From: Mycolicibacterium madagascariense
GTDB taxonomy: Bacteria; Actinomycetota; Actinomycetes; Mycobacteriales; Mycobacteriaceae
Direction: 5' to 3'
Assembly: GCF_010729665.1 (NCBI RefSeq)
Contig: NZ_AP022610.1
Coordinates: 3,658,001-3,722,000 of the forward strand
Length of the DNA: 64,000 nucleotides
Both the position numbers and the translations under genes were made by a program. The notes beneath the pieces were generated by a model, which had not been told where the DNA came from, made no database searches, and worked only from the letters and a program-made list of their open reading frames with translations. Below, one piece after another: positions 1 through 64,000 of this stretch. The stretch's first letter is position 1; the number at the start of each line of letters is the position of its first letter.

Positions 1-1137
1 CGCGAGGCGTACTCGCGCGATCCCCGCAACGTGGCCCGCAAGGCCGAGAACTACCTCGCCAGCACCGGCATCGCCGACACCGCGTACTTCGGCGCCGAGG
101 CCGAGTTCTACATCTTCGACTCAGTGACCTTCGACTCCAAGATCAACGGCACCTTCTACGAGGTCGACTCCGAGTCGGGCTGGTGGAACACCGGCGAACC
201 GTTCGAGTCGGACGGCAGCCCCAACCTGGGCTACAAGGTCCGCCAGAAGGGTGGCTACTTCCCCGTCGCGCCGTACGACCACTACGTCGACCTGCGCGAC
301 GAGATGGCGACCAACCTGCAGAACGCGGGCTTCACGCTCGAGCGCGGCCACCACGAGGTCGGCACCGCTGGCCAGGCCGAGATCAACTACAAGTTCAACA
401 CGCTGCTGGCGGCCGCGGACGACGTGCTGCTGTTCAAGTACATCATCAAGAACACCGCGTGGAAGAACGGCAAGACCGTCACCTTCATGCCGAAGCCGCT
501 GTTCGGTGACAACGGCTCGGGCATGCACGCCCACCAGTCGCTGTGGAAGGACGGCAAGCCGCTGTTCCACGACGAGTCGGGGTATGCCGGGCTGTCCGAC
601 CTGGCCCGCCACTACATCGGCGGCATCCTGCACCACGCGCCGTCGCTGCTGGCGTTCACCAACCCGACGGTCAACTCCTACAAGCGTCTGGTGCCGGGCT
701 ACGAGGCCCCGATCAACCTGGTCTACAGCCAGCGCAACCGGTCGGCGTGCGTGCGCATCCCGATCACCGGCAACAACCCGAAGGCCAAGCGCCTCGAGTT
801 CCGCTGCCCCGACAGCTCCGGCAACCCGTACCTGGCGTTCGCGGCGATGCTGATGGCCGGCATCGACGGCATCAAGAAGAAGATCGAGCCGTTGGCGCCC
901 GTCGACAAGGACCTCTACGAGCTGCCTCCGGACGAGGCCGCCAACATCCCGCAGGCGCCGACGTCGCTGTCGGCGGTGATCGACCGTCTCGAGGAGGATC
1001 ACGAATACCTCACCGAGGGCGGCGTGTTCACCGAGGACCTGATCGACACCTGGATCTCGTACAAGCGCGAGAACGAGATCATGCCGATTCAGATCCGTCC
1101 GCACCCCTACGAGTTCTCGCTGTACTACGACGTGTAA
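1..1137 (+). CDS. glnA1: Glutamine synthetase type I, GlnA1 (5' end outside window)
   Basis: Makes glutamine from glutamate, ammonia and ATP; the main ammonium-assimilating enzyme, cytoplasmic dodecamer. The frame is open from base 1 and about 100 N-terminal residues of a roughly 478-residue family protein lie upstream. Seen: AEAEFYIFD and the HHEVGTAGQ catalytic segment, the [13 protein letters not shown]-site segment, and the C-terminal LYELPPDEA loop, whose Tyr (codon 916-918) is the family's adenylylation site. The modifying enzyme glnE lies about 1 kb downstream on the other strand, next to glnA2, the standard mycobacterial arrangement. A strong hairpin follows the stop. Identification is firm; only the start is unseen. 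Confidence 0.97.
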
Positions 1138-1157
1138 GTCGGCCACACAGCACCCGG

Positions 1158-1192
1158 GTCCACCCGTCCGGCGTTTCGCCGGGCGGGTGGAC
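1158..1192 (+). terminator. Hairpin terminator after glnA1
   Basis: GTCCACCCG and CGGGTGGAC form a 9-bp stem, continued inward by CCGGC/GCCGG around a GTTTC loop. It starts 20 bases after the glnA1 stop. There is no long U-tract, which is normal for mycobacterial intrinsic terminators. Confidence 0.75.
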
Positions 1193-1329
1193 TCGTTCGT
1201 ACCCGGCTTGGGAGACCGCTAAGCCCGAACGTGGCGCTCTCGCGGGCTAGTTCCTCGGCCGTCTGCGTATGCACCACTGGTAACACCAGCAACGTACTTA
1301 TCACCTGTGTCATGCGTCATCGTCATTAT

Positions 1330-1358
1330 TTGCCAGACCACCTAGCTGTCGTTATATT
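1330..1358 (+). promoter_or_regulatory. Sigma-A-type promoter of the small secreted protein gene
   Basis: TTGCCA (1330-1335) and TATATT (1353-1358) are separated by 17 bases, a near-consensus housekeeping promoter. Transcription would start near 1365, giving a short leader with a G-rich ribosome binding site (AGGGGGG) before the ATG at 1379. The surrounding 1260-1400 stretch is visibly more AT-rich than the rest of the window. Confidence 0.55.
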
Positions 1359-1378
1359 CCCTGCTAGGGGGGATAAAC

Positions 1379-1771
1379 ATGAAGAAAAGAATGGTCTTTG
1401 CCGTCTCGATGGCGGCTATCGCGGGGATGGCTTGGGCTCCGCAGGCAAACGCCGATGTACATCCCGGCTGTCAGAATGATCGCTGGGGATTTCTGGGCCT
1501 ACAGACGCGCAGTATCTGCGACGGGCCTAAGCAGGCAGACGGCAGTTGGGTGCGTTTTCGGATGGTGTGGGTGCCGGCGCATCAAGTCCCGATCAGTACC
1601 AGCTGCGACGAATACAGCTGTTCCACCAGCGGCGGTTATTGGCAGGACGAGCAGGTCTTCGAGAAGGTGAAGTATCCCGTCACCCCGGACACGGTGGTGC
1701 CGGGTGAACCCGACTGGCTGCCGCCTACGTACACCGACGCAGGTGGATTCACACCGGTGAACTTCAACTAA
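1379..1771 (+). CDS. Small secreted cysteine-containing protein (CDGP-type)
   Basis: 130 residues of unknown function. An N-terminal signal peptide (MKKRM, hydrophobic core, cleavage after PQANA at about residue 26) indicates export. The mature part has four cysteines, a CDGP motif near residue 47, and a Tyr/Pro-rich C-terminus ending in FNxN-like residues. It resembles small mycobacterial exported proteins annotated by the CDGP motif; no enzyme motif is visible. The ATG is chosen because AGGGGGG lies just upstream and a good promoter precedes it. It stands alone between glnA1 and a repeat region, and the AT-richer DNA suggests a later insertion at this locus. Confidence 0.8.
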   Translation: MKKRMVFAVSMAAIAGMAWAPQANADVHPGCQNDRWGFLGLQTRSICDGPKQADGSWVRFRMVWVPAHQVPISTSCDEYSCSTSGGYWQDEQVFEKVKYPVTPDTVVPGEPDWLPPTYTDAGGFTPVNFN

Positions 1772-1855
1772 CCGGGAGTAGCGGACCTCTTGGCTCGCGT
1801 CGCTCGCTGCGCCCCGACGGATGAATCATCAGTCGACACAACCGATTTGGCGGCC

Positions 1856-2125
1856 GTCGTCAACAGATGTTGACGCCCTACAGTCCGTTGTCAGTACCGG
1901 ACCGCCCACACCCGTCAGCTGCGGGGCCACGTCCGCGGCGATACCCCGCGCGCATGCGTCAACAGATGATGACGCGCGTCGGCCAACGGCGGCAGCGATG
2001 CCGCGCGCGAAGATCGCCAGTCGGCGCACCCTAGTTGGCGGGTGTCGTCAACAAATGTTGACGCCTCGCGCTCCGTTGTCAGTGCCGGAGCCGCCCACAC
2101 GCGTCAGCTGCGGGGCCACGTCCGG
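1856..2125. repeat. Duplicated ~80-bp block with palindromes (noncoding gap 1772-2152)
   Basis: The 381-base gap between the small secreted gene and glnE has no convincing gene. It holds two copies of an ~80-bp sequence (1856-1935 and 2044-2124), offset by 188-189 bases and about 85% identical. Each starts with the palindrome GTCAACA-NN-TGTTGAC (1859-1874 with GA centre, 2047-2062 with AA centre). A third related dyad, GCGTCA-N8-TGACGC (1956-1975), lies between them. Both copies end in GTCAGCTGCGGGGCCACGTC. The pattern suggests a repeat family or clustered protein-binding sites; the function is unknown. Confidence 0.75.
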
Positions 2126-2152
2126 GCGGAAGCGCTGAGTTCGTCTGCCGCC

Positions 2153-5116
2153 CTAGCTTCCGAACACCCTGAGCACCACGCCCTTCGCGCGGCGGGTCAC
2201 CCGGAGGTAGTTGTCGAGGAATTCACCACCGTCGCCGTTGCGCCAGCCCGCGGCGACCGCGACGGCATTGAGCTGGCGGCCGGGCCCCGGTAGCTGATCG
2301 GTCGGCTTGCCGCGCACCAGCACCAGCGCATTGCGGGCCCGCGTGGCCGTCAGCCACGCCTGCCGCAGCAGGTCGACGTCGCCCTCGGCGATCAGCTCGG
2401 CCGCTCCGATGGCGTTGAGCGTGTCCAGCGTCGAGGTGCTGTGCAGTGCTGGGATCTGGTGGGCGTACCGGAGTTGCAGCAACTGGACGGTCCACTCGAC
2501 GTCGGCGAGGCCGCCGCGGCCCAGCTTGGTGTGGGTGTTGGGGTCCGCGCCGCGAGGTAGCCGCTCGGCATCGATACGGGCCTTGAGCCGCCGGATCTCG
2601 AACACCGCGTCGGTCGACACGCCGCCCGGCGGGTACCGCACCCGGTCCACCATCAGCAGGAACCGCAGGCCGAGGTCGTCGTCGCCGGCGACGCGGTGCG
2701 CGCGCAGCAGCGCCTGCACCTCCCAGGTCTGGGCGAAGCGCGTGTAGTAGGCCTCATACGAGGCGAGCGTGCGTACCAGCGGGCCGGATCTGCCCTCCGG
2801 CCGCAGGTTGGCGTCCACGTCGAGCGGCGGATCGGCACTCGGCGAACCGAGGACCTTGCGCACCTGCTCGGCAATCGTCACCGACCACTTCACGGCCACG
2901 GATTCCTCTGCGCCACCGAGGGGTTCGCACACGAATAGGACGTCGGCATCGGAGCCGTAGCCCAACTCGCCGCCGCCGAGCCTGCCCATTCCGATCACCG
3001 CGATGCGGGCCGGCGGACCGCCCTCGGGGGTGTTCGCGCGGATGACGACGTCGAGGGCGGCCTGCAGGACGGCGACCCACACCGAGGTCAGCGCCGCGCA
3101 GACGTCGGTGACCTCGAGCATGCCGAGCAGGTCGGCCGAGGCCACCCGCGCCAGCTCCCGACGGCGCAGCGTCCTGGCCGCGGCGATGGCGCGGGCCGGC
3201 TCCTCCTGCCGCGACGCCGCCGCGATCAGCGCACGGGCCAACCCGTCCGGCTCGACCTCGAGGAGCTTCGGTCCCTTCGGCCCGTCGGCGTACTGCTGAA
3301 TCACCTCGGGGGCACGCATCAGCAGTTCCGGCACGAACGCCGACGTGCCGAGCACGTGCATCAAGCGCTTCGCGACGGCGCCCTCGTCGCGCAGCGACGC
3401 CAGGAACCACCGCTGGTCGGCGAGGTGGTCGCTGAGCCGCCGGTAGGACAGCAGCCCGGCATCGGGGTCCGGCGTGTCCGACAGCCAGTCCAGCAACGTC
3501 GGCAACAGCACCTGCTGGACGCGGCCGCGCCTCCCGCTGCTCCCGGTCAGCGCGGCGAGGTGGGTGAGCGCGCTCTGCGGACCCTCGTAACCCAGTGCGG
3601 CGAGCTGACGTTCGGCGGCCTCGGGTGACATCGACGCCGAGAACTCGACGGTCTGGCCCTCCACGGATTCGAGCAACGGTTGATAGAACAGCTTGGCGTG
3701 CAAACGCGAGACGCGCAGGCTCTGGCGCTTGAGTTCCTCCCGCAGGACGCCCAGCGCATCGTGCTGACCGTCGGGTCGCATGTGCGCGGCGCGGGCCAGC
3801 CACCGCAGCCCCTCCTCGTCATCCGGCTCGGGCAGCAGGTGGGTGCGCTTGAGCCGCTGCAGCTGCAGGCGGTGCTCGAGCAGTCGCAGGAATTCATAGG
3901 ACGCCGTGAGATTGGCCGCGTCGTCGCGACCCACGTAGCCACCCTCGCCCAAAGCGGCGAGCGCGTCGACGGTCGACGCGACGTGCAACGCGTCGTCGGT
4001 GCGGCCGTGCACCAGCTGCAGCAGCTGGACCGCGAACTCGACGTCGCGCAGCCCCCCGGTCCCCAACTTCAGCTCGCGGGCCCGCACCCCGGCGGGCACG
4101 AGCTGCTCGACGCGGCGGCGCATCGACTGCACTTCGGAGACGAAGTCCTCGCGTTCGCAGGCCGTCCACACCATCGGCATCAAGGCCGCCACGTACTGCG
4201 CGCCCAGCTCGGCGTCCCCGGCGGCCGGGCGGGCCTTCAGCAACGCCTGGAACTCCCAGGTCTTGGCCCACCGCTCGTAGTAGGCCACGTGAGAGGCCAA
4301 CGTGCGCACCAGTTCTCCGCTTTTGCCCTCGGGCCGCAGGGCAGCGTCGACTTCGAAGAAGGCCTCTCCGGCGAACCGCATCATCTCACCGGCCACCCTG
4401 GTGGTGACGGAATCGGCCTTCTCGCCGACGAAGATGACGTCGACGTCGCTCACGTAATTCAGTTCGCGCGCGCCGCACTTGCCCATCGCGATCACTGCGA
4501 GTCGGGGTCCCGGCGCTCCCGGCTTGTGGTCCTTGCACACCGACCTGGTGGCGACGACGAGCGCGGCGCCCAAGGCGGCATCGGCCAGATCGGCGAGGTG
4601 CGCACCGACCGTGGGGAACGGCAGCACCGGCTCGTTCTCGACCGTGGGGGCCAGGTCCAACCCCGCCAGCACCAGCAGGCGGTCGCGGTACAGGATGCGG
4701 AAATCGCTTGTGCTGGAAGACTTCTCAGCGAGGCTGGCGAACGTCTCGCGCAGCTCGGCGGCCGTCGGCAGGACCACGCGGCCCGCCAGCAGATGCCAGG
4801 ACCGGGGGTTCGCGACGAGGTGGTCCCCCAGCGCCAGCGACGAGCCGAGCACGCCGAACAGCCGACCGCGCAACCCGCGGTCCTTGACCAGGGCCCGATT
4901 GAGCTCGTCCCAGCCGTCGCCGAGAGCGTCGGCCAGCCGCACCATGGTGCGCAGCGCGACGTCGGCGTCGGGGGCCCGCGACAGCGACCACAGCAGCTCG
5001 ACGTAGGCGTCGGTGTTCCAGCCCAACCGGTCGAGGTCGGCGCGGGCGGGCGGTTCGATCAGTCCCAGCCTGCCCACGCTGGGCAGCGTGGGTCGCTGCG
5101 TCGCGGGTTTCGGCAC
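2153..5116 (-). CDS. glnE: Bifunctional glutamine synthetase adenylyltransferase/removase GlnE
   Basis: Adds AMP to, or removes it from, the regulatory Tyr of GlnA1, switching glutamine synthetase off or on with nitrogen status. 987 residues, the usual full length. Two nucleotidyltransferase domains are visible. The N-terminal one has [19 protein letters not shown] near residues 212-230 (removase side). The C-terminal one has [19 protein letters not shown] near residue 715 (transferase side). Each is followed by a GlnD-type helical linker (LRDVEF and LADVEW segments). It starts 33 bases after the stop of glnA2, so it is probably cotranscribed with it. Confidence 0.96.
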
Positions 5117-5149
5117 GCCCCGAAGATAGCGCAGCCGGTAGGGCGTTCC

Positions 5150-6490
5150 CTAGAGCGACAGGTACGTCTTCAGCTCGTACGGCGTGACGTTGCTTCGGTA
5201 GTTCTCCCACTCGGCACGCTTGTTGCGCAGGAAGAAGTCGAAGACGTGCTCGCCGAGCGCCTCGGCGACCAGCTCGGAGTTCTCCATCTCGGCCAGGGCG
5301 ATGCCGAGACTGCCCGGCAGTTCCCGGTAGCCCATCGCCTTGCGTTCCTCGGGTGTCAGGTTCCAGACGTTGTCCTCGGCCTGCGGCCCGAGGACGTAGT
5401 TCTTCTCGACGCCGCGCAGTCCGGCCGCGAGCAGGACCGCGAAGGCGAGGTACGGGTTGCACGCGGAATCCGGGCTGCGCACCTCGATGCGCCGCGACGA
5501 CGCCTTGCGCGGCGTGTACATCGGCACCCGCACCAGAGCCGACCGGTTGGCCGCGCCCCAGGACGCCGCCGTCGGCGCTTCGCCGCCCTGCACCAGCCGC
5601 TTGTAGGAGTTGACCCACTGATTGGTGACGGCGCTGATCTCGCTGGCGTGCTCGAGGATGCCGGCGATGAAGGACTTGCCGACCGCCGACAGCTGCAGCG
5701 GGTCGTCGGGTGTGTGGAAGGCGTTGGTCTCACCCTCGAACAGGCTCATGTGGGTGTGCATCGCCGAGCCGGGATATTCGCTGAACGGCTTCGGCATGAA
5801 CGACGCACGCACGCCCTCGCCGAGCGCGACCTCCTTGACGACGTAGCGGAACGTCATGACGTTGTCGGCCATCGACAGCGCGTCGGCGTAGCGCAGGTCG
5901 ATCTCCTGCTGGCCCGGCGCGCCCTCGTGGTGGCTGAACTCCACCGAGATGCCCATCGACTCCAGGGCGTCGATGGCGTGGCGCCGGAAGTTGGGCGCCG
6001 AGTCGTGCACGGCCTGGTCGAAGTACCCGCCGTTGTCGGCGGGCACGGGCTCCGAGCCGTCGTAGGGCCCGGGCTCCAGCAGGAAGAACTCGATCTCGGG
6101 ATGCACGTAGCAGGAGAAGCCGAGATCGCTGGCCTTGGCCAGTTGGCGACGCAGCACGTGGCGCGAGTCCGCCCACGACGGCGAACCGTCGGGCATGGTG
6201 ATGTCGCAGAACATCCGGGCGGAGTGCTGTTTGCCGCCGCTCGTCGTCCACGGCAGCACCTGGAACGTCGAGGGATCCGGGCGGGCGACGGTGTCCGATT
6301 CGGACACCCGGGCAAAGCCTTCGATCGACGAACCGTCGAAACCGATGCCCTCCTCGAAGGCGCCTTCGAGCTCGGCGGGCGCGATCGCGACGGACTTCAG
6401 GTACCCCAGGACGTCGGTGAACCACAACCGGACGAACCGGATGTCGCGCTCCTCGAGCGTCCGGAGGACGAATTCCTTCTGCCGATCCAT
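5150..6490 (-). CDS. glnA2: Glutamine synthetase type I, GlnA2
   Basis: 446-residue glutamine synthetase paralogue. Catalytic segments EIEFFLLEPG, HHEGAPGQQEID and GSAMHTHMS are present. Where GlnA1 has the adenylylated LYELPP loop, this protein reads VWNLTPEER, so the modifiable Tyr is missing and GlnE control is not expected. The ATG at 6490 is supported by a -10-like TACGCT (6502 to 6497) six bases upstream, which suggests a leaderless transcript, and a GlnR-type box lies just above it. In M. tuberculosis the orthologue is dispensable, unlike glnA1. It is followed closely by glnE. Confidence 0.95.
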   Translation of the reverse strand: MDRQKEFVLRTLEERDIRFVRLWFTDVLGYLKSVAIAPAELEGAFEEGIGFDGSSIEGFARVSESDTVARPDPSTFQVLPWTTSGGKQHSARMFCDITMPDGSPSWADSRHVLRRQLAKASDLGFSCYVHPEIEFFLLEPGPYDGSEPVPADNGGYFDQAVHDSAPNFRRHAIDALESMGISVEFSHHEGAPGQQEIDLRYADALSMADNVMTFRYVVKEVALGEGVRASFMPKPFSEYPGSAMHTHMSLFEGETNAFHTPDDPLQLSAVGKSFIAGILEHASEISAVTNQWVNSYKRLVQGGEAPTAASWGAANRSALVRVPMYTPRKASSRRIEVRSPDSACNPYLAFAVLLAAGLRGVEKNYVLGPQAEDNVWNLTPEERKAMGYRELPGSLGIALAEMENSELVAEALGEHVFDFFLRNKRAEWENYRSNVTPYELKTYLSL

Positions 6491-6496
6491 GTGCGA

Positions 6497-6528
6497 AGCG
6501 TAGGCACCGGCTGTTAATTCCGTGTTAC
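6497..6528 (-). promoter_or_regulatory. Candidate GlnR box and leaderless promoter of glnA2
   Basis: On the minus strand, GTAACACGGAATTAAC (6528 to 6513) fits the actinobacterial GlnR pattern GTNAC-N6-NNAAC and the mycobacterial AC-N9-AC core. It sits about 23-38 bases upstream of the start codon. TACGCT (6502 to 6497) is spaced six bases from the ATG, so the first transcribed base could be the start codon. The box would then overlap the -35 position. GlnR control of nitrogen genes is established in M. smegmatis; this particular site is inferred by eye. Confidence 0.5.
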
Positions 6529-6538
6529 GCCGCTGGTG

Positions 6539-8122
6539 CTAGTGCTCGCACACCAGGTTCGCCGGGGGCTGGACGGAATCGACGAGGAACGCCACCGTCG
6601 CGGAATCCACGCAGGCGTCGCCGTGGAACACCACGGTGTGCTGGGTCCCCTCGAACGTGATGAGCGACGCGCCCAGTTCGCGGGCGAGGTCCACACCGGA
6701 GTCGTACGGGGTCGCCGGGTCGTGCGTCGTCGACACCACCACGACCTTGCCGGGACCCGGCGAGGCGACGTCCTGGGGTGAGGACGTCGGGGGCACCGGC
6801 CACATCGCGCACACGTCGCTCGGCGCCTGACCCGTGAAGTCGCCGTAGGCCATGAACGGCGCCGCGGCCCGGCCCTCGCGGTCCGCCTCGGCCCACACCG
6901 CCGGACTGGTCGGATAGGGCGAGTCGACGCACCGGATCGCGGTGAACGCGTCCTGCTGGTTGGAGTAGTGCCCGTCGGAGTTGCGGCCCTGGTAGTCGTC
7001 AGCCAGCAGCAGCAGATCACCCGCGTCGGTGCCGCGCTGCAGGCCCAGCAGACCGCTCGTCAGAAACTTCCAATAGCGTTGCGTGTATAGCGCATTGGCG
7101 GTGCCGGTGATGGCGTCCTGATAGCTGAGCCCGCGCGGATCCGACGTAGGCCCCGGTCGCTGCACCAGGGGGTCGACCAGCTGGCGGTACCGCGCGACGA
7201 ACTGCGTCGGGTCCTGCCCGAGCGGGCAGTCGGTGGATTGCGCGCAGGCGGCGGCGTAGTCGTCGAACGCGGTCTGGAACCCGGCCAGCTGGCGGACGCC
7301 GTCGCTCACCGGATCGGCGCTCGGATCGACGGCGCCGTCGAGCACCATGGCGCGCACCCGGTCGCCGAACAGCTGCGCATACTTCGCGCCGAGCTCGGTC
7401 CCGTAGGAGTAGCCGAGATAGTTGATCTGGTCGTCCCCCAGTGCCGCGCGGACGACGTCCATGTCCCGCGCCGTCGACGCGGTCCCGACGTTGGCGAGGA
7501 AGTCGCGCCCCGTACCGGCGACGCATTCCCTGGCGAGCTGGCGGTAGACGGCCTCGATGTGCGCGACGCCGGCCGGGCTGTAGTCCGCCAGCGGCTCGCG
7601 GCGGAAGGCGTCGAACTCGGCGTCGCTGCGGCAGCGGATCTGCGGTGTCGAGTGACCGACGCCGCGCGGATCGAACCCGACCAGGTCGAAGCGGCGACCG
7701 ATGTCGGTGTCGACGAGACCCGCCGCCATGGTGGCCACGGTGTCGACGGCGGACGCGCCGGGACCGCCGGGGTTGACCATCAGCGCGCCGATGCGGTCAC
7801 CGGTCGCGGGCACTCGGATGACCGCCAATTGCGCTTGCGGCCCTTCGGGATTCGCGTAGTCGATGGGCACGGTGACCTGTCCGCACTGCGCGGTCGGGAG
7901 CGTCTGGACGGCTCCGAGGAACCCGGCACAGCTGCCCCAGACCGGGGGTTGGCCGTAGGGCAGCGCGGCCTGATCCTCCGGCGCCGCCGATGCCCGCGGG
8001 CCGAGCGCCGTCGACACCAGGATGACGAGCAGCGCCGCGGTCAGCCTGCCCACCCACCACATGGCGATCATGGTGACATGCGGCGAGCGCCGGGGTACCT
8101 GGCCGGTGCGAGCAGAGACCAC
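6539..8122 (-). CDS. Secreted alpha/beta hydrolase (Rv2223c-like, Hip1 paralogue)
   Basis: 527-residue exported serine hydrolase of the tripeptidyl-peptidase/CaeA family. The triad is readable: nucleophile in GYSYGT near residue 240, Asp in TTHDPATPYDSG, His in GTQHTVVF. The oxyanion segment NPGGPGAS and the C-terminal TAP-like domain are present. A GTG at 8122 opens the frame. An internal ATG at 8071 starts a cleaner signal peptide (core ALLVILVSTAL, cleavage after RASA) and may be the true start. It lies just downstream of hip1 in the same direction, a tandem duplication matching Rv2223c/Rv2224c. The physiological substrate is unknown. Confidence 0.9.
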   Translation of the reverse strand: MVSARTGQVPRRSPHVTMIAMWWVGRLTAALLVILVSTALGPRASAAPEDQAALPYGQPPVWGSCAGFLGAVQTLPTAQCGQVTVPIDYANPEGPQAQLAVIRVPATGDRIGALMVNPGGPGASAVDTVATMAAGLVDTDIGRRFDLVGFDPRGVGHSTPQIRCRSDAEFDAFRREPLADYSPAGVAHIEAVYRQLARECVAGTGRDFLANVGTASTARDMDVVRAALGDDQINYLGYSYGTELGAKYAQLFGDRVRAMVLDGAVDPSADPVSDGVRQLAGFQTAFDDYAAACAQSTDCPLGQDPTQFVARYRQLVDPLVQRPGPTSDPRGLSYQDAITGTANALYTQRYWKFLTSGLLGLQRGTDAGDLLLLADDYQGRNSDGHYSNQQDAFTAIRCVDSPYPTSPAVWAEADREGRAAAPFMAYGDFTGQAPSDVCAMWPVPPTSSPQDVASPGPGKVVVVSTTHDPATPYDSGVDLARELGASLITFEGTQHTVVFHGDACVDSATVAFLVDSVQPPANLVCEH

Positions 8123-8184
8123 TCGGCAACCGTACGGTGATGCGATGGTGACCTAACGCGAACGTGATTGGTGCAGTGGCCGGA

Positions 8185-9717
8185 TCAGCACCTGGCGCCC
8201 GGCGGCGGCACGACGACGTCGACGAGGTACTTCGCGGCGATGTCGTCGACGCACGAATTGCCTTGGAACACCACGGTGTGCTGGGTGCCGTCGAAGGTCA
8301 GCAGCGAACCGCCGAGCTCCTTGGCGAGCTCGACGCCCGCCTGATACGGCGTCGCCGGATCGTTCGTGGTGGACACCACCAGCACGGGAGGCAGGCCCTT
8401 CACGTCGATCCGATGCGGCGTGGAAGTCGCCGGCACCGGCCAGAAGGCACACGTGCCCAGGGGCGCGTGGCCCGTGAACTGTCCGTAGCTCATGAACGGG
8501 GCGACCTCGCGCGTGCGCCGGTCCTCGTCGACGACCTTCGCGCGGTCGGTGACGGCGGGCTGGTCGACGCAGTTCACGGCGACCCGGACGTCGGTCGAAT
8601 TGTTGTAGTGCCCCTGCGCATCGCGGCCCATGTAGAGGTCGGCCAGCGTGAGCATGGTGTCGCCCGACCCGTTCTTCAGCTCCGTCAGCGCCTGCGTGAG
8701 ATGCCGCCACAGGTTCGGTGAGTACAGCGGCAGGATGGTGCCGACGATGGCGTCGCTGTAGCTCAGGCCGCGCGGGTCCCTGGTCGCGGCGGGGTGCTGC
8801 ACCAGCGGCTCGACGATGTCCTTGTAGACGTCGACGGCCTTGGTGGGGTCGGTGCCCAGCGGACAGCTCGGACTCTTGGCGCAGTCGGCGGCGTAGTCGT
8901 TGAAGGCGGTCTGGAAGGCGGCGGCCTGGCGGATGTCGGCCTCGACCGGATCCGCGTTGGGGTCGACGGCGCCGTCGAGGATCATCGCGCGCACGTTCTG
9001 CGGGTAGGCCTCCGCATAGGCCGACCCGATGCGGGTGCCGTAGGAGTAGCCGAGGTAGGTCAGCTTCTGGTCACCCAGCTGAGCCCGCATGGCGTCGAGA
9101 TCCTTGATGACGCTTGCGGTTCCGACGTTGGCGAGGAACTCGTCGCCCATCTTCTGCACGCAGCGGCCGACGAAGTCCTTGGTCTCCGACTCGATGTGCG
9201 CGACGCCGGCGGGGGTGTAGTCGACCTGCGGGTCGGCCCGCAGCTTGTCGTTGTCGGCATCGGAGTTGCACCACACCGCGGGCGTGGACGCACCCACCCC
9301 GCGCGGGTCGAACCCGACCAGGTCGAAACGCTGCCTGACCGATTCTGGCAATGCTCCCACCACCGACGCGGCGGCCTGCACCCCGGACTCGCCGGGCCCG
9401 CCGGGGTTGACGATGAGGGAGCCGATCTTCTGGCCGGTGGCCTTGAACCGGATCATCGCCAGTCGCGCGACCGCGCCGTCGGGTTTGGCGTAATCGACGG
9501 GGACCGAGAGCATTCCGCACTGCGCGCCGGCCGGGATGCGGACGTCGGACGACGCGAGGTCGCACTGCGACCATTCGACCGGACTGCCCGGGCGCGGCGT
9601 CGCGATGACGCTGCGGCCGTCCACCACCCGGCTGCACCCGGCTACCAGCAACACCACGAAGGTGGCCGCGAGGACGCCGCGTCTGAAGTTCATGGCTGTC
9701 ATGCTGCCATGAGCCAC
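8185..9717 (-). CDS. hip1: Cell-envelope serine protease Hip1/CaeA (lipoprotein)
   Basis: 510 residues, closely resembling M. tuberculosis Rv2224c, a wall-associated serine protease that cleaves GroEL2 and affects envelope integrity and immune signalling. Seen: lipobox LVAGC near residue 28, NPGGPGESG oxyanion segment, nucleophile in LGYSYGTRIG near residue 225, Asp in TTNDPATPY, His in GTQHTVVFQ. GTG at 9717 is preceded by GGAG with good spacing; ATG codons at 9702 and 9693 are alternatives that keep the lipobox. It shares roughly half its residues with the next gene. The divergent gene order toward panB is interrupted by a WS/DGAT gene. Confidence 0.93.
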   Translation of the reverse strand: MAHGSMTAMNFRRGVLAATFVVLLVAGCSRVVDGRSVIATPRPGSPVEWSQCDLASSDVRIPAGAQCGMLSVPVDYAKPDGAVARLAMIRFKATGQKIGSLIVNPGGPGESGVQAAASVVGALPESVRQRFDLVGFDPRGVGASTPAVWCNSDADNDKLRADPQVDYTPAGVAHIESETKDFVGRCVQKMGDEFLANVGTASVIKDLDAMRAQLGDQKLTYLGYSYGTRIGSAYAEAYPQNVRAMILDGAVDPNADPVEADIRQAAAFQTAFNDYAADCAKSPSCPLGTDPTKAVDVYKDIVEPLVQHPAATRDPRGLSYSDAIVGTILPLYSPNLWRHLTQALTELKNGSGDTMLTLADLYMGRDAQGHYNNSTDVRVAVNCVDQPAVTDRAKVVDEDRRTREVAPFMSYGQFTGHAPLGTCAFWPVPATSTPHRIDVKGLPPVLVVSTTNDPATPYQAGVELAKELGGSLLTFDGTQHTVVFQGNSCVDDIAAKYLVDVVVPPPGARC

Positions 9718-9747
9718 CGTCGCTCCAGCTGAGGGCGGTGCCCGCGA

Positions 9748-11139
9748 CTACCGCGTGGCGGCGAGCAACTGATCCAGCGCGACGGCGAAGTCGTCGGCCA
9801 TGTCCCACAGATCGGGCATCAGATCGGGACACGAGATGAGGCCGACGTCGACCGAGCCGTTCAGCGACATCACGGTGATGTTGAGGCCGGAGCCGTGGAA
9901 GATCGGACCGAGCGGGTACATCGCCTTGACCTTGGCGCCCAGGAAGTACAGCGGGTCTTGCGGGCCGGGAACGTTGGACACGACCAGGTTGTGCACGGGG
10001 GCGGCGCTCGTCAGCCGACTCGAGGCGTAGACCCGCATCGCCACGCCGAAGACCGCCGGCGCGGCGAACTGCGACCAGTCCTGCAGCAGTGTCGCCCCGA
10101 TGGCCGCACTGTGTTGCTTCGCAACCGAATTCGCGTCCGCGATGAGCTTGAGCCGCTCGGCGGGATCCTCGACGTCGGTCCGCAGATTGGCGAACATGCC
10201 GGAGACCTGGTTGCGGCCCGGTCGGTCGGACTTGTCGTGGACGGACACCGGAACCATCGCGACGAGCGTGCTGTCGGGCAGCTCGCCGCGGTCCTCCAGG
10301 AAGGTGCGCAGCACACCGGCGACCAGAGCCATCACGACGTCGTTGACCTTGACGCCGAAGTGGTTCTTGACCGCCTTGACGTCCTCGAGATCGAGTTGCG
10401 CGAAGGCCACGTTGCGGCGGGCGGTGACGGTGTCGTTGAAGCGGGTCTTGGGAGCCGCGAACGGTGCGGCCATCGTCAGCCCGCTGCGGGCCCGCTTGAC
10501 GGTGTCGACCACCGTCGACAGCGTGGCGGGCACGACGTCGAACAGCTTGAGCGGACGGGTGGCGAACCGCACGGCGCCGCTCACCGCGATCTCCAGATCC
10601 GAGCCGCCGCCGACGCCGTCGACCGGTTCGGGTGCGGGCGCGTCGGCCTCGGTCGTGCACAGCTGCGACATCAGGTTGGCCCCCGTCACGCCGTCGACGC
10701 CGGAATGGTGCACCTTCGTCAGGACCGCGAGCCGCCCGCCGTCGTTCGGATCGGTGCCCGCCACGTTCTCGATGACCCACATCTCCCACAGCGGGCGGCT
10801 ACGGTCCAGGGTCAGCGACGCGATGTGTCCGCAGATCTCCCCCAGCTCGACGCGGCCACCCGGCGATGGCAGACCGATGCGGTGCAGGTGCCGATCGACG
10901 TCGAAGTCCTTGTCCTCCACCCACACCGGATGATCGAGGTTGAATCGGTTGTCGCCGAGCTTCTCCCGGAACTCCGGCATCGCCCTGATGCGCAGGCTCA
11001 GCGCCTCCCGCAGCCGTTCGAAGGAGTAGCCGCCGGGAATCGTCGACGTGTCGATCTCGAGCACCGAGCACACGTGCAGCGGCTGGGCCGCGGTCTCGAG
11101 GTAGAGGAAGCTGGCGTCGAGTCCGCTGAGCCGTTGCAT
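9748..11139 (-). CDS. Wax ester synthase/diacylglycerol acyltransferase (WS/DGAT)
   Basis: 463-residue acyltransferase making triacylglycerol or wax esters from acyl-CoA, feeding storage lipid. The catalytic HHxxxDG motif is present as HHSGVDG near residue 145, the N-terminal [15 protein letters not shown] is typical of the family, and the C-terminal [13 protein letters not shown] segment marks the second domain. Full length. M. tuberculosis has no such gene between hip1 and panB, so this is an addition relative to that layout. It ends 30 bases before hip1 on the same strand and may be cotranscribed with it. Which of the many mycobacterial WS/DGAT paralogues it represents cannot be told. Confidence 0.94.
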
Positions 11140-11295
11140 TCCGCCGATGCTAGGCGCGTCGCCGGTATCGGTGTGAGGAAATGCACTTCACCGGGAGTTC
11201 ACCTACGCCGGTCGCAGTGCCACACTGGGGAGGTCACAACGACCCGGGGACCCGAATGGGCCTCGAGGAACGCCTCGACGAGATTAGGGACAACG

Positions 11296-12138
11296 ATGTC
11301 TGAGCAGACCGTGTATGGCGCTGTGTCCGATCCGGCCAAGCCCCGCACCAAGGTACGCACCCATCACCTGCTGAAGTGGAAGGCCGAGGGCCATAAGTGG
11401 GCCATGCTGACGGCCTACGACTACTCCACCGCCCGCGCCTTCGACGACGCCGAGATCCCCGTGCTCCTGGTGGGCGACTCGGCGGCCAACGTCGTCTACG
11501 GCTACGACACGACCGTGCCCGTGACGGCCGACGAACTCATACCCCTGGTCCGCGGCGTGGTCCGCGGCGCTCCCCACGCTCTGGTCGTGGCTGATCTGCC
11601 GTTCGGCAGCTACGAGGCGGGCGCGCAGCAGGCGCTCGCGACCGCGACGCGGTTCTTGAAGGAGTCCGGCGCTGCGGCGGTCAAGATCGAGGGCGGCGAG
11701 CGGGTCGCCGACCAGATCGCGACGCTGACCCAGGCGGGCATCCCGGTCGTGGCGCACATCGGCTTCACGCCGCAGAGCGTCAACGGCCTCGGCGGGTTCC
11801 GCGTCCAGGGGCGTGGCGACGCCGCCGAGCAGACCATCCACGATGCGATCGCGGTGGCCGAGGCCGGGGCCATCGCCGTCGTGCTCGAGATGGTGCCCGC
11901 CGAGTTGGCCACCCAGATCACCGGCAAGCTGACCATCCCGACGATCGGCATCGGGGCCGGACCGAACTGCGACGCCCAGGTGCTGGTGTGGCAGGACATG
12001 GCGGGCATGACCGCGGGCAAGACCGCAAAGTTCGTCAAGCGCTTCGGCGACGTCGGCGGCGAATTGCGCAGGGCGGCAACGCAATACGCGGCCGAGGTGG
12101 CGGCCGGTTCGTTCCCCGCCGAGGAACACTCCTTCTAG
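11296..12138 (+). CDS. panB: 3-methyl-2-oxobutanoate hydroxymethyltransferase PanB
   Basis: First committed step of pantothenate/CoA synthesis: transfers a hydroxymethyl from 5,10-methylene-tetrahydrofolate to ketoisovalerate. 280 residues. Seen: [16 protein letters not shown] near the N-terminus, [15 protein letters not shown] (metal/substrate site), PFGSYE, VKIEGGE, and [14 protein letters not shown]. The frame is open far upstream, but ATG 11296 is the start because homology begins there and AGGGAC lies just before it. It is transcribed convergently with the enoyl-CoA hydratase, with three bases between them. Confidence 0.96.
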
Positions 12139-12141
12139 CGG

Positions 12142-12921
12142 CTAGGAGAACTCCGGCTTGCGCTTGCCGAGGAAGGCGTTGATGCCCTCCTTGCCGTCGG
12201 CGGAGTTCGCGCACTCGGAGATCAGCTGGGCCTCGTAGTCCAGCTGGTCCTCGAAGCGCGCGGCATAGGTCGTCAGGAGCAGCCTCTTCACCGCGGACTG
12301 CGAACCCCGCGCGCCGGCGGCCGTCTTGGCGGCCAACTCCTGCAGGCGGGTGGGCAAATCCGCGTCGGGGACGACGGCCGTCACCAGGCCCCAGTCGAGT
12401 GCCTCGGCCGCGGTCAGCACGCGGTTGGTGATCATCAGTTCCTGGGTGCGTCGCAGCCCGACGAGCCGGGGCAGCACGTACGACGAACTGCCGTCGGGGC
12501 TCAGCCCCGCCTTCGTGTACGCCATCGTGAACGACGCCGACTCCGCGGCGAGCACCAGATCCCCGGACACCCCGAGCGGGAAGCCCGCCCCCGCCGCGAC
12601 ACCGTTGACGGCGGTGATGAGCACCGCGTCCATCCGCGCGAACGTCGACATCGCGCGGTGCAGGTCGTCGGCGATGCCCTTGACGAACGCGCCGGGGTCG
12701 GGCGCAGCGGCCATGGCCTTGAGATCGCCTCCGGCACTGAAGAACCGGCCCGCGCCGGTCAGCGTCACCACCTTCGTCGCGTCGGTGTCGCACAGCGCGG
12801 CGGCCTCGGCCAGCTCGCGCGTCATCGTGTCGTTCAGGCCGTTGGCCGCGTCGGGCCGGTCGAGGACGATGCTGGTGACGGGTCCGGACTGCGCGAACGT
12901 CAGCGTGTCGAATTCAGGCAT
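12142..12921 (-). CDS. Enoyl-CoA hydratase/isomerase family protein
   Basis: 259-residue crotonase-fold protein. The oxyanion-hole segments are visible as FFSAGGDLKAM and NGVAAGAGFPLGVSGDLVLA. At the second catalytic position the segment AGLSPDGSSSYVLPR replaces the classical hydratase Glu-containing stretch, so the exact reaction (hydratase, isomerase or other) cannot be assigned. Probably acts in fatty-acid or steroid side-chain metabolism, as most of this expanded mycobacterial family does. Convergent with panB and divergent from the CYTH/CHAD gene. Confidence 0.9.
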   Translation of the reverse strand: MPEFDTLTFAQSGPVTSIVLDRPDAANGLNDTMTRELAEAAALCDTDATKVVTLTGAGRFFSAGGDLKAMAAAPDPGAFVKGIADDLHRAMSTFARMDAVLITAVNGVAAGAGFPLGVSGDLVLAAESASFTMAYTKAGLSPDGSSSYVLPRLVGLRRTQELMITNRVLTAAEALDWGLVTAVVPDADLPTRLQELAAKTAAGARGSQSAVKRLLLTTYAARFEDQLDYEAQLISECANSADGKEGINAFLGKRKPEFS

Positions 12922-13031
12922 GCCGAGACGTTATCGCACCCGTTTGTAACGCCCCCGTCGCGCGGGGCCGTCTGTTCACTTGCGTGTGGCAACCTGTTCA
13001 CCTCGTGCCCCCCAGCTCTCAGAAGGTGAAG

Positions 13032-14549
13032 ATGCCAACCGACAAGCGCACACCGTCGCGCCACACGGAGGTCGAGCGCAAGTTTGCGGTCGTCGAGGGC
13101 ACCGTCGCCCCGTCCTTCGAGGGACTGTCGGCGGTGACCCGGGTGCAGCGCACGCCCGCGCAACGGCTCGACGCGGTGTACTTCGACACCCCCGGCCAGG
13201 ACCTCGCCGCGCACCGCGTGACGCTGCGTCGTCGCACAGGCGGACCCGACGCCGGTTGGCATCTCAAGCTGCCCGCCGGCGCCGATGCCAGAACCGAGGT
13301 GCGGCTCCCGCTCGGCGGAGCGGACGCGCCCGACTACGTCGTGCCCGAGGAACTGCGTGACGTCGTCCTCGCGATCGTGCGGGACCGTCCGCTGCGCCCG
13401 GTCGCCACGATCTCCACCACCCGCATCGTGGACCTGCTGTACGGGCCCGACGACGCGGTGGTCGCGGAGTTCTGCGACGACATCGTCCGCGCGTCCGCCG
13501 AATCCGACGGCCCGCCGCAGGAATGGCGGGAGTGGGAGCTCGAACTCGCCGAGGGCGTGGCGGCCGATCCCGGCGCCGCGCTGCTGGACCGACTCGCCAA
13601 TCGTCTGCTCGATGCGGGCGCCGAGCCGGCGGGCCACGGCTCGAAGCTGGCCAAGGTGCTCAGCGCCACCGCGCCGAAACCCCCGCCGCGATCGAAGGAC
13701 CCGGTGCACCGCGCGGTCGCCGAACAGGTCGACGAGCTGCTCGTCTGGGACCGGGCGGTGCGCGCCGACGCGTGGGACGCGGTGCACCAGATGCGGGTGG
13801 TCACCCGCAAGATCCGCAGCCTGCTGCGCGGGTCGGAGGCGTCGTTCGGCATCAGCGACGACTCGCTGCTGCTCACCGAGCTCAAGGAGCTGGCGGGCAT
13901 CCTCGGCGTGGCCCGCGACGCCGAGGTGCTGGCCGAGAAGTACGCCGACGCGCTCGACGGGCTGCCCGAGGAGCTGGTGCGCGGTCCGGTCCGCGAACGG
14001 CTGGTCGAGGGCGCCAAGCGGCGCTACCACGCCGGGTGGAAGCGCACCCTGGTGGCGCTGCGCTCCGAACGGTACTTCCGCATGCTCGACGCGCTCGACG
14101 CCGTGATCGCCACGGCGCCGCAGCCGTCGCAGGACGGGGGCGACGCCGGCCAGGTTACCGTCGGCGCCGCCTACGCGCGGGTGCGCAAGGCCGCCAAGAA
14201 GGCCGACGCCGCGGCCGCGGACGACGCGGTCTCCGACCGGGACGCCGACGAAGCGCTGCACAAGATTCGCAAGCGCGCCAAGCAACTTCGCTACACGGCG
14301 TCCGCGCTGGGCGAGCCCAAGGTCGCCGAGAGCGCCAAGTCGATCCAGTCGCTGCTCGGCGACCACCAGGACAGTGTCGTCAGTCGGACCCACCTGTCGT
14401 CCGAGGCGCTCGCGGCGCACGCCGCGGGTGAGGACACCTTCACCTACGGCGTGCTGTACCAACTGGAGTCCGAGGTCGCCCGGCGTTCGGAAGAGCTACT
14501 CGGCGAGGCGCTCAAGCAGCTGAAGAAGTCGGTGCGCGCCGCCACCTGA
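13032..14549 (+). CDS. CYTH and CHAD domain protein (Rv2226-like)
   Basis: 505 residues with two domains. The N-terminal CYTH fold (residues about 10-200) has the EVERKFAV metal-binding signature of the triphosphate-tunnel family. The C-terminal CHAD domain (about 230-500) is a His-rich helical repeat beginning near AVHQMRVVTRKIRSLLR, with a second copy at ALHKIRKRAKQLRYTAS. CHAD domains bind inorganic polyphosphate and CYTH enzymes hydrolyse tripolyphosphate in characterised members, so a role in polyphosphate metabolism is inferred. ATG 13032 is chosen because AGAAGGTG precedes it; an upstream GTG at 12984 is less likely. Directly followed by the convergent rnpB gene. Confidence 0.92.
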   Translation: MPTDKRTPSRHTEVERKFAVVEGTVAPSFEGLSAVTRVQRTPAQRLDAVYFDTPGQDLAAHRVTLRRRTGGPDAGWHLKLPAGADARTEVRLPLGGADAPDYVVPEELRDVVLAIVRDRPLRPVATISTTRIVDLLYGPDDAVVAEFCDDIVRASAESDGPPQEWREWELELAEGVAADPGAALLDRLANRLLDAGAEPAGHGSKLAKVLSATAPKPPPRSKDPVHRAVAEQVDELLVWDRAVRADAWDAVHQMRVVTRKIRSLLRGSEASFGISDDSLLLTELKELAGILGVARDAEVLAEKYADALDGLPEELVRGPVRERLVEGAKRRYHAGWKRTLVALRSERYFRMLDALDAVIATAPQPSQDGGDAGQVTVGAAYARVRKAAKKADAAAADDAVSDRDADEALHKIRKRAKQLRYTASALGEPKVAESAKSIQSLLGDHQDSVVSRTHLSSEALAAHAAGEDTFTYGVLYQLESEVARRSEELLGEALKQLKKSVRAAT

Positions 14550-14556
14550 GCGAGGG

Positions 14557-14959
<403 letters not shown>

Positions 14960-14965
14960 GCGATC

Positions 14966-14971
14966 ACCGTA
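14966..14971 (-). promoter_or_regulatory. rnpB: -10 element of rnpB
   Basis: TACGGT on the minus strand is spaced about seven bases from the predicted 5' end of RNase P RNA, fitting TANNNT. No clear -35 is seen. The expected -35 position falls inside the right-hand stem of the hairpin at 14982-15050 (as read on the minus strand). Confidence 0.5.
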
Positions 14972-14981
14972 CTCCCCTCGC

Positions 14982-15050
14982 TCGACTCTGCGGTGAGGGC
15001 GTGCCTCACCGAGGCTCTCCCGCACTTCTGCGCCCTCACCGCAGAGTCGA
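14982..15050 (-). terminator. Large hairpin between the fusion gene and rnpB
   Basis: A perfect 20-bp inverted repeat: TCGACTCTGCGGTGAGGGCG (14982-15001) and its complement (15031-15050), with a 29-base loop. It lies 10 bases after the stop of the minus-strand oxidoreductase-methyltransferase gene, so it probably terminates that transcript. It also abuts the rnpB promoter. No U-tract follows. It could instead be one copy of a dispersed repeat. Confidence 0.55.
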
Positions 15051-15059
15051 CGCCGAACC

Positions 15060-16625
15060 CTAGTGGCGGCGCAGCACCATGACGTTGTCGCGCCAGGTGA
15101 AGGGTTCCCCGTCGGGCCCCGTGCCATCGCGGTCCACCTGCTCGACGCGCAGGCGATCCCATTGTCCGGCAGGCAGATTCAGCTCGGCCAGCACCTCCTC
15201 CGGGCTGGGGAACGGGTGGTCGTGCGGAATCTTCTTCGCGAACGGCGGGGCGGCGGCATGGTCGACGATGACGAGCAGGCCGCCGGGCGCCACCGCCTCC
15301 GCCGCGCGACGCAGGATCCGAGGCCGTTCGAGACGCACCGTCGAGTGCAGGAACTGCGCGGAGATCAGGTCGTAGGTGCCCGCGGGGAAGGTGTCGGACA
15401 GGTCGTGGCGTTCGAAGCGGATCTTGTCGGAGACGCCGCGGCCCTCGGCTTCGGCGGCGGCCCGCTCGAGGGCGGTGTCGGCGACGTCGACCGCGGTGAC
15501 CTGCCAGCCGCGTTCGGCGAGCCACACCGCGTCGCCCCCTTCCCCGCAGCCGAGGTCGAGCGCCCGGCCCGCGACGAGGTCGCCCGCGATGACGGCGAGC
15601 TGAGCGTTGACCCTGCCGCTCCAGATCTTCTCCCGTTGGCCGTAGTGCGCCTCCCAGTAGGTCTGCGCCTCCGACGTCGGCCATGGCGGCACGGGCAGTC
15701 CGAAGTCGTCGCCGAGCAGGCTCTGGACGATCGCCGCACCGGCCAGCGAGCCCGTCGCGATCGAGGCCGCGACCTGGGGCATCTGCGAGCAGACGTCACC
15801 GGCGGCGAAGACACCCTCGACCGAGGTGCGCTGGAACGCGTCGACCTGCAGTGCGTCCGCGACGACCGGGCCCGCGGCCGCCGTCGCGACCCCGAGCTGC
15901 GCCGCGAGCGGCGAACGCTGGTGCAGTGACGTGGCGACGAGCACCCCCGCGCGGGCGAGGCGGGTTCCGTCGGCGAAGACGACCTCGCGCAATTCACCTG
16001 CTGCGCCGACGAATTCAGTGATCTTCCGGTCGTCGACCCTGACCCCCGCTGCGGTCAGCGCCGCCGACTGCTCGGCATCGAGTTCGCTGCCGCCATTCGG
16101 TAGGACCACGACGTCATCGGTCCAGCCGCGCAGCATGAGCGCCATGTGCACCGCGCGATCCCCGTCGGCGAGCACCGCGAGCGGCTGGTCGCGCATCTCC
16201 CAGCCATGACAGAACGGACAGTGGAACGCCGATCTCCCCCACAGCTCCGCCAACCCGGGCAGCTCCGGCGCCCGGTAGGTCATCCCGGTCGCCAGCAGCA
16301 CCTTCCGCGCGCGCACGCGGCTGCCGTCGGCGAGTTCGAGTGCCAGGCCGTCCGTAGCTGCCCTACCCGTGACCACCTCACCCCGGCGAACCTCGACGCT
16401 CGGATACGCCTGCAGTTCGGTGCGACCGGCGTCGTAGAGCGCGGACGGCGGCTGACCGTCGTGCCCGAGCAGCCCGCCGATCCCCGGTGCCGGGAGGTTG
16501 CTCTGCGCACCGGCGTCGACCACCAGCGTGTGCCGCCTGGCCCGCCCCAACGCCAGTGCCGCACTCAGACCCGCCGCTCCGCCACCGACGACGACGCAAT
16601 CCCATTCGTTCGCTTCGTGATCCAT
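15060..16625 (-). CDS. Fused thioredoxin-reductase-like flavin oxidoreductase and SAM methyltransferase
   Basis: 521 residues, two enzymes in one chain. Residues 1-310 are an FAD/NAD(P) disulfide oxidoreductase: dinucleotide site VVVGGGAAGLSAALALG, a CPFCHGWE redox-Cys motif near residue 136, and a second FAD segment ending GVFAAGDVCSQMPQ. Residues 330-521 are a class I methyltransferase with ALDLGCGEGGDAVWLAE near 358 and a VTAVDVAD segment. CPFCHGWE resembles the GliT/HlmI dithiol oxidases more than the CATC of thioredoxin reductase, so the chain may oxidise and S-methylate small dithiols (inference). ATG 16625 is chosen because the FAD fold starts there. Divergent from the XRE-cupin gene by 47 bases. 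Confidence 0.9.
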   Translation of the reverse strand: MDHEANEWDCVVVGGGAAGLSAALALGRARRHTLVVDAGAQSNLPAPGIGGLLGHDGQPPSALYDAGRTELQAYPSVEVRRGEVVTGRAATDGLALELADGSRVRARKVLLATGMTYRAPELPGLAELWGRSAFHCPFCHGWEMRDQPLAVLADGDRAVHMALMLRGWTDDVVVLPNGGSELDAEQSAALTAAGVRVDDRKITEFVGAAGELREVVFADGTRLARAGVLVATSLHQRSPLAAQLGVATAAAGPVVADALQVDAFQRTSVEGVFAAGDVCSQMPQVAASIATGSLAGAAIVQSLLGDDFGLPVPPWPTSEAQTYWEAHYGQREKIWSGRVNAQLAVIAGDLVAGRALDLGCGEGGDAVWLAERGWQVTAVDVADTALERAAAEAEGRGVSDKIRFERHDLSDTFPAGTYDLISAQFLHSTVRLERPRILRRAAEAVAPGGLLVIVDHAAAPPFAKKIPHDHPFPSPEEVLAELNLPAGQWDRLRVEQVDRDGTGPDGEPFTWRDNVMVLRRH

Positions 16626-16666
16626 GACGTCCACCTTGCCGATCCGAACGCGAACTGCCAACATCT

Positions 16667-16683
16667 TTTGCCATGCAGGCAAA
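16667..16683. promoter_or_regulatory. Palindrome over the XRE-cupin start codon (candidate operator)
   Basis: TTTGCC-ATGCA-GGCAAA, a 6-bp perfect dyad with a 5-base centre containing the ATG (16673) of the regulator. It lies in the divergent region between regulator and fusion gene. The position suits repression by the XRE protein of its own gene and perhaps of the fusion gene; no experimental support is visible from sequence. Confidence 0.4.
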
Positions 16684-17260
16684 GAGCGCCGAGGACGTGG
16701 ACCTAAGGGTCCGTCGGCGGCTACGCGAACTGCGCACCCAGCGGGGGCTGACGCTCGAGGAGGTGGCCACCAGGGCCGACCTCGACGTGTCGACGCTGAG
16801 TCGGCTCGAATCGGGCAAGCGCCGCCTGGCGCTGGACCATCTGCCCCGGTTGGCCGCGGCGCTCGCGGTGAGCACCGACGATCTGCTGCGTGCGCCGGAC
16901 ACGGAGGACCCACGGGTCAGGGGCACGGCGCACACCCGCCACGGCGTGACCTATTGGCCGCTGACCAACGACGGGCCGGCCGCCGGACTGCACGCGTTCA
17001 AGATCCGGGTCAGCGCGCGCCGGCGCACGCCGCCCGACGTGCTCCCCGTGCACGACGGTCAGGACTGGATGTACGTCCTCGCCGGACGTCTGCGGCTGAT
17101 CCTCGGCGAGCGCGACTTCACGATCAAACCCGGTGAGGCCGTGGAGTTCTCGACGTGGACGCCCCACTGGTTCGGTGCCGTGGACGGTCCCGTGGAGGCG
17201 GTGGCGATCTTCGGTCCGCACGGGGAACGACTGCACCTGCACCGCGACGAAGGGGCCTAG
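16673..17260 (+). CDS. XRE-family regulator with C-terminal cupin
   Basis: 195 residues. The N-terminal helix-turn-helix (about 13-67) reads LRELRTQRGLTLEEVATRA, followed by the recognition helix VSTLSRLESGKRRL. A cupin beta-barrel occupies about residues 110-185 (DGQDWMYVLAGRLRLILGE, then FTIKPGEAVEFSTWTPHWFGA), which in this family senses a small ligand. It is divergent from the oxidoreductase-methyltransferase fusion and probably controls it. Its stop overlaps that of the convergent RNase H gene by four bases. Confidence 0.9.
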   Translation: MQAKSAEDVDLRVRRRLRELRTQRGLTLEEVATRADLDVSTLSRLESGKRRLALDHLPRLAAALAVSTDDLLRAPDTEDPRVRGTAHTRHGVTYWPLTNDGPAAGLHAFKIRVSARRRTPPDVLPVHDGQDWMYVLAGRLRLILGERDFTIKPGEAVEFSTWTPHWFGAVDGPVEAVAIFGPHGERLHLHRDEGA

Positions 17261-18339
17261 TCGAGATACGCCGTCTCGTTGACCAGCCGGACCGACGAGC
17301 CGCCGTCGGGGTAGAACTCGGCGATCGACAGCGACGCCAGGTCGAGGTGCAGGCGGTACAGGATGCCGGGCCCGGCGTCGAGGGCCAGCCGCAGCATGGT
17401 CTTGATCGGCGTCACGTGCGACACCACCAGGACCGTCGCATCGCCGTACTGCGCAATGAGCCGACTGCGCGCCCGCCCGATGCGCGTGGCCACGGCGTCG
17501 AAGCTCTCACCGCCGGGAGGGGCCACCCCGGTGTCGCGCAGCCACCGACCGTGGACGTCGGGGTCACGCTGCGCCGCCTCGCCGAACGTCAGCCCCTCCC
17601 ACTCGCCGAAGTCGGTCTCGATGAGGTCGTCGTCGACCGTGACGTCCAACCCGAGGGCCTTGGCTGCGAGCGTGGCGGTCTCCAACGCGCGCTGCAGCGG
17701 CGAGGACACCACGGCCGTGACACCGCCCCGCTGCCCAAGATGACGGGCGGCCGCCTCGGCCTGGCGCCGGCCGACGTCGGTCAGCGCCGGATTGCCGCGG
17801 CCGGAGTAGCGCCGATCCACCGACAGCGCGGTCTGGCCGTGGCGCAACAGCAGGAAGCGGGTCGGGGCACCGCGGGCACCCGTCCAGCCGGCGGGTGAGA
17901 TGGCTTCCGCGGCAGACGATTTGGGCTCGGAAACGTCGGCCGCCGCGTCCATCGCCTCGTTGGCCAACCTGTCGGCATGGGCGTTCTCGGCGCGCGGAAT
18001 CCACCGGTAGTCGACGTCGTCGAAGCCCGCCGCGAGGTCGAGGGCTTGCTCGCGCAACGGGATCAGATCGGGATGCTTGACGCGCCACCGGCCCGACATC
18101 TGCTCGACGACGAGCTTGGAGTCCAGCTGGGCGAGCACCTCGGTGGCCCCGGCCTCGGCGGCCGCCTCCAAACCCGCGATGAGCCCGCGGTATTCGGCGA
18201 CGTTGTTGGTCGCGACGCCGATGGACGCGCTGCTCTCGGCGAGGACGCGGTCGTGGTCGGCGGACCACACCACGGCGCCGTATCCGGCGGGCCCCGGGTT
18301 GCCGCGCGCTCCGCCGTCGGTCTCGACGATCACTCTCAT
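17257..18339 (-). CDS. Bifunctional RNase H1 / acid phosphatase (Rv2228c-like)
   Basis: 360 residues. Residues 1-135 form a type I RNase H, which cuts RNA in RNA-DNA hybrids: VETDGGARGNPGPAGYGAVV, then a catalytic Glu in NVAEYRGLIAGLEAA and Asp in LVVEQMSG and HADRLANEA contexts. From about residue 163 there is a histidine phosphatase domain with LLRHGQTALS and a later catalytic His in VVSHVTPI. In M. tuberculosis the second domain has alpha-ribazole/acid phosphatase activity. ATG 18339 overlaps the stop of the upstream zinc-ribbon gene by four bases (ATGA), so the two are translationally coupled. Confidence 0.94.
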   Translation of the reverse strand: MRVIVETDGGARGNPGPAGYGAVVWSADHDRVLAESSASIGVATNNVAEYRGLIAGLEAAAEAGATEVLAQLDSKLVVEQMSGRWRVKHPDLIPLREQALDLAAGFDDVDYRWIPRAENAHADRLANEAMDAAADVSEPKSSAAEAISPAGWTGARGAPTRFLLLRHGQTALSVDRRYSGRGNPALTDVGRRQAEAAARHLGQRGGVTAVVSSPLQRALETATLAAKALGLDVTVDDDLIETDFGEWEGLTFGEAAQRDPDVHGRWLRDTGVAPPGGESFDAVATRIGRARSRLIAQYGDATVLVVSHVTPIKTMLRLALDAGPGILYRLHLDLASLSIAEFYPDGGSSVRLVNETAYLD

Positions 18340-19073
18340 TCGCTGAAGTCCCTGACGCGCACCAGGATTGCCGAGCACTCCGGACAACGCAGCACCTCGT
18401 CCTCGGGGGCGGCGGAGATGCGGGCCAACTCCCCCCGATCGATCTCGATGCGACACGCACCGCACCGGCCGCCCTGCAGCCGGCCCGCCCCGACACCGCC
18501 ACCGGCACGCTGCCGCTCGTAGAGCGCCACCAGGTCGGCGTCCACCGATGCGGACACCTCGGCCCGTCGCTCGGTCGCCTGATGCCTGGCCTCGTCGATC
18601 AGTACCAGCGCCGCGTCGCGGGCGGCCCGTGCCGCGGCCAGCTGGGTCTGCAGTTCGTCGATGCGGACCAGCTGCTCGGCCCGATCGCTCTGCAGCGTCT
18701 CGCGGCGCTCCATGACCTCCAGCAGCGAGTCCTCCAGACTGCCCTGCCGGCGTTCCAGCGTCTCCAGCTCGTGCTGCAGTTCACCGACGTGCTTGACGTC
18801 GACCGTGCCGCCGTCGAGCAGCGCACGGTCGCGGTCCTCGCGCTTGCGCACCGACTCGATCTCGGCCTCGAACTTGGCGATCTCGCCGTCCAGGTCCTCC
18901 AGCGCGATGCCCAGCGCCGCGAGCGCATCGTTGGCCGCCCGGTGAGCGGCCTGCACCTCGTCGAGCGCGCGCTGCTCGTCGAGGTGCGTGGCGCGATGGG
19001 CCAGACGGCCCAGTTCGGCGTCGAGCTTGGCCAGTTCGAGAACCGAACGTTGTTGCATCTCTTGAGCCTTCAT
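18336..19073 (-). CDS. Coiled-coil protein with C4 zinc ribbon (Rv2229c-like)
   Basis: 245 residues. Residues 1-185 are almost entirely helical, with long heptad-like charged stretches (a coiled-coil hairpin). The C-terminus carries two Cys pairs, CGAC and CPEC, forming a zinc ribbon. This actinobacterial family is found next to RNase H and Nif3-like genes and is proposed to bind nucleic acid, but its biochemical role is unsettled. ATG 19073 follows the stop of the Nif3-like gene by four bases, consistent with an operon of Nif3-like, zinc ribbon and RNase H. Confidence 0.92.
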   Translation of the reverse strand: MKAQEMQQRSVLELAKLDAELGRLAHRATHLDEQRALDEVQAAHRAANDALAALGIALEDLDGEIAKFEAEIESVRKREDRDRALLDGGTVDVKHVGELQHELETLERRQGSLEDSLLEVMERRETLQSDRAEQLVRIDELQTQLAAARAARDAALVLIDEARHQATERRAEVSASVDADLVALYERQRAGGGVGAGRLQGGRCGACRIEIDRGELARISAAPEDEVLRCPECSAILVRVRDFSE

Positions 19074-19077
19074 TGCG

Positions 19078-20202
19078 CTATGCGTCCTTCTCTAGATTCC
19101 ATGGATCCGTGCGGATCTGGCTGACGCGCACGTCGAGCGCGTCGCCGAACTGCGCGCTGAGCAGCGCGCCGGCTTGGTGGCACCACGGGTATTCACTGGC
19201 CCAGTGCGCGACGTCGACGAGGGCGACGTCGGAGACCCGCAGGTGCTCGTCGGCGGGATGGTGCCGCAGATCCGCCGTGACGTAGGCGTCCACACCCGCC
19301 GAGGCCACCGTGTGCAGCAGCGAGTCCCCCGCTCCCCCGCACACCGCGACGCGGCCGATCACCGCATCGGGATCCCCCGCGGCGCGGACTCCCCACGACG
19401 TGGCGGGCAGCCCGCGGGAGACCCGGGACACGAACTGCGACAGGGTTTCTCGCGCAGGCAGCGCGCAGATGCGGCCGATGCCGACGTCGGAGGGCAGCGG
19501 CGCGAGCGCGAGCACGTCGAAGGCGGGCTCCTCGTAGGGGTGCGCGGCCCGCAGCGCGGCCAGGACTGCGCCGCGGCGGCCCGCGGGCGCGACCATCTCG
19601 ATCCTGTCCTCGGCCACGTGCTCGACCGATCCCACGGTCCCGATGGCCGGGGACGCGCCGTCCAGTGGCAGGAACTGACCGCTGCCCGCGACGCTCCAAC
19701 TGCAGTGCGCGTAGTCACCGATGTGGCCGGCTCCGGCGTCGAACATGGCCTCGCGCACGGGTTTTGCGTACTCCGGGGGGACGAACACCGCCCACTTGTC
19801 GAGGTGCTCGCCGGCGTCGGCCGGGGACAGCACGCCCTCGACGACCAGACCGAGCGCCTCGGCGAGGGCGTCCGACACGCCGGGAGCCGCGGAGTCGGCG
19901 TTGGTATGAGCGGTGAAGAGGGCACTGCCGCGGCGGATGAGGCCGTGCACGATGGCGCCCTTCGCCGTGTGAGCGGCCACCGAGTCCACGCCCCGAAGCA
20001 GCAGCGGATGGTGCGACAGCAGCAGGCCGCGCTCGGGTGTCTCGGCGACGGTGGCCGCGGTGGCGTCGACCACGATCGTCACCGAGTCGACCGATTCGCT
20101 CGCGTCGCCGCAGACCAGCCCGACGGAGTCCCAGTCGGCCGCCAGGTGCGGCGGGTAGGCGGCCTCGAGCACGCCGATGACGTCGGACAGTCGCGCGCTC
20201 AC
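19078..20202 (-). CDS. Nif3-like dinuclear metal-centre protein (Rv2230c-like)
   Basis: 374 residues of the Nif3/YbgI family (GTP cyclohydrolase I type 2 homologue), forming toroidal hexamers with two metals per subunit. Metal ligands are visible in [11 protein letters not shown] near residue 80 and in the C-terminal HHPADEH and DVAHWASE segments. A PII-like insert domain lies between about residues 130 and 240. The molecular function is not established in any bacterium. First gene of a minus-strand operon with the zinc-ribbon and RNase H genes. In M. tuberculosis cobC follows upstream; it is absent here. Confidence 0.92.
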
Positions 20203-20306
20203 CGCGAGGTACCCGCCGTCGTGGCGGCCCGCGGTGCCACACCGCGGCTCCGCGCTTCGAACGACCGGGAAGGACTGCCCACAAGAAGACAGTAGACAAT
20301 GGACGG

Positions 20307-20954
20307 GTGAGCCCCCAGCTAGTCATATTCGATCTCGACGGCACGCTGACCGATTCCGCCGCGGGGATCGTGGCGAGCTTCCGGCACGCGCTCGACGAGA
20401 TCGGGGCCCCGGTGCCCGACGGCGACCTCGCCGGCCGAGTCGTCGGGCCGCCCATGCACCAGACGCTGACCGCGATGGGACTCGGCGCCAAGGCCCACGA
20501 GGCGTTCGCCGCCTACCGCGCGGACTACACCGCCAGGGGGTGGTCGAACAACAGCCTCTTCGACGGCATCGAAGACCTGCTCGTCGACCTGCGCGCGGCC
20601 GGCGTGCGCCTCGCGGTCGCCACGTCGAAGAACGAGGTGACGGCGCGGCGCATCGTCGAGCACTTCGGCATCGACGGCTACTTCGAGGTGATCGCCGGGG
20701 CCAGCACCGACGGCGTCCGCTCGGCGAAGGCCGACGTGCTCGCCCACGCCCTCGCGCAGCTGGCACCGCTGCCGGAACACGTGCTCATGGTGGGCGATCG
20801 CTCCCATGACGTCGTCGGCGCGGCGGCACACGGCATCGACACCGTCGTCGTCGAATGGGGTTATGGCGCAACGGACTTCGGGCAACCCGATTCCGTGGTC
20901 GCCTTCCGGCACGTGGCCACGATGGCCGACCTGCGGGAGGTGCTGGGTGTCTAG
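20307..20954 (+). CDS. ptkA: HAD-superfamily protein, PtkA orthologue (short form)
   Basis: 215-residue haloacid-dehalogenase-fold protein. Motif I is [10 protein letters not shown], motif II VATSKN, motif III region KADVLAHAL and motif [10 protein letters not shown]. tuberculosis PtkA (Rv2232) is described as a protein tyrosine kinase acting on PtpA, but has an extra N-terminal disordered region of about 75 residues that is missing here. GTG 20307 is the start; GACAAT (20295-20300) six bases upstream suggests a leaderless mRNA. Overlaps ptpA by eight bases, which supports a shared function. Hydrolase activity (phosphoglycolate phosphatase-like) remains an alternative. Confidence 0.85.
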
Positions 20955-21444
20955 CCCACCGCTGCACGTGACGTTCGTCTGCTCGGGAAACATCTGCCGC
21001 TCACCGATGGCCGAGAAGATGCTCGCCCACCAACTCACCGAGCGGGGCCTCGCCGACGCCGTGCGCGTGACGAGTGCCGGCACAGGTGGTTGGCACGTCG
21101 GGGAACCCACTCACGAACTGGCCGCCCGCGTGCTGCGGGAGCACGGGTACCCGACCGCGCACAGCGCGTCGCTCCTCGACGACGACCACAGGGATGCCGA
21201 CCTGGTCGTCGCCATGGGGCGCAACCACCTCCGCATCCTGCACGACCAGGGGGTGGCACCGGAGCGGGTCCGCATGATGCGATCCTTCGATCCGCGCTCG
21301 GGCGCCCATCCCCTTGACGTCGAGGACCCCTACTACGGAACCGTCGAGGACTTCGAGGAGACCCTGGCGGTCATCGAGGCGTCGCTGCCGGGACTGCACG
21401 ACTGGATCGACGACCAACTCGAGCAGCGGGACGTCGCGAGCTGA
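20947..21444 (+). CDS. ptpA: Low-molecular-weight protein tyrosine phosphatase PtpA
   Basis: 165 residues. The P-loop CSGNICRS lies near residues 11-18 with nucleophilic Cys and Arg, and the general acid Asp is in EDPYYG near residue 128. M. tuberculosis PtpA is secreted into macrophages and blocks phagosome acidification; in an environmental species it more likely acts on bacterial targets. GTG 20947 is chosen because homology starts there; it overlaps the end of ptkA. The stop overlaps the SURF1 start (TGATG-type junction), so ptkA-ptpA-SURF1 form one transcription unit. Confidence 0.94.
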   Translation: MSSPPLHVTFVCSGNICRSPMAEKMLAHQLTERGLADAVRVTSAGTGGWHVGEPTHELAARVLREHGYPTAHSASLLDDDHRDADLVVAMGRNHLRILHDQGVAPERVRMMRSFDPRSGAHPLDVEDPYYGTVEDFEETLAVIEASLPGLHDWIDDQLEQRDVAS

Positions 21445-22268
21445 TGCGCCGGTTGACGTTCCTGTTCAAGCCCCAGTGGCTGGCGCTGTACGTCGTCGCC
21501 ATCGCGTTCGCCTATCTCTGCTTCACGGTGCTGGCGCCCTGGCAGCTCGGCAAGAACACCAGGACCTCGCGCGAGAACGATCAGATCGCCCGCTCGCTGT
21601 CCCAGGCCCCGGTACCGGTGAGCAGCCTTCTGCCGCAACAGGATTCGTCCGCGGCCGGCGCGCAGTGGCGCCAGGTGACGGCGACCGGCCGGTATCAGAC
21701 CGACGCCCAGGTGCTCGCCAGACTCCGGGTCGTGGACGGGCATCCCGCCTACGAGGTGCTGCTGCCGTTCCACGTAGACGGGGGCCCCACCGTGCTCGTC
21801 GACCGTGGCTACGTCAAACCCGTCAAGGGCGAGAGCGTGCCCGAGTTCGCCGCCGCACCGAGCGGCCCCGTCACCATCACCGCGCGTCTGCGGGACTCCG
21901 AGGGCGTCGTCGCGGGCAAGGATCCGTTCCGCCAAGACGGTCTGCAGCAGGTGTACTCCATCAACGTCCCGCAGATATCCGCCGTCACCGGTGTGCCCCT
22001 GGCGGGGTCCTACCTGCAACTCGTCGGGGACCAGCCCGGCGGTCTCGGCACGATCGGACTGCCGCACCTCGACGCCGGACCCTTCCTGTCCTACGGCATC
22101 CAGTGGATCGCGTTCGGCATCATCGCGCCGATCGGCGTCGGCTACTTCGTGTTCGCCGAGGTCAGGCAGCGTCGCCTCGAAAGGACGCAGATCGAGTCGC
22201 GGGCCACCGACCCCGCGCCGCTCACGACCGAGGAGAAGCTCGCCGACCGGTACGGCAGGCGGTCATAG
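21444..22268 (+). CDS. SURF1 family cytochrome oxidase assembly protein
   Basis: 274 residues matching Rv2235. One membrane segment near the N-terminus (WLALYVVAIAFAYLCFTVLAPWQLG) and one near the C-terminus (GIQWIAFGIIAPIGVGYFVFA) flank an extracytoplasmic domain, the SURF1 layout. SURF1 assists haem a insertion and assembly of cytochrome c oxidase. The WQLG motif at the end of the first helix is characteristic. Start codon shares a base with the ptpA stop. Its 3' end overlaps the convergent marR gene by six bases. Confidence 0.92.
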   Translation: MRRLTFLFKPQWLALYVVAIAFAYLCFTVLAPWQLGKNTRTSRENDQIARSLSQAPVPVSSLLPQQDSSAAGAQWRQVTATGRYQTDAQVLARLRVVDGHPAYEVLLPFHVDGGPTVLVDRGYVKPVKGESVPEFAAAPSGPVTITARLRDSEGVVAGKDPFRQDGLQQVYSINVPQISAVTGVPLAGSYLQLVGDQPGGLGTIGLPHLDAGPFLSYGIQWIAFGIIAPIGVGYFVFAEVRQRRLERTQIESRATDPAPLTTEEKLADRYGRRS

Positions 22269-22760
22269 CTGCTCGGAGCGCTCCGGGATCCTGGCGGTGG
22301 TCATCGCCTCGATGAATGCGCGCAGCACGCGGTGGGCGGCCTCGAGATCGGCGTCGGGAACACCGTCCAACGCCATGTCCCCCGCCTCGCCGAAGCCCGC
22401 GAACAGGGTCTGCGCGATGTCCCTGCCGTGGTCGGCGTGGCGGAGGATGACCCGGCGCCGGTCGGTGGGGTCGGTCTCACGGCACAGGTGGTCCTGGCCC
22501 ACCATGCGGTCCACCAGGTAGGTGATGGCCGCGCCGGACAGACCCATCCTGTCGCGCAGATCGCCCGCGGAGAGCGCCATACCGTTGGCCTCGGCGACCA
22601 TGACGAACAGCAGGGCCCGAAACTCGTTGATCGACAACCCGTTCTGCTCGCAGAATGCCGCTGCGATCCAGCCCGACTCCGACGTCAGGTCCCTCAGGTC
22701 GACGCCGAGCAGCCACTCCAGGTCCGCGCGTATCGGTGCCGACGTCGGTTCGGGATCCAT
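22263..22760 (-). CDS. MarR family transcriptional regulator
   Basis: 165 residues with a winged helix-turn-helix: LSINEFRALLFVMVAEANG, then GDLRDRMGLSGAAITYLVDRMVGQDHLCRE, and the wing DRRRVILRHADHG. ATG 22760 is chosen because AGAGGGG lies just upstream; the frame extends further but without support. No target is evident: neighbours are SURF1 (convergent) and a CsbD-like gene on the same strand upstream. In M. tuberculosis cobD occupies this position instead. Confidence 0.9.
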   Translation of the reverse strand: MDPEPTSAPIRADLEWLLGVDLRDLTSESGWIAAAFCEQNGLSINEFRALLFVMVAEANGMALSAGDLRDRMGLSGAAITYLVDRMVGQDHLCRETDPTDRRRVILRHADHGRDIAQTLFAGFGEAGDMALDGVPDADLEAAHRVLRAFIEAMTTARIPERSEQL

Positions 22761-22833
22761 GGCTGCCCCTCTACGCGTCGGGCCGGGTGGGCACCTCACT
22801 GTAGTCAGGTGCCCGGTACGCGCAAACGACAAC

Positions 22834-22866
22834 GGCGGAATGCCCTCTGCGCGAGGACATTCCGCC
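22834..22866 (-). terminator. Terminator hairpin of the CsbD-like gene
   Basis: GGCGGAATG (22834-22842) pairs with CATTCCGCC (22858-22866), with further partial pairing of CCTC/GAGG in the loop. It begins 25 bases after the stop of the minus-strand CsbD-like gene and before the marR start region. Confidence 0.7.
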
Positions 22867-22890
22867 GGGTCGGTGCAGTCGTGAAGGTGG

Positions 22891-23121
22891 CTACTCGGCT
22901 GCCTTCTGGCGCGCTTCGGCGGCCTTCTCGGCACTGCGAGCCGCTTCGGCCTCGCCTTCCTTCTTGGCGACGTCGCGCTGCGCCTCGGCCTTGTCCTGCT
23001 GGGCCTCGCCTTCCTTCTTCAGGTCGTCACGATCGGTGACGATGCCGGCGACTTCCTTGACCTTGCCCTTGACGTCTTCGACGATGCCCTTGGCTGCTTC
23101 TTCGGGTCCGCTGTCTCCCAT
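22891..23121 (-). CDS. CsbD-like small stress protein
   Basis: 76 residues, highly charged and helical, without cysteines or membrane segments. It begins with a CsbD-like EEAAKGIVEDVKGKVKEVAG stretch and continues as an Ala/Glu/Lys-rich helix. Related mycobacterial proteins are annotated as CsbD family or microaggregate-binding protein 1. CsbD of B. subtilis is a general stress protein of unknown mechanism. ATG 23121 is preceded by a strong AGGAAAGGA site. A sigma-F-like promoter lies upstream and a hairpin terminator downstream, so it looks like a monocistronic stress gene. Confidence 0.85.
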   Translation of the reverse strand: MGDSGPEEAAKGIVEDVKGKVKEVAGIVTDRDDLKKEGEAQQDKAEAQRDVAKKEGEAEAARSAEKAAEARQKAAE

Positions 23122-23158
23122 GACGAGTCCTTTCCTAGTCGACGTTGTCAGTTCGTCT

Positions 23159-23184
23159 CTACCCGTCGACGCCGCCGACTGAAC
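23159..23184 (-). promoter_or_regulatory. Sigma-F-type promoter of the CsbD-like gene
   Basis: Read on the minus strand: GTTC (23184 to 23181), 16 bases, then GGGTAG (23164 to 23159). This is close to the mycobacterial sigma-F pattern GTTT-N15-17-GGGTAT. Transcription from about 23152 would give a leader of about 30 bases with AGGAAAGGA before the ATG. CsbD genes are under the related sigma-B in Bacillus, which makes the match biologically sensible. Confidence 0.5.
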
Positions 23185-23341
23185 ATTTTGGTGACGCGGG
23201 CGACGGATCTGCGTGGGAGCCGGGGGGCCGACGTGCTGTTGGCGGTGGGCGGCGGTGGCCGCCGAGGGTGGACGGTGGCGTCGGTAGGAAGCAATACGAT
23301 CCAGGGGCCGCAACGTCTCGTAGACGACGCACACCAGGCCG

Positions 23342-23488
23342 TCAGGCGCGTGCTTCGACCCACTCGATCAGCCGACGCCGGCGTTCTGCCGCGCGCTCGG
23401 GATTCTGCTCCGCGTCACGTTCGGCGGCATCGGCTTCCGCCCAGGCGCGACGCATGTCGGCGTCATGGAACTCGACGGTCTTGGCCAT
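23342..23488 (-). CDS. 48-residue small charged protein
   Basis: Starts MAKTVEFHDADMRRAW and ends LIEWVEARA; rich in Ala, Arg and Glu and predicted helical. ATG 23488 has a strong GGAAGGGG site seven to twelve bases upstream, and codon third positions are G/C-rich like real genes here. No known domain is recognised. The region 23122-23341 upstream of the csbD-like gene otherwise shows only that gene's promoter. Confidence 0.6.
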   Translation of the reverse strand: MAKTVEFHDADMRRAWAEADAAERDAEQNPERAAERRRRLIEWVEARA

Positions 23489-23555
23489 CACGCACCCCTT
23501 CCGGAACGACACCAGGATAGTTGGGCGCTACGACGAAGACCCATTGGACACATCT

Positions 23556-24413
23556 TCAGTTCCCTCGCTGCTGGGAGGCTTTGGTGATGCGGGCGGGTGT
23601 CATCGACGTGGCTTCGGCAGCGGCAAGCAGGTGAGCAAGCACCTTGATCGATGCGACGTCTGACAGCGAGAATCCCTCGGCCTCAAGCGTGTTGGCCGTC
23701 AGCATGCCGAAGGCCAGTTTGTCGGCGCGAACTGCGACCGACACGAACGACCTGTACTGCCGATTCCTCGAGGCGTCCCACGAGTCGGGAACCGTGGCGT
23801 TCGTGTCGTTGCTGGACTCGACGTCGCCGCTGTCTATCAGGGTCCATACCCCCTGGTCACCTCCATGGCCCTCGATGAACTCGCTCGTGAAGGCGTCCTC
23901 GCGATTTCGCGAGTCGCTGTAGGGGCCCGACCGCATCACCCGGGATCGGGCAGCCAGGTCTTGGACCCGAAAGTAGGCGGCGCGTGGCGCTTCGCTCTGG
24001 ACCAGATCGCAGACCTTGCTGACGATCGACGTACGAAACCCGCTGATCTCTGCGTCCTTGGATGCCTGATCCAGCACGGAGAGTCGGCGCAGCTTGTCGG
24101 CAGTGCCGAGCATGGCTCCATTGATGAGAAGCGACGTCCGACGAGACTCCGCTTTCAAGGCTTGGTCGAGCGACGCCCGCTCGTGTTCCTGTTGGAGCTT
24201 GAACGCGCGCTCGTTCCCGAACTTGAAGAAGCCGACGACGGCGGTCGACACCGCGAGGCTGGCCGCCAGGATCCGCACACCTACGAGCCAATTGCCCGGC
24301 GGAACGAGACTGACCGCGAAGGTGGCCGCCGCCGTCAGAACGGCCACCACCGCCAGCGCGAAGGTGAAGACGACCGCCTGATCCTTGACGGGCTTCGTCT
24401 GCTCCATCGGCAC
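23556..24413 (-). CDS. Membrane protein with GAF-like sensor domain
   Basis: 285 residues. Two membrane helices (about 14-34, FTFALAVVAVLTAAATFAV, and 43-63, VRILAASLAVSTAVVGFF) are followed by a short coiled coil (about 66-95) and a cytoplasmic domain with GAF-like features: FRVQDLAARSRVMRSG, SVAVRADKLAFGMLTANTLEAEGFSLSDVASIKVLAHLLAAA. Such proteins usually sense a ligand, but no output domain is present. GTG 24413 or ATG 24407 may start it. Codon use is looser than in its neighbours, and a tRNA-like remnant lies just upstream, so it may belong to an integrated segment. Function unknown. Confidence 0.75.
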   Translation of the reverse strand: MPMEQTKPVKDQAVVFTFALAVVAVLTAAATFAVSLVPPGNWLVGVRILAASLAVSTAVVGFFKFGNERAFKLQQEHERASLDQALKAESRRTSLLINGAMLGTADKLRRLSVLDQASKDAEISGFRTSIVSKVCDLVQSEAPRAAYFRVQDLAARSRVMRSGPYSDSRNREDAFTSEFIEGHGGDQGVWTLIDSGDVESSNDTNATVPDSWDASRNRQYRSFVSVAVRADKLAFGMLTANTLEAEGFSLSDVASIKVLAHLLAAAEATSMTPARITKASQQRGN

Positions 24414-24515
24414 CGCGGCAGCATGGCATACAGGGGCGACGTCACCGCCTGATGCGCGCCTACTCGTGCAACGTCGGACCCCTTGCCGTGCCCATGACGC
24501 GGATGCGAATCTCCT

Positions 24516-24540
24516 TGGGCATCAGGGGAGTCGAACCCCA
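24516..24540 (-). other. tRNA 3'-end-like remnant (possible attachment-site scar)
   Basis: On the minus strand TGGGGTTCGACTCCCC forms a tRNA T-arm (GGGG, TTCGACT loop, CCCC), followed by GATGCCCA, resembling an acceptor strand plus discriminator. No matching 5' half (GGGCATC) is found at the expected distance, so it is not a complete tRNA. It lies between the GAF-like gene and the intact tRNA-Val. Confidence 0.45.
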
Positions 24541-24583
24541 TCGGGATCCGCGGACACGAGATCCAGAGATATGAGTTCGATGG

Positions 24584-24658
24584 TGGTGGGCGCGGAGGGG
24601 ATCGAACCCACGACCGCTGGTGTGTAAAACCAGAGCTCTACCACTGAGCTACACGCCC
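24584..24658 (-). tRNA. tRNA-Val (anticodon TAC)
   Basis: Cloverleaf is readable on the minus strand. Acceptor 5' GGGCGTG pairs with 3' CGCGCCC, with discriminator A and an encoded CCA (24586 to 24584). The D-arm is AGCTCAGTGGTAGAGCT, the anticodon stem CTGGT/ACCAG has loop TTTACAC giving anticodon TAC (valine), and the T-arm has loop TTCGATC. It lies 13 bases upstream of the end of ahpE. Confidence 0.96.
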
Positions 24659-24671
24659 GTGCTCGGGCAGG

Positions 24672-25154
24672 CTACACGGCGGGCGGGTGCGACGGGAAAT
24701 CCTGCCGGGCAGTCAGGCTGGCCAGTGCGGCCGCCCAGACCGACGGTTCGCGCAGCTCTCCTGGCCCCTTCATCTGGGCGAAGGTGATGACCCCCGTGCG
24801 GTGCACGGCGAAGGTGCCGCGGTTGGCGACGCCCGTTGCCTCGTCGAACACCCCGTAGGCCTGGGCCACCGCTCCGTGCGGCCAGAAGTCGGACAGTATC
24901 GGCATGGTGAGGCCTTGCTGGTTGGCCCAGACCTTGTGCGTCGGCGGGGGGCCGACGGAGACGGTGAGTACGCGGGGATCGTCGCCGAGGTGATCGCGGA
25001 TGTCGGCGAGTTCGCGTGCGCAGATGCCAGTGAAGGCGAGCGGGAAGAACACCAGGAGCACGTCGTCGACGCGCAGTCGCGCACTCAGCGTGACCGGTCG
25101 TCCGTGCTGATCCTTCAGCGTGAAGTCGGGCGCGTCGGCGCCAACGTCCAACAC
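24672..25154 (-). CDS. ahpE: One-cysteine peroxiredoxin AhpE
   Basis: 160 residues closely matching Rv2238c. Reduces hydrogen peroxide, peroxynitrite and fatty-acid hydroperoxides; the peroxidatic Cys is in FFPLAFTGICARELADIRD near residue 48. SVGPPPTHKVWA and LSDFWPHGAVAQAYGVFDE are AhpE hallmarks. No resolving Cys is present, so reduction must come from mycothiol/mycoredoxin, as shown for the M. tuberculosis enzyme. GTG 25154 starts one base after the stop of the DUF3052 gene, indicating cotranscription. Confidence 0.95.
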   Translation of the reverse strand: MLDVGADAPDFTLKDQHGRPVTLSARLRVDDVLLVFFPLAFTGICARELADIRDHLGDDPRVLTVSVGPPPTHKVWANQQGLTMPILSDFWPHGAVAQAYGVFDEATGVANRGTFAVHRTGVITFAQMKGPGELREPSVWAAALASLTARQDFPSHPPAV

Positions 25155-25155
25155 G

Positions 25156-25578
25156 CTAGCGCCGCGGCGCGGACTTCGACTTCGGCTGGACCAGCCTGCT
25201 GGCGATCCAGTCGCCCAGGTTGGCCGACGAGGTCTGCACGAGACCTGCGGTGGGGGCGGATTCGGCGATGTCGGCGGGGCGCACGTGTCCGGGGTGGCCC
25301 GTCTTGGGCGTCACGACCCAGACGACACCGTCCTCGGCCAGCGGCGTGATGGCGTCCATCAGACGGTCGACGAGATCGCCGTCGTCGTCGCGCCACCAGA
25401 GGAGGACGACGTCGACGACCTCCTCGGCGTCCTCGTCGAGGAGCTCGCTGCCGCTTGCGTCCTCGATGTCGAACCGGATGTCGTCATCGGTGTCCTCGTC
25501 CCAACCCAGCTCTTGGACGACCTGATTCTTCTCGATGCCCAGCTTTCGGGCGTAGTTCGGCGAGTCCGCCGCAACCAC
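25156..25578 (-). CDS. DUF3052 family protein (Rv2239c-like)
   Basis: 140 residues, strongly acidic: LGWDEDTDDDIRFDIEDASG, then a long DEDAEEVVDVVLLWWRDDDGDLVD. It ends in a basic SKSAPRR tail. The family is confined to actinobacteria and has no known activity. Start is GTG 25578, five bases after a perfect AAGGAGG site; the longer open frame lacks such a signal. It is directly upstream of ahpE with a one-base gap, suggesting a linked, perhaps redox-related, role (inference). Confidence 0.9.
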   Translation of the reverse strand: MVAADSPNYARKLGIEKNQVVQELGWDEDTDDDIRFDIEDASGSELLDEDAEEVVDVVLLWWRDDDGDLVDRLMDAITPLAEDGVVWVVTPKTGHPGHVRPADIAESAPTAGLVQTSSANLGDWIASRLVQPKSKSAPRR

Positions 25579-25662
25579 CGTTTCCTCCTTCAGCCAGCGT
25601 GTCAGCTTTGCCCTATCGTCGCACGCCTTGGGCACTTACCCGACGTCTGGCGCTCCGAAGCA

Positions 25663-26214
25663 TCAATATGCGGCATCGCAGGCCGTCCCTGCGGCCGTCT
25701 TCGCGTCGTTCAGTTGGCGGATCGCGCCGTTGAACTCGTCGGGGCCCGGGTTGCGCGTCAGCACGACGGCCAACTGCCGCGCCGAGTCGACCCACCCGTT
25801 GAGCGCATTGGTCAGATCGGGCGACAGCGGCGCGGACAGGCTTCCCGCGACCTGGTCAGCGCTCTGATTCAGCGAATCCACCGCGGGCCCAATCTTGCTC
25901 GACGCGTCGGGCGCGTCGTCGTTGTAGGCCTCCACGTACGTGTTCACCGCCTGCACGGAGGCATTGCTGCTGTCCCCGAGGGCATCGCAGGACGTATGCA
26001 CGGCGGCCTTGGTCACCGCCACCTGGCGGGCGGACTCGGAGGCCGCGCTCGCCGAGCTGACCGACGCGCGGTACTCGGGAGCCTGCGCACTGTCGACCCG
26101 CGCCACCCCCTGGGTGAGGGAGCTACACCCCACGACGATCATCGCCAGGGCAGCGAGGCTGCCGGCCACCATGCCGGCCACGCGCAGTCGCCCGCCGTGC
26201 CACAACGTACTCAC
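25663..26214 (-). CDS. Lipoprotein of unknown function (Rv2240c-like)
   Basis: 183 residues. The signal sequence AGMVAGSLAALAMIVVGC ends in a lipobox, so the mature protein would be a membrane-anchored lipoprotein starting at Cys30. The rest is Ala/Ser-rich and helical with two further Cys (CDALGD and CDAAY) that may pair. No catalytic motif is visible. GTG 26214 is used. It lies between the DUF3052 gene and the divergent aceE, matching the position of Rv2240c. Confidence 0.85.
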   Translation of the reverse strand: MSTLWHGGRLRVAGMVAGSLAALAMIVVGCSSLTQGVARVDSAQAPEYRASVSSASAASESARQVAVTKAAVHTSCDALGDSSNASVQAVNTYVEAYNDDAPDASSKIGPAVDSLNQSADQVAGSLSAPLSPDLTNALNGWVDSARQLAVVLTRNPGPDEFNGAIRQLNDAKTAAGTACDAAY

Positions 26215-26388
26215 AGTTTCCGACGGTACCGGTTGGCCCCACCGGTCGCCGGGTCATTCCTCCTATGCCAACCCCGGCCGCCCGAGTACGGCACGATGGG
26301 GGCACGATGGACACGACGCTGGACACAGCGCCGAAATCGCGGGTGACGGGGCCACGAGCCCCCGATCACGCCTACCGAGGAGCCGTAG

Positions 26389-29181
<2,793 letters not shown>

Positions 29182-29229
29182 CGCCGCGGGTTGGAGGTTG
29201 TCTCCAGAAATGGGGCGTAGTTTTTAGGG

Positions 29230-30486
29230 ATGCCCGACAACCATCCGTCGCCGGGGGCCACCCCGCTCGCGCTGCTGGACTCGGTGCCGGAATCGCTCCT
29301 GCGCCGGGTCAAGCAGTACTCGGGCCGGCTCGCCACCGAGGCCGTGCACGTGATGGGCGAGCGGCTGCCGTTCTTCGCCGAACTCGAGGCCTCGCAGCGC
29401 GCGAGCGTCCAGCTCGTCGTGCAGACCGCCCTGGTGAACTTCGCCGAATGGATGCGCAACCCGCGCGGCGACGTCGGGTACACGGCCGAGGCGTTCGCGC
29501 TGGTGCCCCAGGAGCTGACGCGGCGCATCGCGCTGCGGCAGACCGTCGACATGGTCCGCGTGACCATGGAGCACTTCGAGGAGGCCGTGCCGAATCTCGC
29601 ACGCAACGAGGATCAGATGACGGCGCTGACGATCGGCATCCTGAGGTACAGCCGCAACCTCGCGTTCGCGGCGGCGTCGGGGTACGCCGATGCCGCCGAG
29701 GCCCGCGGCGCCTGGGACACCCGCATGGAGGCCAACGTCGTCGATGCGGTGGTCCGCGGGGACATCGGGCCCCAGCTGCAGTCGCAGGCGGCGGCGCTGA
29801 ACTGGGATGCCACCGCGCCCGCGACGGTCCTCGTCGGGTTTCCCCAGCCCGGCCGCGCGGAGTTCGCCAGCGAGGACGTCCACGAGATCGTCAACCGCAA
29901 CGGCAGGGCTGCGCTGTCCGACGTGCACGGCACCTGGCTGGTCGCCATCGTGTCCGGCCATCTGTCCCCCACCGACCGCGTGCTCGCCGAGTTGCTCGAC
30001 GTGTTCTCCGCCGAGCCGGTCGTCATCGGGCCGTTCGCCTCGTCGCTGGTGGCCGCCCACTACAGCGCGGCCGAGGCCATCGCGGGCATGAACGCCGTCG
30101 CGGGGTGGAGCGGGGCGCCGCGGCCGGTCTCGGCGCGCGAGCTCCTCCCGGAGCGGGCGCTCCTCGGCGACCCGTCGGCGATGGCCGCACTCGACGCCGA
30201 CGTGATGCGTCCCCTCGCCGACGCCGGGCCCGCCCTGACCGAGACGCTCGACGCCTATCTGGACTCCGGCGGTGCGATCGAGGCCTGCGCGCGCGCCTTG
30301 TTCGTTCATCCAAACACCGTCCGCTACCGCCTCAAGCGCATCGCGGACTTCACCGGACGCGATCCCACGCTGCCGCGCGATGCGTACGTGTTGCGGGTGG
30401 CGTCGACGGTGGGCAGGCTGGGCCGACAGGCGTCGCATACGGTGACGTCGACGGCGACCGCGGCGCCTCTCACGAACCCGGCGTGA
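29230..30486 (+). CDS. mabR: PucR-type regulator MabR of the FAS-II operon
   Basis: 418 residues. The central region resembles the GGDEF-like domain of the PucR/CdaR family, and the C-terminal helix-turn-helix reads EACARALFVHPNTVRYRLKRI near residue 365. It corresponds to Rv2242/MSMEG_4324, named MabR, an essential regulator that binds the promoter of the adjacent FAS-II operon and controls mycolic-acid synthesis. ATG 29230 has only AGGG immediately before it. It reads in the same direction as fabD, 145 bases upstream; that gap holds the likely operator. Confidence 0.92.
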   Translation: MPDNHPSPGATPLALLDSVPESLLRRVKQYSGRLATEAVHVMGERLPFFAELEASQRASVQLVVQTALVNFAEWMRNPRGDVGYTAEAFALVPQELTRRIALRQTVDMVRVTMEHFEEAVPNLARNEDQMTALTIGILRYSRNLAFAAASGYADAAEARGAWDTRMEANVVDAVVRGDIGPQLQSQAAALNWDATAPATVLVGFPQPGRAEFASEDVHEIVNRNGRAALSDVHGTWLVAIVSGHLSPTDRVLAELLDVFSAEPVVIGPFASSLVAAHYSAAEAIAGMNAVAGWSGAPRPVSARELLPERALLGDPSAMAALDADVMRPLADAGPALTETLDAYLDSGGAIEACARALFVHPNTVRYRLKRIADFTGRDPTLPRDAYVLRVASTVGRLGRQASHTVTSTATAAPLTNPA

Positions 30487-30526
30487 CGGGCATCACTGGA
30501 TTCGCAGGTCGCGGTCAGGTCTCGTT

Positions 30527-30612
30527 GACATCCCATCACATGCGGTTTTGTGGGATGTCCACAAAAACATAAGACCAGGTTCATAATCTCTTACACCACG
30601 CAAAACCGGTTT
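30527..30612 (+). promoter_or_regulatory. FAS-II operon control region with inverted repeats
   Basis: The mabR-fabD gap is AT-rich for this genome. It has a 9-bp inverted repeat GACATCCCA (30527-30535) / TGGGATGTC (30551-30559), a TTGACA overlapping its left arm (30525-30530), a CATAAT -10-like hexamer (30582-30587) and the perfect palindrome AAACCGGTTT (30603-30612) close to fabD. MabR is known to bind this promoter in other mycobacteria; which of these elements it contacts here is inference. Confidence 0.55.
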
Positions 30613-30631
30613 CACAGTGTTCTCTTAATTC

Positions 30632-31555
30632 GTGCCCCAAACACCCGCGCTTGCGCTGCTTGCTCCCGGACAGGGATCGCAGACTCCCGGCATGCTCGCC
30701 CCCTGGCTCGAGCTCCCCGGTGCCGAGGAGCGCGTCGCCGCCTGGTCGGAGGCCATCGGTCTGGACCTGGCCCGGCTGGGCACCACCGCCACGGCCGACG
30801 AGATCACCGACACGGCCGTCACCCAGCCCCTCGTCGTCGCCGCCACGCTGCTGGCCCACCGCGAACTGACCGGGCGCGGCCTGCTGGCCGGTGCGCAGAC
30901 CATCGTCGCCGGCCACTCCGTCGGTGAGATCGCGGCCTACGCGATCGCCGGCGTGCTCGAGGCGGACGACGCCGTGACCCTGGCCGCCACCCGCGGTTCG
31001 GAGATGGCCAAGGCCTGCGCCGTGGAGCCGACCGGGATGGCCGCCGTCCTCGGCGGCGATGAGACCGAGGTGTTGGGTCGCCTCGACGCGCTCGACCTGG
31101 TGCCCGCCAACCGCAACGCCGCGGGTCAGATCGTCGCGGCCGGCGCCATCGCCGCGCTGGAGAAGCTGGCCGAGGATCCGCCCGCCAAGGCCAGGGTGCG
31201 ACTGCTGGCGACCGCGGGCGCGTTCCACACCCACTACATGTCCTCCGCGCTCGACGGCTACGCCGCCGCAGCCGAGCACGTGACGGCCGCCGACCCGGCG
31301 GCCACGCTGCTGTCCAACGCGGACGGCCAGCCGGTGACCTCGGCGGCCGACGCCATGACCAAGCTGGTGGCGCAGCTGACCCGGCCGGTGCGCTGGGACC
31401 TGTGCACCGAGACCATGCGTGCGCGCGAGGTGCGGGCGATCATCGAGTTCCCGCCCGCGGGCACACTGGTGGGCATCGCCAAACGAGAACTTCGGGGTGT
31501 GCCGACGTACGCCGTCAAGACCCCCGCAGACCTGGACGGGCTCGCCGAGCTCTAG
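30632..31555 (+). CDS. fabD: Malonyl-CoA:ACP transacylase FabD
   Basis: 307 residues. Transfers malonyl from CoA to AcpM, supplying extender units to FAS-II. The nucleophile Ser is in GHSVGEIAAYA near residue 96, the LAPGQGSQ N-terminal motif is present, and the catalytic His lies in AGAFHTHYM near residue 200. GTG 30632 is the start; no clear Shine-Dalgarno is seen. First gene of fabD-acpM-kasA-kasB-accD6. Confidence 0.95.
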   Translation: MPQTPALALLAPGQGSQTPGMLAPWLELPGAEERVAAWSEAIGLDLARLGTTATADEITDTAVTQPLVVAATLLAHRELTGRGLLAGAQTIVAGHSVGEIAAYAIAGVLEADDAVTLAATRGSEMAKACAVEPTGMAAVLGGDETEVLGRLDALDLVPANRNAAGQIVAAGAIAALEKLAEDPPAKARVRLLATAGAFHTHYMSSALDGYAAAAEHVTAADPAATLLSNADGQPVTSAADAMTKLVAQLTRPVRWDLCTETMRAREVRAIIEFPPAGTLVGIAKRELRGVPTYAVKTPADLDGLAEL

Positions 31556-31628
31556 CCAGAGAAGTCCATATCGGCGTTCCATCAGGGGGCGTCGATGCCC
31601 GAGGAAACACAGAATAGAAGGAGCCAAC

Positions 31629-31922
31629 GTGGCTGCCACGCAGGAAGAAATCATCGCCGGCCTCGCCGAGATCATCGAAGAGGTCACCGGCATCGAGCCG
31701 TCCGAGGTCACCCCCGAGAAGTCCTTCGTCGACGATCTGGACATCGACTCCCTGTCGATGGTGGAGATCGCGGTGCAGACCGAGGACAAGTACGGCGTGA
31801 AGATCCCCGACGAGGACCTCGCGGGCCTGCGCACCGTCGGTGACGTCGTCGCCTACATCCAGAAGCTGGAAGAAGAGAACCCCGAGGCCGCCGCCGCACT
31901 CCGCGACAAGTTCACCTCGTGA
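31629..31922 (+). CDS. acpM: Meromycolate acyl carrier protein AcpM
   Basis: 97 residues. Carries growing meromycolate chains as thioesters on phosphopantetheine attached to Ser in [12 protein letters not shown] near residue 41. It is longer than E. coli ACP because of a C-terminal extension ([19 protein letters not shown]), typical of AcpM. GTG 31629 follows an AAGGAG site by five bases. The stop overlaps the kasA start (GTGA), so translation is coupled. Confidence 0.96.
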
Positions 31923-33169
31923 CGCGCCCTTCCACGGCTAACGGCGGTTTCCCCAGCGTGGTGGTGACCGCCATCGAGGCGACTACTTCCATCGCGCCGG
32001 ACATCGAGAGCACGTGGAAGGGTTTGTTGGCCGGCGAAAGCGGCATCCGCGTCCTCGATGACCCGTTCGTCGACAAGTGGGACCTCCAGGTCAAGATCGG
32101 CGGCCACCTCAAGGAGGCCCTCGATCCGCAGATGACGCGGCTCGAGTTGCGTCGGATGTCCTACGTCCAGCGGATGTCGAAGTACGTCGGCAACCGCCTG
32201 TGGGAATCCGCGGGCAGGCCCGAGGTCGATCCCGACCGATTCTCGGTCGTGATCGGCACCGGGCTGGGTGGCGGCGAGAAGATCGTCGAGACCTATGACG
32301 CGATGAACGAGGGCGGCCCCCGCAAGGTGTCACCGCTCGCCGTTCAGATGATCATGCCGAATGGTGCGGCTGCGGTCGTCGGGCTCGAGCTCGGCGCCCG
32401 CGCCGGCGTCATCACCCCGGTGTCGGCCTGTTCGTCGGGCTCGGAGGCCATCGCGCACGCGTGGCGTCAGATCGTCATGGGCGACGCGGACTTCGCGGTC
32501 TGCGGTGGCGTCGAAGGGATGATCGAGGCGCTGCCCATCGCGGCGTTCTCGATGATGCGGGCGATGTCGACGCGCAACGAGGACCCCGCCGGTGCGTCGC
32601 GGCCGTTCGACAAGAACCGCGACGGCTTCGTCTTCGGCGAGGCCGGAGCGATGATGATCATCGAAACCGAGGAGCACGCCAAGGCCCGTGGCGCCAAGCC
32701 GCTGGCCCGGCTGATGGGTGCGGGCATCTCGTCGGACGCCTTCCACATGGTGGCTCCGGCCGCGGACGGCCTCCGGGCCGGCCACGCGATGAAGCGGGCG
32801 ATGGAGACGGCTGGCTTGTCCCCCAAGGACATTCAGCACGTCAACGCGCACGCGACGTCGACGTCCATCGGCGACACCGCCGAGGCGAACGCCATCCGGG
32901 TCGCCGGGGTGGAGCACGCCGCGGTCTATGCGCCGAAGTCGGCGCTGGGTCACTCGATCGGCGCCGTCGGTGCCCTGGAGTCGATCCTCACGGTGATGTC
33001 GTTGCGCGACGGCGTCATCCCGCCGACGCTCAACTACGAGACGCCCGACCCCGAGATCGATCTCGATGTCGTTGCGGGTGAGCCTCGATACGGCGAGTAC
33101 CAGTACGCCATCAACAACTCGTTCGGGTTTGGTGGACACAATGTCGCCCTGGCCTTCGGCCGCTACTGA
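31919..33169 (+). CDS. kasA: 3-oxoacyl-ACP synthase KasA
   Basis: 416 residues. Elongates long-chain acyl-AcpM with malonyl-AcpM, the initial phase of meromycolate extension; essential and the target of thiolactomycin in M. tuberculosis. Catalytic Cys is in [10 protein letters not shown] near residue 170, with His in [11 protein letters not shown] near 311 and [10 protein letters not shown] near 344, and the terminal [10 protein letters not shown] loop. GTG 31919 overlaps the acpM stop. Followed by its paralogue kasB after 37 bases. Confidence 0.96.
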
Positions 33170-33206
33170 GTAGCGGTTGGGCTCGAGAGATACGTTCGGA
33201 GCAGGT

Positions 33207-34478
33207 ATGGCAGCGTTGACCGGTTCTTCTCGGCCCTCGACGGGCGACGGTCTCCCCAACGTGGTCGTCACTGGCTATGCCATGACGACCGCGTTGGCGA
33301 CCGACGCCAACGGCACCTGGAAGCGTCTGCTCGACGGCGAGAGCGGCATCCGCACGCTGGACGACTACTTCGTCGAGCAGTACGACCTGCCCGTGCGTAT
33401 CGGCGGACACCTCCTCGAGGACTTCGACAGCGAGCTGACGCCCGAGGAACTCGCCCGGTGGTCCTACCTGCAGAAGATGGCGATCGTCGTCGGGCGGCGG
33501 GCCTGGGAGCACGCCGGCTCGCCGGAGGTGGACGGCCGACGCCTGATGGTGTCGATCGGCACCGGCATGGGCAGCAGCGAAGAACTGCTCTACGCCTACG
33601 ACGGGATGCGGGAGAAGGGCGCGGCGGCCGTGTCGCCGCTGGCGGTCCAGACGTACATGCCCAACTCCCCTGCCGCGGCGGTCGGTCTGGAGCGCGGCGC
33701 CAAGGCGGGGGTCGTGACGCCCGTGTCGGCGTGCGCGTCCGGCAGCGAGGCCATCGCGAACGCGTGGCGCAACATCGTCCTCGGCGAGGCCGACGTCGCC
33801 ATCTGCGGTGGCGTCGAGACCAGGATCGAGGCGGTGCCGATCGCGGGCTTCGCGCAGATGCGCATCGTGCTGTCCACCACCAACGACGACCCGGCCGGTG
33901 CGTGCCGGCCGTTCGACAAGGACCGCAACGGGTTCGTCTTCGGTGAGGGCGCGGGGCTCATGGTCCTCGAGACCGAGGAGCACGCCAAGGCCCGCGGGGC
34001 GAACATCCTCGCCAGGCTGATGGGCGCCGGCGTGACGTCGGACGGCTACCACATCGTGGCGCCCGACCCGACCGGCGATCAGGCGGGCCACGCGATCACG
34101 CGGGCGGTCCAGCTGGCCGGTCTGCAGCCCAGCGACATCGACCACGTGAACGCTCACGCGACCGGCACCTCGGTCGGCGACGTGGCCGAGGGCAAGGCCA
34201 TCAACAACGCGCTCGGCAGCACCCGGCCCGCGGTCTACGCCCCCAAGTCGGCCCTCGGTCACTCCGTCGGCGCCGTCGGCGCGGTGGAGGCCATCCTCAC
34301 GGTGATGGCGCTGCGCGAGGGCGTCGTGCCGCCGACGCTCAACCTGCGCAACCTGGATCCGGAGATCGATCTGGACGTGGTGGCGGGCGAGCCGCGGCAC
34401 GGCAACTACCAGTACGCAATCAACAATTCGTTCGGCTTCGGCGGGCACAACGTCGCGATCGCCTTCGGGAAATACTGA
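33207..34478 (+). CDS. kasB: 3-oxoacyl-ACP synthase KasB
   Basis: 423 residues, paralogue of KasA, extending meromycolates to full length; loss in M. tuberculosis shortens mycolates and removes acid-fastness. Cys in [10 protein letters not shown] near residue 175, His in [11 protein letters not shown] and [13 protein letters not shown] 33207 is preceded by GGAGCAGGT; the frame stays open upstream to about 33177, so a start around ten residues longer is possible. Between kasA and accD6 in the FAS-II operon. Confidence 0.95.
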
Positions 34479-34495
34479 GATTCGAGGAGATGTAG

Positions 34496-35917
34496 ATGAC
34501 GACGATGGCGCCCGAATCGGTAGACGAGTCCGTCGACCCCCGCGATCCCCTGCTGCGACTGCGCACGTTCTTCGACGACGGCAGCGTCGAGCTGCTGCAC
34601 GAGCGCGACAAGTCCGGCGTGCTGGCCGCGGGCGGCACCGTCAACGGCGTTCGCACCGTTGCCTTTTGCACCGACGGCACCGTCATGGGCGGTGCGATGG
34701 GCGTCGAGGGCTGCCGTCACATCGTCGACGCCTACGACACCGCCATCGAGGAGCAGAGCCCGATCATCGGCATCTGGCACTCCGGCGGGGCCCGCCTGGC
34801 CGAGGGCGTCAAGGCGCTGCACGCGGTCGGGCTCGTCTTCGAGGCCATGATCCGGGCGTCGGGTTTCATCCCGCAGATCTCGGTGGTCGTCGGATTCGCC
34901 GCGGGCGGAGCGGCGTACGGCCCCGCCCTCACCGACGTCGTCATCATGGCGCCCGAGGGCCGGGTGTTCGTCACCGGACCCGACGTGGTCCGCAGCGTCA
35001 CCGGTGAGGACGTCGACATGGCGTCACTCGGCGGCCCCGACACCCACCACAAGAAGTCCGGTGTCTGCCACATCGTCGCCGACGACGAAAACGACGCCTA
35101 CGAACGCGGCCGCCGACTCATCGGATTGTTCTGCCAGCAGGGACATTTCGACCGCAGCAAGGCCGAGGCCGGCGACACCGACCTGCGCGCACTGCTGCCC
35201 GACTCGGCCCGCCGCGCCTACGACGTGCACCCGCTCGTCACCGCGCTGCTCGACGACGAGGCACCCTTCGACGAGTTCCAGGCGAAGTGGGCGCCGTCCA
35301 TGGTCGTCGGCCTCGGCCGCCTCGCCGGGCGCACGGTCGGCGTGCTCGCCAACAACCCGCTGCGCCTCGGCGGCTGCCTGAACTCCGAGAGTGCCGAGAA
35401 GGCAGCACGTTTCGTGCGCCTGTGCGACGCGTTCGGCATCCCGATCGTGGTGGTCGTGGACGTGCCCGGATACTTGCCCGGCGTGGACCAGGAGTGGGGT
35501 GGCGTGGTGCGCCGCGGCGCCAAGCTGCTGCACGCGTTCGGTGAGGCCACCGTCCCGCGCGTCACGCTGGTGACGCGAAAGATCTACGGCGGCGCCTACA
35601 TTGCGATGAACTCGCGCTCGCTGGGTGCCACCAAGGTGTTCGCGTGGCCCGACGCCGAGGTCGCCGTCATGGGCGCGAAGGCCGCCGTCGGCATCCTGCA
35701 CAAGCGCAAGCTCGCTGCCGCCGCCCCGGAGGACCGCGACGCCCTGCACGAGGAGCTCGCCGCCGAACACGAGCGCATCGCGGGCGGCGTCGACAGCGCC
35801 ATCGAGATCGGCGTCGTGGACGCGAAGATCGATCCCGCGCACACCCGCAGCGTCGTCACCCAGGCGCTGGCCGAGGCGCCCGCCCGCCGCGGCCGCCACA
35901 AGAACATCCCGCTGTAG
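34496..35917 (+). CDS. accD6: Acetyl/propionyl-CoA carboxylase beta subunit AccD6
   Basis: 473-residue biotin-dependent carboxyltransferase. Works with the biotinylated AccA3 subunit (encoded elsewhere) to make malonyl-CoA for FAS. Two crotonase-like halves are visible: N-terminal GIWHSGGARLAEGVKALHA with GFAAGGAAYGPALTD, and C-terminal VVDVPGYLPGVDQEWGGVVRRGAKLLHAF-type substrate loop with the KIYGGAYIAMNSRSLGA segment. AGGAGATGTAG precedes ATG 34496. Last gene of the FAS-II operon. Confidence 0.95.
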   Translation: MTTMAPESVDESVDPRDPLLRLRTFFDDGSVELLHERDKSGVLAAGGTVNGVRTVAFCTDGTVMGGAMGVEGCRHIVDAYDTAIEEQSPIIGIWHSGGARLAEGVKALHAVGLVFEAMIRASGFIPQISVVVGFAAGGAAYGPALTDVVIMAPEGRVFVTGPDVVRSVTGEDVDMASLGGPDTHHKKSGVCHIVADDENDAYERGRRLIGLFCQQGHFDRSKAEAGDTDLRALLPDSARRAYDVHPLVTALLDDEAPFDEFQAKWAPSMVVGLGRLAGRTVGVLANNPLRLGGCLNSESAEKAARFVRLCDAFGIPIVVVVDVPGYLPGVDQEWGGVVRRGAKLLHAFGEATVPRVTLVTRKIYGGAYIAMNSRSLGATKVFAWPDAEVAVMGAKAAVGILHKRKLAAAAPEDRDALHEELAAEHERIAGGVDSAIEIGVVDAKIDPAHTRSVVTQALAEAPARRGRHKNIPL

Positions 35918-35931
35918 GGCTGCGGCCGGGC

Positions 35932-36705
35932 TCACGCCCTGGCGATGTCGGCCATCCTGGGCGACAGCAGCGGCGTCAGCTGCGCCCACGGCACGGTGAT
36001 CGTCAGGGGGACGCCCATCCGCAGCTGGTGCGGCGGGAAGTGCAGCTCCATGCCGTCGGTCGTGGGGATCCAGTTGGCGAAGTTCTCGCGGCGCGGCGCG
36101 TTGCCCGGTTCGTCGGCCATCACGCCGGTCATGCCGTTCTCCCTGGCCACCAGCACCTTGGTCTGCTCGGACAGCATCCGCAGGCCCGCCGGCTCGTTGG
36201 CGAACAGATCCGTCAGGGTGACGGGGCGGGCGGTGCGGCTGTCGATCACGACGGTGCCCGCCTCGGTCTCCGACTGCGACCCCACGTAGTACGCGCTGGT
36301 GATCACCTGCGCGACGACGAGCCGCCGGAACGTCACCTGACCGCTGGACTCGAAGCTCCACGGCGTGCCGTTCTTCGCCTCGGCGACCGCGTGGGCGAGC
36401 TGGCCGCGCACCACCGCCGCGCTGGCGTCGTTGAAGGCCTTGGCGACCGCAGGGTCACCGCCCTCGAGCTGCCCGCGCATGGCCTTCCAGGTGCCGAGCC
36501 CGTCGGGTGAGAAGCCGTCGACCGACGTCGGGGTCACACCGTAGGCGACGCCGTTGGATGTTCCGGTCTGCGGAGGGGCCTCCGACGTCGCGGCCGCCGA
36601 CGCCGCCGCGGCCGTCGCCGAGGACTCCATGGCATCCCCGTCCCGGCTGCACCCGGTCAGTGCGAGGACGCCGAGTATGCAGATCAGCCCTAGTGCTCGG
36701 GTCAC
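35932..36705 (-). CDS. Lipoprotein with RsiV/DUF3298-like domain
   Basis: 257 residues. The signal sequence LGLICILGVLALTGC ends in a lipobox, so this is a surface lipoprotein. After an Ala/Ser/Thr linker the domain carries GTVVIDSRTARPVTLTDLF, characteristic of the DUF3298/RsiV/Mpt64-like fold, and ends in a PHQLRMGVPLTITVPW strand. Members bind small ligands or lysozyme in other bacteria; the ligand here is unknown. GTG 36705 is chosen because GAAAGGTG lies seven bases upstream. Convergent with accD6 and downstream of glpD on the same strand. Confidence 0.82.
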   Translation of the reverse strand: MTRALGLICILGVLALTGCSRDGDAMESSATAAAASAAATSEAPPQTGTSNGVAYGVTPTSVDGFSPDGLGTWKAMRGQLEGGDPAVAKAFNDASAAVVRGQLAHAVAEAKNGTPWSFESSGQVTFRRLVVAQVITSAYYVGSQSETEAGTVVIDSRTARPVTLTDLFANEPAGLRMLSEQTKVLVARENGMTGVMADEPGNAPRRENFANWIPTTDGMELHFPPHQLRMGVPLTITVPWAQLTPLLSPRMADIARA

Positions 36706-36727
36706 TGCACACCTTTCGTTCAGCCAA

Positions 36728-38266
36728 TCACCTTGTCGCGGCGAGGAATTCGTTGGCAACGTCAATTACCGAAGCGCGGTCGTCGGAGACGAGACCGATT
36801 CGGGTACGGCGGTCCAGGATGTCGTCGGCGGTGAGGGCTCCTTCGTGGGTCGTGGCGTACTCGAACTCGGCTCGGATGACGTCGATGCCGTCGGCCACCC
36901 GGGCCGTCGGACGACTGCAGGTAGCGTGCGCGACGACGTTGGGCGCCTCGGCACCATATCGTGCGACGAGCGCCGGCGGCAGGTTTGCGGGCGTTCCCGT
37001 CGCCGAGACCGGGTTGGCGGGTGCGCCCACCAGCGGAAGATGGCGAGTTCGACAGGGCCCGGCCGCGAGGCGTCGTCGCGCCACCGCGCGGTTCACCACG
37101 TCCTCGGCCATGAAGCGGTACTCGGTGAGTTTGCCGCCGATGACGCTGAGCACCCCGTCGGCCGACTCGACGATGGCGTGTTCGCGCGACACGTCGGCCG
37201 TCCTGCCCGCGCCGGTGTCGACGAGTGGGCGCAGCCCCGCGTACGCGCCGACGACGTCGTCGGGACCGAGCGCGACGTCGAGGGCGGTGTTGACGGTGTC
37301 CAGCAGGAAGGCGACCTCGGCGGCGGTCGGCTCGGGCACGTCGGGGATCGGCCCCGGCGCGTCCTCGTCGGTGAGTCCGAGATAGACCCTGCCGAGCTGC
37401 TCCGGCATGGCGAACACGAACCGGTTGAGTTCACCGGGTATCGGAATCGTCAGTGCCGCAGTCGGATTGCCGAACGCGGCCGCGTCGAACACCAGGTGTG
37501 TGCCGCGGCTGGGCCGCAACCGGATCGACCGGTCGACCTCCCCCGCCCACACCCCCGACGCGTTGATCACGGCGCGCGCGGACACGTCCAGCGCGGCGCC
37601 GGTAAGCTGATCGGTGAGCCGCACCGAGGTTCCGGTCGCCGCCGAGGCCGCGACCCTGGTGAGGATGCGGGCGCCGTGCTTGGCCGCCGTGCGCGCGACC
37701 GCGACGACCAACCGCGCGTCGTCGATCAGCTGCCCGTCGTAGGCCAGCAGCGCGCCGTCGAGCCCCGCGCGCCGCACGGTCGGCGCCAACTCCACGGCCC
37801 TGGCGGCGTCGATGCGCCGGGACCGCGGCAGCGTCGTCGCCGGCGTGCCCGCCAGCCTGCGCAGGCCGTCACCGGCGGCGAACCCGAATCGGACCAGGGC
37901 GCGCGAGCCCCGGCTCATCGACGGCAGCAGCGGCACCAGCTGCGGCATCGCGGTGACGAGGTGTGGCGCGGTGCGCGTCATCAGGATGCCGCGTTCGACG
38001 GCGCTGCGGCGGGCGATGCCCACGTTGCCCGTGGCCAGGTAGCGAAGTCCACCGTGGACGAGCTTCGAACTCCAGCGGCTGGTCCCGAACGCGAGGTCGT
38101 GCTTCTCGACGAGGACCACCGACAGCCCGCGGCTCGCGGCGTCGAGGGCGATCCCCGTTCCCGTGATGCCGCCGCCGATGACGACGACGTCGACGGTGGC
38201 GCCATCGCCGAGGGCGGCGAGGTCGGCGGCCCGGCGAGCCGCGTTCAGGGCGGAGGTGTCGGTCAT
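36728..38266 (-). CDS. glpD: Aerobic glycerol-3-phosphate dehydrogenase GlpD
   Basis: 512 residues. FAD enzyme oxidising glycerol 3-phosphate to dihydroxyacetone phosphate with quinone as acceptor, membrane-associated. The FAD Rossmann motif is VVVIGGGITGTGIALDAASRG near residues 27-47; GTSRWSSKLVHGGLRYLA and GLRPLVDTG are conserved family segments. Matches Rv2249c (glpD1). ATG 38266 overlaps the tetR stop by four bases, so the two genes are coupled and probably autoregulated together. Confidence 0.94.
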   Translation of the reverse strand: MTDTSALNAARRAADLAALGDGATVDVVVIGGGITGTGIALDAASRGLSVVLVEKHDLAFGTSRWSSKLVHGGLRYLATGNVGIARRSAVERGILMTRTAPHLVTAMPQLVPLLPSMSRGSRALVRFGFAAGDGLRRLAGTPATTLPRSRRIDAARAVELAPTVRRAGLDGALLAYDGQLIDDARLVVAVARTAAKHGARILTRVAASAATGTSVRLTDQLTGAALDVSARAVINASGVWAGEVDRSIRLRPSRGTHLVFDAAAFGNPTAALTIPIPGELNRFVFAMPEQLGRVYLGLTDEDAPGPIPDVPEPTAAEVAFLLDTVNTALDVALGPDDVVGAYAGLRPLVDTGAGRTADVSREHAIVESADGVLSVIGGKLTEYRFMAEDVVNRAVARRRLAAGPCRTRHLPLVGAPANPVSATGTPANLPPALVARYGAEAPNVVAHATCSRPTARVADGIDVIRAEFEYATTHEGALTADDILDRRTRIGLVSDDRASVIDVANEFLAATR

Positions 38267-38844
38267 GGCGCGAGGTATCCGTTCAGTGCGTGGGCGAGTT
38301 CGGTGGCCAACCGTTCGGCGGGCAGGATCGGCGCGACCACCTGCGCCGACAGGATCGTCGACTGGGTGATCAGCATGGTCATGGCGGCCAGTTCGCGCGG
38401 CTCCCCCGGCCGGACGCTGCCCTCCCCTTGCGCGGCGGCGATCTCGGCGGCCACGGTGTCGAGCAGCAGCTGCTGGCTGGTGCCGAGGCGCTCGGAGAGG
38501 TAGAACATCGCCAGCCCGGGCGCTTGGTGCAGCACCGACATGACGACGTCGTCGTCGCGCACCCGCTGGGCCAGCCCGATGATCCGCCGGACCAGGGGCT
38601 TGCGCCCGACCCCGCGGCGGGGCACGTCGTCGAGCGCTTCGGTGATCCGCTGGGTCAGCAGCGCGGCGAGGATCGAGTCGGTGTCGGGGAACCGCCGATA
38701 GATCGTGGGGCGGCTGACGTCGGCGCGGCGGGCGATCTCGGCGAGCGTCACCCGGTCCACGCCGAAGGCGAGCACGCACTCGGCGGCCGCGTCGAGGATG
38801 CGGTCCTCGACGGGCCTCGCCGGGCGCTCGTTACGGATTGACAT
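38263..38844 (-). CDS. TetR family regulator
   Basis: 193 residues. The N-terminal DNA-binding domain reads ILDAAAECVLAFGVDRVTLAEIARRADVSRPTIYRRF in the standard TetR pattern; the C-terminal ligand domain is not assignable. Matches Rv2250c in position. It is followed by glpD (4-base overlap) and is divergent from an AGPS-like flavoenzyme across only 20 bases, so it most likely controls both. Confidence 0.92.
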   Translation of the reverse strand: MSIRNERPARPVEDRILDAAAECVLAFGVDRVTLAEIARRADVSRPTIYRRFPDTDSILAALLTQRITEALDDVPRRGVGRKPLVRRIIGLAQRVRDDDVVMSVLHQAPGLAMFYLSERLGTSQQLLLDTVAAEIAAAQGEGSVRPGEPRELAAMTMLITQSTILSAQVVAPILPAERLATELAHALNGYLAP

Positions 38845-38864
38845 GATCTGTAATACTGTAACCC
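38845..38864. promoter_or_regulatory. 20-bp divergent promoter/operator between tetR and the AGPS-like gene
   Basis: The whole gap reads as an AT-rich stretch with the tandem CTGTAAT-A-CTGTAAC. TACTGT (38854-38859) lies five bases before the plus-strand ATG, and TATTAC lies five bases before the minus-strand ATG, so both mRNAs are probably leaderless with overlapping promoters. The repeat is a natural site for the TetR protein; this is inference. Confidence 0.45.
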
Positions 38865-40478
38865 ATGACGCGAGCCAACGACGACCTGCTGCCTCCCATG
38901 GCGTGGAACGCCTGGGGTGACCCGGCGGCGGCCACCCCGCTCTCCGACGCCATCCGCACCCTCCTCGTCGAGGCGCTCGGCGTCGACCCCTCGGCCACCG
39001 TCGCACCCGACCTGGCCCGCGTCCGGCTGCGGCCCTCGGCGCTGCCGGACGCCGACCGCACCGCGCTGGCCGCCATCGTCGGCGAGCCGTACTGCGTCTG
39101 CGACGATCTCGGCAGACTGCTGCGCGCGGGCGGCAAGTCCACCCTGGACCTGTTGCGGCGCAACGGATCCGACGTACAAGACGCACCCGATGCCGTGCTC
39201 CTGCCCGCCGACGAGGAGCAGATCGCCGACGTGCTGAGGCACTGCGCGCTGCGCAGCATCGCCGTGGTCCCGTTCGGCGGCGGCACCAGCGTCGTCGGCG
39301 GCCTCGACCCCCTCCGCGGGGACTTCCGGGCCGTCGTGTCGCTGGACCTGCGACGCCTCGATGCCCTGCACGGCCTCGACGCGGTCTCCGGCGAGGCCGA
39401 GCTGGGCGCCGGGGTCACCGGGCCGGCCGCCGAGGAACTGCTTGGCGCGCAAGGCTTCTCGCTCGGCCACTTCCCGCAGAGCTTTCAGTTCGCCACCATC
39501 GGCGGCTTCGCGGCGACGCGCTCCTCGGGCCAGGACTCCGCCGGATACGGCCGGTTCGACGACATGGTCCGCGGGCTGCGGGTGGTCACGCCGGCCGGGG
39601 TGCTCGACCTCGGGCGCGCCCCGGCGTCGGCGGCGGGCCCCGATCTGCGGCAGGTGATCCTGGGCTCCGAAGGCGTGTTCGGCGTCATCACCCGCGTGCG
39701 GGTCCGCGTCCACCCCGTCCCGGAGGCCACCCGCTACGAGGCGTGGTCGTTCCCCGACTTCGCGACCGGCGCCGCCGCCCTGCGCGCCGTCGTCCAGAAC
39801 GGCACGGGGCCCACCGTCATCCGGCTCTCCGACGAGGCCGAGACCGGCGTCAGCCTCGCCACCACCGACACCATCGGCGAACGCAGCAGCACCGGTGGCT
39901 GCCTGGCCATCACGGTGTTCGAGGGCACCGCCGCGCACGCCGAGAGCAGGCACGCCGAGACGCGCGCCGTCCTCGAGGCGCACGGCGCCACGTCCCTGGG
40001 CGAGGAACCCGCCCGAGCCTGGGAACACGGCCGGTTCGGCGCGCCCTACCTGCGCGACTCCCTGCTGGCGGCCGGAGCGCTGTGCGAGACGCTGGAGACG
40101 GCCACCAACTGGTCGGGCATCGGTGCCCTCAAGGCCGCGGTGACCGAGGCCCTCGTGACGTCACTCGCCGACAGCGGTACCCCCGCGCTGGTGCTGTGCC
40201 ACGTCTCCCACGTCTACCCGACCGGGGCGTCGCTGTACTTCACGGTTGTGGCCGGGCAGCGCGGCAACCCGATCGAGCAGTGGCGCACGGCCAAGGCCGC
40301 CGCGTCGGACGCGATCATCCGGGCCGGGGGAACCATCACCCACCACCATGCCGTCGGCGCCGACCACCGGCCGTGGATGCGCGACGAGATCGGGGATCTG
40401 GGCGTCGAGGTGCTGCGCGCGGTGAAGGCGGTGCTCGACCCCGCGGGAATCCTCAACCCGGGCAAGCTGATTCCGTGA
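38865..40478 (+). CDS. FAD-linked oxidase, alkyl-DHAP synthase-like
   Basis: 537 residues of the VAO/AGPS family (Rv2251 position). The FAD-binding PCMH domain (about 95-275) has VPFGGGTSVVGGLDPLRGDF, and GHFPQSFQFATIGGFAATRS is the AGPS-type second FAD segment. A C-terminal HHHAVGADHRPWMRDEIG motif matches the catalytic His-rich loop of alkyldihydroxyacetonephosphate synthase. Alkyl-DHAP synthase makes ether lipid precursors in eukaryotes; whether this enzyme does is untested. It sits beside glpD and a lipid kinase, which supports a glycerolipid role. Stop overlaps the next gene. Confidence 0.85.
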   Translation: MTRANDDLLPPMAWNAWGDPAAATPLSDAIRTLLVEALGVDPSATVAPDLARVRLRPSALPDADRTALAAIVGEPYCVCDDLGRLLRAGGKSTLDLLRRNGSDVQDAPDAVLLPADEEQIADVLRHCALRSIAVVPFGGGTSVVGGLDPLRGDFRAVVSLDLRRLDALHGLDAVSGEAELGAGVTGPAAEELLGAQGFSLGHFPQSFQFATIGGFAATRSSGQDSAGYGRFDDMVRGLRVVTPAGVLDLGRAPASAAGPDLRQVILGSEGVFGVITRVRVRVHPVPEATRYEAWSFPDFATGAAALRAVVQNGTGPTVIRLSDEAETGVSLATTDTIGERSSTGGCLAITVFEGTAAHAESRHAETRAVLEAHGATSLGEEPARAWEHGRFGAPYLRDSLLAAGALCETLETATNWSGIGALKAAVTEALVTSLADSGTPALVLCHVSHVYPTGASLYFTVVAGQRGNPIEQWRTAKAAASDAIIRAGGTITHHHAVGADHRPWMRDEIGDLGVEVLRAVKAVLDPAGILNPGKLIP

Positions 40479-41362
40479 GGATCACGCTGCTGACGAACCC
40501 CGCGTCCGGACACGGCAGCGCGTCTCGGGCGACCGAGCGGGCCATCGCGCAGTTCCACCGTCGGGGCGTCGACGTCGTGGCGATCGCCGGCGCCGACGCC
40601 GACCACGCGCGACGGCTCGCCGAGGGCGCCCTCGAGCGCGGGATGGACGCCCTCGTCGTCGTCGGCGGTGACGGCATCGTCGCCCTGGCACTGCAGGTGC
40701 TCGCGCAGACGGACGTCCCGCTCGGCATCATCCCGGCCGGCACGGGCAACGACCACGCCCGCCAATTCGGGCTACCCACCCACGATCCCGAGGCGGCGGC
40801 CGACGTCGTCGTCGACGGCCACGCCGACACCGTGGACCTCGGCCACATCCGCGGCGCCGACGGCACCCAGCGCTGGTTCGGCACGGTGATGGCCGCGGGC
40901 TTCGACTCGCTGGTGACCGACCGCACCAACCGGATGCGCTGGCCGCACGGGCGGATGCGCTACAACGTCGCCATGGTGGCCGAGCTGTCGAAGCTACGTC
41001 TGCTGCCGTTCCGACTGACGTTCGACGGCGGCGACGAGGTGGTCACCGACCTCACGCTGGCGGCGTTCGGGAACACCAGGAGCTACGGCGGCGGGATGCT
41101 CATCTGCCCGGACGCCGATCCCACCGACGGCATGCTCGACGCCACGATGGTGACCTCGGCGTCGCGGACGCGGCTGATTCGGTTGTTCCCCACGGTGTTC
41201 AAGGGCACCCACACCGCGCTCGACGAGGTGCGCACGGCGCGAGGATCGGTCATCACCGTGGACTCCCCGGGGATCAACGCCTACGCCGACGGCGAGTTCG
41301 TGTGTCCGCTGCCGGTCGAGGTGTCGGCCGTACCCGGGGCGCTACGGATCCTCACGCCGTGA
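40475..41362 (+). CDS. Diacylglycerol-kinase-type lipid kinase (Rv2252-like)
   Basis: 295 residues. DAGK catalytic domain: ITLLTNPASGHGSA at the N-terminus, the nucleotide-binding VVVGGDGIVALALQ near residue 65 and IPAGTGNDHARQFGLP near residue 88. The C-terminal half matches YegS/LCB-type kinases. In M. tuberculosis the orthologue phosphorylates diacylglycerol and affects phosphatidylinositol mannoside synthesis. GTG 40475 overlaps the stop of the AGPS-like gene by four bases, so the pair is coupled. The IS30-type insertion lies just after its stop. Confidence 0.92.
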   Translation: MRITLLTNPASGHGSASRATERAIAQFHRRGVDVVAIAGADADHARRLAEGALERGMDALVVVGGDGIVALALQVLAQTDVPLGIIPAGTGNDHARQFGLPTHDPEAAADVVVDGHADTVDLGHIRGADGTQRWFGTVMAAGFDSLVTDRTNRMRWPHGRMRYNVAMVAELSKLRLLPFRLTFDGGDEVVTDLTLAAFGNTRSYGGGMLICPDADPTDGMLDATMVTSASRTRLIRLFPTVFKGTHTALDEVRTARGSVITVDSPGINAYADGEFVCPLPVEVSAVPGALRILTP

Positions 41363-41406
41363 ACCTGCGGCACCGAGATTGCACTCAGTCGACGAAACGT
41401 CGAGGC

Positions 41407-42835
41407 GGGCTCAAGTGATCGCTGCAACACCTGATTTGTTGAGAGGTGTTGTTCGATGGCTTTTCGTGCTCGGGGTAGCAAAGCGCCGGAGTCGGCTCGT
41501 GGGGAGTTCTTGAGGGCGCTGAGGTTGGGGCTGTCGCAGTCGGCGGCTGCGACGGTGGCCGGGGTGTCGCATCAAACCGGTTCGAAATGGGCCGCAGAGG
41601 CGGGGGTCGCAGCCGATACGAGGCATCGGGGGATTCGGTACCCGGCAGCGGTGCGGGAGGTGTTCTGGGCGGCGATGCGCGGCGGGGCCGACGTCACGCA
41701 GGCCGCGGTGGCCGCGGGCGTGTCGGAGATCGCCGGTGCGGCCTGGGTCAAACAGGCTGGTTACGTGCCCAGAACCGCTGCTCCAGCTCGTGCCCTCGGC
41801 GCCGTCGATCGCTCGCCACGGCAGCGTGCGCCGCTGTCGTTTCTGGAGCGTTGCCGCCTGGAAGACCTGCTGGAGACCGGTTGCACCGCAGTCCGCGCTG
41901 CTGAACTGCTCGCCCGTCACCACAGCACGGTCCGCCGCGAGATCGCCAAGGGACTGACCTCGTCGGGGTATCGCGCCCGCGTCGGCCAGGACGTCGCCGA
42001 GGTCAATCGTCGCCGTCCGAAGGTGCGCAAGCTCGAAGGCGATCCTGTCGTGTTGGCCGAGGTTCTGAAAGGGTTGAGGTCGCGGCACAGTCCCGAGCAG
42101 ATCGCGGGCCGGCTGCGGGTGGACTTCCCCGAGGATCCGGAGATGTGGGTGTCACACGAGACGATCTATCAGGCGCTGTACGTGCAGCCACGCGGGGAGT
42201 TGGCCAGGTTGGTCAGGACGCGTTGCGAACCGGGCGCACTCGCCGAAAGGCGCAGGGCCGCAACACCTCCGGTGTAGGCAAGCTCAAGGGCATGGTCAAC
42301 GTCAGCGAACGACCCGCCGAAGCCGACGACCGCGCGATCCCGGGCCATTGGGAGGGCGATCTCATCCTGGGTGCCACCGCGACGAACTCCGCGATCGGCA
42401 CCATGGTGGAGCGCACCACCGGGTTCGTCATGCTGCTGCACCTGCGCGGCGACCGCACCGCGGCCACCCTGGCCGAGGCGATGACGACGAGGATCCCCGA
42501 GATCCCCGAGGTGCTGCGCCGCTCACTGGCCTGGGATCAGGGCAGTGAGATGGCGTTGCACACCACGATCACCGAGGCCACCGGACTGCCGATCTACTTC
42601 TGCGACCCGCACAGCCCCTGGCAGCGCGGCACCAACGAAAACACCAACGGCCTACTCCGCCAATACTTCCCCAAAGGCACCGACCTGTCGTTCTACGGAC
42701 CCGGCTGGCTCGACGAAGTCGCCGCCGAACTCAACGCCCGACCCCGCAAACGCCTCGGCTTCCGCACCCCCGCCGAAGAACTCGACCGGTTACTCTCAGA
42801 CCCGTCCACATTCGTTGCAGCGACCGCCTGAATCC
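41407..42835 (+). mobile_element. IS30-family insertion sequence (frameshifted)
   Basis: About 1.43 kb. Terminal inverted repeats are visible: GGGCTCAAGTGATCGCTGCAAC (41407-41428) against the complement of 42814-42835, 17 of 22 positions matching with a perfect TCGCTGCAAC core. It carries one transposase gene broken by a frameshift. Its insertion between the arms of a palindrome fits the known preference of several IS30-family elements for dyad-symmetric targets. Exact ends and target duplication are not certain. Confidence 0.8.
41456..42831 (+). pseudogene. IS30-family transposase, disrupted by frameshift
   Basis: Frame one (41456-42277) has the helix-turn-helix regions (GLSQSAAATVAGVSHQTGSK and the second HTH LLARHHSTVRREIAKGL) and the SPEQIAGRL plus HETIYQALY segments typical of IS30. 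Around 42220 the reading frame must shift by one base; the second frame resumes with GRNTSGVGKLKGMVNVSERP and carries the DDE core: HWEGDLILG, LAWDQGSEMA and CDPHSPWQRGTNENTNGLLR. The join at AGGACGCG fits loss of a single G. Function would be DNA transposition; the broken frame makes it probably inactive. A recent lesion, since the rest is intact. Confidence 0.88.
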
Positions 42836-42877
42836 AAGCGAGAAGCCATTCGCGTGAGTGCAATCTCGCGCGACCCG

Positions 42878-43393
42878 CTAGCCCACGCCTCGGTTCAGCC
42901 ACGTGACCTCACCGGTGTCGCCGCCACCGCGGTAGGCCTCCAGCGCCTCGTCCCACGCGGTGCCCAGCACGGTGTCGAGTTCGGCGGCCAGCGCGTCGGC
43001 ACCCGAGGCCATCAGTGCGCGCAGGCGCATCTCTCCGACCATGACGTCACCGTTGGCGCTCATCGCGCCGCTCCACAGTCCGAGCTGCGGGGTGTGGCAC
43101 CAGCGGTGCCCGTCGACGCCTTCGCTGGGATCCTCGGTGACCTCGAAGCGCAGGACCGACCACGACCGCAGCGCATTGGCCAGCGCAGCACCGGTCCCCA
43201 CGGGACCCACCCAGTTGGTGACAGCACGAAGCTGCCCAGGCAGCGCCGGCTGCGGCGTCCACTTGAGGTTCGCCCGCGCCGACAGGGTCGACGAAAGCGC
43301 CCACTCCACGTGTGGACATACCGCCGCGGGCGAGGCGTGGACGTACACCACACCGGTGGCCGTGTCGGCGAACTGGTTCGACGCACGCATCAT
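42878..43393 (-). CDS. DUF3145 family protein
   Basis: 171 residues, conserved in mycobacteria (Rv2256c-like position). Contains VYVHASPAAVCPHVEWALSS, AVTNWVGPVGTGAALANALRSW, and the WSGAMSANGDVMVGE strand; no enzyme motif or signal peptide is evident. Function unknown. ATG 43393 is followed directly by a second ATG, and AAGGAGCAG precedes them. The upstream gap to the serine-hydrolase gene (43394-43501) probably holds its promoter, with a GCACAATGG -10-like sequence. Confidence 0.88.
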   Translation of the reverse strand: MMRASNQFADTATGVVYVHASPAAVCPHVEWALSSTLSARANLKWTPQPALPGQLRAVTNWVGPVGTGAALANALRSWSVLRFEVTEDPSEGVDGHRWCHTPQLGLWSGAMSANGDVMVGEMRLRALMASGADALAAELDTVLGTAWDEALEAYRGGGDTGEVTWLNRGVG

Positions 43394-43501
43394 CTGCTCC
43401 TTCGGCTCCAAAAGGGACGTCTTCCCCGACGACCTGCTGGACTGCCACAAGTTGCAGTTGTTTCGTGCGTGTCCATTGTGCCCTGTGGGACGTGTGTTGC
43501 G

Positions 43502-44326
43502 CTAGGGTGCCCCGAATTCTCTCAGTACTCCATCAGAGATGGCGGGCCACAGCGGCTGCGCCCACTCGCCGAAGTCGCGGTCGGTGAGGACGACCAGGGC
43601 CAGGTCGGCGGCCGGATCCACCCACAGGAACGTGCCGGTCTGACCGAAGTGGCCGTACGTCGACGCGCCGTTGGCCGAGCCCGTCCAGTGCGGCGACTTG
43701 CCGTCGCGGATCTCGAAGCCCAGCCCCCAGTCGTTGGGCCGCTGGGCGCCGTAGCCGGGCAACACGCCCGCCAGTCCGGGGAATTGCACCGCGACGGCGT
43801 CGGCGTGCATCGGCTCGGACACCAGCGCGGGGCGCAGCAGGTCACCGGCGAAGCGGGCGAGGTCGGCCACCGTGGACTCGGCCCCATAGCCGGCGGCGGC
43901 GGCGCCACCGGCCAGCGTCGACGCGCCCATGCCGAGCGGTGCGAAGACGGCTTCGGTCAGGTACCGGTCGAACGGAATCTCCGACGCCCGCTCGATGCCC
44001 TCGGCCAGCACGCCGAAGCCCGCGTTCGAGTAGACCCGCCGCGTGCCCGGCGCGGCGATGACGTCCGCCGAGCGCATCGCCAACCCGGAGGCGTGGGCGA
44101 GCAGATGGCGCACGGTGGACCCCGGCGGCCCCAGCGGCGAGTCGAGGTCGACGACGCCCTCCTCGATCGCGACCTGCACGGCACGCGCCACCAACGGCTT
44201 GGTCACCGACGCGAGCGCAAACGTGCGCTCCCCGTCGCCGAACTCGGCCCGCACGCCCGACGGTCCGACCACCGCGGCCGCGACGTTGGGCACCGGCCAG
44301 TCGGCCAGCGCATCGAGTGCACCCAC
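43502..44326 (-). CDS. Serine beta-lactamase/esterase family protein (Rv2257c-like)
   Basis: 274 residues of the class C beta-lactamase-like fold, usually a D,D-peptidase or esterase in mycobacteria. Catalytic SxxK is SVTKP near residue 41, the Tyr motif YSNAGFG lies near 100, and the third motif is HFGQTG near 230. No signal peptide is visible, so it is probably cytoplasmic. The stop of the upstream helical-repeat gene is three bases away, so the two are likely cotranscribed. Confidence 0.9.
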   Translation of the reverse strand: MGALDALADWPVPNVAAAVVGPSGVRAEFGDGERTFALASVTKPLVARAVQVAIEEGVVDLDSPLGPPGSTVRHLLAHASGLAMRSADVIAAPGTRRVYSNAGFGVLAEGIERASEIPFDRYLTEAVFAPLGMGASTLAGGAAAAGYGAESTVADLARFAGDLLRPALVSEPMHADAVAVQFPGLAGVLPGYGAQRPNDWGLGFEIRDGKSPHWTGSANGASTYGHFGQTGTFLWVDPAADLALVVLTDRDFGEWAQPLWPAISDGVLREFGAP

Positions 44327-44329
44327 GCG

Positions 44330-45184
44330 TCAGCCGGTCCCGCGGGCGTCGCCGCGCCGCCGCAGCTCGTCGAGCCGACGCAGGGCCGCCGCCGCGGCGC
44401 CCGCGTGCACGCCGTTCAACGACGATGCCGCGGTGAGCAATTCACCATCGGAGTCGGCGTGATGGACCCGCAGGACGCGGTGGTAGATCGGTGCGTCGTG
44501 CATACCGCACCACGTCGCCATCGACGCGGCCCAGCGGGTCAGCGTCGGCGGGTCGACGAGCTCGCGACAGTCGAAGAGCACCAGGGCGTAGGCATCACCC
44601 GCCCACTCCAGGCGCACCTCACCCGCTTCGAGTGCCGGGATGGCCCGTTCGATCAGTGCCCGTCCGTCGTCGACGCGGCCCGCAGCCCAGGCCTCGCAGC
44701 CCGCGACGACCGACGACAGTACGAGGAGGGCGGGATCGCCGGTCGCCGTGGCGGTGTCGTGCAGGGCCCGGGCCGGCAGGCCCTCGACGGCGCGGGTGCG
44801 CAGGGCGACGACGGCCTCCAGATAGCCGAGGTAGCCGTGTGTCGGCACGGCCGACGCCGGATCGAGCAGACGACGCGAGCGATCCATCCAGATCCGGCAG
44901 ATGTTGACGTCGCCGCGGGTCAGCCATTTCTGGGCGAGGTCGACCGCCGCCTGCGCCGCGGCCGCCGGGTCGGCGCGCACCACGCGCCCGTACACCCGCT
45001 CTGCGAGTCGGACGGCCTCCTGGGCGTGCCCGAGTCGCCACGCGGTGGCCGCATACGCCTCGACGTCGTCGGTCGCGAGCGGTCCGACGGCGTCCGCCCG
45101 GGCATACGCGCCGTGGCTGGCGTCCCAGTCGCGGCGCTGGTGGGCACTGCGCGCCTCGGCGAGATGGTCGGTCATCAGATCCAT
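44330..45184 (-). CDS. Helical-repeat (TPR-like) protein of unknown function
   Basis: 284 residues, almost all alpha-helical, with repeated Ala/Leu-rich helix pairs such as YARADAVGPLATDDVEAYA and AWRLGHAQEAVRLAERVY that look like TPR units. It resembles the repeat regions of bacterial regulators but has no DNA-binding domain. ATG 45184 is preceded by GGAGGTGCGCC; a second ATG four codons in is possible. Divergent from mscR and upstream of the serine-hydrolase gene on the same strand. Confidence 0.78.
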   Translation of the reverse strand: MDLMTDHLAEARSAHQRRDWDASHGAYARADAVGPLATDDVEAYAATAWRLGHAQEAVRLAERVYGRVVRADPAAAAQAAVDLAQKWLTRGDVNICRIWMDRSRRLLDPASAVPTHGYLGYLEAVVALRTRAVEGLPARALHDTATATGDPALLVLSSVVAGCEAWAAGRVDDGRALIERAIPALEAGEVRLEWAGDAYALVLFDCRELVDPPTLTRWAASMATWCGMHDAPIYHRVLRVHHADSDGELLTAASSLNGVHAGAAAAALRRLDELRRRGDARGTG

Positions 45185-45260
45185 GGCGCACCTCCTCGAC
45201 GGTTGCCCTCATCTCACCAGCTCCCCCGCCCCGTTGGCCAGACCCGTTAGGTTGTAGCCC

Positions 45261-46346
45261 ATGAGTCAGACGGTGCGCGGTGTCATTTCGAGGAGTAGGA
45301 AGCAGCCCGTCGAGGTGGTCGAGGTGGTGATCCCCGATCCGGGTCCCGGCGAGGTGGTGGTCGACGTCATCGCCTGCGGGGTGTGCCACACCGACCTGAC
45401 CTACCGCGAGGGCGGCATCAACGACGAGTACCCGTTCCTGCTGGGCCACGAGGCCGCCGGCACGGTCGAGTCGATCGGCGTGGGCGTCACCAACGTCGCG
45501 GTCGGTGACTTCGTCGTGCTGAACTGGCGCGCGGTGTGCGGGCGGTGCCGGGCCTGCAAGCGCGGACGGCCCTGGTACTGCTTCGACACCCACAACGCCG
45601 CCCAGAAGATGACGCTCACCGACGGCACCGAGCTGACCCCCGCGTTGGGCATCGGCGCCTTCGCCGACAAGACCCTCGTCCACGAAGGGCAGTGCACCAA
45701 GGTCGATCCCGAGGCCGATCCCGCGGTGGCGGGCCTGCTGGGCTGCGGGATGATGGCCGGCATCGGCGCGGCCATCAACACCGGCAACGTGCAGCGCGAC
45801 GACACCGTCGCGGTCATCGGCTGCGGCGGCGTCGGGGACGCCGCGATCGCCGGCGCCCGCCTCGTCGGCGCCAAGCAGATCATCGCCGTGGACACCAACG
45901 ACCAGAAGCTGGACTGGGCGCGCGACTTCGGCGCCACCCACACCATCAACGCCAAGGAATTCGACGTCGTCGAGACCATCCAGGACCTCACCGGCGGCAA
46001 CGGCGCCGACGTCGTCATCGACGCGGTCGGACGCCCCGAGACCTGGAAGCAGGCGTTCTACGCCCGCGACCTGGCCGGCACCGTGGTCCTGGTCGGCGTG
46101 CCCACCCCCGACATGACCCTGGAGATGCCGCTGGTCGACTTCTTCTCCCGCGGCGGGCAATTGAAGTCCTCCTGGTACGGCGACTGCCTGCCCGAACGCG
46201 ACTTCCCCACCCTCATCAGCCTCTATCGCGAAGGCCGCCTGCCGCTGGAGAAGTTCGTCTCCGAGCGCATCGGGCTCGACGACGTCGAAGACGCGTTCCA
46301 CAAGATGCACGCCGGTGAGGTCCTGCGCTCCGTGGTGATCCTGTGA
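45261..46346 (+). CDS. mscR: S-nitrosomycothiol reductase / mycothiol-dependent formaldehyde dehydrogenase
   Basis: 361-residue class III zinc alcohol dehydrogenase. Catalytic zinc ligands begin with [13 protein letters not shown] and LLGHEAAG; the structural-zinc lobe is [15 protein letters not shown] near residues 93-107. The NAD site reads [12 protein letters not shown] near 185. Rv2259 (MscR) oxidises the formaldehyde adduct of mycothiol and reduces S-nitrosomycothiol. TAGGTT (45248-45253) seven bases before ATG 45261 suggests leaderless transcription. Followed by an MBL gene as in M. tuberculosis. Confidence 0.94.
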
Positions 46347-46374
46347 TGAGCGCTTGCGCGAAGAACGGACTCTC

Positions 46375-47010
46375 ATGAGCGCCGCCCCCACCAGCATCCA
46401 ACGACTGGTCACCAGCGGCACGTTCGAACTCGACGGCGGCAGCTGGGACGTCGACAACAACATCTGGATCGTCGGCGACGAGAAGAACGTGGTGGTGTTC
46501 GACGCCGCCCACACCGCCCAGCCCATCATCGACGCCGTCGGGGGCCGCAACGTGGTCGCCGTCATCTGCACCCACGGCCACAACGACCACGTCACCGTCG
46601 CCCCGGAGCTCGCCGCGGCGCTCGACGCGCCGGTGCTGCTGCACCCGGCTGATGACGTGCTGTGGCGAATGACCCACCCCGACGACGACTTTCGCGCCGT
46701 CACCGACGGTCTGGTGCTCACCGTCGGCGGGGTCGAGCTGCGCGCTCTGCACACCCCTGGTCATTCACCGGGCTCGGTGTGCTGGTACGCCCCCGACCTC
46801 GGCGCCGTCTTCAGCGGCGACACCCTGTTCAGCGGCGGGCCCGGCGCCACGGGTCGGTCCTACTCGGACTTCCCCACGATCCTGGAGTCCATCAAGGACC
46901 GCCTGGGCACGCTGCCCGGCCCGACGGTGGTCTACACCGGTCACGGCGACACCACCACCGTCGGCGACGAGATCGTCCACTACGACGACTGGGTCGCGCG
47001 CGGCAGCTGA
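46375..47010 (+). CDS. Metallo-beta-lactamase fold hydrolase (Rv2260-like)
   Basis: 211 residues. The HxHxDH metal motif is THGHNDH near residue 66; further ligands are HTPGHSPGSVCW near 125, FSGDTLFSGG near 146 and TGHGDTTTVG near 188. It resembles glyoxalase II-like thioesterases. Position after mscR suggests hydrolysis of the S-formylmycothiol product (inference from context). ATG 46375 is chosen over an in-frame TTG at 46354; no strong ribosome site is seen, so it may be coupled to mscR. Confidence 0.9.
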   Translation: MSAAPTSIQRLVTSGTFELDGGSWDVDNNIWIVGDEKNVVVFDAAHTAQPIIDAVGGRNVVAVICTHGHNDHVTVAPELAAALDAPVLLHPADDVLWRMTHPDDDFRAVTDGLVLTVGGVELRALHTPGHSPGSVCWYAPDLGAVFSGDTLFSGGPGATGRSYSDFPTILESIKDRLGTLPGPTVVYTGHGDTTTVGDEIVHYDDWVARGS

Positions 47011-47012
47011 GT

Positions 47013-47759
47013 TCAGCGCCCGTCCAGGACGCGCTTCTTCTCCGCCTCGTACTCGTCGTCGGTCAGCGCACCCGAATCATGGAGGCGGGCAAGCGTTTCC
47101 AGGGTCTGTACGCGAATGCCCTCGTCGGACGGGCTGAACGAGGCCGACTGCTGCGGTGACTCCGTCGGCACCGATCGCGGAATCCAGGTCGACGTCGGCG
47201 GCGGCGGTGGCGTCACCGCGCGGCGCCGGGTGCGCGCCGCCACGACCCGCACCACGATCAGGCCGACGAGGGCACACCCGAAGACCACCGCGCAGATCCA
47301 CGGCAGGGAACTGAAGGCGCTGCCCGTGCCGAACGCCAGCCTCGGTTCGACGTACGCGCTGACCTTGCCGTCCAGCTTGACGTCGTAGGTGCCCGCCGCG
47401 GGCAGGTGCAGGTACCCGATGCGCACCCGCGCATCGTTGTTGACGGTGGTCGTGCCGCCGTAGTCCTCCCTGAGCACCACGTCGGCGCCGCCGGGTCCGG
47501 TGATGCTGTAGGTGAGCGGGGGCACGGGCAGCCCGCCGCCACCGCCACCGCCGACGAGCATCGTGTGGAACGTGACCGTCACGTCGCCCGCCGGCAGCTG
47601 CACGCTGGCCGACCCGGGGATCGGCACCTCGCCGTACTTGGCGTAGTCGTCGAGGACGAAGGCGTTGAGGCTCAGCATCGCGACGAACCCGACGGCCGAG
47701 ACGACCATGGTCACGACGGCCGCGGTGGTCAGGATCCGAGTCGCGGTCGGGGTCTTCAT
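47013..47759 (-). CDS. Membrane protein with SHOCT domain
   Basis: 248 residues. A signal/anchor helix (ILTTAAVVTMVVSAVGFVAML) is followed by an extracytoplasmic beta-rich region with a GGGGGGG stretch, a second membrane helix near residue 165 (WICAVVFGCALVGLIVVRVVAA), a Pro-rich cytoplasmic linker and a C-terminal SHOCT motif (LARLHDSGALTDDEYEAEKKRVL). SHOCT modules are oligomerisation or membrane-linked appendages. Function unknown. Convergent with the MBL gene, two bases apart; divergent from the methyltransferase gene. Confidence 0.85.
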   Translation of the reverse strand: MKTPTATRILTTAAVVTMVVSAVGFVAMLSLNAFVLDDYAKYGEVPIPGSASVQLPAGDVTVTFHTMLVGGGGGGGLPVPPLTYSITGPGGADVVLREDYGGTTTVNNDARVRIGYLHLPAAGTYDVKLDGKVSAYVEPRLAFGTGSAFSSLPWICAVVFGCALVGLIVVRVVAARTRRRAVTPPPPPTSTWIPRSVPTESPQQSASFSPSDEGIRVQTLETLARLHDSGALTDDEYEAEKKRVLDGR

Positions 47760-47807
47760 GGACCGCAGTCTGTCACGTCGGCGCCGATATCGGGTTACCG
47801 TTTGATC

Positions 47808-48896
47808 ATGCCGGAATCGAGTGTCGTGGTGCGACCGCAGCCCAGGGATGGCGGCCCTCACTCAACCGCGTCGCGGCTGCAGGCGGCCGGATTGCGGCGG
47901 GCGACAAGCCTTTTCGAACAGGCGGCCGCGGTGGTGCCACTCCCCCGCTCGCCGAGGCCCATCGTGATCGCCGACTACGGGGCCGCGACCGGGCACAACT
48001 CGCTGCTGCCGATCGGCGCCGCGGTGGCCGCGGTGCGCACGCGGACCCGTCCCGAGCACTCCATTCTCGTCACCCACACCGACGTGCCGGACAACGACTT
48101 CACGGCCCTGTTCCGCACCCTGGCCGACGATCCCGACAGCTACCTGAAGAGCGACGCGGCCTGCTTCGCCTCGGCGGTCGGCCGGTCCTACTACACCCAG
48201 ATCGTGCCGTCCAACAGCGTCAACCTGGCGTGGTCGGCGTGGTCGGTGCAGTGGCTGGCGCACACGCCTGCGCCGGTTCCCGATCACGTGGTGGTGGCGC
48301 TGAGCCGCGACGACGCCGTCCGCGCCGCCTACCAGAAGCAGGCGGCGCGGGACTGGCACGAGTTCGTGGCGTTCCGCGGTCGCGAGCTGAGCCCGGGCGG
48401 GCGGCTGGTGGTGATGACGATGGCCCTCGGCGAGGACGGTGACTTCGGGTACGGGCCCCTGCTCGACGCCGTCACCGAGACGCTGAGCGAGCTCGTCGCG
48501 CGCGACGTGCTCACCGAGGACGAGGCACGGGTCCTGACGATCCCGGTCGTCGGACGCAAGGCACGGGACTTCCTGTCCCCCTTCGCCCCGTCGGGCACGT
48601 TCGAGAAGCTCACCGTCGAGCACCTCGAGGTCTTCGACGCCGAGGACCGGTTCTGGGCGCAGTACCGGCTCGACCACGAGGCCGACGCGTTCGGTGCGCG
48701 CTGGGCGGACTTCCTGGTGGCGTCGGCGTTTCCCACCCTCGCCGCGACCCTGCCCGCCGAGCGCCGTGCGGGGCTGCTCGACGCGCTGCGCGAGGGCGTC
48801 GCGCAACGGTTGAGCGCAGCACCGGCGGAGATGCGAATTCCCATGGCGCTGGCGGTGATCGAGAAGAAGCAGCGCGCTCAGGGCGCCATCTCGTAG
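47808..48896 (+). CDS. SABATH-like SAM-dependent carboxyl methyltransferase
   Basis: 362 residues. The SAM site reads IVIADYGAATGHNSLLPIGAAVAAVR near residue 52. SNSVNLAWSAWSVQWLAHTP near 143 corresponds to the SABATH signature (SSYSLMWLS in plants), and SPGGRLVVMTMALGEDG is the later strand. Plant members methylate carboxyl groups of salicylate or jasmonate; bacterial members modify small acids, including fatty-acid-like substrates. ATG 47808 is chosen because homology starts there. It overlaps the convergent acyl-CoA dehydrogenase gene by 19 bases. Confidence 0.8.
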   Translation: MPESSVVVRPQPRDGGPHSTASRLQAAGLRRATSLFEQAAAVVPLPRSPRPIVIADYGAATGHNSLLPIGAAVAAVRTRTRPEHSILVTHTDVPDNDFTALFRTLADDPDSYLKSDAACFASAVGRSYYTQIVPSNSVNLAWSAWSVQWLAHTPAPVPDHVVVALSRDDAVRAAYQKQAARDWHEFVAFRGRELSPGGRLVVMTMALGEDGDFGYGPLLDAVTETLSELVARDVLTEDEARVLTIPVVGRKARDFLSPFAPSGTFEKLTVEHLEVFDAEDRFWAQYRLDHEADAFGARWADFLVASAFPTLAATLPAERRAGLLDALREGVAQRLSAAPAEMRIPMALAVIEKKQRAQGAIS

Positions 48897-50623
48897 GCGC
48901 CGTCGTAGGCGCGCACCCGCTGCCACATCCGGTCGAACCGTTCGGCGTCGGCCACCGGCTTGCGGATCGCCCCGAGCGCCCACTGCTGCTGCGCCTGCGT
49001 CGACGTCGGCTTGCCTTGCAGCGCAACGGCGTAGGCGTTGAAGTCGGTGATCTGGAAGCCGAAGATCTGGTCGACGACGTCGTCGTCGAGCCCGGTCAGC
49101 GCGGCCTGCTCGAGGATCAACTGCCCGTAGACGATGAGCGAGAACAGGTGACCCACGTCGAGCATGAAGTCCAGATCCGTCACCTGGTCGGCGTCGGGTG
49201 CGGCGGTCAGCAGGAACTCCCGGAATGCCAGGGCCTGCTCGTAGAACCGTGCCACGTTCGGAATGCGGGAGTGGTTCTCGTACACCGGCGTCCAGTCGGC
49301 GAATTGGATCTTACCGGCGCCGCGGGTCGGTCCCTGCTGCCAGAAGAAGGTGTCGTCGCTCGGGTCGTTGCGCGTCGGAACATCATCGTAGACAGCGGGA
49401 TTCAGCATGTAGTTGGGCATGAACTTGAGCACCAGGCCGACGTTGACGTGCACCGTGCCCTCCAGTCGCGGTAGGCACCCGATGAGCTGGGCGACCTCGC
49501 GGAACATGGTGTTCTTCTCATAGCCCTTGGCGGCGATGACGTCGTGCAGCGCACGCATCACGGTCTCGCCCTCCATCGTGACCTTGGCCTTGGTCATCGG
49601 ATTGAACAGCAGGTAGCGCCGGTCCTGCAGGCTGGCGCTGCGGAAGTAGTCGACCGCGCGCCTGCTGAACGCCTTCATGGCGATCATGCGCGAGTAGGCA
49701 TCGACGAAGTTGGCGCGCACGTGACCGAAGTCGGTGACCGGCTTGCCGTAGAGGATGCGGTTCTGGGCGTGGGTGATGGCCTCGTAGAAGGCGTGCTCGC
49801 ACATGCCGATCGACGACGAGCACAGGTTGAACTTGCCGACGTTGACCGTATTCAGGGCGGCCGCAAAGGCTTCCACGCCGGTGTGCAGGATGTCCTCGGC
49901 GCGCACCGGGTAGTTCTCCAGCCGGAACGTGCTCACGTAGATCTGCATGTGCACGACGTTGTCGATCAGGTGGTAGTCCTCGTGGCGGCTGTCCGCGGCG
50001 AAGAACACGTACCCGTCCTGGCCGTCGACGTCGTCGCGACGGCCGAACACCGAGACCAGACTCGCGACGTTCCCGTTGCCGATGTAGTACTTCGCCCCCG
50101 ACGCGCGGTACAGGATGCCGTCGGCCTGGTCCTGCTCGCTGGCCGGCGTCAGCACCATGTCGGTGCTGTAGACGTCGGCGCCGTGCGCGCGCTCGGAGAG
50201 CCCGAACGCCATCACCTCACCGGCTTCGAGGTCGTCGGCGGCCCGCAGCTTGGCGTCCTTGTTCTCGCTCTGCCAGACCGGTCCGAGACCGAGGATGGTG
50301 ACCTGTTCGGTGTACCAGTAGGTGAGCCCGTAGAACCCGAGGATCTCGGCCAGCGCGGCGTTGCGGGCGCCGTCCCACCGCTTGTCGGGGTTCGCACCGG
50401 CGAACTCCGCGGGGGTCAGGAACGTCGCGAACAGCTTCTCCCGCTTCACGAAGTCGACGAAGTCGGCGGGCCACTGCGCCTTCAGGTCGTCGTCGAGGAG
50501 GCGCTTCTTGCCCTGGCCCTCGAAGAAGTCGATGGTCGCGCGCAGCAGGCGACGGGTTTCGGCGTCGAACTCCTGCGGGTCGTAGGTGTTCGGATCGAAG
50601 AGCAGGCCGTCGGTCGCGGTCAT
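48878..50623 (-). CDS. Acyl-CoA dehydrogenase family protein
   Basis: 581 residues. N-terminal helical domain (RATIDFFEGQGKKRLLDDD), middle beta domain with MAFGLSERAHGADVYSTDM and KYYIGNGNVASLVSVFGRR, and a C-terminal helical domain with VGKFNLCSSSIGMCEHAFYEA and MTKAKVTMEGETVMRALHD. FAD-dependent oxidation of an acyl-CoA is expected, but the usual catalytic Glu-containing GYG-type segment differs, so the substrate cannot be given. Length is greater than the 380-residue core because of an extended C-terminus. It follows the Hsp70-like gene by ten bases on the same strand. Confidence 0.88.
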   Translation of the reverse strand: MTATDGLLFDPNTYDPQEFDAETRRLLRATIDFFEGQGKKRLLDDDLKAQWPADFVDFVKREKLFATFLTPAEFAGANPDKRWDGARNAALAEILGFYGLTYWYTEQVTILGLGPVWQSENKDAKLRAADDLEAGEVMAFGLSERAHGADVYSTDMVLTPASEQDQADGILYRASGAKYYIGNGNVASLVSVFGRRDDVDGQDGYVFFAADSRHEDYHLIDNVVHMQIYVSTFRLENYPVRAEDILHTGVEAFAAALNTVNVGKFNLCSSSIGMCEHAFYEAITHAQNRILYGKPVTDFGHVRANFVDAYSRMIAMKAFSRRAVDYFRSASLQDRRYLLFNPMTKAKVTMEGETVMRALHDVIAAKGYEKNTMFREVAQLIGCLPRLEGTVHVNVGLVLKFMPNYMLNPAVYDDVPTRNDPSDDTFFWQQGPTRGAGKIQFADWTPVYENHSRIPNVARFYEQALAFREFLLTAAPDADQVTDLDFMLDVGHLFSLIVYGQLILEQAALTGLDDDVVDQIFGFQITDFNAYAVALQGKPTSTQAQQQWALGAIRKPVADAERFDRMWQRVRAYDGAYEMAP

Positions 50624-50633
50624 GGTTGTTCTC

Positions 50634-52346
50634 CTAAGGGGATGGCGGCTGGATCGGGGCGGGGACGAACGGCAGGCCGGGGATGGTCTGGTACGGCAGC
50701 GACGGAATGATCCGCTGCCGCGTCGTGGGACCGGGGCTCTCCGTCGTCGTCTCGGTGACGGTCGTCGGTGGCGCGTCGGTCGTCGTCGGGGGCGGCGGGG
50801 CCTCGGTGGTGGGCGCCGGGGTCTCGGTCGCCGGCGGCGCCTCCTGGGTCACGGTGCTGGCGGGCGGCGGGGGCGCCTGCTGATAGACCGTCTGCTCCGG
50901 CGCCGGCGCGGGCACCGCCGACGGTTGGTCGGAGGCCGACGGGGTGGTGGTGGCCGTCGCCGGGGACGACGACGCGGGCGCGGACGTCGAGGGTGCCGTC
51001 GTGGTGGGCGACCCGTCGTCGCGCAGCAGGTAGTAGGCCGCGCCGCCGACGGCCAGCAGTGCCGCGAGCGCGCCGGCGGCCACGTAGCCGGCCGGACCGC
51101 GGTACCAGGGCGCCGGCGTGGCGCGGACGGCCTCGTCCTCGGGTTCGGTGAACGCCAGCCGGGGGCGGGGCTCGTAGGGCTCGTCGGGGGCGGGCTCGAC
51201 GAGCGCCGGCTCCGGTGAGTCGTCGGCCTGCGACCACGCCAGGGCCCGGAACGTCGACGATGCCGGTCCCGCGCTCGGGTCCGCAGCGGCGGCCGCGGGT
51301 GGTGGCGCGGCGGGCGCCAGCGCCGTCGCGACGTCGGGCACGCGGGCCCGCGCCGCGCTCAGGCCGCCGCCGATCGCCGCGGCCAGCTCCGGCTGGGCCG
51401 GCGTCACGACGGGCACCCGGAGCCGCTCCGACAGCGTCGTCGTCAGCATCGGCAGCCGCGCACCGCCCCCCACCGTCGCCACGGCGGCGAGATCAGCACC
51501 GCGAATCCCGGTGCGCTGCAACGTCTCCTGCAGCAGATCGACGAACCCGTCGAGCGGCCCGCGGATCGCGTCCTCGAGCTCGGTCCTGGTGACCCTGACC
51601 TCGGTGCGGCGCCCGGACAGCTCGACCGGCAGCGACGTGGCGGCCGTCGTCGACAACCGCTCCTTCGCGGCGCGGCACTCCCCGCGCAGCCTGCCGAGAT
51701 TGCCGATCGCCGACGTGCTCGACGCATCCACCGCACCCAGGTCGCCGACGACGCGGCTGAGCAGCGCCTGATCGACGAGGTCACCGGAGAAGTCCGTCGA
51801 CCGAATCGCCGGCCCGATCGGCTGGTAGCCGTTGGCGGCGTCGGCGAGCACCAGGCTGGCGCCGCTGCCCCCGACGTCGCACAGGGCGACGACACCGCGC
51901 GTCGGCAGGCCCGGATCGTCGCCCACGGCCAGCAGGCCCGCGACGGCGTCGGAGGTGAGCAGCGTCTGCTCCTCCAGCGCCCGGCGCAGCGCGGCGACCG
52001 CCGACGGCGACCAGTGCGCAGGATGGGTGACGCCGAGCGGTTCGTCGACGGGCCCGCGGCCGGGCAGGGCGTCGCGCAGTGCCCGCAGCGCCTCGGCGAG
52101 CACCGTCTCGGCGCGATGGGAGGAGCCGTCGGCCGCCACGATCGGCACCGGGTCGCCGACGCGGTCCACGAAACCGGTGATCACCAGTCCGCGCTCGACG
52201 AGGTTCGGGTTCTCGGCCGGGACGCCGACCTCGGCGGGCCGGTGGGGATAGCGGGTCAGCACCGGCGAGCGGGTCAGTGCCGACCGGCCGACCGCCACCG
52301 CCCGCAGCGTCGTGGCCCCGATCGAGAGCCCTATGCCGTGTGCCAC
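50634..52346 (-). CDS. Hsp70-like ATPase domain with membrane anchor and Pro/Thr-rich tail
   Basis: 570 residues, Rv2264c-like. Residues 1-350 form an actin/Hsp70-type ATPase: GLSIGATTLRAVAVGRS (phosphate 1), VVALCDVGGSGASLVLADA (phosphate 2), AVATVGGGARLPMLTTTL (adenosine). A single membrane helix near 425 (GYVAAGALAALLAVGGAAYYLL) leads to about 120 exported residues of Pro, Thr and Ser. There is no substrate-binding Hsp70 domain. GTG 52346 is two bases downstream of the previous stop. It probably couples cytoplasmic ATP binding to the envelope (inference); function unknown. Confidence 0.85.
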   Translation of the reverse strand: MAHGIGLSIGATTLRAVAVGRSALTRSPVLTRYPHRPAEVGVPAENPNLVERGLVITGFVDRVGDPVPIVAADGSSHRAETVLAEALRALRDALPGRGPVDEPLGVTHPAHWSPSAVAALRRALEEQTLLTSDAVAGLLAVGDDPGLPTRGVVALCDVGGSGASLVLADAANGYQPIGPAIRSTDFSGDLVDQALLSRVVGDLGAVDASSTSAIGNLGRLRGECRAAKERLSTTAATSLPVELSGRRTEVRVTRTELEDAIRGPLDGFVDLLQETLQRTGIRGADLAAVATVGGGARLPMLTTTLSERLRVPVVTPAQPELAAAIGGGLSAARARVPDVATALAPAAPPPAAAAADPSAGPASSTFRALAWSQADDSPEPALVEPAPDEPYEPRPRLAFTEPEDEAVRATPAPWYRGPAGYVAAGALAALLAVGGAAYYLLRDDGSPTTTAPSTSAPASSSPATATTTPSASDQPSAVPAPAPEQTVYQQAPPPPASTVTQEAPPATETPAPTTEAPPPPTTTDAPPTTVTETTTESPGPTTRQRIIPSLPYQTIPGLPFVPAPIQPPSP

Positions 52347-52347
52347 G

Positions 52348-53421
52348 TCATCGAATCGTGCCAGCTCCCGGAATCAGGGGTAAATCCAGTGCCGTCACCC
52401 AGCCGGGCGGCAGGTCGTTGACGGCGGGCACGGCGTTGAGCGCCCGCAGCCCCGTCGCCAGGCAGCCCGCCGCCGCGGCGTCGCGTCCCGAACCGTCGGT
52501 GAACCGGAACGCCGTCTCCTGAAAGATGCTCGGGGTGCCCTCGATGTCGACGCGGTAGACGTCGTTCTGCTGGCCCGACGGCCAGTCCGGCGCCGAGCCC
52601 TCGCCCACCCGGTTCACGTGCTCGAGCTGGATGCGGGTCTCGCCCCGGAACACGCCGTTGATGGTGAAGCGGACCGCGGCGACGTTGCCGGGCTGGATGA
52701 CGCCCTTCGCGGTCTTGATCTCCTGGTCGGTGACCCACGTGTCCCACGTGGTGGTGATGTCGTCGAGCTCAATGCCCGCGGCGTGGGCGATCATGGGAAC
52801 CGTTGCGCCCCAAGCGAAGACGAGGATCTCAGGGGTCTGCAGCAGCGGGCGGTGCTCGGGCGGCATGCCGATGCCCATCTCGAACTCGTAGTCCCCCTCG
52901 TAGTTCGTGTAGTCGAGCAGCTCGGACGCGCGCACCGTGCGCACCTCGGCGCACAACCCCATCAGCGTGAGCGGGAACAGGTCGTTGGCGAAGCCGGGGT
53001 CGATGCCGGTGGTGAAGCACGACGACCCGCCCGCCTCGCAGGCATCGGTGACCGGTTGAATCCAGTTCGGCGGGTTGAGTTTCATCGCCGGCCAGACCCA
53101 CGGCGTCATCGCCGTCGAGCAGACGTCGATGCCCGCCCGCAGGAACCGCGTGATGAGTGCGATGTTGTCGTCGGCGTGCGCGGCCGTCGGCCCGTAGTGC
53201 ACGACGGCGTCCGGCGCCAGCGCGATCAGCGCGTCGACGTCGTCGGTCGCGGCCAGGCCGATCGGCGCAGGCAGCCCGCAGATCTCACCGACGTCGCGGC
53301 CGACCTTCTCCGGATTGCCGACGCCCACCCCGACGAGGTCGAAGCCCGGGTGTCCGACGATCTCGGCGATCACCATCTTCCCCACGAAACCGGTGCCCCA
53401 CACCACGATTCGCTTGCTCAT
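52348..53421 (-). CDS. NAD(P)-dependent oxidoreductase, dihydrodipicolinate-reductase-like
   Basis: 357 residues. Rossmann motif VVWGTGFVGKMVIAEIVGHPG at residues 5-25, then VCSTAMTPW and a CEAGGSSCFTTGIDPGFAND segment typical of the amine-dehydrogenase-like branch of the DapB superfamily, which includes 2,4-diaminopentanoate dehydrogenase. Substrate unknown; mycobacteria carry several paralogues. It precedes the Hsp70-like gene with one base between, so likely in one transcript with it and the acyl-CoA dehydrogenase. Confidence 0.87.
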   Translation of the reverse strand: MSKRIVVWGTGFVGKMVIAEIVGHPGFDLVGVGVGNPEKVGRDVGEICGLPAPIGLAATDDVDALIALAPDAVVHYGPTAAHADDNIALITRFLRAGIDVCSTAMTPWVWPAMKLNPPNWIQPVTDACEAGGSSCFTTGIDPGFANDLFPLTLMGLCAEVRTVRASELLDYTNYEGDYEFEMGIGMPPEHRPLLQTPEILVFAWGATVPMIAHAAGIELDDITTTWDTWVTDQEIKTAKGVIQPGNVAAVRFTINGVFRGETRIQLEHVNRVGEGSAPDWPSGQQNDVYRVDIEGTPSIFQETAFRFTDGSGRDAAAAGCLATGLRALNAVPAVNDLPPGWVTALDLPLIPGAGTIR

Positions 53422-53462
53422 GCGCTGTCCTCCTCATCGGCCGCCACTTCGGTAGGCCACGC

Positions 53463-53990
53463 TCAGAAGCAGCGCTTCAATCCGCCCGGCTCGCAGTAGA
53501 GCGGGTCCTGTTGAACCGGAATGGGCAGCGGCGCGTTGAAGGCCAGCGTGAAGGGATAGCGGACGAGATTGGCCGGGACCGTGCCGTTGCACACGGCGCC
53601 GTTGCTAATCATTCGCGTGCCGGTCAGCGTGACGTCGTCCCATTTGTAGGTCTCCTGGGTCGGCGCCGAGGTGCCGTCGGGGCACGACAGGCCTTCCTGG
53701 ACGTTCGTCGTGAACTCCCACATGCCCCCGGTCTGTCGGGCGTCACCTCCCCTGACCGCGGTCGCAGGTGTCGGTGCCACGTGAAGGCGACAGCCGACGG
53801 GCAGGTCGACATTGTTACGCAGATCTCCGACCGTGGGGACGCAGCTCGGGTAAATGGTCCAGACGGCGTGGACGTCGCCCTGCGTGTAGTCGTACACGCC
53901 CTGCATGACCGGGTCAGCGTTCGCCGGACTGGCGACACCGACGGCCGAGCCGGTCAAGACGGCGACGGCGAGCATCCGGGCGATCCACAT
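53463..53990 (-). CDS. Secreted protein of unknown function
   Basis: 175 residues. Signal peptide MLAVAVLTGSAVGVASPANA gives cleavage near residue 25. The mature protein starts DPVMQGVYDYTQGDVHAVW and has Cys in CVPTVGDLRNNVDLPVGC, SCPDG, VCNG, YCEP and RCF, suggesting disulfides; it ends with CF. It resembles small exported mycobacterial proteins of beta structure. No enzymatic motif. Transcribed toward the oxidoreductase gene, 41 bases away. Confidence 0.85.
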   Translation of the reverse strand: MWIARMLAVAVLTGSAVGVASPANADPVMQGVYDYTQGDVHAVWTIYPSCVPTVGDLRNNVDLPVGCRLHVAPTPATAVRGGDARQTGGMWEFTTNVQEGLSCPDGTSAPTQETYKWDDVTLTGTRMISNGAVCNGTVPANLVRYPFTLAFNAPLPIPVQQDPLYCEPGGLKRCF

Positions 53991-54070
53991 GGCCTCGAGT
54001 ATCGCAGTGCCGTCGGCCCGCAGTCCCGGGTTTGCCGTACGTGGCGACCGACCCGTGAGAAGGTGCAGGA

Positions 54071-54811
54071 ATGTCTGCGTTGGACGGCAAGGTCGCCCTC
54101 ATTACCGGAACGTCGGCGGGGCTGGGGGCCGCCACCGCGCGGCTGTTCGCCGACCGGGGCGCCTCGGTGTTCGGCATCGCCCGCGACGCCGAGCGCATGG
54201 CCGAGGTGTTCGCCGACGTCCCCGGTGGCCGCTACGCGTCGGTCGACGTCACCGCGCCCGCGGCCTGCCGCCAGGCCGTCGCCGACTGCGTCGCCGCGTT
54301 CGGCAGGCTCGACGTCCTGGTCAACGTCGCGGGCTTTCACCGGATGCGCCACACGGTGACGACGACCGACGAGGACTGGGACCACGACCTGGCGGTCAAC
54401 CTCAACGGGCCGTTCTATCTCTGCCGCGCGGCGCTGCCGCATCTGCTGGAGGCAGGCGGGAACATCGTCAACGTCGCCTCGATCGCGGGCGTCGAGGGTG
54501 AGGTGTACTCCGCGGGGTACTGCGCCGCCAAGCACGGGCTGGTCGGGCTGACCCGGGCGCTGGCCGTGGAGTTCACGAAGGAAACGCTGCGGGTCAACGT
54601 GGTGTGCCCGGGGGGCATGCCGACCGCGCAGGCCACCGACTTCCAGGCTCCCGAGAACGCCGACTGGGACCTGATCATGCGGATCGCGGCACCGCGCGGA
54701 TTCATGGAGACCGCCGACGTCGCCCGGGTGATCGCCTTCCTGGCCAGCGACGACGCCGCCGCGATCCACGGCGCGGTGTACCGCGTGGACAACGGCAAGG
54801 GGGCCGGCTGA
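54071..54811 (+). CDS. Short-chain dehydrogenase/reductase
   Basis: 246 residues. NAD(P) motif TGTSAGLG near residue 12, NVAGFHRMRH near 85, catalytic Ser in VASIAGVEGEVYSAGY and Tyr/Lys in YCAAKHG near 152-156. The SDR fold is complete. Substrate not assignable. ATG 54071 is preceded by AGAAGGTGCAGGA. A gene of this type sits next to the Rv2264c-like gene in M. tuberculosis too (Rv2263), supporting conserved order. Confidence 0.9.
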   Translation: MSALDGKVALITGTSAGLGAATARLFADRGASVFGIARDAERMAEVFADVPGGRYASVDVTAPAACRQAVADCVAAFGRLDVLVNVAGFHRMRHTVTTTDEDWDHDLAVNLNGPFYLCRAALPHLLEAGGNIVNVASIAGVEGEVYSAGYCAAKHGLVGLTRALAVEFTKETLRVNVVCPGGMPTAQATDFQAPENADWDLIMRIAAPRGFMETADVARVIAFLASDDAAAIHGAVYRVDNGKGAG

Positions 54812-54864
54812 CTCCGTTCACCCAACGGACATCCGCTGCGAGTGCGCCGTGCACGCCTAGCTGC

Positions 54865-54870
54865 CACAAT
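54865..54870 (+). promoter_or_regulatory. glgP: -10 element for leaderless glgP
   Basis: CACAAT lies six bases upstream of GTG 54877, and no Shine-Dalgarno sequence is present between them, so the first transcribed base is probably the start codon. Leaderless genes are common in mycobacteria. Confidence 0.4.
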
Positions 54871-54876
54871 CGCGCG

Positions 54877-57366
54877 GTGACCGACGTCGTGAACTCAGCC
54901 GCAGCCGAAGCCTCCCACCTCCGCTCCGGATTGGACGCCGCGGACCTCCGCGAGGCCATCACCGACCACCTGCGGTACTCGATCGGGCGCCCCGCCGCCG
55001 CCCTGCGGCCCGACCACTACTACCGGGCGCTGGCGCTGGCCGTGCGGGACCGCATGCAGGACAACCGCGTCGCGTCCACGCAGCAGTCCCTCGACCAGGG
55101 CGCCAAGGTCACCTGCTACCTGTCCGCGGAATTCCTGATGGGTCCCCAGCTCGGCAACAACCTACTCAACCTGCAGATCGAGGACGCCGCGCGCGCCGCG
55201 CTGGAATCCCTCGGCCAGGACTACGACGAGGTCCTCGCCTGCGAGCCCGAGCCGGGCCTGGGCAACGGCGGTCTCGGTCGCCTCGCCGCGTGCTACCTCG
55301 ACTCGCTGGCGACCCTCGAACGGCCCGCAATCGGGTACGGCATCCGGTATGAGTTCGGCATCTTCAAGCAGGAGTTCAACGACGGCTGGCAGGTCGAGCT
55401 GACCGACAACTGGCTGGCCAACGGAAACCCTTGGGAGATCGCCAAACCCGACGTGAACTACCTGGTCAACTGGGGCGGCCACACCGAGCACTACATCGAC
55501 GACTCCGGCGCCGACCGCATCCGCTGGGTGCCGCGCCAGGTGATCAAGGGCGTCGCCTACGACACCCCCATCCAGGGCTACGGCGTGCACACCTGCAACG
55601 TGCTGACGCTGTGGAGCGCGCGTGCCGTCGAATCGTTCGCGCTGGACGCGTTCAACACCGGCGACTACTACAAGGCCGTCGAATCCGAGGTCACGTCCGA
55701 GACCGTCACCAAGGTGCTCTACCCCAACGACGAGCCGGAGGCGGGCAAGCGGCTGCGGCTGCTGCAGCAGTACTTCTTCGTGTCGTGCTCGCTGCAGCAC
55801 GTCGTGCACATCATGGACGACCTGGCCGACGTGTCACTGCAGGAACTCCCCCAGCGATTCGCCTTGCAGCTCAACGACACTCACCCCTCGATCGGTGTCG
55901 CCGAGCTCATGCGCATCCTCGTCGACGAGCGGCGCCTCGACTGGGACCTGGCGTGGTCGATCACGGTCGCCACCTTCGGGTACACCAACCACACCCTGCT
56001 GCCCGAGGCCCTGGAGAAGTGGCCGCTCGGTCTGTTCGGCGAGTCCCTGCCGCGGCACCTCGAGATCATCTACGAGATCAACCGGCGCTTCCTCGACGAG
56101 GTGCGGGCCAAGTTCCCCGGCGACGTCGACCGGGTGCGCCGGATGTCGCTCATCGGCGAGGAGGGCGGCCAGACGGTCAAGATGGCCTACCTCGCCACGG
56201 TCGGCAGCCACGCCGTCAACGGCGTCGCGGCCCTGCACTCGGACCTGCTGAAGGCCAGCGTGCTCAAGGACTTCTACGAGCTGTGGCCAGAACGCTTCTC
56301 CAACAAGACCAATGGCGTGACGCCGCGCCGCTTCCTGGCGCTGTCCAACCCCGGCCTGCGCTCCCTGCTCGACGACACCATCGGGGACGGCTGGCTGACC
56401 GACCTGGACCGGCTGCGTGGGCTGGAGGCCTTCGTCGACGATCCCCAGTTCCGCCAGCGGTGGCGAGAGGTCAAGCGATCCAACAAGTCTCGGCTCTCGG
56501 AGTTCCTGCTCGCCTCGACGGGCGTCGAGCTCGATCCCACCTGGATGTTCGACATCCAGGTCAAGCGCATCCACGAGTACAAGCGTCAGCACCTGTCCGT
56601 GCTGCACATCATCAGGCAGTACTTCCGGCTGAAGATGGACCCCACGCTGCAGATCGCACCCCGCGCCTATGTCTTCGGCGGCAAGGCGGCGCCGGGGTAC
56701 TACATGGCCAAGCGCATCATCAAGTTGATCAACGCCGTCGGTGAGACCGTGAACCACGATCCCGACGTCAACCGGTTCATGAAGATCGTGTTCGTGCCGA
56801 ACTTCAACGTACAGAACGCGCATCTGATCTACCCCGCGGCCAACCTGTCCGAGCAGATCTCGACGGCGGGCAAGGAGGCGTCGGGCACCGGCAACATGAA
56901 GTTCATGCTCAACGGCGCCCTGACGATCGGCACGTTGGACGGCGCCAACGTCGAGATCCGGCAGGAGGCGGGGCCGGAGAACTTCTTCCTGTTCGGGCTG
57001 ACCGAGGACGAGGTCGAGCGGGTCAAGCGCGAGGGGTACCGGCCCTCGGAGTACGTCGACCGCAACGACGAACTCAAGGCCGTCCTCGGGTTGATCTCCT
57101 CCGGGCAGTTCTCCCACGGCGACACCGAGGTGTTCCGTCCGCTGGTGGACAACCTGCTGCACGACGACCCGTTCCTGGTGCTGGCCGACTACGCGTCGTA
57201 CGTGGCGTGTCAGGACGAGGTGGCCGCGGCGTGGCAGGACAGCGACGCCTGGTCGCACATGTCCATCCTGAACACCGCGCGCAGCGGCAAGTTCAGCTCC
57301 GACCGGGCCATCACCGAGTACTGCGACGACATCTGGAACGTCGGACCGGTGAAGGTCGAGATCTAG
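54877..57366 (+). CDS. glgP: Glycogen phosphorylase GlgP
   Basis: 829 residues. Releases glucose 1-phosphate from glycogen-type alpha-1,4-glucan using phosphate and pyridoxal phosphate. The signature EASGTGNMKFMLNGALTIGT contains the PLP-binding Lys near residue 677. ACEPEPGLGNGGLGRLAAC near residue 127 and the GGKAAPGYYMAKRIIKLIN segment are conserved. This is the classical (non-GlgP/maltodextrin-like mini) phosphorylase type. GTG 54877 is chosen because homology starts there; the frame is open further upstream inside the SDR gene. Confidence 0.94.
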   Translation: MTDVVNSAAAEASHLRSGLDAADLREAITDHLRYSIGRPAAALRPDHYYRALALAVRDRMQDNRVASTQQSLDQGAKVTCYLSAEFLMGPQLGNNLLNLQIEDAARAALESLGQDYDEVLACEPEPGLGNGGLGRLAACYLDSLATLERPAIGYGIRYEFGIFKQEFNDGWQVELTDNWLANGNPWEIAKPDVNYLVNWGGHTEHYIDDSGADRIRWVPRQVIKGVAYDTPIQGYGVHTCNVLTLWSARAVESFALDAFNTGDYYKAVESEVTSETVTKVLYPNDEPEAGKRLRLLQQYFFVSCSLQHVVHIMDDLADVSLQELPQRFALQLNDTHPSIGVAELMRILVDERRLDWDLAWSITVATFGYTNHTLLPEALEKWPLGLFGESLPRHLEIIYEINRRFLDEVRAKFPGDVDRVRRMSLIGEEGGQTVKMAYLATVGSHAVNGVAALHSDLLKASVLKDFYELWPERFSNKTNGVTPRRFLALSNPGLRSLLDDTIGDGWLTDLDRLRGLEAFVDDPQFRQRWREVKRSNKSRLSEFLLASTGVELDPTWMFDIQVKRIHEYKRQHLSVLHIIRQYFRLKMDPTLQIAPRAYVFGGKAAPGYYMAKRIIKLINAVGETVNHDPDVNRFMKIVFVPNFNVQNAHLIYPAANLSEQISTAGKEASGTGNMKFMLNGALTIGTLDGANVEIRQEAGPENFFLFGLTEDEVERVKREGYRPSEYVDRNDELKAVLGLISSGQFSHGDTEVFRPLVDNLLHDDPFLVLADYASYVACQDEVAAAWQDSDAWSHMSILNTARSGKFSSDRAITEYCDDIWNVGPVKVEI

Positions 57367-57369
57367 GCG

Positions 57370-57759
57370 CTAGCCCTGCTCGGCGGGCAGCGGAGCGCCG
57401 GGCGGCGGCGCCTGCGGCACGCCGGCGAGGCTGTCGACGACGGGTCGCTCATCGGGGCAGTAGTAGTTGATGCCCGCGGAGAGGAACTGGTAGATCGATT
57501 GCTCGGACGTGCCCCGCGGCAGGTTGGTCTTGAGGAAGACCGCCGCCGCGGTGGCGTTCGCGTCGGTGCCGTTGTGCAGGCGCTTGCACTCGATCTTGCC
57601 GATCCAGGCGTTGTAGTCCTTGGGACCGTAGATGCCGTAGGTGTGCAGCTCGTTGGCGAAGTCGGTGTCCGGATCGGCGTGCGCCGGGCCCGCCGCTACC
57701 GTGGCCACCGCGAAGGCGGCGATTGCCGTGGCAAGTACTGTCTGCGTCAAGGCCTTCAC
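57370..57759 (-). CDS. DUF732 secreted protein
   Basis: 129 residues. Signal peptide core VLATAIAAFAVATVAAGPAHA with cleavage near residue 29. The mature DUF732 domain begins DPDTDFANELHTYGIYG, with two Cys (ECKRLH and YYCPD) and a helical SEQSIYQFLSAGINYYC segment; a Pro-rich tail follows. DUF732 proteins are small exported mycobacterial helical proteins of unknown role. Tail-to-tail with glgP. Confidence 0.9.
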   Translation of the reverse strand: MKALTQTVLATAIAAFAVATVAAGPAHADPDTDFANELHTYGIYGPKDYNAWIGKIECKRLHNGTDANATAAAVFLKTNLPRGTSEQSIYQFLSAGINYYCPDERPVVDSLAGVPQAPPPGAPLPAEQG

Positions 57760-57876
57760 GAGCGGATCCTATCGTCATCTGAATGATGTTGTCTGCGTAG
57801 GTGACCCGGATCGATCGAGCGCAGCGGCGGTGTCGTTGTGCGCGACGTCACGTGCCACGGCTCCTCGAGCCATCCC

Positions 57877-57904
57877 TTGCGGTTATCCACAATACAGTTA
57901 TATG
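57877..57904 (+). promoter_or_regulatory. Possible promoter of the mmpS-mmpL operon
   Basis: TTGCGG (57877-57882) and TATATG (57899-57904) are 16 bases apart in the AT-rich gap before mmpS. The 191-base gap also has an isolated TTATCCACA (57883-57891). Weak evidence; the transcription start cannot be fixed by eye. Confidence 0.3.
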
Positions 57905-57950
57905 GGCTAATCTCTCATTTCAATCTCAGATAGTCGGCCGGGCAGGGGTT

Positions 57951-58379
57951 ATGACCAAGGTTTTGCGAAGAGCATGGTTGCCGATCGTGATCGTGATCGT
58001 CGTCCTGATCGCCGGCTTGACGGTGAGCCGGGTGCGCACCTTCTTCGGCATGAACCCCATCCTCGTCACCCCCAAGAACTTCGCCGACGACGCCGCGCCC
58101 TTCAACCCCAAGGTCGTGAAGTACGAAATCTTCGGCAACGGGACCTACGCCGACATCAACTACCTCGACCTCGACTCCAAGCCGGTGCGCGTCGACGGCG
58201 CCTCCCTGCCCTGGTCGCTGACGCTCAGCACGACCGCCCCCTCGGTCCTGCCGAACATCGTGGCCCAGGGTGACGGCGACTCCCTGTCCTGCCGCATCAC
58301 CGTCGACAAGGACGTCAAGGACGAGAAGACCACCAACGGCGTGCACGCTCAGACCTTCTGCCTCGTGAAGAACGCATGA
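57951..58379 (+). CDS. MmpS family membrane protein
   Basis: 142 residues. One N-terminal membrane helix ([19 protein letters not shown]), then the exported MmpS domain with [29 protein letters not shown] and a C-terminal Cys pair (SLSCRITVD and TFCLVKNA). MmpS proteins partner with MmpL transporters in lipid or siderophore export. ATG 57951 follows an AGGGG site. Overlaps the mmpL start by four bases, so the two are coupled. Confidence 0.93.
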
Positions 58380-61309
58380 CCTCGCCCCACGACCGCGGTC
58401 CTGGGCAGCATCCTCCCGACGAGGAACCGACCACCGACGCCATCGCGACGTCGGGCCCCTCGGTCGACCCGACCCGGCACCGCATCCCCAAGCTGATCAG
58501 GACCCTGGCGCTGCCGATCATCCTCGGCTGGATCGTCATCATCGCGCTGGGCAACACCGTCGTGCCGCAGCTCGAAGCCGTCGGCAAGATGCGGTCGGTC
58601 TCGATGAGCCCCAGCGACGCACCGTCGGTGATCGCCATGGAGCACGTCGGCGCGACGTTCAAGGAGTTCAAGTCCAACAGCTCGGTCATGATCGTGCTGG
58701 AGGGACGGGACAAGCTCGGCCAGTCCGCCCACGAGTTCTACGACGGCATGGTCAAGAAGCTCGAGGCGGACACCAAGCACGTCGAACACGTCAACGACAT
58801 GTGGAGCGACCCGCTGTCGGCAGCCGGCTCCCAAAGCAACGACGGCAAGGCGATGTACGTCCAGGTGTACCTCGCCGGCAACCAGGGCGAGGCGCTGGCC
58901 AACGAATCGGTCGAGGCCGTGCAGAAGCTCGTCGGGGACCTCAAGCCACCCGACGGCATCACGGCCTACGTCACCGGACCCGCGGCGCTGTCGGCCGACC
59001 AGAACATCGCCAGCGACCGGAGCCTCAAGCTCATCGAGGCCGTGACCTTCACGGTCATCATCGTCATGCTGCTGCTGGTCTACCGGTCGATCGTCACCGT
59101 GCTGATCGTGCTCGTCATGGTGGTGCTCGAATTATCCGCCGCGCGTGGCATCGTCGCCTTCCTCGGCTACTACGACATCATCGGCCTGTCCACGTTCGCG
59201 ACCAATCTGCTCGTCACCCTGGCCATCGCCGCGGCCACGGACTACGCGATCTTCCTGCTCGGCCGCTACCAGGAGGCCCGAAGTCTCGGCGAGGACCGGG
59301 AAGACTCCTACTACACGATGTTCAACGGCACCGCCCACGTCGTGATGGGCTCGGGGCTGACGATCGCCGGCGCGACCTTCTGCCTGCACTTCACGCGGCT
59401 GCCCTACTTCCAGACCCTCGGCGTCCCGCTGGCCATCGGCATGGTCATCGTCGTGTTCTGCGCGCTGACCCTCGGGCCCGCGGTGGTCACCGTCGCCAGC
59501 CGGTTCGGGCTGCTCGAACCCAAGCGTGCGCTGCGGACCAGGGGCTGGCGCAAGATCGGCGCGCTCGTCGTGCGCTGGCCCGGCCCCATCCTCGTCGCGA
59601 CGATCGCGCTGTCCCTGGTCGGCCTGCTGACCCTGCCCGGCTACCGGACCGACTACAACGACCGCCACTATTTGCCCACCGACCTGCCGTCGCAGCAGGG
59701 CTACGCGGCCGCCGACCGGCACTTCTCGCAAGCCCGGATGAACCCCGAGCTGCTGATGGTCGAGAGTGACCACGATCTGCGGAACTCCGCGGACTTCCTC
59801 GTCATCGACAAGATCGCCAAGGCCGTCTTCCGGACTCCGGGCATCGGTCGCGTCCAGGCCATCACCCGTCCGCTGGGAACGCCCATCGAGCACACCTCGA
59901 TCCCGTTCCAGATCAGCATGAACGGCACGACGCAGCAGATGAACCTGAAGTACCAACAGGATTCGTTCGCCAGCATGCTCAAGCAGGCCGACGAGATGCA
60001 GGGCATGATCGACAACCTCGAACACATGCTGGTCCTGATGAAGCAGCTCGACGACATCACCCACGACCTGACCCTCAAGACCAAGGACATGGTCGCCACC
60101 ACCAACGAGCTGCGCGACCACATCTCCGACTTCGACGACTTCTTCCGCCCGATCCGCGCCTACCTGTACTGGGAACCGCACTGCTACGACATCCCCCTGT
60201 GCTGGGCGACGCGCTCGATCTTCGACACCCTCGACGGCATCGACGCCCTCAGCGATCAGCTGGGCGGCCTGGTCACCAACCTCGATCAGTTGGACCGGCT
60301 CATGCCGCAGCTGCTCGCGTCGCTGCCGCCGATGCTCGCGACGATGAAGTCGATGAAGCTCATGATGCTGACGATGTACCAGACCCAAAAGGGCATGTCG
60401 GATCAGATGGCGGCGATGCAGGACAACCAGTCCGCCATGGGCGAGGCGTTCGACGCCTCCAAGAACGACGACTCGTTCTATCTCCCGCCGGAGATCTTCC
60501 AGAACGACGAGTTCAAGAAGGGCATGAAGAACTTCATCTCGCCCGACGGGCATTCGGTGCGGTTCATCATCAGCCACGAGGGCGATCCGATGAGTTCCGA
60601 GGGCATCTCGCACATCGACGCCATCAAGAACGCCGCCAAGGAAGCCATCAAGGGCACGCCGCTGGAGGGGTCGAAGATCTACCTGGCCGGCACCGCGGCG
60701 ACGTTCAAGGATCTGTCCGACGCCAACGTCTACGACCTGATCGTCGCGGCGATCGCGTCGCTCGCGCTGATCTTCGTCATCATGCTCATCATCACCAGGG
60801 CGCTGGTCGCGGCCGCGGTGATCGTCGGCACCGTGGTGTTGTCACTCGGCGCCTCGTTCGGCCTGTCGGTCCTCATCTGGCAGCACATCCTCGACACCCC
60901 GCTGCACTGGATGGTGATGGCGATGTCGGTCATCATCCTGCTGGCCGTCGGCGCCGACTACAACCTGCTGCTGGTGTCGCGGTTCAAGGAAGAGATCCAC
61001 GCCGGCATCCACACGGGCATCATCAGGTCCATGGGCGGTACCGGTTCCGTGGTGACCTCGGCCGGCCTGGTGTTCGCCTTCACCATGATGTCGATGTCGG
61101 TCAGCAGCATGACGGTCATCGGCCAGGTCGGCACGACGATCGGCCTGGGCCTGCTGTTCGACACCCTGGTGATCCGCTCGTTCATGACGCCCGCGATCGC
61201 CGCGCTGCTCGGCAAGTGGTTCTGGTGGCCGACGCGCGTGCGGCAGCGACCATTCCCCGCCCCCTGGCCGAGTCCGCCGAAGCAACCCGAAACCGCCCAC
61301 ATCGCCTGA
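58376..61309 (+). CDS. MmpL family RND transporter
   Basis: 977 residues. RND-superfamily lipid exporter with about 12 membrane helices: first helix near 40 ([19 protein letters not shown]), a large periplasmic loop, helices around 215-400 with [18 protein letters not shown] and [16 protein letters not shown], a second loop rich in Met and Gln (440-760), then the C-terminal helices with [16 protein letters not shown] and [12 protein letters not shown]. The Asp-Tyr pairs in TDYAIF and ADYNLL are the proton-relay residues of the family. Substrate not predictable. It lies between mmpS and a small secreted protein. Confidence 0.93.
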
Positions 61310-61320
61310 GGAGGCACATC

Positions 61321-61791
61321 ATGACCAAGAGCGTGCGCAGTCTTGCCCGAGGAGGCCTGATGGCAGCCGTATGTGGGATTGCCGCAACGGCTTTGGCGTC
61401 TCCGGCGTCGGCCGATGCCACCGACGACTTCCCGATCCCGCACCGGATGATCATCACCACCTGCGACACCGAGCAGTACATGGCCGCCGCCCGCGACACC
61501 AGCCCGGTGTACTTCGAGCGCTACATGATCGACCGCAGCAACCGCCCCGCCGACGTGCAGCAGCAGGCCTTCGACCGCATCCACTGGTTCTTCTCCCTGG
61601 ACCCCGTCGCGCGCCGGCAGTACTCCGAGGACACCGCCACCAACGTCTACTACGAGAACGTGGCCACCCACTGGGGCAACTGGGCCAAGCTGTTCTTCAA
61701 CAACAAGGGCGTCGTGGCCAAGGCCACCGACGTCTGCATGAACTACCCCAAGGGCGACATGTCCATCTGGAACTGGGAAGCCACGCCCTAG
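61321..61791 (+). CDS. Secreted protein next to mmpS-mmpL (DUF5078-like)
   Basis: 156 residues with signal peptide ([21 protein letters not shown], cleavage near residue 32). Mature segment: [28 protein letters not shown] and [15 protein letters not shown] at the end, with one Cys in each, probably paired. Proteins of this kind recur beside mmpS/mmpL genes in mycobacteria, suggesting a periplasmic accessory to transport. GAGGAGGC lies just upstream of ATG 61321. Function untested. Confidence 0.8.
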
Positions 61792-63560
61792 CTGGACCGC
61801 CGCCGCCGGCCCATCACGACGGCGAGGATGACGGCGGCGATGCTCAACGCGCCGCATGCCACCGCGACCGCGATCATGTACACGTCGCGGCTGTTCATGC
61901 CCGACGGCTTCTCGTCCGACGCCAGCGTCAGCTGGTAATCACCGGGCAGCGGTCCGGGCTGCGGATCGTCCAGGCCGGGGAACTGCTGGGTCTTGTGGAC
62001 CTCGAAACTGCGCTCGCCAGAAGGGGTTTGGCGCCATTCGCCCCAGGCGGGCGTGACGCCGTCGAGCAGCACCTTCTGTTCGCCGTACTGGGGATCGGGG
62101 CCCACGTCGACGATCTTGTTGACGCGGAACGGCTGATAGGTGGCGTTGGGGTAGCGCACCTGGACGGGCACGTTGGCGTAGTTCACCAGCGGCGGCGGAG
62201 GGGGCGGGAGCGGCAGGCCGACCCCCGGGAAGTAGCCGCCGCCGAAGAAGCTGCCCACCGCCACGTTGACGGCCTGGTTCACGGCGTTGGACACGACCGC
62301 GGTGAAGCTGTACGCCGCATACTGCGCGACCTCGAGCACGACCCTGCCGAGCGGCGGGATCAACACGACGCGGGGGGCGTTCTGATACACGTAGACGATG
62401 CGCACGGGATCGCGGTACGGGTTGCTCAGCACCGGCCGGTAGTACTCGTCGTAGTCGACCCAGTCCGGGCGCCACTGCCGGACGTTGCGATCCCAGCCGC
62501 CGGCGAGCTGGACGTTGTCGTTGTTCCGGTTGTCGTTGTTCCGGTTGTCGTTGTTCCGGTTGTCGTTGTTCCGGTCGTTGCCGTTGCGGCCGTCCCTGCC
62601 GAACGGGTCGCGGTCCCGGTCGGACACGTCGATCATCCGGGACACGTCGTCGATGTCCTGCTTGGGCGCCACGTCCGGCTTCGCCTCGACCACCGCGGCG
62701 GTCTTGGCGATCTGGACGTCCTCGTCGGGCGCCTGCAACGTCTGCGGCGCGATCTTCTGAAGCGCCCGCGGCGTCGGTCCGGCCCCCGAGGAGGACGTGG
62801 CCGAGTCCGCCGAGGTGGTGCTCGTCTCGCCGCTGCTACGCGCCGCCTCCGAGGACGACGGGGTCGACGCCGAATTCGGCGAGGACGGCGTCGACTCGGG
62901 TGCGGACGGGTCGGCGGAACCGCTGCTGGTCGGGGGTTGCTGGCTGTCGCTCGAGCTGGGCGTGACCGCCTGCGGTGACCGCGGCGCCGCACTGCTCGGC
63001 GTGGCGGCGTCGGACGTCGCGGGGCTCGGGCTGCTGGGGCTCGGGCTGCTCGGGCTCGGACTGCTTTGGCTCTGGCTCGGACTGCTCTGGCTCGGGCTCG
63101 GCGAGCTTGCGGTCGTCGGGCTCTTGGTCACCGACGTCACCGGCGGAGGCGTGCTCGCCGTCGTCGGCGGGGCCTCCCTGGTCACCGGCGCCGGCGAATC
63201 CTGGGTCGGCGCGACGGGGGCGGCGGATCGGGTCGGGGGCGGCGCCACCGCGCTCGGCTGGGCGGCCGACGGAGCCGGGGCCGACGCCGGTTCGCTCGGC
63301 TCGGCGCTGGGCACCGAGACGGGAGCCGGTGCGACGGTCGGCACGTCTGCGGCGGTGGGTGCTTCACGGGTGGCGGCAGGGGCCTCCCGCGGCGCGGCGG
63401 GCTCCGGCACGACCGTGGTCGACGGAGCGGACGGATCGTCGCCCGGCTTGGCGAACGCCGGCGCGACGCCCCCGGTCAGCGCCGTCAACGAGACGACCAT
63501 TCCCGACGCGAGCACGGCACACGCCGTCCGTCGCCGGCACACCTTCAATGACGCACCCAC
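61788..63560 (-). CDS. Large Pro/Ser/Thr-rich wall protein with C-terminal anchor helix
   Basis: 590 residues. Signal peptide with core [22 protein letters not shown], then about 230 low-complexity residues of Pro, Ser, Ala and Thr. Next come four tandem copies of a 5-residue Asn/Asp/Arg repeat (DNA 62515-62574), a folded domain of about 200 residues ([43 protein letters not shown]) and a C-terminal membrane helix ([25 protein letters not shown]) with a basic tail. The GTG at 63560 is chosen because a perfect AAGGAGG lies nine bases upstream. Its stop overlaps that of the small secreted gene by four bases. Function unknown. Confidence 0.8.
62515..62574. repeat. Four tandem 15-bp units encoding an Asn-rich repeat
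   Basis: TTGTCGTTGTTCCGG repeats four times exactly. On the minus strand it encodes a repeating NRNND-type pentapeptide in the wall protein. In-frame unit length lets copy number change without frameshift, so it is a candidate polymorphic VNTR. Confidence 0.92.
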
Positions 63561-63643
63561 AGTGCAGCGCCTCCTTAGCGAATGTCCCCCGACACTGGCC
63601 ACCGGCCAGCTTCACCTAGGACATCGGCTGGAGGCCAGATTCG

Positions 63644-64000
63644 TTACAGGCTTTCCACAGGCGGGCGCGCCGGCGGGATCGCCGCCAGCAGGGAGCGGGT
63701 GTAGTCGTCGCGGGGTTCGGCGAACAAGTCGGCGGCCGGGCGATACTCCACCGCGCGGCCCGCGCGCAGCACCAGCACGTCGTGGCTGACCTGCTGAATG
63801 ACGGCGAGGTCGTGCCCGATGAACAGGTAGGTCAGGCCCAGTCGCTGCTGCAGATCGGCCAACAACTCCAAGACCTGCGCCTGCACCGACACGTCGAGGG
63901 ACGCCGTGGACTCGTCGAGGATCAGCAACTCGGGCTCCAGCCCGAGGGCCCGGGCGATGCTGACCCGCTGGCGCTGGCCCCCCGACAGCTCGTGCGGGTA
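63644..64000 (-). CDS. ABC peptide transporter ATPase, C-terminal part (cut by window edge)
   Basis: Only the last ~118 residues lie in the window; the N-terminus is beyond base 64000. The ABC signature [15 protein letters not shown] is at the right edge, followed by Walker [21 protein letters not shown], the switch His in [16 protein letters not shown], and the C-terminal [14 protein letters not shown], typical of DppD/DppF/OppF-type oligopeptide importers. Stop is TAA at 63644-63646. Confidence 0.92.

Follow-up and report, generated by a model that had tools for sequence, protein, structure and literature searches.

An oxidoreductase (OR) and a methyltransferase (MT) fused in one protein of Mycolicibacterium madagascariense, together with the XRE-cupin regulator (REG) encoded beside it, may well form an inducible system for the disposal of reactive small thiols or dithiols through oxidation and S-methylation, a reading that we hold with moderate confidence. 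It draws on the family of the OR, the existence of fused and split forms, the family of the regulator, a conserved palindrome and the co-occurrence of the genes. Judged from these sequence data, REG, OR and MT appear to behave like a single regulon, and the OR-MT fusion would be one state of a conserved set. The annotation of the fusion is already known from NCBI; the proposal of REG-OR-MT acting as a single regulon is new. In the publications consulted, separate proteins carry out the oxidation and the S-methylation that disarm dithiol antibiotics and fungal ETP toxins. Both disarming routes seem united in one protein under one switch in many bacteria, and REG with its palindrome offers a handle for finding such genes and a lead to a candidate for the holomycin S-methylating enzyme.

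The fused gene and its two enzyme halves

The window, the whole stretch of 64,000 nucleotides that was analysed, carries the fused OR-MT gene at 15060..16625 on the minus strand, stop codon included. The initial annotation had described one 521-residue frame joining both enzymes, and this was borne out: the single frame has no internal stop, full-length homologues were found, and Pfam assigned residues 9-292 to Pyr_redox_2 and residues ~349-466 to class I methyltransferase models. Both domains were present in 91 of 120 relatives among the matches listed. NCBI names the mycobacterial fusion 'bifunctional NAD(P)/FAD-dependent oxidoreductase/class I SAM-dependent methyltransferase'; this entry is the same protein under a domain-based name, without substrate, regulator or operator, and a literature search for the OR-MT fusion found no publication among the entries listed. 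Ten adjacent frames were scanned (WS/DGAT, panB, enoyl-CoA hydratase, CYTH-CHAD, RNase H/phosphatase, zinc ribbon, NIF3, HAD, LMW-PTP and SURF1), and among these ten were neither metal genes nor genes of natural-product biosynthesis, the latter in agreement with the initial annotation. A CYTH-CHAD and/or RNase H/phosphatase gene accompanied all 33 named mycobacterial module loci; with one or both of these flanking genes at every one of them, a recent horizontal capture in mycobacteria is unlikely.

The OR half (15714..16604, minus strand, residues ~8-304) contains the redox motif CPFCHG at residues 136-141 (16203..16220, minus strand), already noticed in the initial annotation, and C136 and C139 were conserved in 23 of 23 aligned fusions. 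Profile scores of the OR family were 339 bits for 4ntd, 295 for 3fbs, 275 for DepH, 232 for 4fk1 and 187 for GliT; 4ntd, labelled thioredoxin reductase in the PDB, is what we take to be HlmI, and the best other chain with that label, 5nii, scored 151 bits. The best single-sequence matches of the window protein were 3fbs (194 bits) and DepH (4nte, 4jn9; 180 bits). On the tree, the OR grouped with DepH and HlmI, and seven TrxB rows stood apart with a support of 100/100; GliT, absent from the tree, was compared by score, and eight TrxB-like rows lacking CxxC (L092-L099) were kept in the alignment and left off the tree. The window OR lay outside the HlmI group, its deeper position with DepH and 3fbs being weak (90/71). 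It has CPxCHG and lacks HRRxxxR, the NADPH motif of TrxB, which all seven TrxB rows possess. The NCBIfam TrxB model TIGR01292 gave 91.9 bits and did not reach its cut-off of 343.45; the MerA model gave 47.8 bits against 454.45. A TrxB-type thioredoxin reductase was ruled out by NCBIfam cut-off, motif and tree. The dithiol-oxidase reading survived the phylogeny, and the kinship with GliT and HlmI claimed at the outset gained support from scores, motif and tree, for GliT from the score only; the OR is kin of the DepH/HlmI/GliT-type dithiol oxidases rather than of TrxB. Because NADP+ use was reported for DepH (PMC3826145), O2 use cannot be concluded from the missing NADPH motif.

The MT half (15063..15680, minus strand, residues 316-521) has the class I motif I LDLGCGEGGD, and its best matches were generic class I methyltransferases. 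MitM, thiol methyltransferase 1 and Rv0560c, the last presumably N-methylating, gave similar scores. Pfam cut-offs were exceeded for both TehB, where the Pfam cut-off is looser than that of NCBIfam, and TPMT (35.6 bits, cut-off 26), with five generic methyltransferase models scoring higher than TPMT; similarity to TPMT extended to 24 of 24 MT rows. A TehB tellurite methyltransferase was ruled out by NCBIfam TehB scores far under the cut-offs (44.4/303, 41.7/218 and 31.3/219.5 bits). The MT profile matched 56 PDB sequences (E <= 1e-8), none of them a chain named GtmA. The initial claim that both detoxification routes are combined in one protein is supported in part: the kinship of the OR and the two-arm precedents described in the literature (PMC5356443, PMC3826145, PMC10500201) speak for it, the generic best matches of the MT against it.

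The regulator, the palindrome and the co-occurrence of the three genes

REG (16673..17260, plus strand, 195 aa) combines an XRE-family HTH with a cupin, detected by Pfam as HTH_3 (residues 17-71) and Cupin_2 (126-180). Its gene and the fusion gene are divergent across a 47 bp spacer (16626..16672), as first described. Among 21 aligned REG homologues, H127, H165 and H188 were conserved in all and residue 131 was acidic in 20. Induction through the cupin regulator, as originally proposed, is plausible; a conserved cysteine redox switch was ruled out, since 19 of the 21 REGs have no cysteine. More tentatively, REG may sense the loss of a cupin-bound metal, as suggested by reports that reduced gliotoxin is a zinc chelator (PMC10500201) and that zinc starvation induces dnoP (PMC11317636).

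The palindrome over the REG start codon was confirmed: the operator-like sequence TTTGCC-N5-GGCAAA (TTTGCCATGCAGGCAAA, 16667..16683) overlaps the ATG at 16673. An additional half-site, TTGGCA (16656..16661, minus strand), lies between palindrome and fusion start; visual inspection showed it in the mycobacterial spacers listed. In the 5.94-Mb genome the exact palindrome occurred once, at this position; up to one mismatch was found at eight places, this one counted, versus one place for the reversed control pattern. The seven one-mismatch sites were checked for overlapping frames and revealed no clear target for an own-genome regulon. The shorter form TTGCC-N5-GGCAA was found in 58 of 58 homologous spacers, in 42 without, in 14 with one and in two with two mismatches; three of the 61 REG loci (L014, L016, L083) were omitted for their layout. 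Among 1,160 dinucleotide shuffles none had the motif without mismatch and 1.0 % had it with one, thus the palindrome is not due to chance. It also preceded MT genes without a local REG (12 of 14, with 0-2 mismatches) and was kept by seven of nine fusions without a local REG.

Co-occurrence was counted among 80 named loci. All 30 fusions and all 17 loci whose OR and MT lie in separate frames had REG as a neighbour, versus none of 31 lone mycobacterial ORs. Ten of ten genomes with a fusion had REG, compared with one of 20 genomes without an OR/MT match, and this one turned out to carry REG-OR-MT. Where a fusion lacked a local REG, the regulator was encoded elsewhere in the genome (nine of nine). 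REG beside an OR without MT was found at L203 and L208, and REG with an MT without OR also occurs. The fused and unfused states required seven changes on the OR tree. One of the 17 split loci, L137, resembles an interrupted fusion. As to a fourth partner gene, a crude neighbour clustering, with frames chosen by GC3 and some probably on the wrong strand, gave no further family in more than four of 24 loci; REG itself was recovered in only 11.

Proposed function and its alternatives

REG would be a ligand- or metal-binding repressor occupying TTGCC-N5-GGCAA operators. Neighbouring microbes might supply a dithiolopyrrolone or epidithiodiketopiperazine in reduced form; as this or another reactive small thiol or dithiol accumulates, REG would dissociate and the fusion would be expressed. 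Its FAD/CxxC half could then convert dithiol to disulfide in a fast, reversible reaction with O2 or another acceptor, while the MT half would cap thiols irreversibly with a SAM-derived methyl group. Substrate class, S-methylation, REG-palindrome binding, repressor sign and inducer are in this scheme what we infer. Oxidase and methylase would compete for a single dithiol, and the fusion therefore calls for explanation. Speaking against the scheme are also the place of the window OR outside the HlmI group, the generic matches of the MT, the poorly conserved palindrome of most HlmI-type pairs and the loci where REG accompanies an OR or an MT alone. A two-arm logic of oxidation and S-methylation is shared with Aspergillus fumigatus, where GliT and GtmA/TmtA are reported to act on one dithiol by reversible oxidation and S-methylation, the double mutant being hypersensitive (PMC5356443); these are, however, two separate proteins in a producer host, and GliT is more distant by its 187 bits. 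DepH and 3fbs, the latter labelled an oxidoreductase, share the motifs of the window OR and are its top single-sequence matches, but the matched chains are without MT. DepH is described as forming the disulfide in romidepsin (PMC11317636, PMC3826145). DnoP (PA4170) of Pseudomonas aeruginosa is described as a dithiol oxidase with a defence role in a non-producer, as would apply to the fusion, whereas the text available on DnoP mentions no methyltransferase (PMC11317636).

The best surviving alternative, possible but rather unlikely in our judgement, is a house-keeping role in sulfur homeostasis, in which the thiol that is oxidised and methylated is no antibiotic but an endogenous or widespread one (H2S, methanethiol, persulfides or a mycothiol breakdown product). 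Of 392 genomes from the presumed Streptomyces genus, 327 carried HlmI-like ORs, far more than there are known makers of dithiol antibiotics, so that an endogenous thiol may be the common substrate. The constant flanking gene(s) of the mycobacterial loci would fit vertical retention, and the resemblance of all MT rows to TPMT points the same way. However, the module is patchy across mycobacteria and OR-only and MT-only loci exist, which is more like an accessory trait, and the characterised kin HlmI, DepH, GliT and DnoP are reported to target dithiol natural products (PMC11317636, PMC3826145).

An opposite redox direction, with the OR reducing a disulfide toxin and the MT trapping the resulting thiols, would account for the fusion, one activity producing the substrate of the other; it is improbable, as the TrxB motif HRRxxxR is missing from the aligned ORs and the closest characterised kin are described as oxidising (PMC11317636, PMC3826145). 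A tailoring enzyme for a small natural product, suggested by the biosynthetic roles of HlmI and DepH (PMC11317636, PMC3826145), is very improbable next to ten scanned neighbours without biosynthetic genes; the neighbour clustering, a weak argument since REG was missed at many loci, points likewise. Metalloid detoxification, with tellurite or selenite being reduced and methylated, is hardly credible, although the MT clears the Pfam TehB and TPMT cut-offs: the NCBIfam TehB and MerA scores stay far below theirs, and the ten neighbours contain no metal genes.

HlmI-type pairs and the holomycin-type cluster

The proposed disposal of thiols or dithiols by the fusion finds a close comparison in HlmI. 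With the best OR-profile match (339 bits), the motif CPYCHG and no HRRxxxR, HlmI resembles the window OR, and it shares with the fusion a divergent REG of the same family, here inside a holomycin-type cluster. It differs from the window protein in being unfused to an MT, in its place in a biosynthetic cluster and in belonging to another OR subclade. For Streptomyces clavuligerus, HlmI is reported to oxidise reduced holomycin with O2, and S-methylated intermediates accumulate in the hlmI mutant (PMC3826145). S-methylation serves there as a backup to HlmI by an enzyme not identified (PMC3826145, PMC10500201), which according to a 2023 review 'remains to be discovered' (PMC10500201).

Genome G1249, presumably a Streptomyces, encodes HlmI at 98 % identity with REG divergent from hlmI, in the order condensation, thioesterase, REG, HlmI, MFS, globin, flavoprotein, NRPS, oxidoreductase, thioesterase, which agrees with the holomycin cluster as published (PMC3826145). 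A second REG elsewhere in this genome is divergent from an MT, and this REG-linked MT is a candidate for the missing holomycin S-methyltransferase. On a more tentative note, REG and TTGCC-N5-GGCAA could constitute a dithiol-response regulon spread across the actinobacteria, and the holomycin cluster would have borrowed its oxidase together with the regulator from it; the regulon MT would be the bis-S-methylase of dithiol-holomycin, and the fusion a one-protein sink that closes a dithiol or caps it permanently. We consider this wider proposal possible, on the doubtful side. A rhodanese was ruled out as a REG target in G1249, a PIG-L gene lying between it and the REG gene.

REG was divergent at nine of the 12 examined loci closest to HlmI. 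In nine HlmI-type pairs the palindrome had one mismatch once, at hlmI itself, two mismatches twice and three in six pairs, where it is thus poorly conserved.

The fusion protein and the family of its oxidoreductase half

The fusion gene (15060-16625, minus strand) encodes 521 amino acids, in which Pfam recognises a Pyr_redox_2 domain (residues 9-292) and a class I methyltransferase (approximately 349-466). Divergent from it, across a gap of 47 bp, lies the gene of an XRE-cupin regulator of 195 amino acids (16673-17260, plus strand). The genome of M. madagascariense presented one full match to the fusion protein, nine other matches reached at most 46 bits. No natural-product biosynthesis gene was found among ten neighbouring frames scanned around this module of regulator, oxidoreductase and methyltransferase.

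The initial annotation had likened the oxidoreductase half to GliT and HlmI. A single-sequence search of the fusion against the PDB yielded 3fbs (194 bits), DepH (180), 4ntd (177), 4fk1 (160), 7br0 (117) and GliT (110), followed by 5nii (80) and lower scores for all others. An oxidoreductase profile of 20 family members matched 4ntd (339 bits), 3fbs (295), DepH (275), 4fk1 (232), GliT (187), 7br0 (160), 5nii (151), Gll2934 (148) and 2a87 (122), the latter presumably TrxB of M. tuberculosis. The entry 4ntd we take to be HlmI, consistent with the HlmI match in genome G1249; the PDB itself labels both 4ntd and 4fk1 as (putative) thioredoxin reductase. In a tree of 68 oxidoreductases without GliT, which was compared by score alone, seven TrxB sequences separated with a support of 100/100, and DepH, 3fbs, HlmI and 4fk1, the last on a long branch, fell among the module oxidoreductases. 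The oxidoreductase of the fusion belongs to a clade of 19 (100/99), of which 18 stem from its own genus and the remaining one from a different genus in the same family. Within this clade it groups in a subclade of five fused ones (96/87); support for placing it deeper with the DepH/3fbs side is weak (90/71). The aligned oxidoreductases carry CP[FY]CHG, with D for H in locus L038 and 4fk1, and are devoid of the HRRxxxR present in the TrxB sequences. C136 and C139 were kept in 23 of 23 aligned fusions. A second mycobacterial clade comprises lone oxidoreductases, 57-62 % identical to that of the fusion (31 loci among L123-L180); these had no adjoining regulator (0/31), hardly ever a palindrome and a genomic site away from that of the module. 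Another frame of the own genome (L002, contig 1, approximately 15018-15644, minus strand) has the TrxB motif CATCDG and an N-terminal part unlike the FAD-binding start of TrxB, which may reflect a disrupted frame or a misassembly.

The regulator and a conserved palindrome

The regulator (E ≤ 1e-40) was present in 10 of 10 fusion genomes versus one of 20 mycobacterial genomes reported without oxidoreductase or methyltransferase match (Fisher p 3.7e-7, relatedness ignored); these 20 were the first of 84 without a match in the genus search, and for the other 19 the absence of oxidoreductase and methyltransferase is as defined by that search at E ≤ 1e-60. The exception, G245, carries regulator, oxidoreductase and methyltransferase side by side, overlooked by the genus search. 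Where fusions had no regulator within 1.5 kb, it was encoded elsewhere in nine of nine genomes. The cupin residues H127, H165 and H188 are conserved in 21 of 21 aligned regulators and an acidic residue at position 131 in 20, and cysteine is absent from 19, so that the signal is more likely to be a small ligand or a bound metal.

The palindrome TTGCC-N5-GGCAA occurred in all 58 tested spacers between regulator and oxidoreductase genes, with no mismatch in 42, one in 14 and two in two, excluding L014, L016 and L083 with another regulator layout. Among 1,160 shuffled spacers none had an exact copy and 1.0 % had one with a single mismatch. In mycobacteria the palindrome overlaps the regulator start codon, and the common N-terminus M-[QEK]-A-[KN] is encoded by half of it. 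It is not a mere by-product of coding, since it lies outside the coding part of the regulator in many other genera. The single exact TTTGCC-N5-GGCAAA of the own genome is the copy at 16667-16683. Seven of nine fusions without local regulator were preceded by the palindrome (six exact, one with one mismatch). With zero to two mismatches it stood upstream of methyltransferase genes in 12 of 14 cases without regulator in the fetched stretch (nine exact) and in nine of nine with a regulator in the same locus (seven exact). Lone mycobacterial oxidoreductases had no exact copy and a one-mismatch copy in two of 33, ten other lone ones a one-mismatch copy in four; in random 250-bp windows drawn from these loci, exact copies amounted to 0.65 % and one-mismatch copies to 1.25 %. 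Counting against conservation of the palindrome, the nine pairs closest to HlmI showed one mismatch once (hlmI itself), two twice and three six times. Conservation and position of the palindrome suggest that the regulator binds it, probably as a repressor.

The module across genomes

Both domains were present in 91 of 120 database relatives among the matches listed (3,887 found), and the fusion is already known to NCBI, some relatives being named bifunctional. The loci compared were the best-scoring of each search (best 30 per genome search, best 80 of 256 named) and lean to close kin. Among them a regulator within 1.5 kb accompanied 51 of 60 fused loci, including that of M. madagascariense, 10 of 12 split loci and none of four lone oxidoreductases. 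Among the best 80 of 256 named loci, which share some genomes with the preceding set and stem from related genomes, it adjoined 30 of 30 fusions, 17 of 17 oxidoreductase-methyltransferase pairs in separate frames, L137 with its apparently interrupted fusion among them, and 0 of 31 lone oxidoreductases, besides one methyltransferase without oxidoreductase (L132) and one truncated oxidoreductase without methyltransferase (L163). Split forms in other genera mostly had a regulator. Oxidoreductase and regulator without methyltransferase were observed (L203, L208), as were methyltransferase and regulator without oxidoreductase. To account for the fused and unfused states, the oxidoreductase tree needs seven changes, fusion and fission not being distinguished, and well-supported branches require at least five for the fused label. 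All 33 named mycobacterial module loci, fused or split alike, were flanked by at least one of two shared neighbours. The named loci come from, among others, Mycolicibacterium, Microbacterium, Leucobacter, Micromonospora, Kitasatospora, Geodermatophilus, Blastococcus and Sphaerisporangium. Matches, lone oxidoreductases and methyltransferases counted, occurred in 170 of 201 genomes of the family (E ≤ 1e-40), 213 of 297 of the genus (E ≤ 1e-60) and 191 of 394 of the class (E ≤ 1e-50).

Several loci deviated. The fusion gene looks interrupted in M. septicum (L137, oxidoreductase and methyltransferase matches lying roughly 0.75 kb from each other in two frames) and in M. houstonense (L163, oxidoreductase residues 1-248 only, no methyltransferase match). 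A metagenome-assembled Mycobacterium (L132:629-1878) has a regulator of 91 % and a methyltransferase of 78 % identity, an exact palindrome and no oxidoreductase between. In L014 and L016 the regulator lies between both genes, convergent to the oxidoreductase and divergent from the methyltransferase. The conjugative plasmid p_IV of the proteobacterium Paracoccus aminovorans (L234) encodes oxidoreductase and methyltransferase relatives (~40 %) in overlapping frames; a regulator match was absent from the 9.5 kb of this locus.

Proposed methyltransferase function and a holomycin-type cluster

In the methyltransferase half, motif I is complete (LDLGCGEGGD), and the best hits of its profile in the PDB include Slr1183, a Methanosarcina methyltransferase, phosphomethylethanolamine N-methyltransferase 2, MitM, Rv0560c and thiol methyltransferase 1; Pfam TPMT matched 24 of 24 family members, as did seven other methyltransferase models. 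Partnership with the oxidoreductase, rather than the sequence, points to sulfur as target. By analogy with published precedents, the fusion would supply both arms, oxidation and S-methylation. HlmI uses O2, and an hlmI mutant builds up S-methylated intermediates (PMC3826145). In Aspergillus, the double loss of GliT and GtmA causes hypersensitivity (PMC5356443), and in the non-producer P. aeruginosa the oxidase DnoP, induced by zinc starvation, serves defence (PMC11317636). That the genus presumed to be Streptomyces has HlmI-like oxidoreductases in 327 of its 392 genomes searched argues for a wider or endogenous substrate. All evidence on the module derives from sequences of related genomes.

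G1249 encodes HlmI at 98 % identity and is likely a Streptomyces because of the origin of HlmI. A regulator (269 bits; HTH_3 and Cupin_2 in Pfam) faces hlmI, approximately 0.2 kb apart by match ends, with a one-mismatch palindrome in the gap. The gene order is LuxR-type gene, condensation domain, thioesterase, regulator, HlmI, MFS pump, globin, flavoprotein, condensation-adenylation-carrier NRPS, GMC oxidoreductase and thioesterase. The published holomycin cluster of S. clavuligerus comprises ORF3495 (condensation), 3494 (thioesterase), 3492 (HlmI), 3491 (MFS), 3490 (globin), 3489 (PPC-DC decarboxylase), 3488 (NRPS), 3487 (FMN oxidoreductase) and 3486 (thioesterase) (PMC3826145). The regulator occupies the place of ORF3493, for which the section describing the cluster gives no function (PMC3826145); the comparison spans the fetched stretch, beyond which acyltransferase and acyl-CoA dehydrogenase would fall. 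Of the 12 loci fetched as nearest to HlmI, nine had a divergent regulator; two of these (G1059, G1060) had no NRPS in ten neighbouring frames. In the regulator tree, the hlmI-facing regulator falls within those belonging to fused modules, its neighbour being the regulator of L083, a fusion found in the same genus (97/90).

Elsewhere in G1249 a lone methyltransferase faces another regulator, with a one-mismatch palindrome between. According to a 2023 review, the enzyme bis-thiomethylating dithiol holomycin remains undiscovered (PMC10500201); by its regulation alone, this methyltransferase is a candidate. A third regulator of G1249 (L298:5354-7460) is itself preceded by a palindrome-like site; next to it, in the same orientation, lies a PIG-L gene, followed by a rhodanese gene on the other strand.
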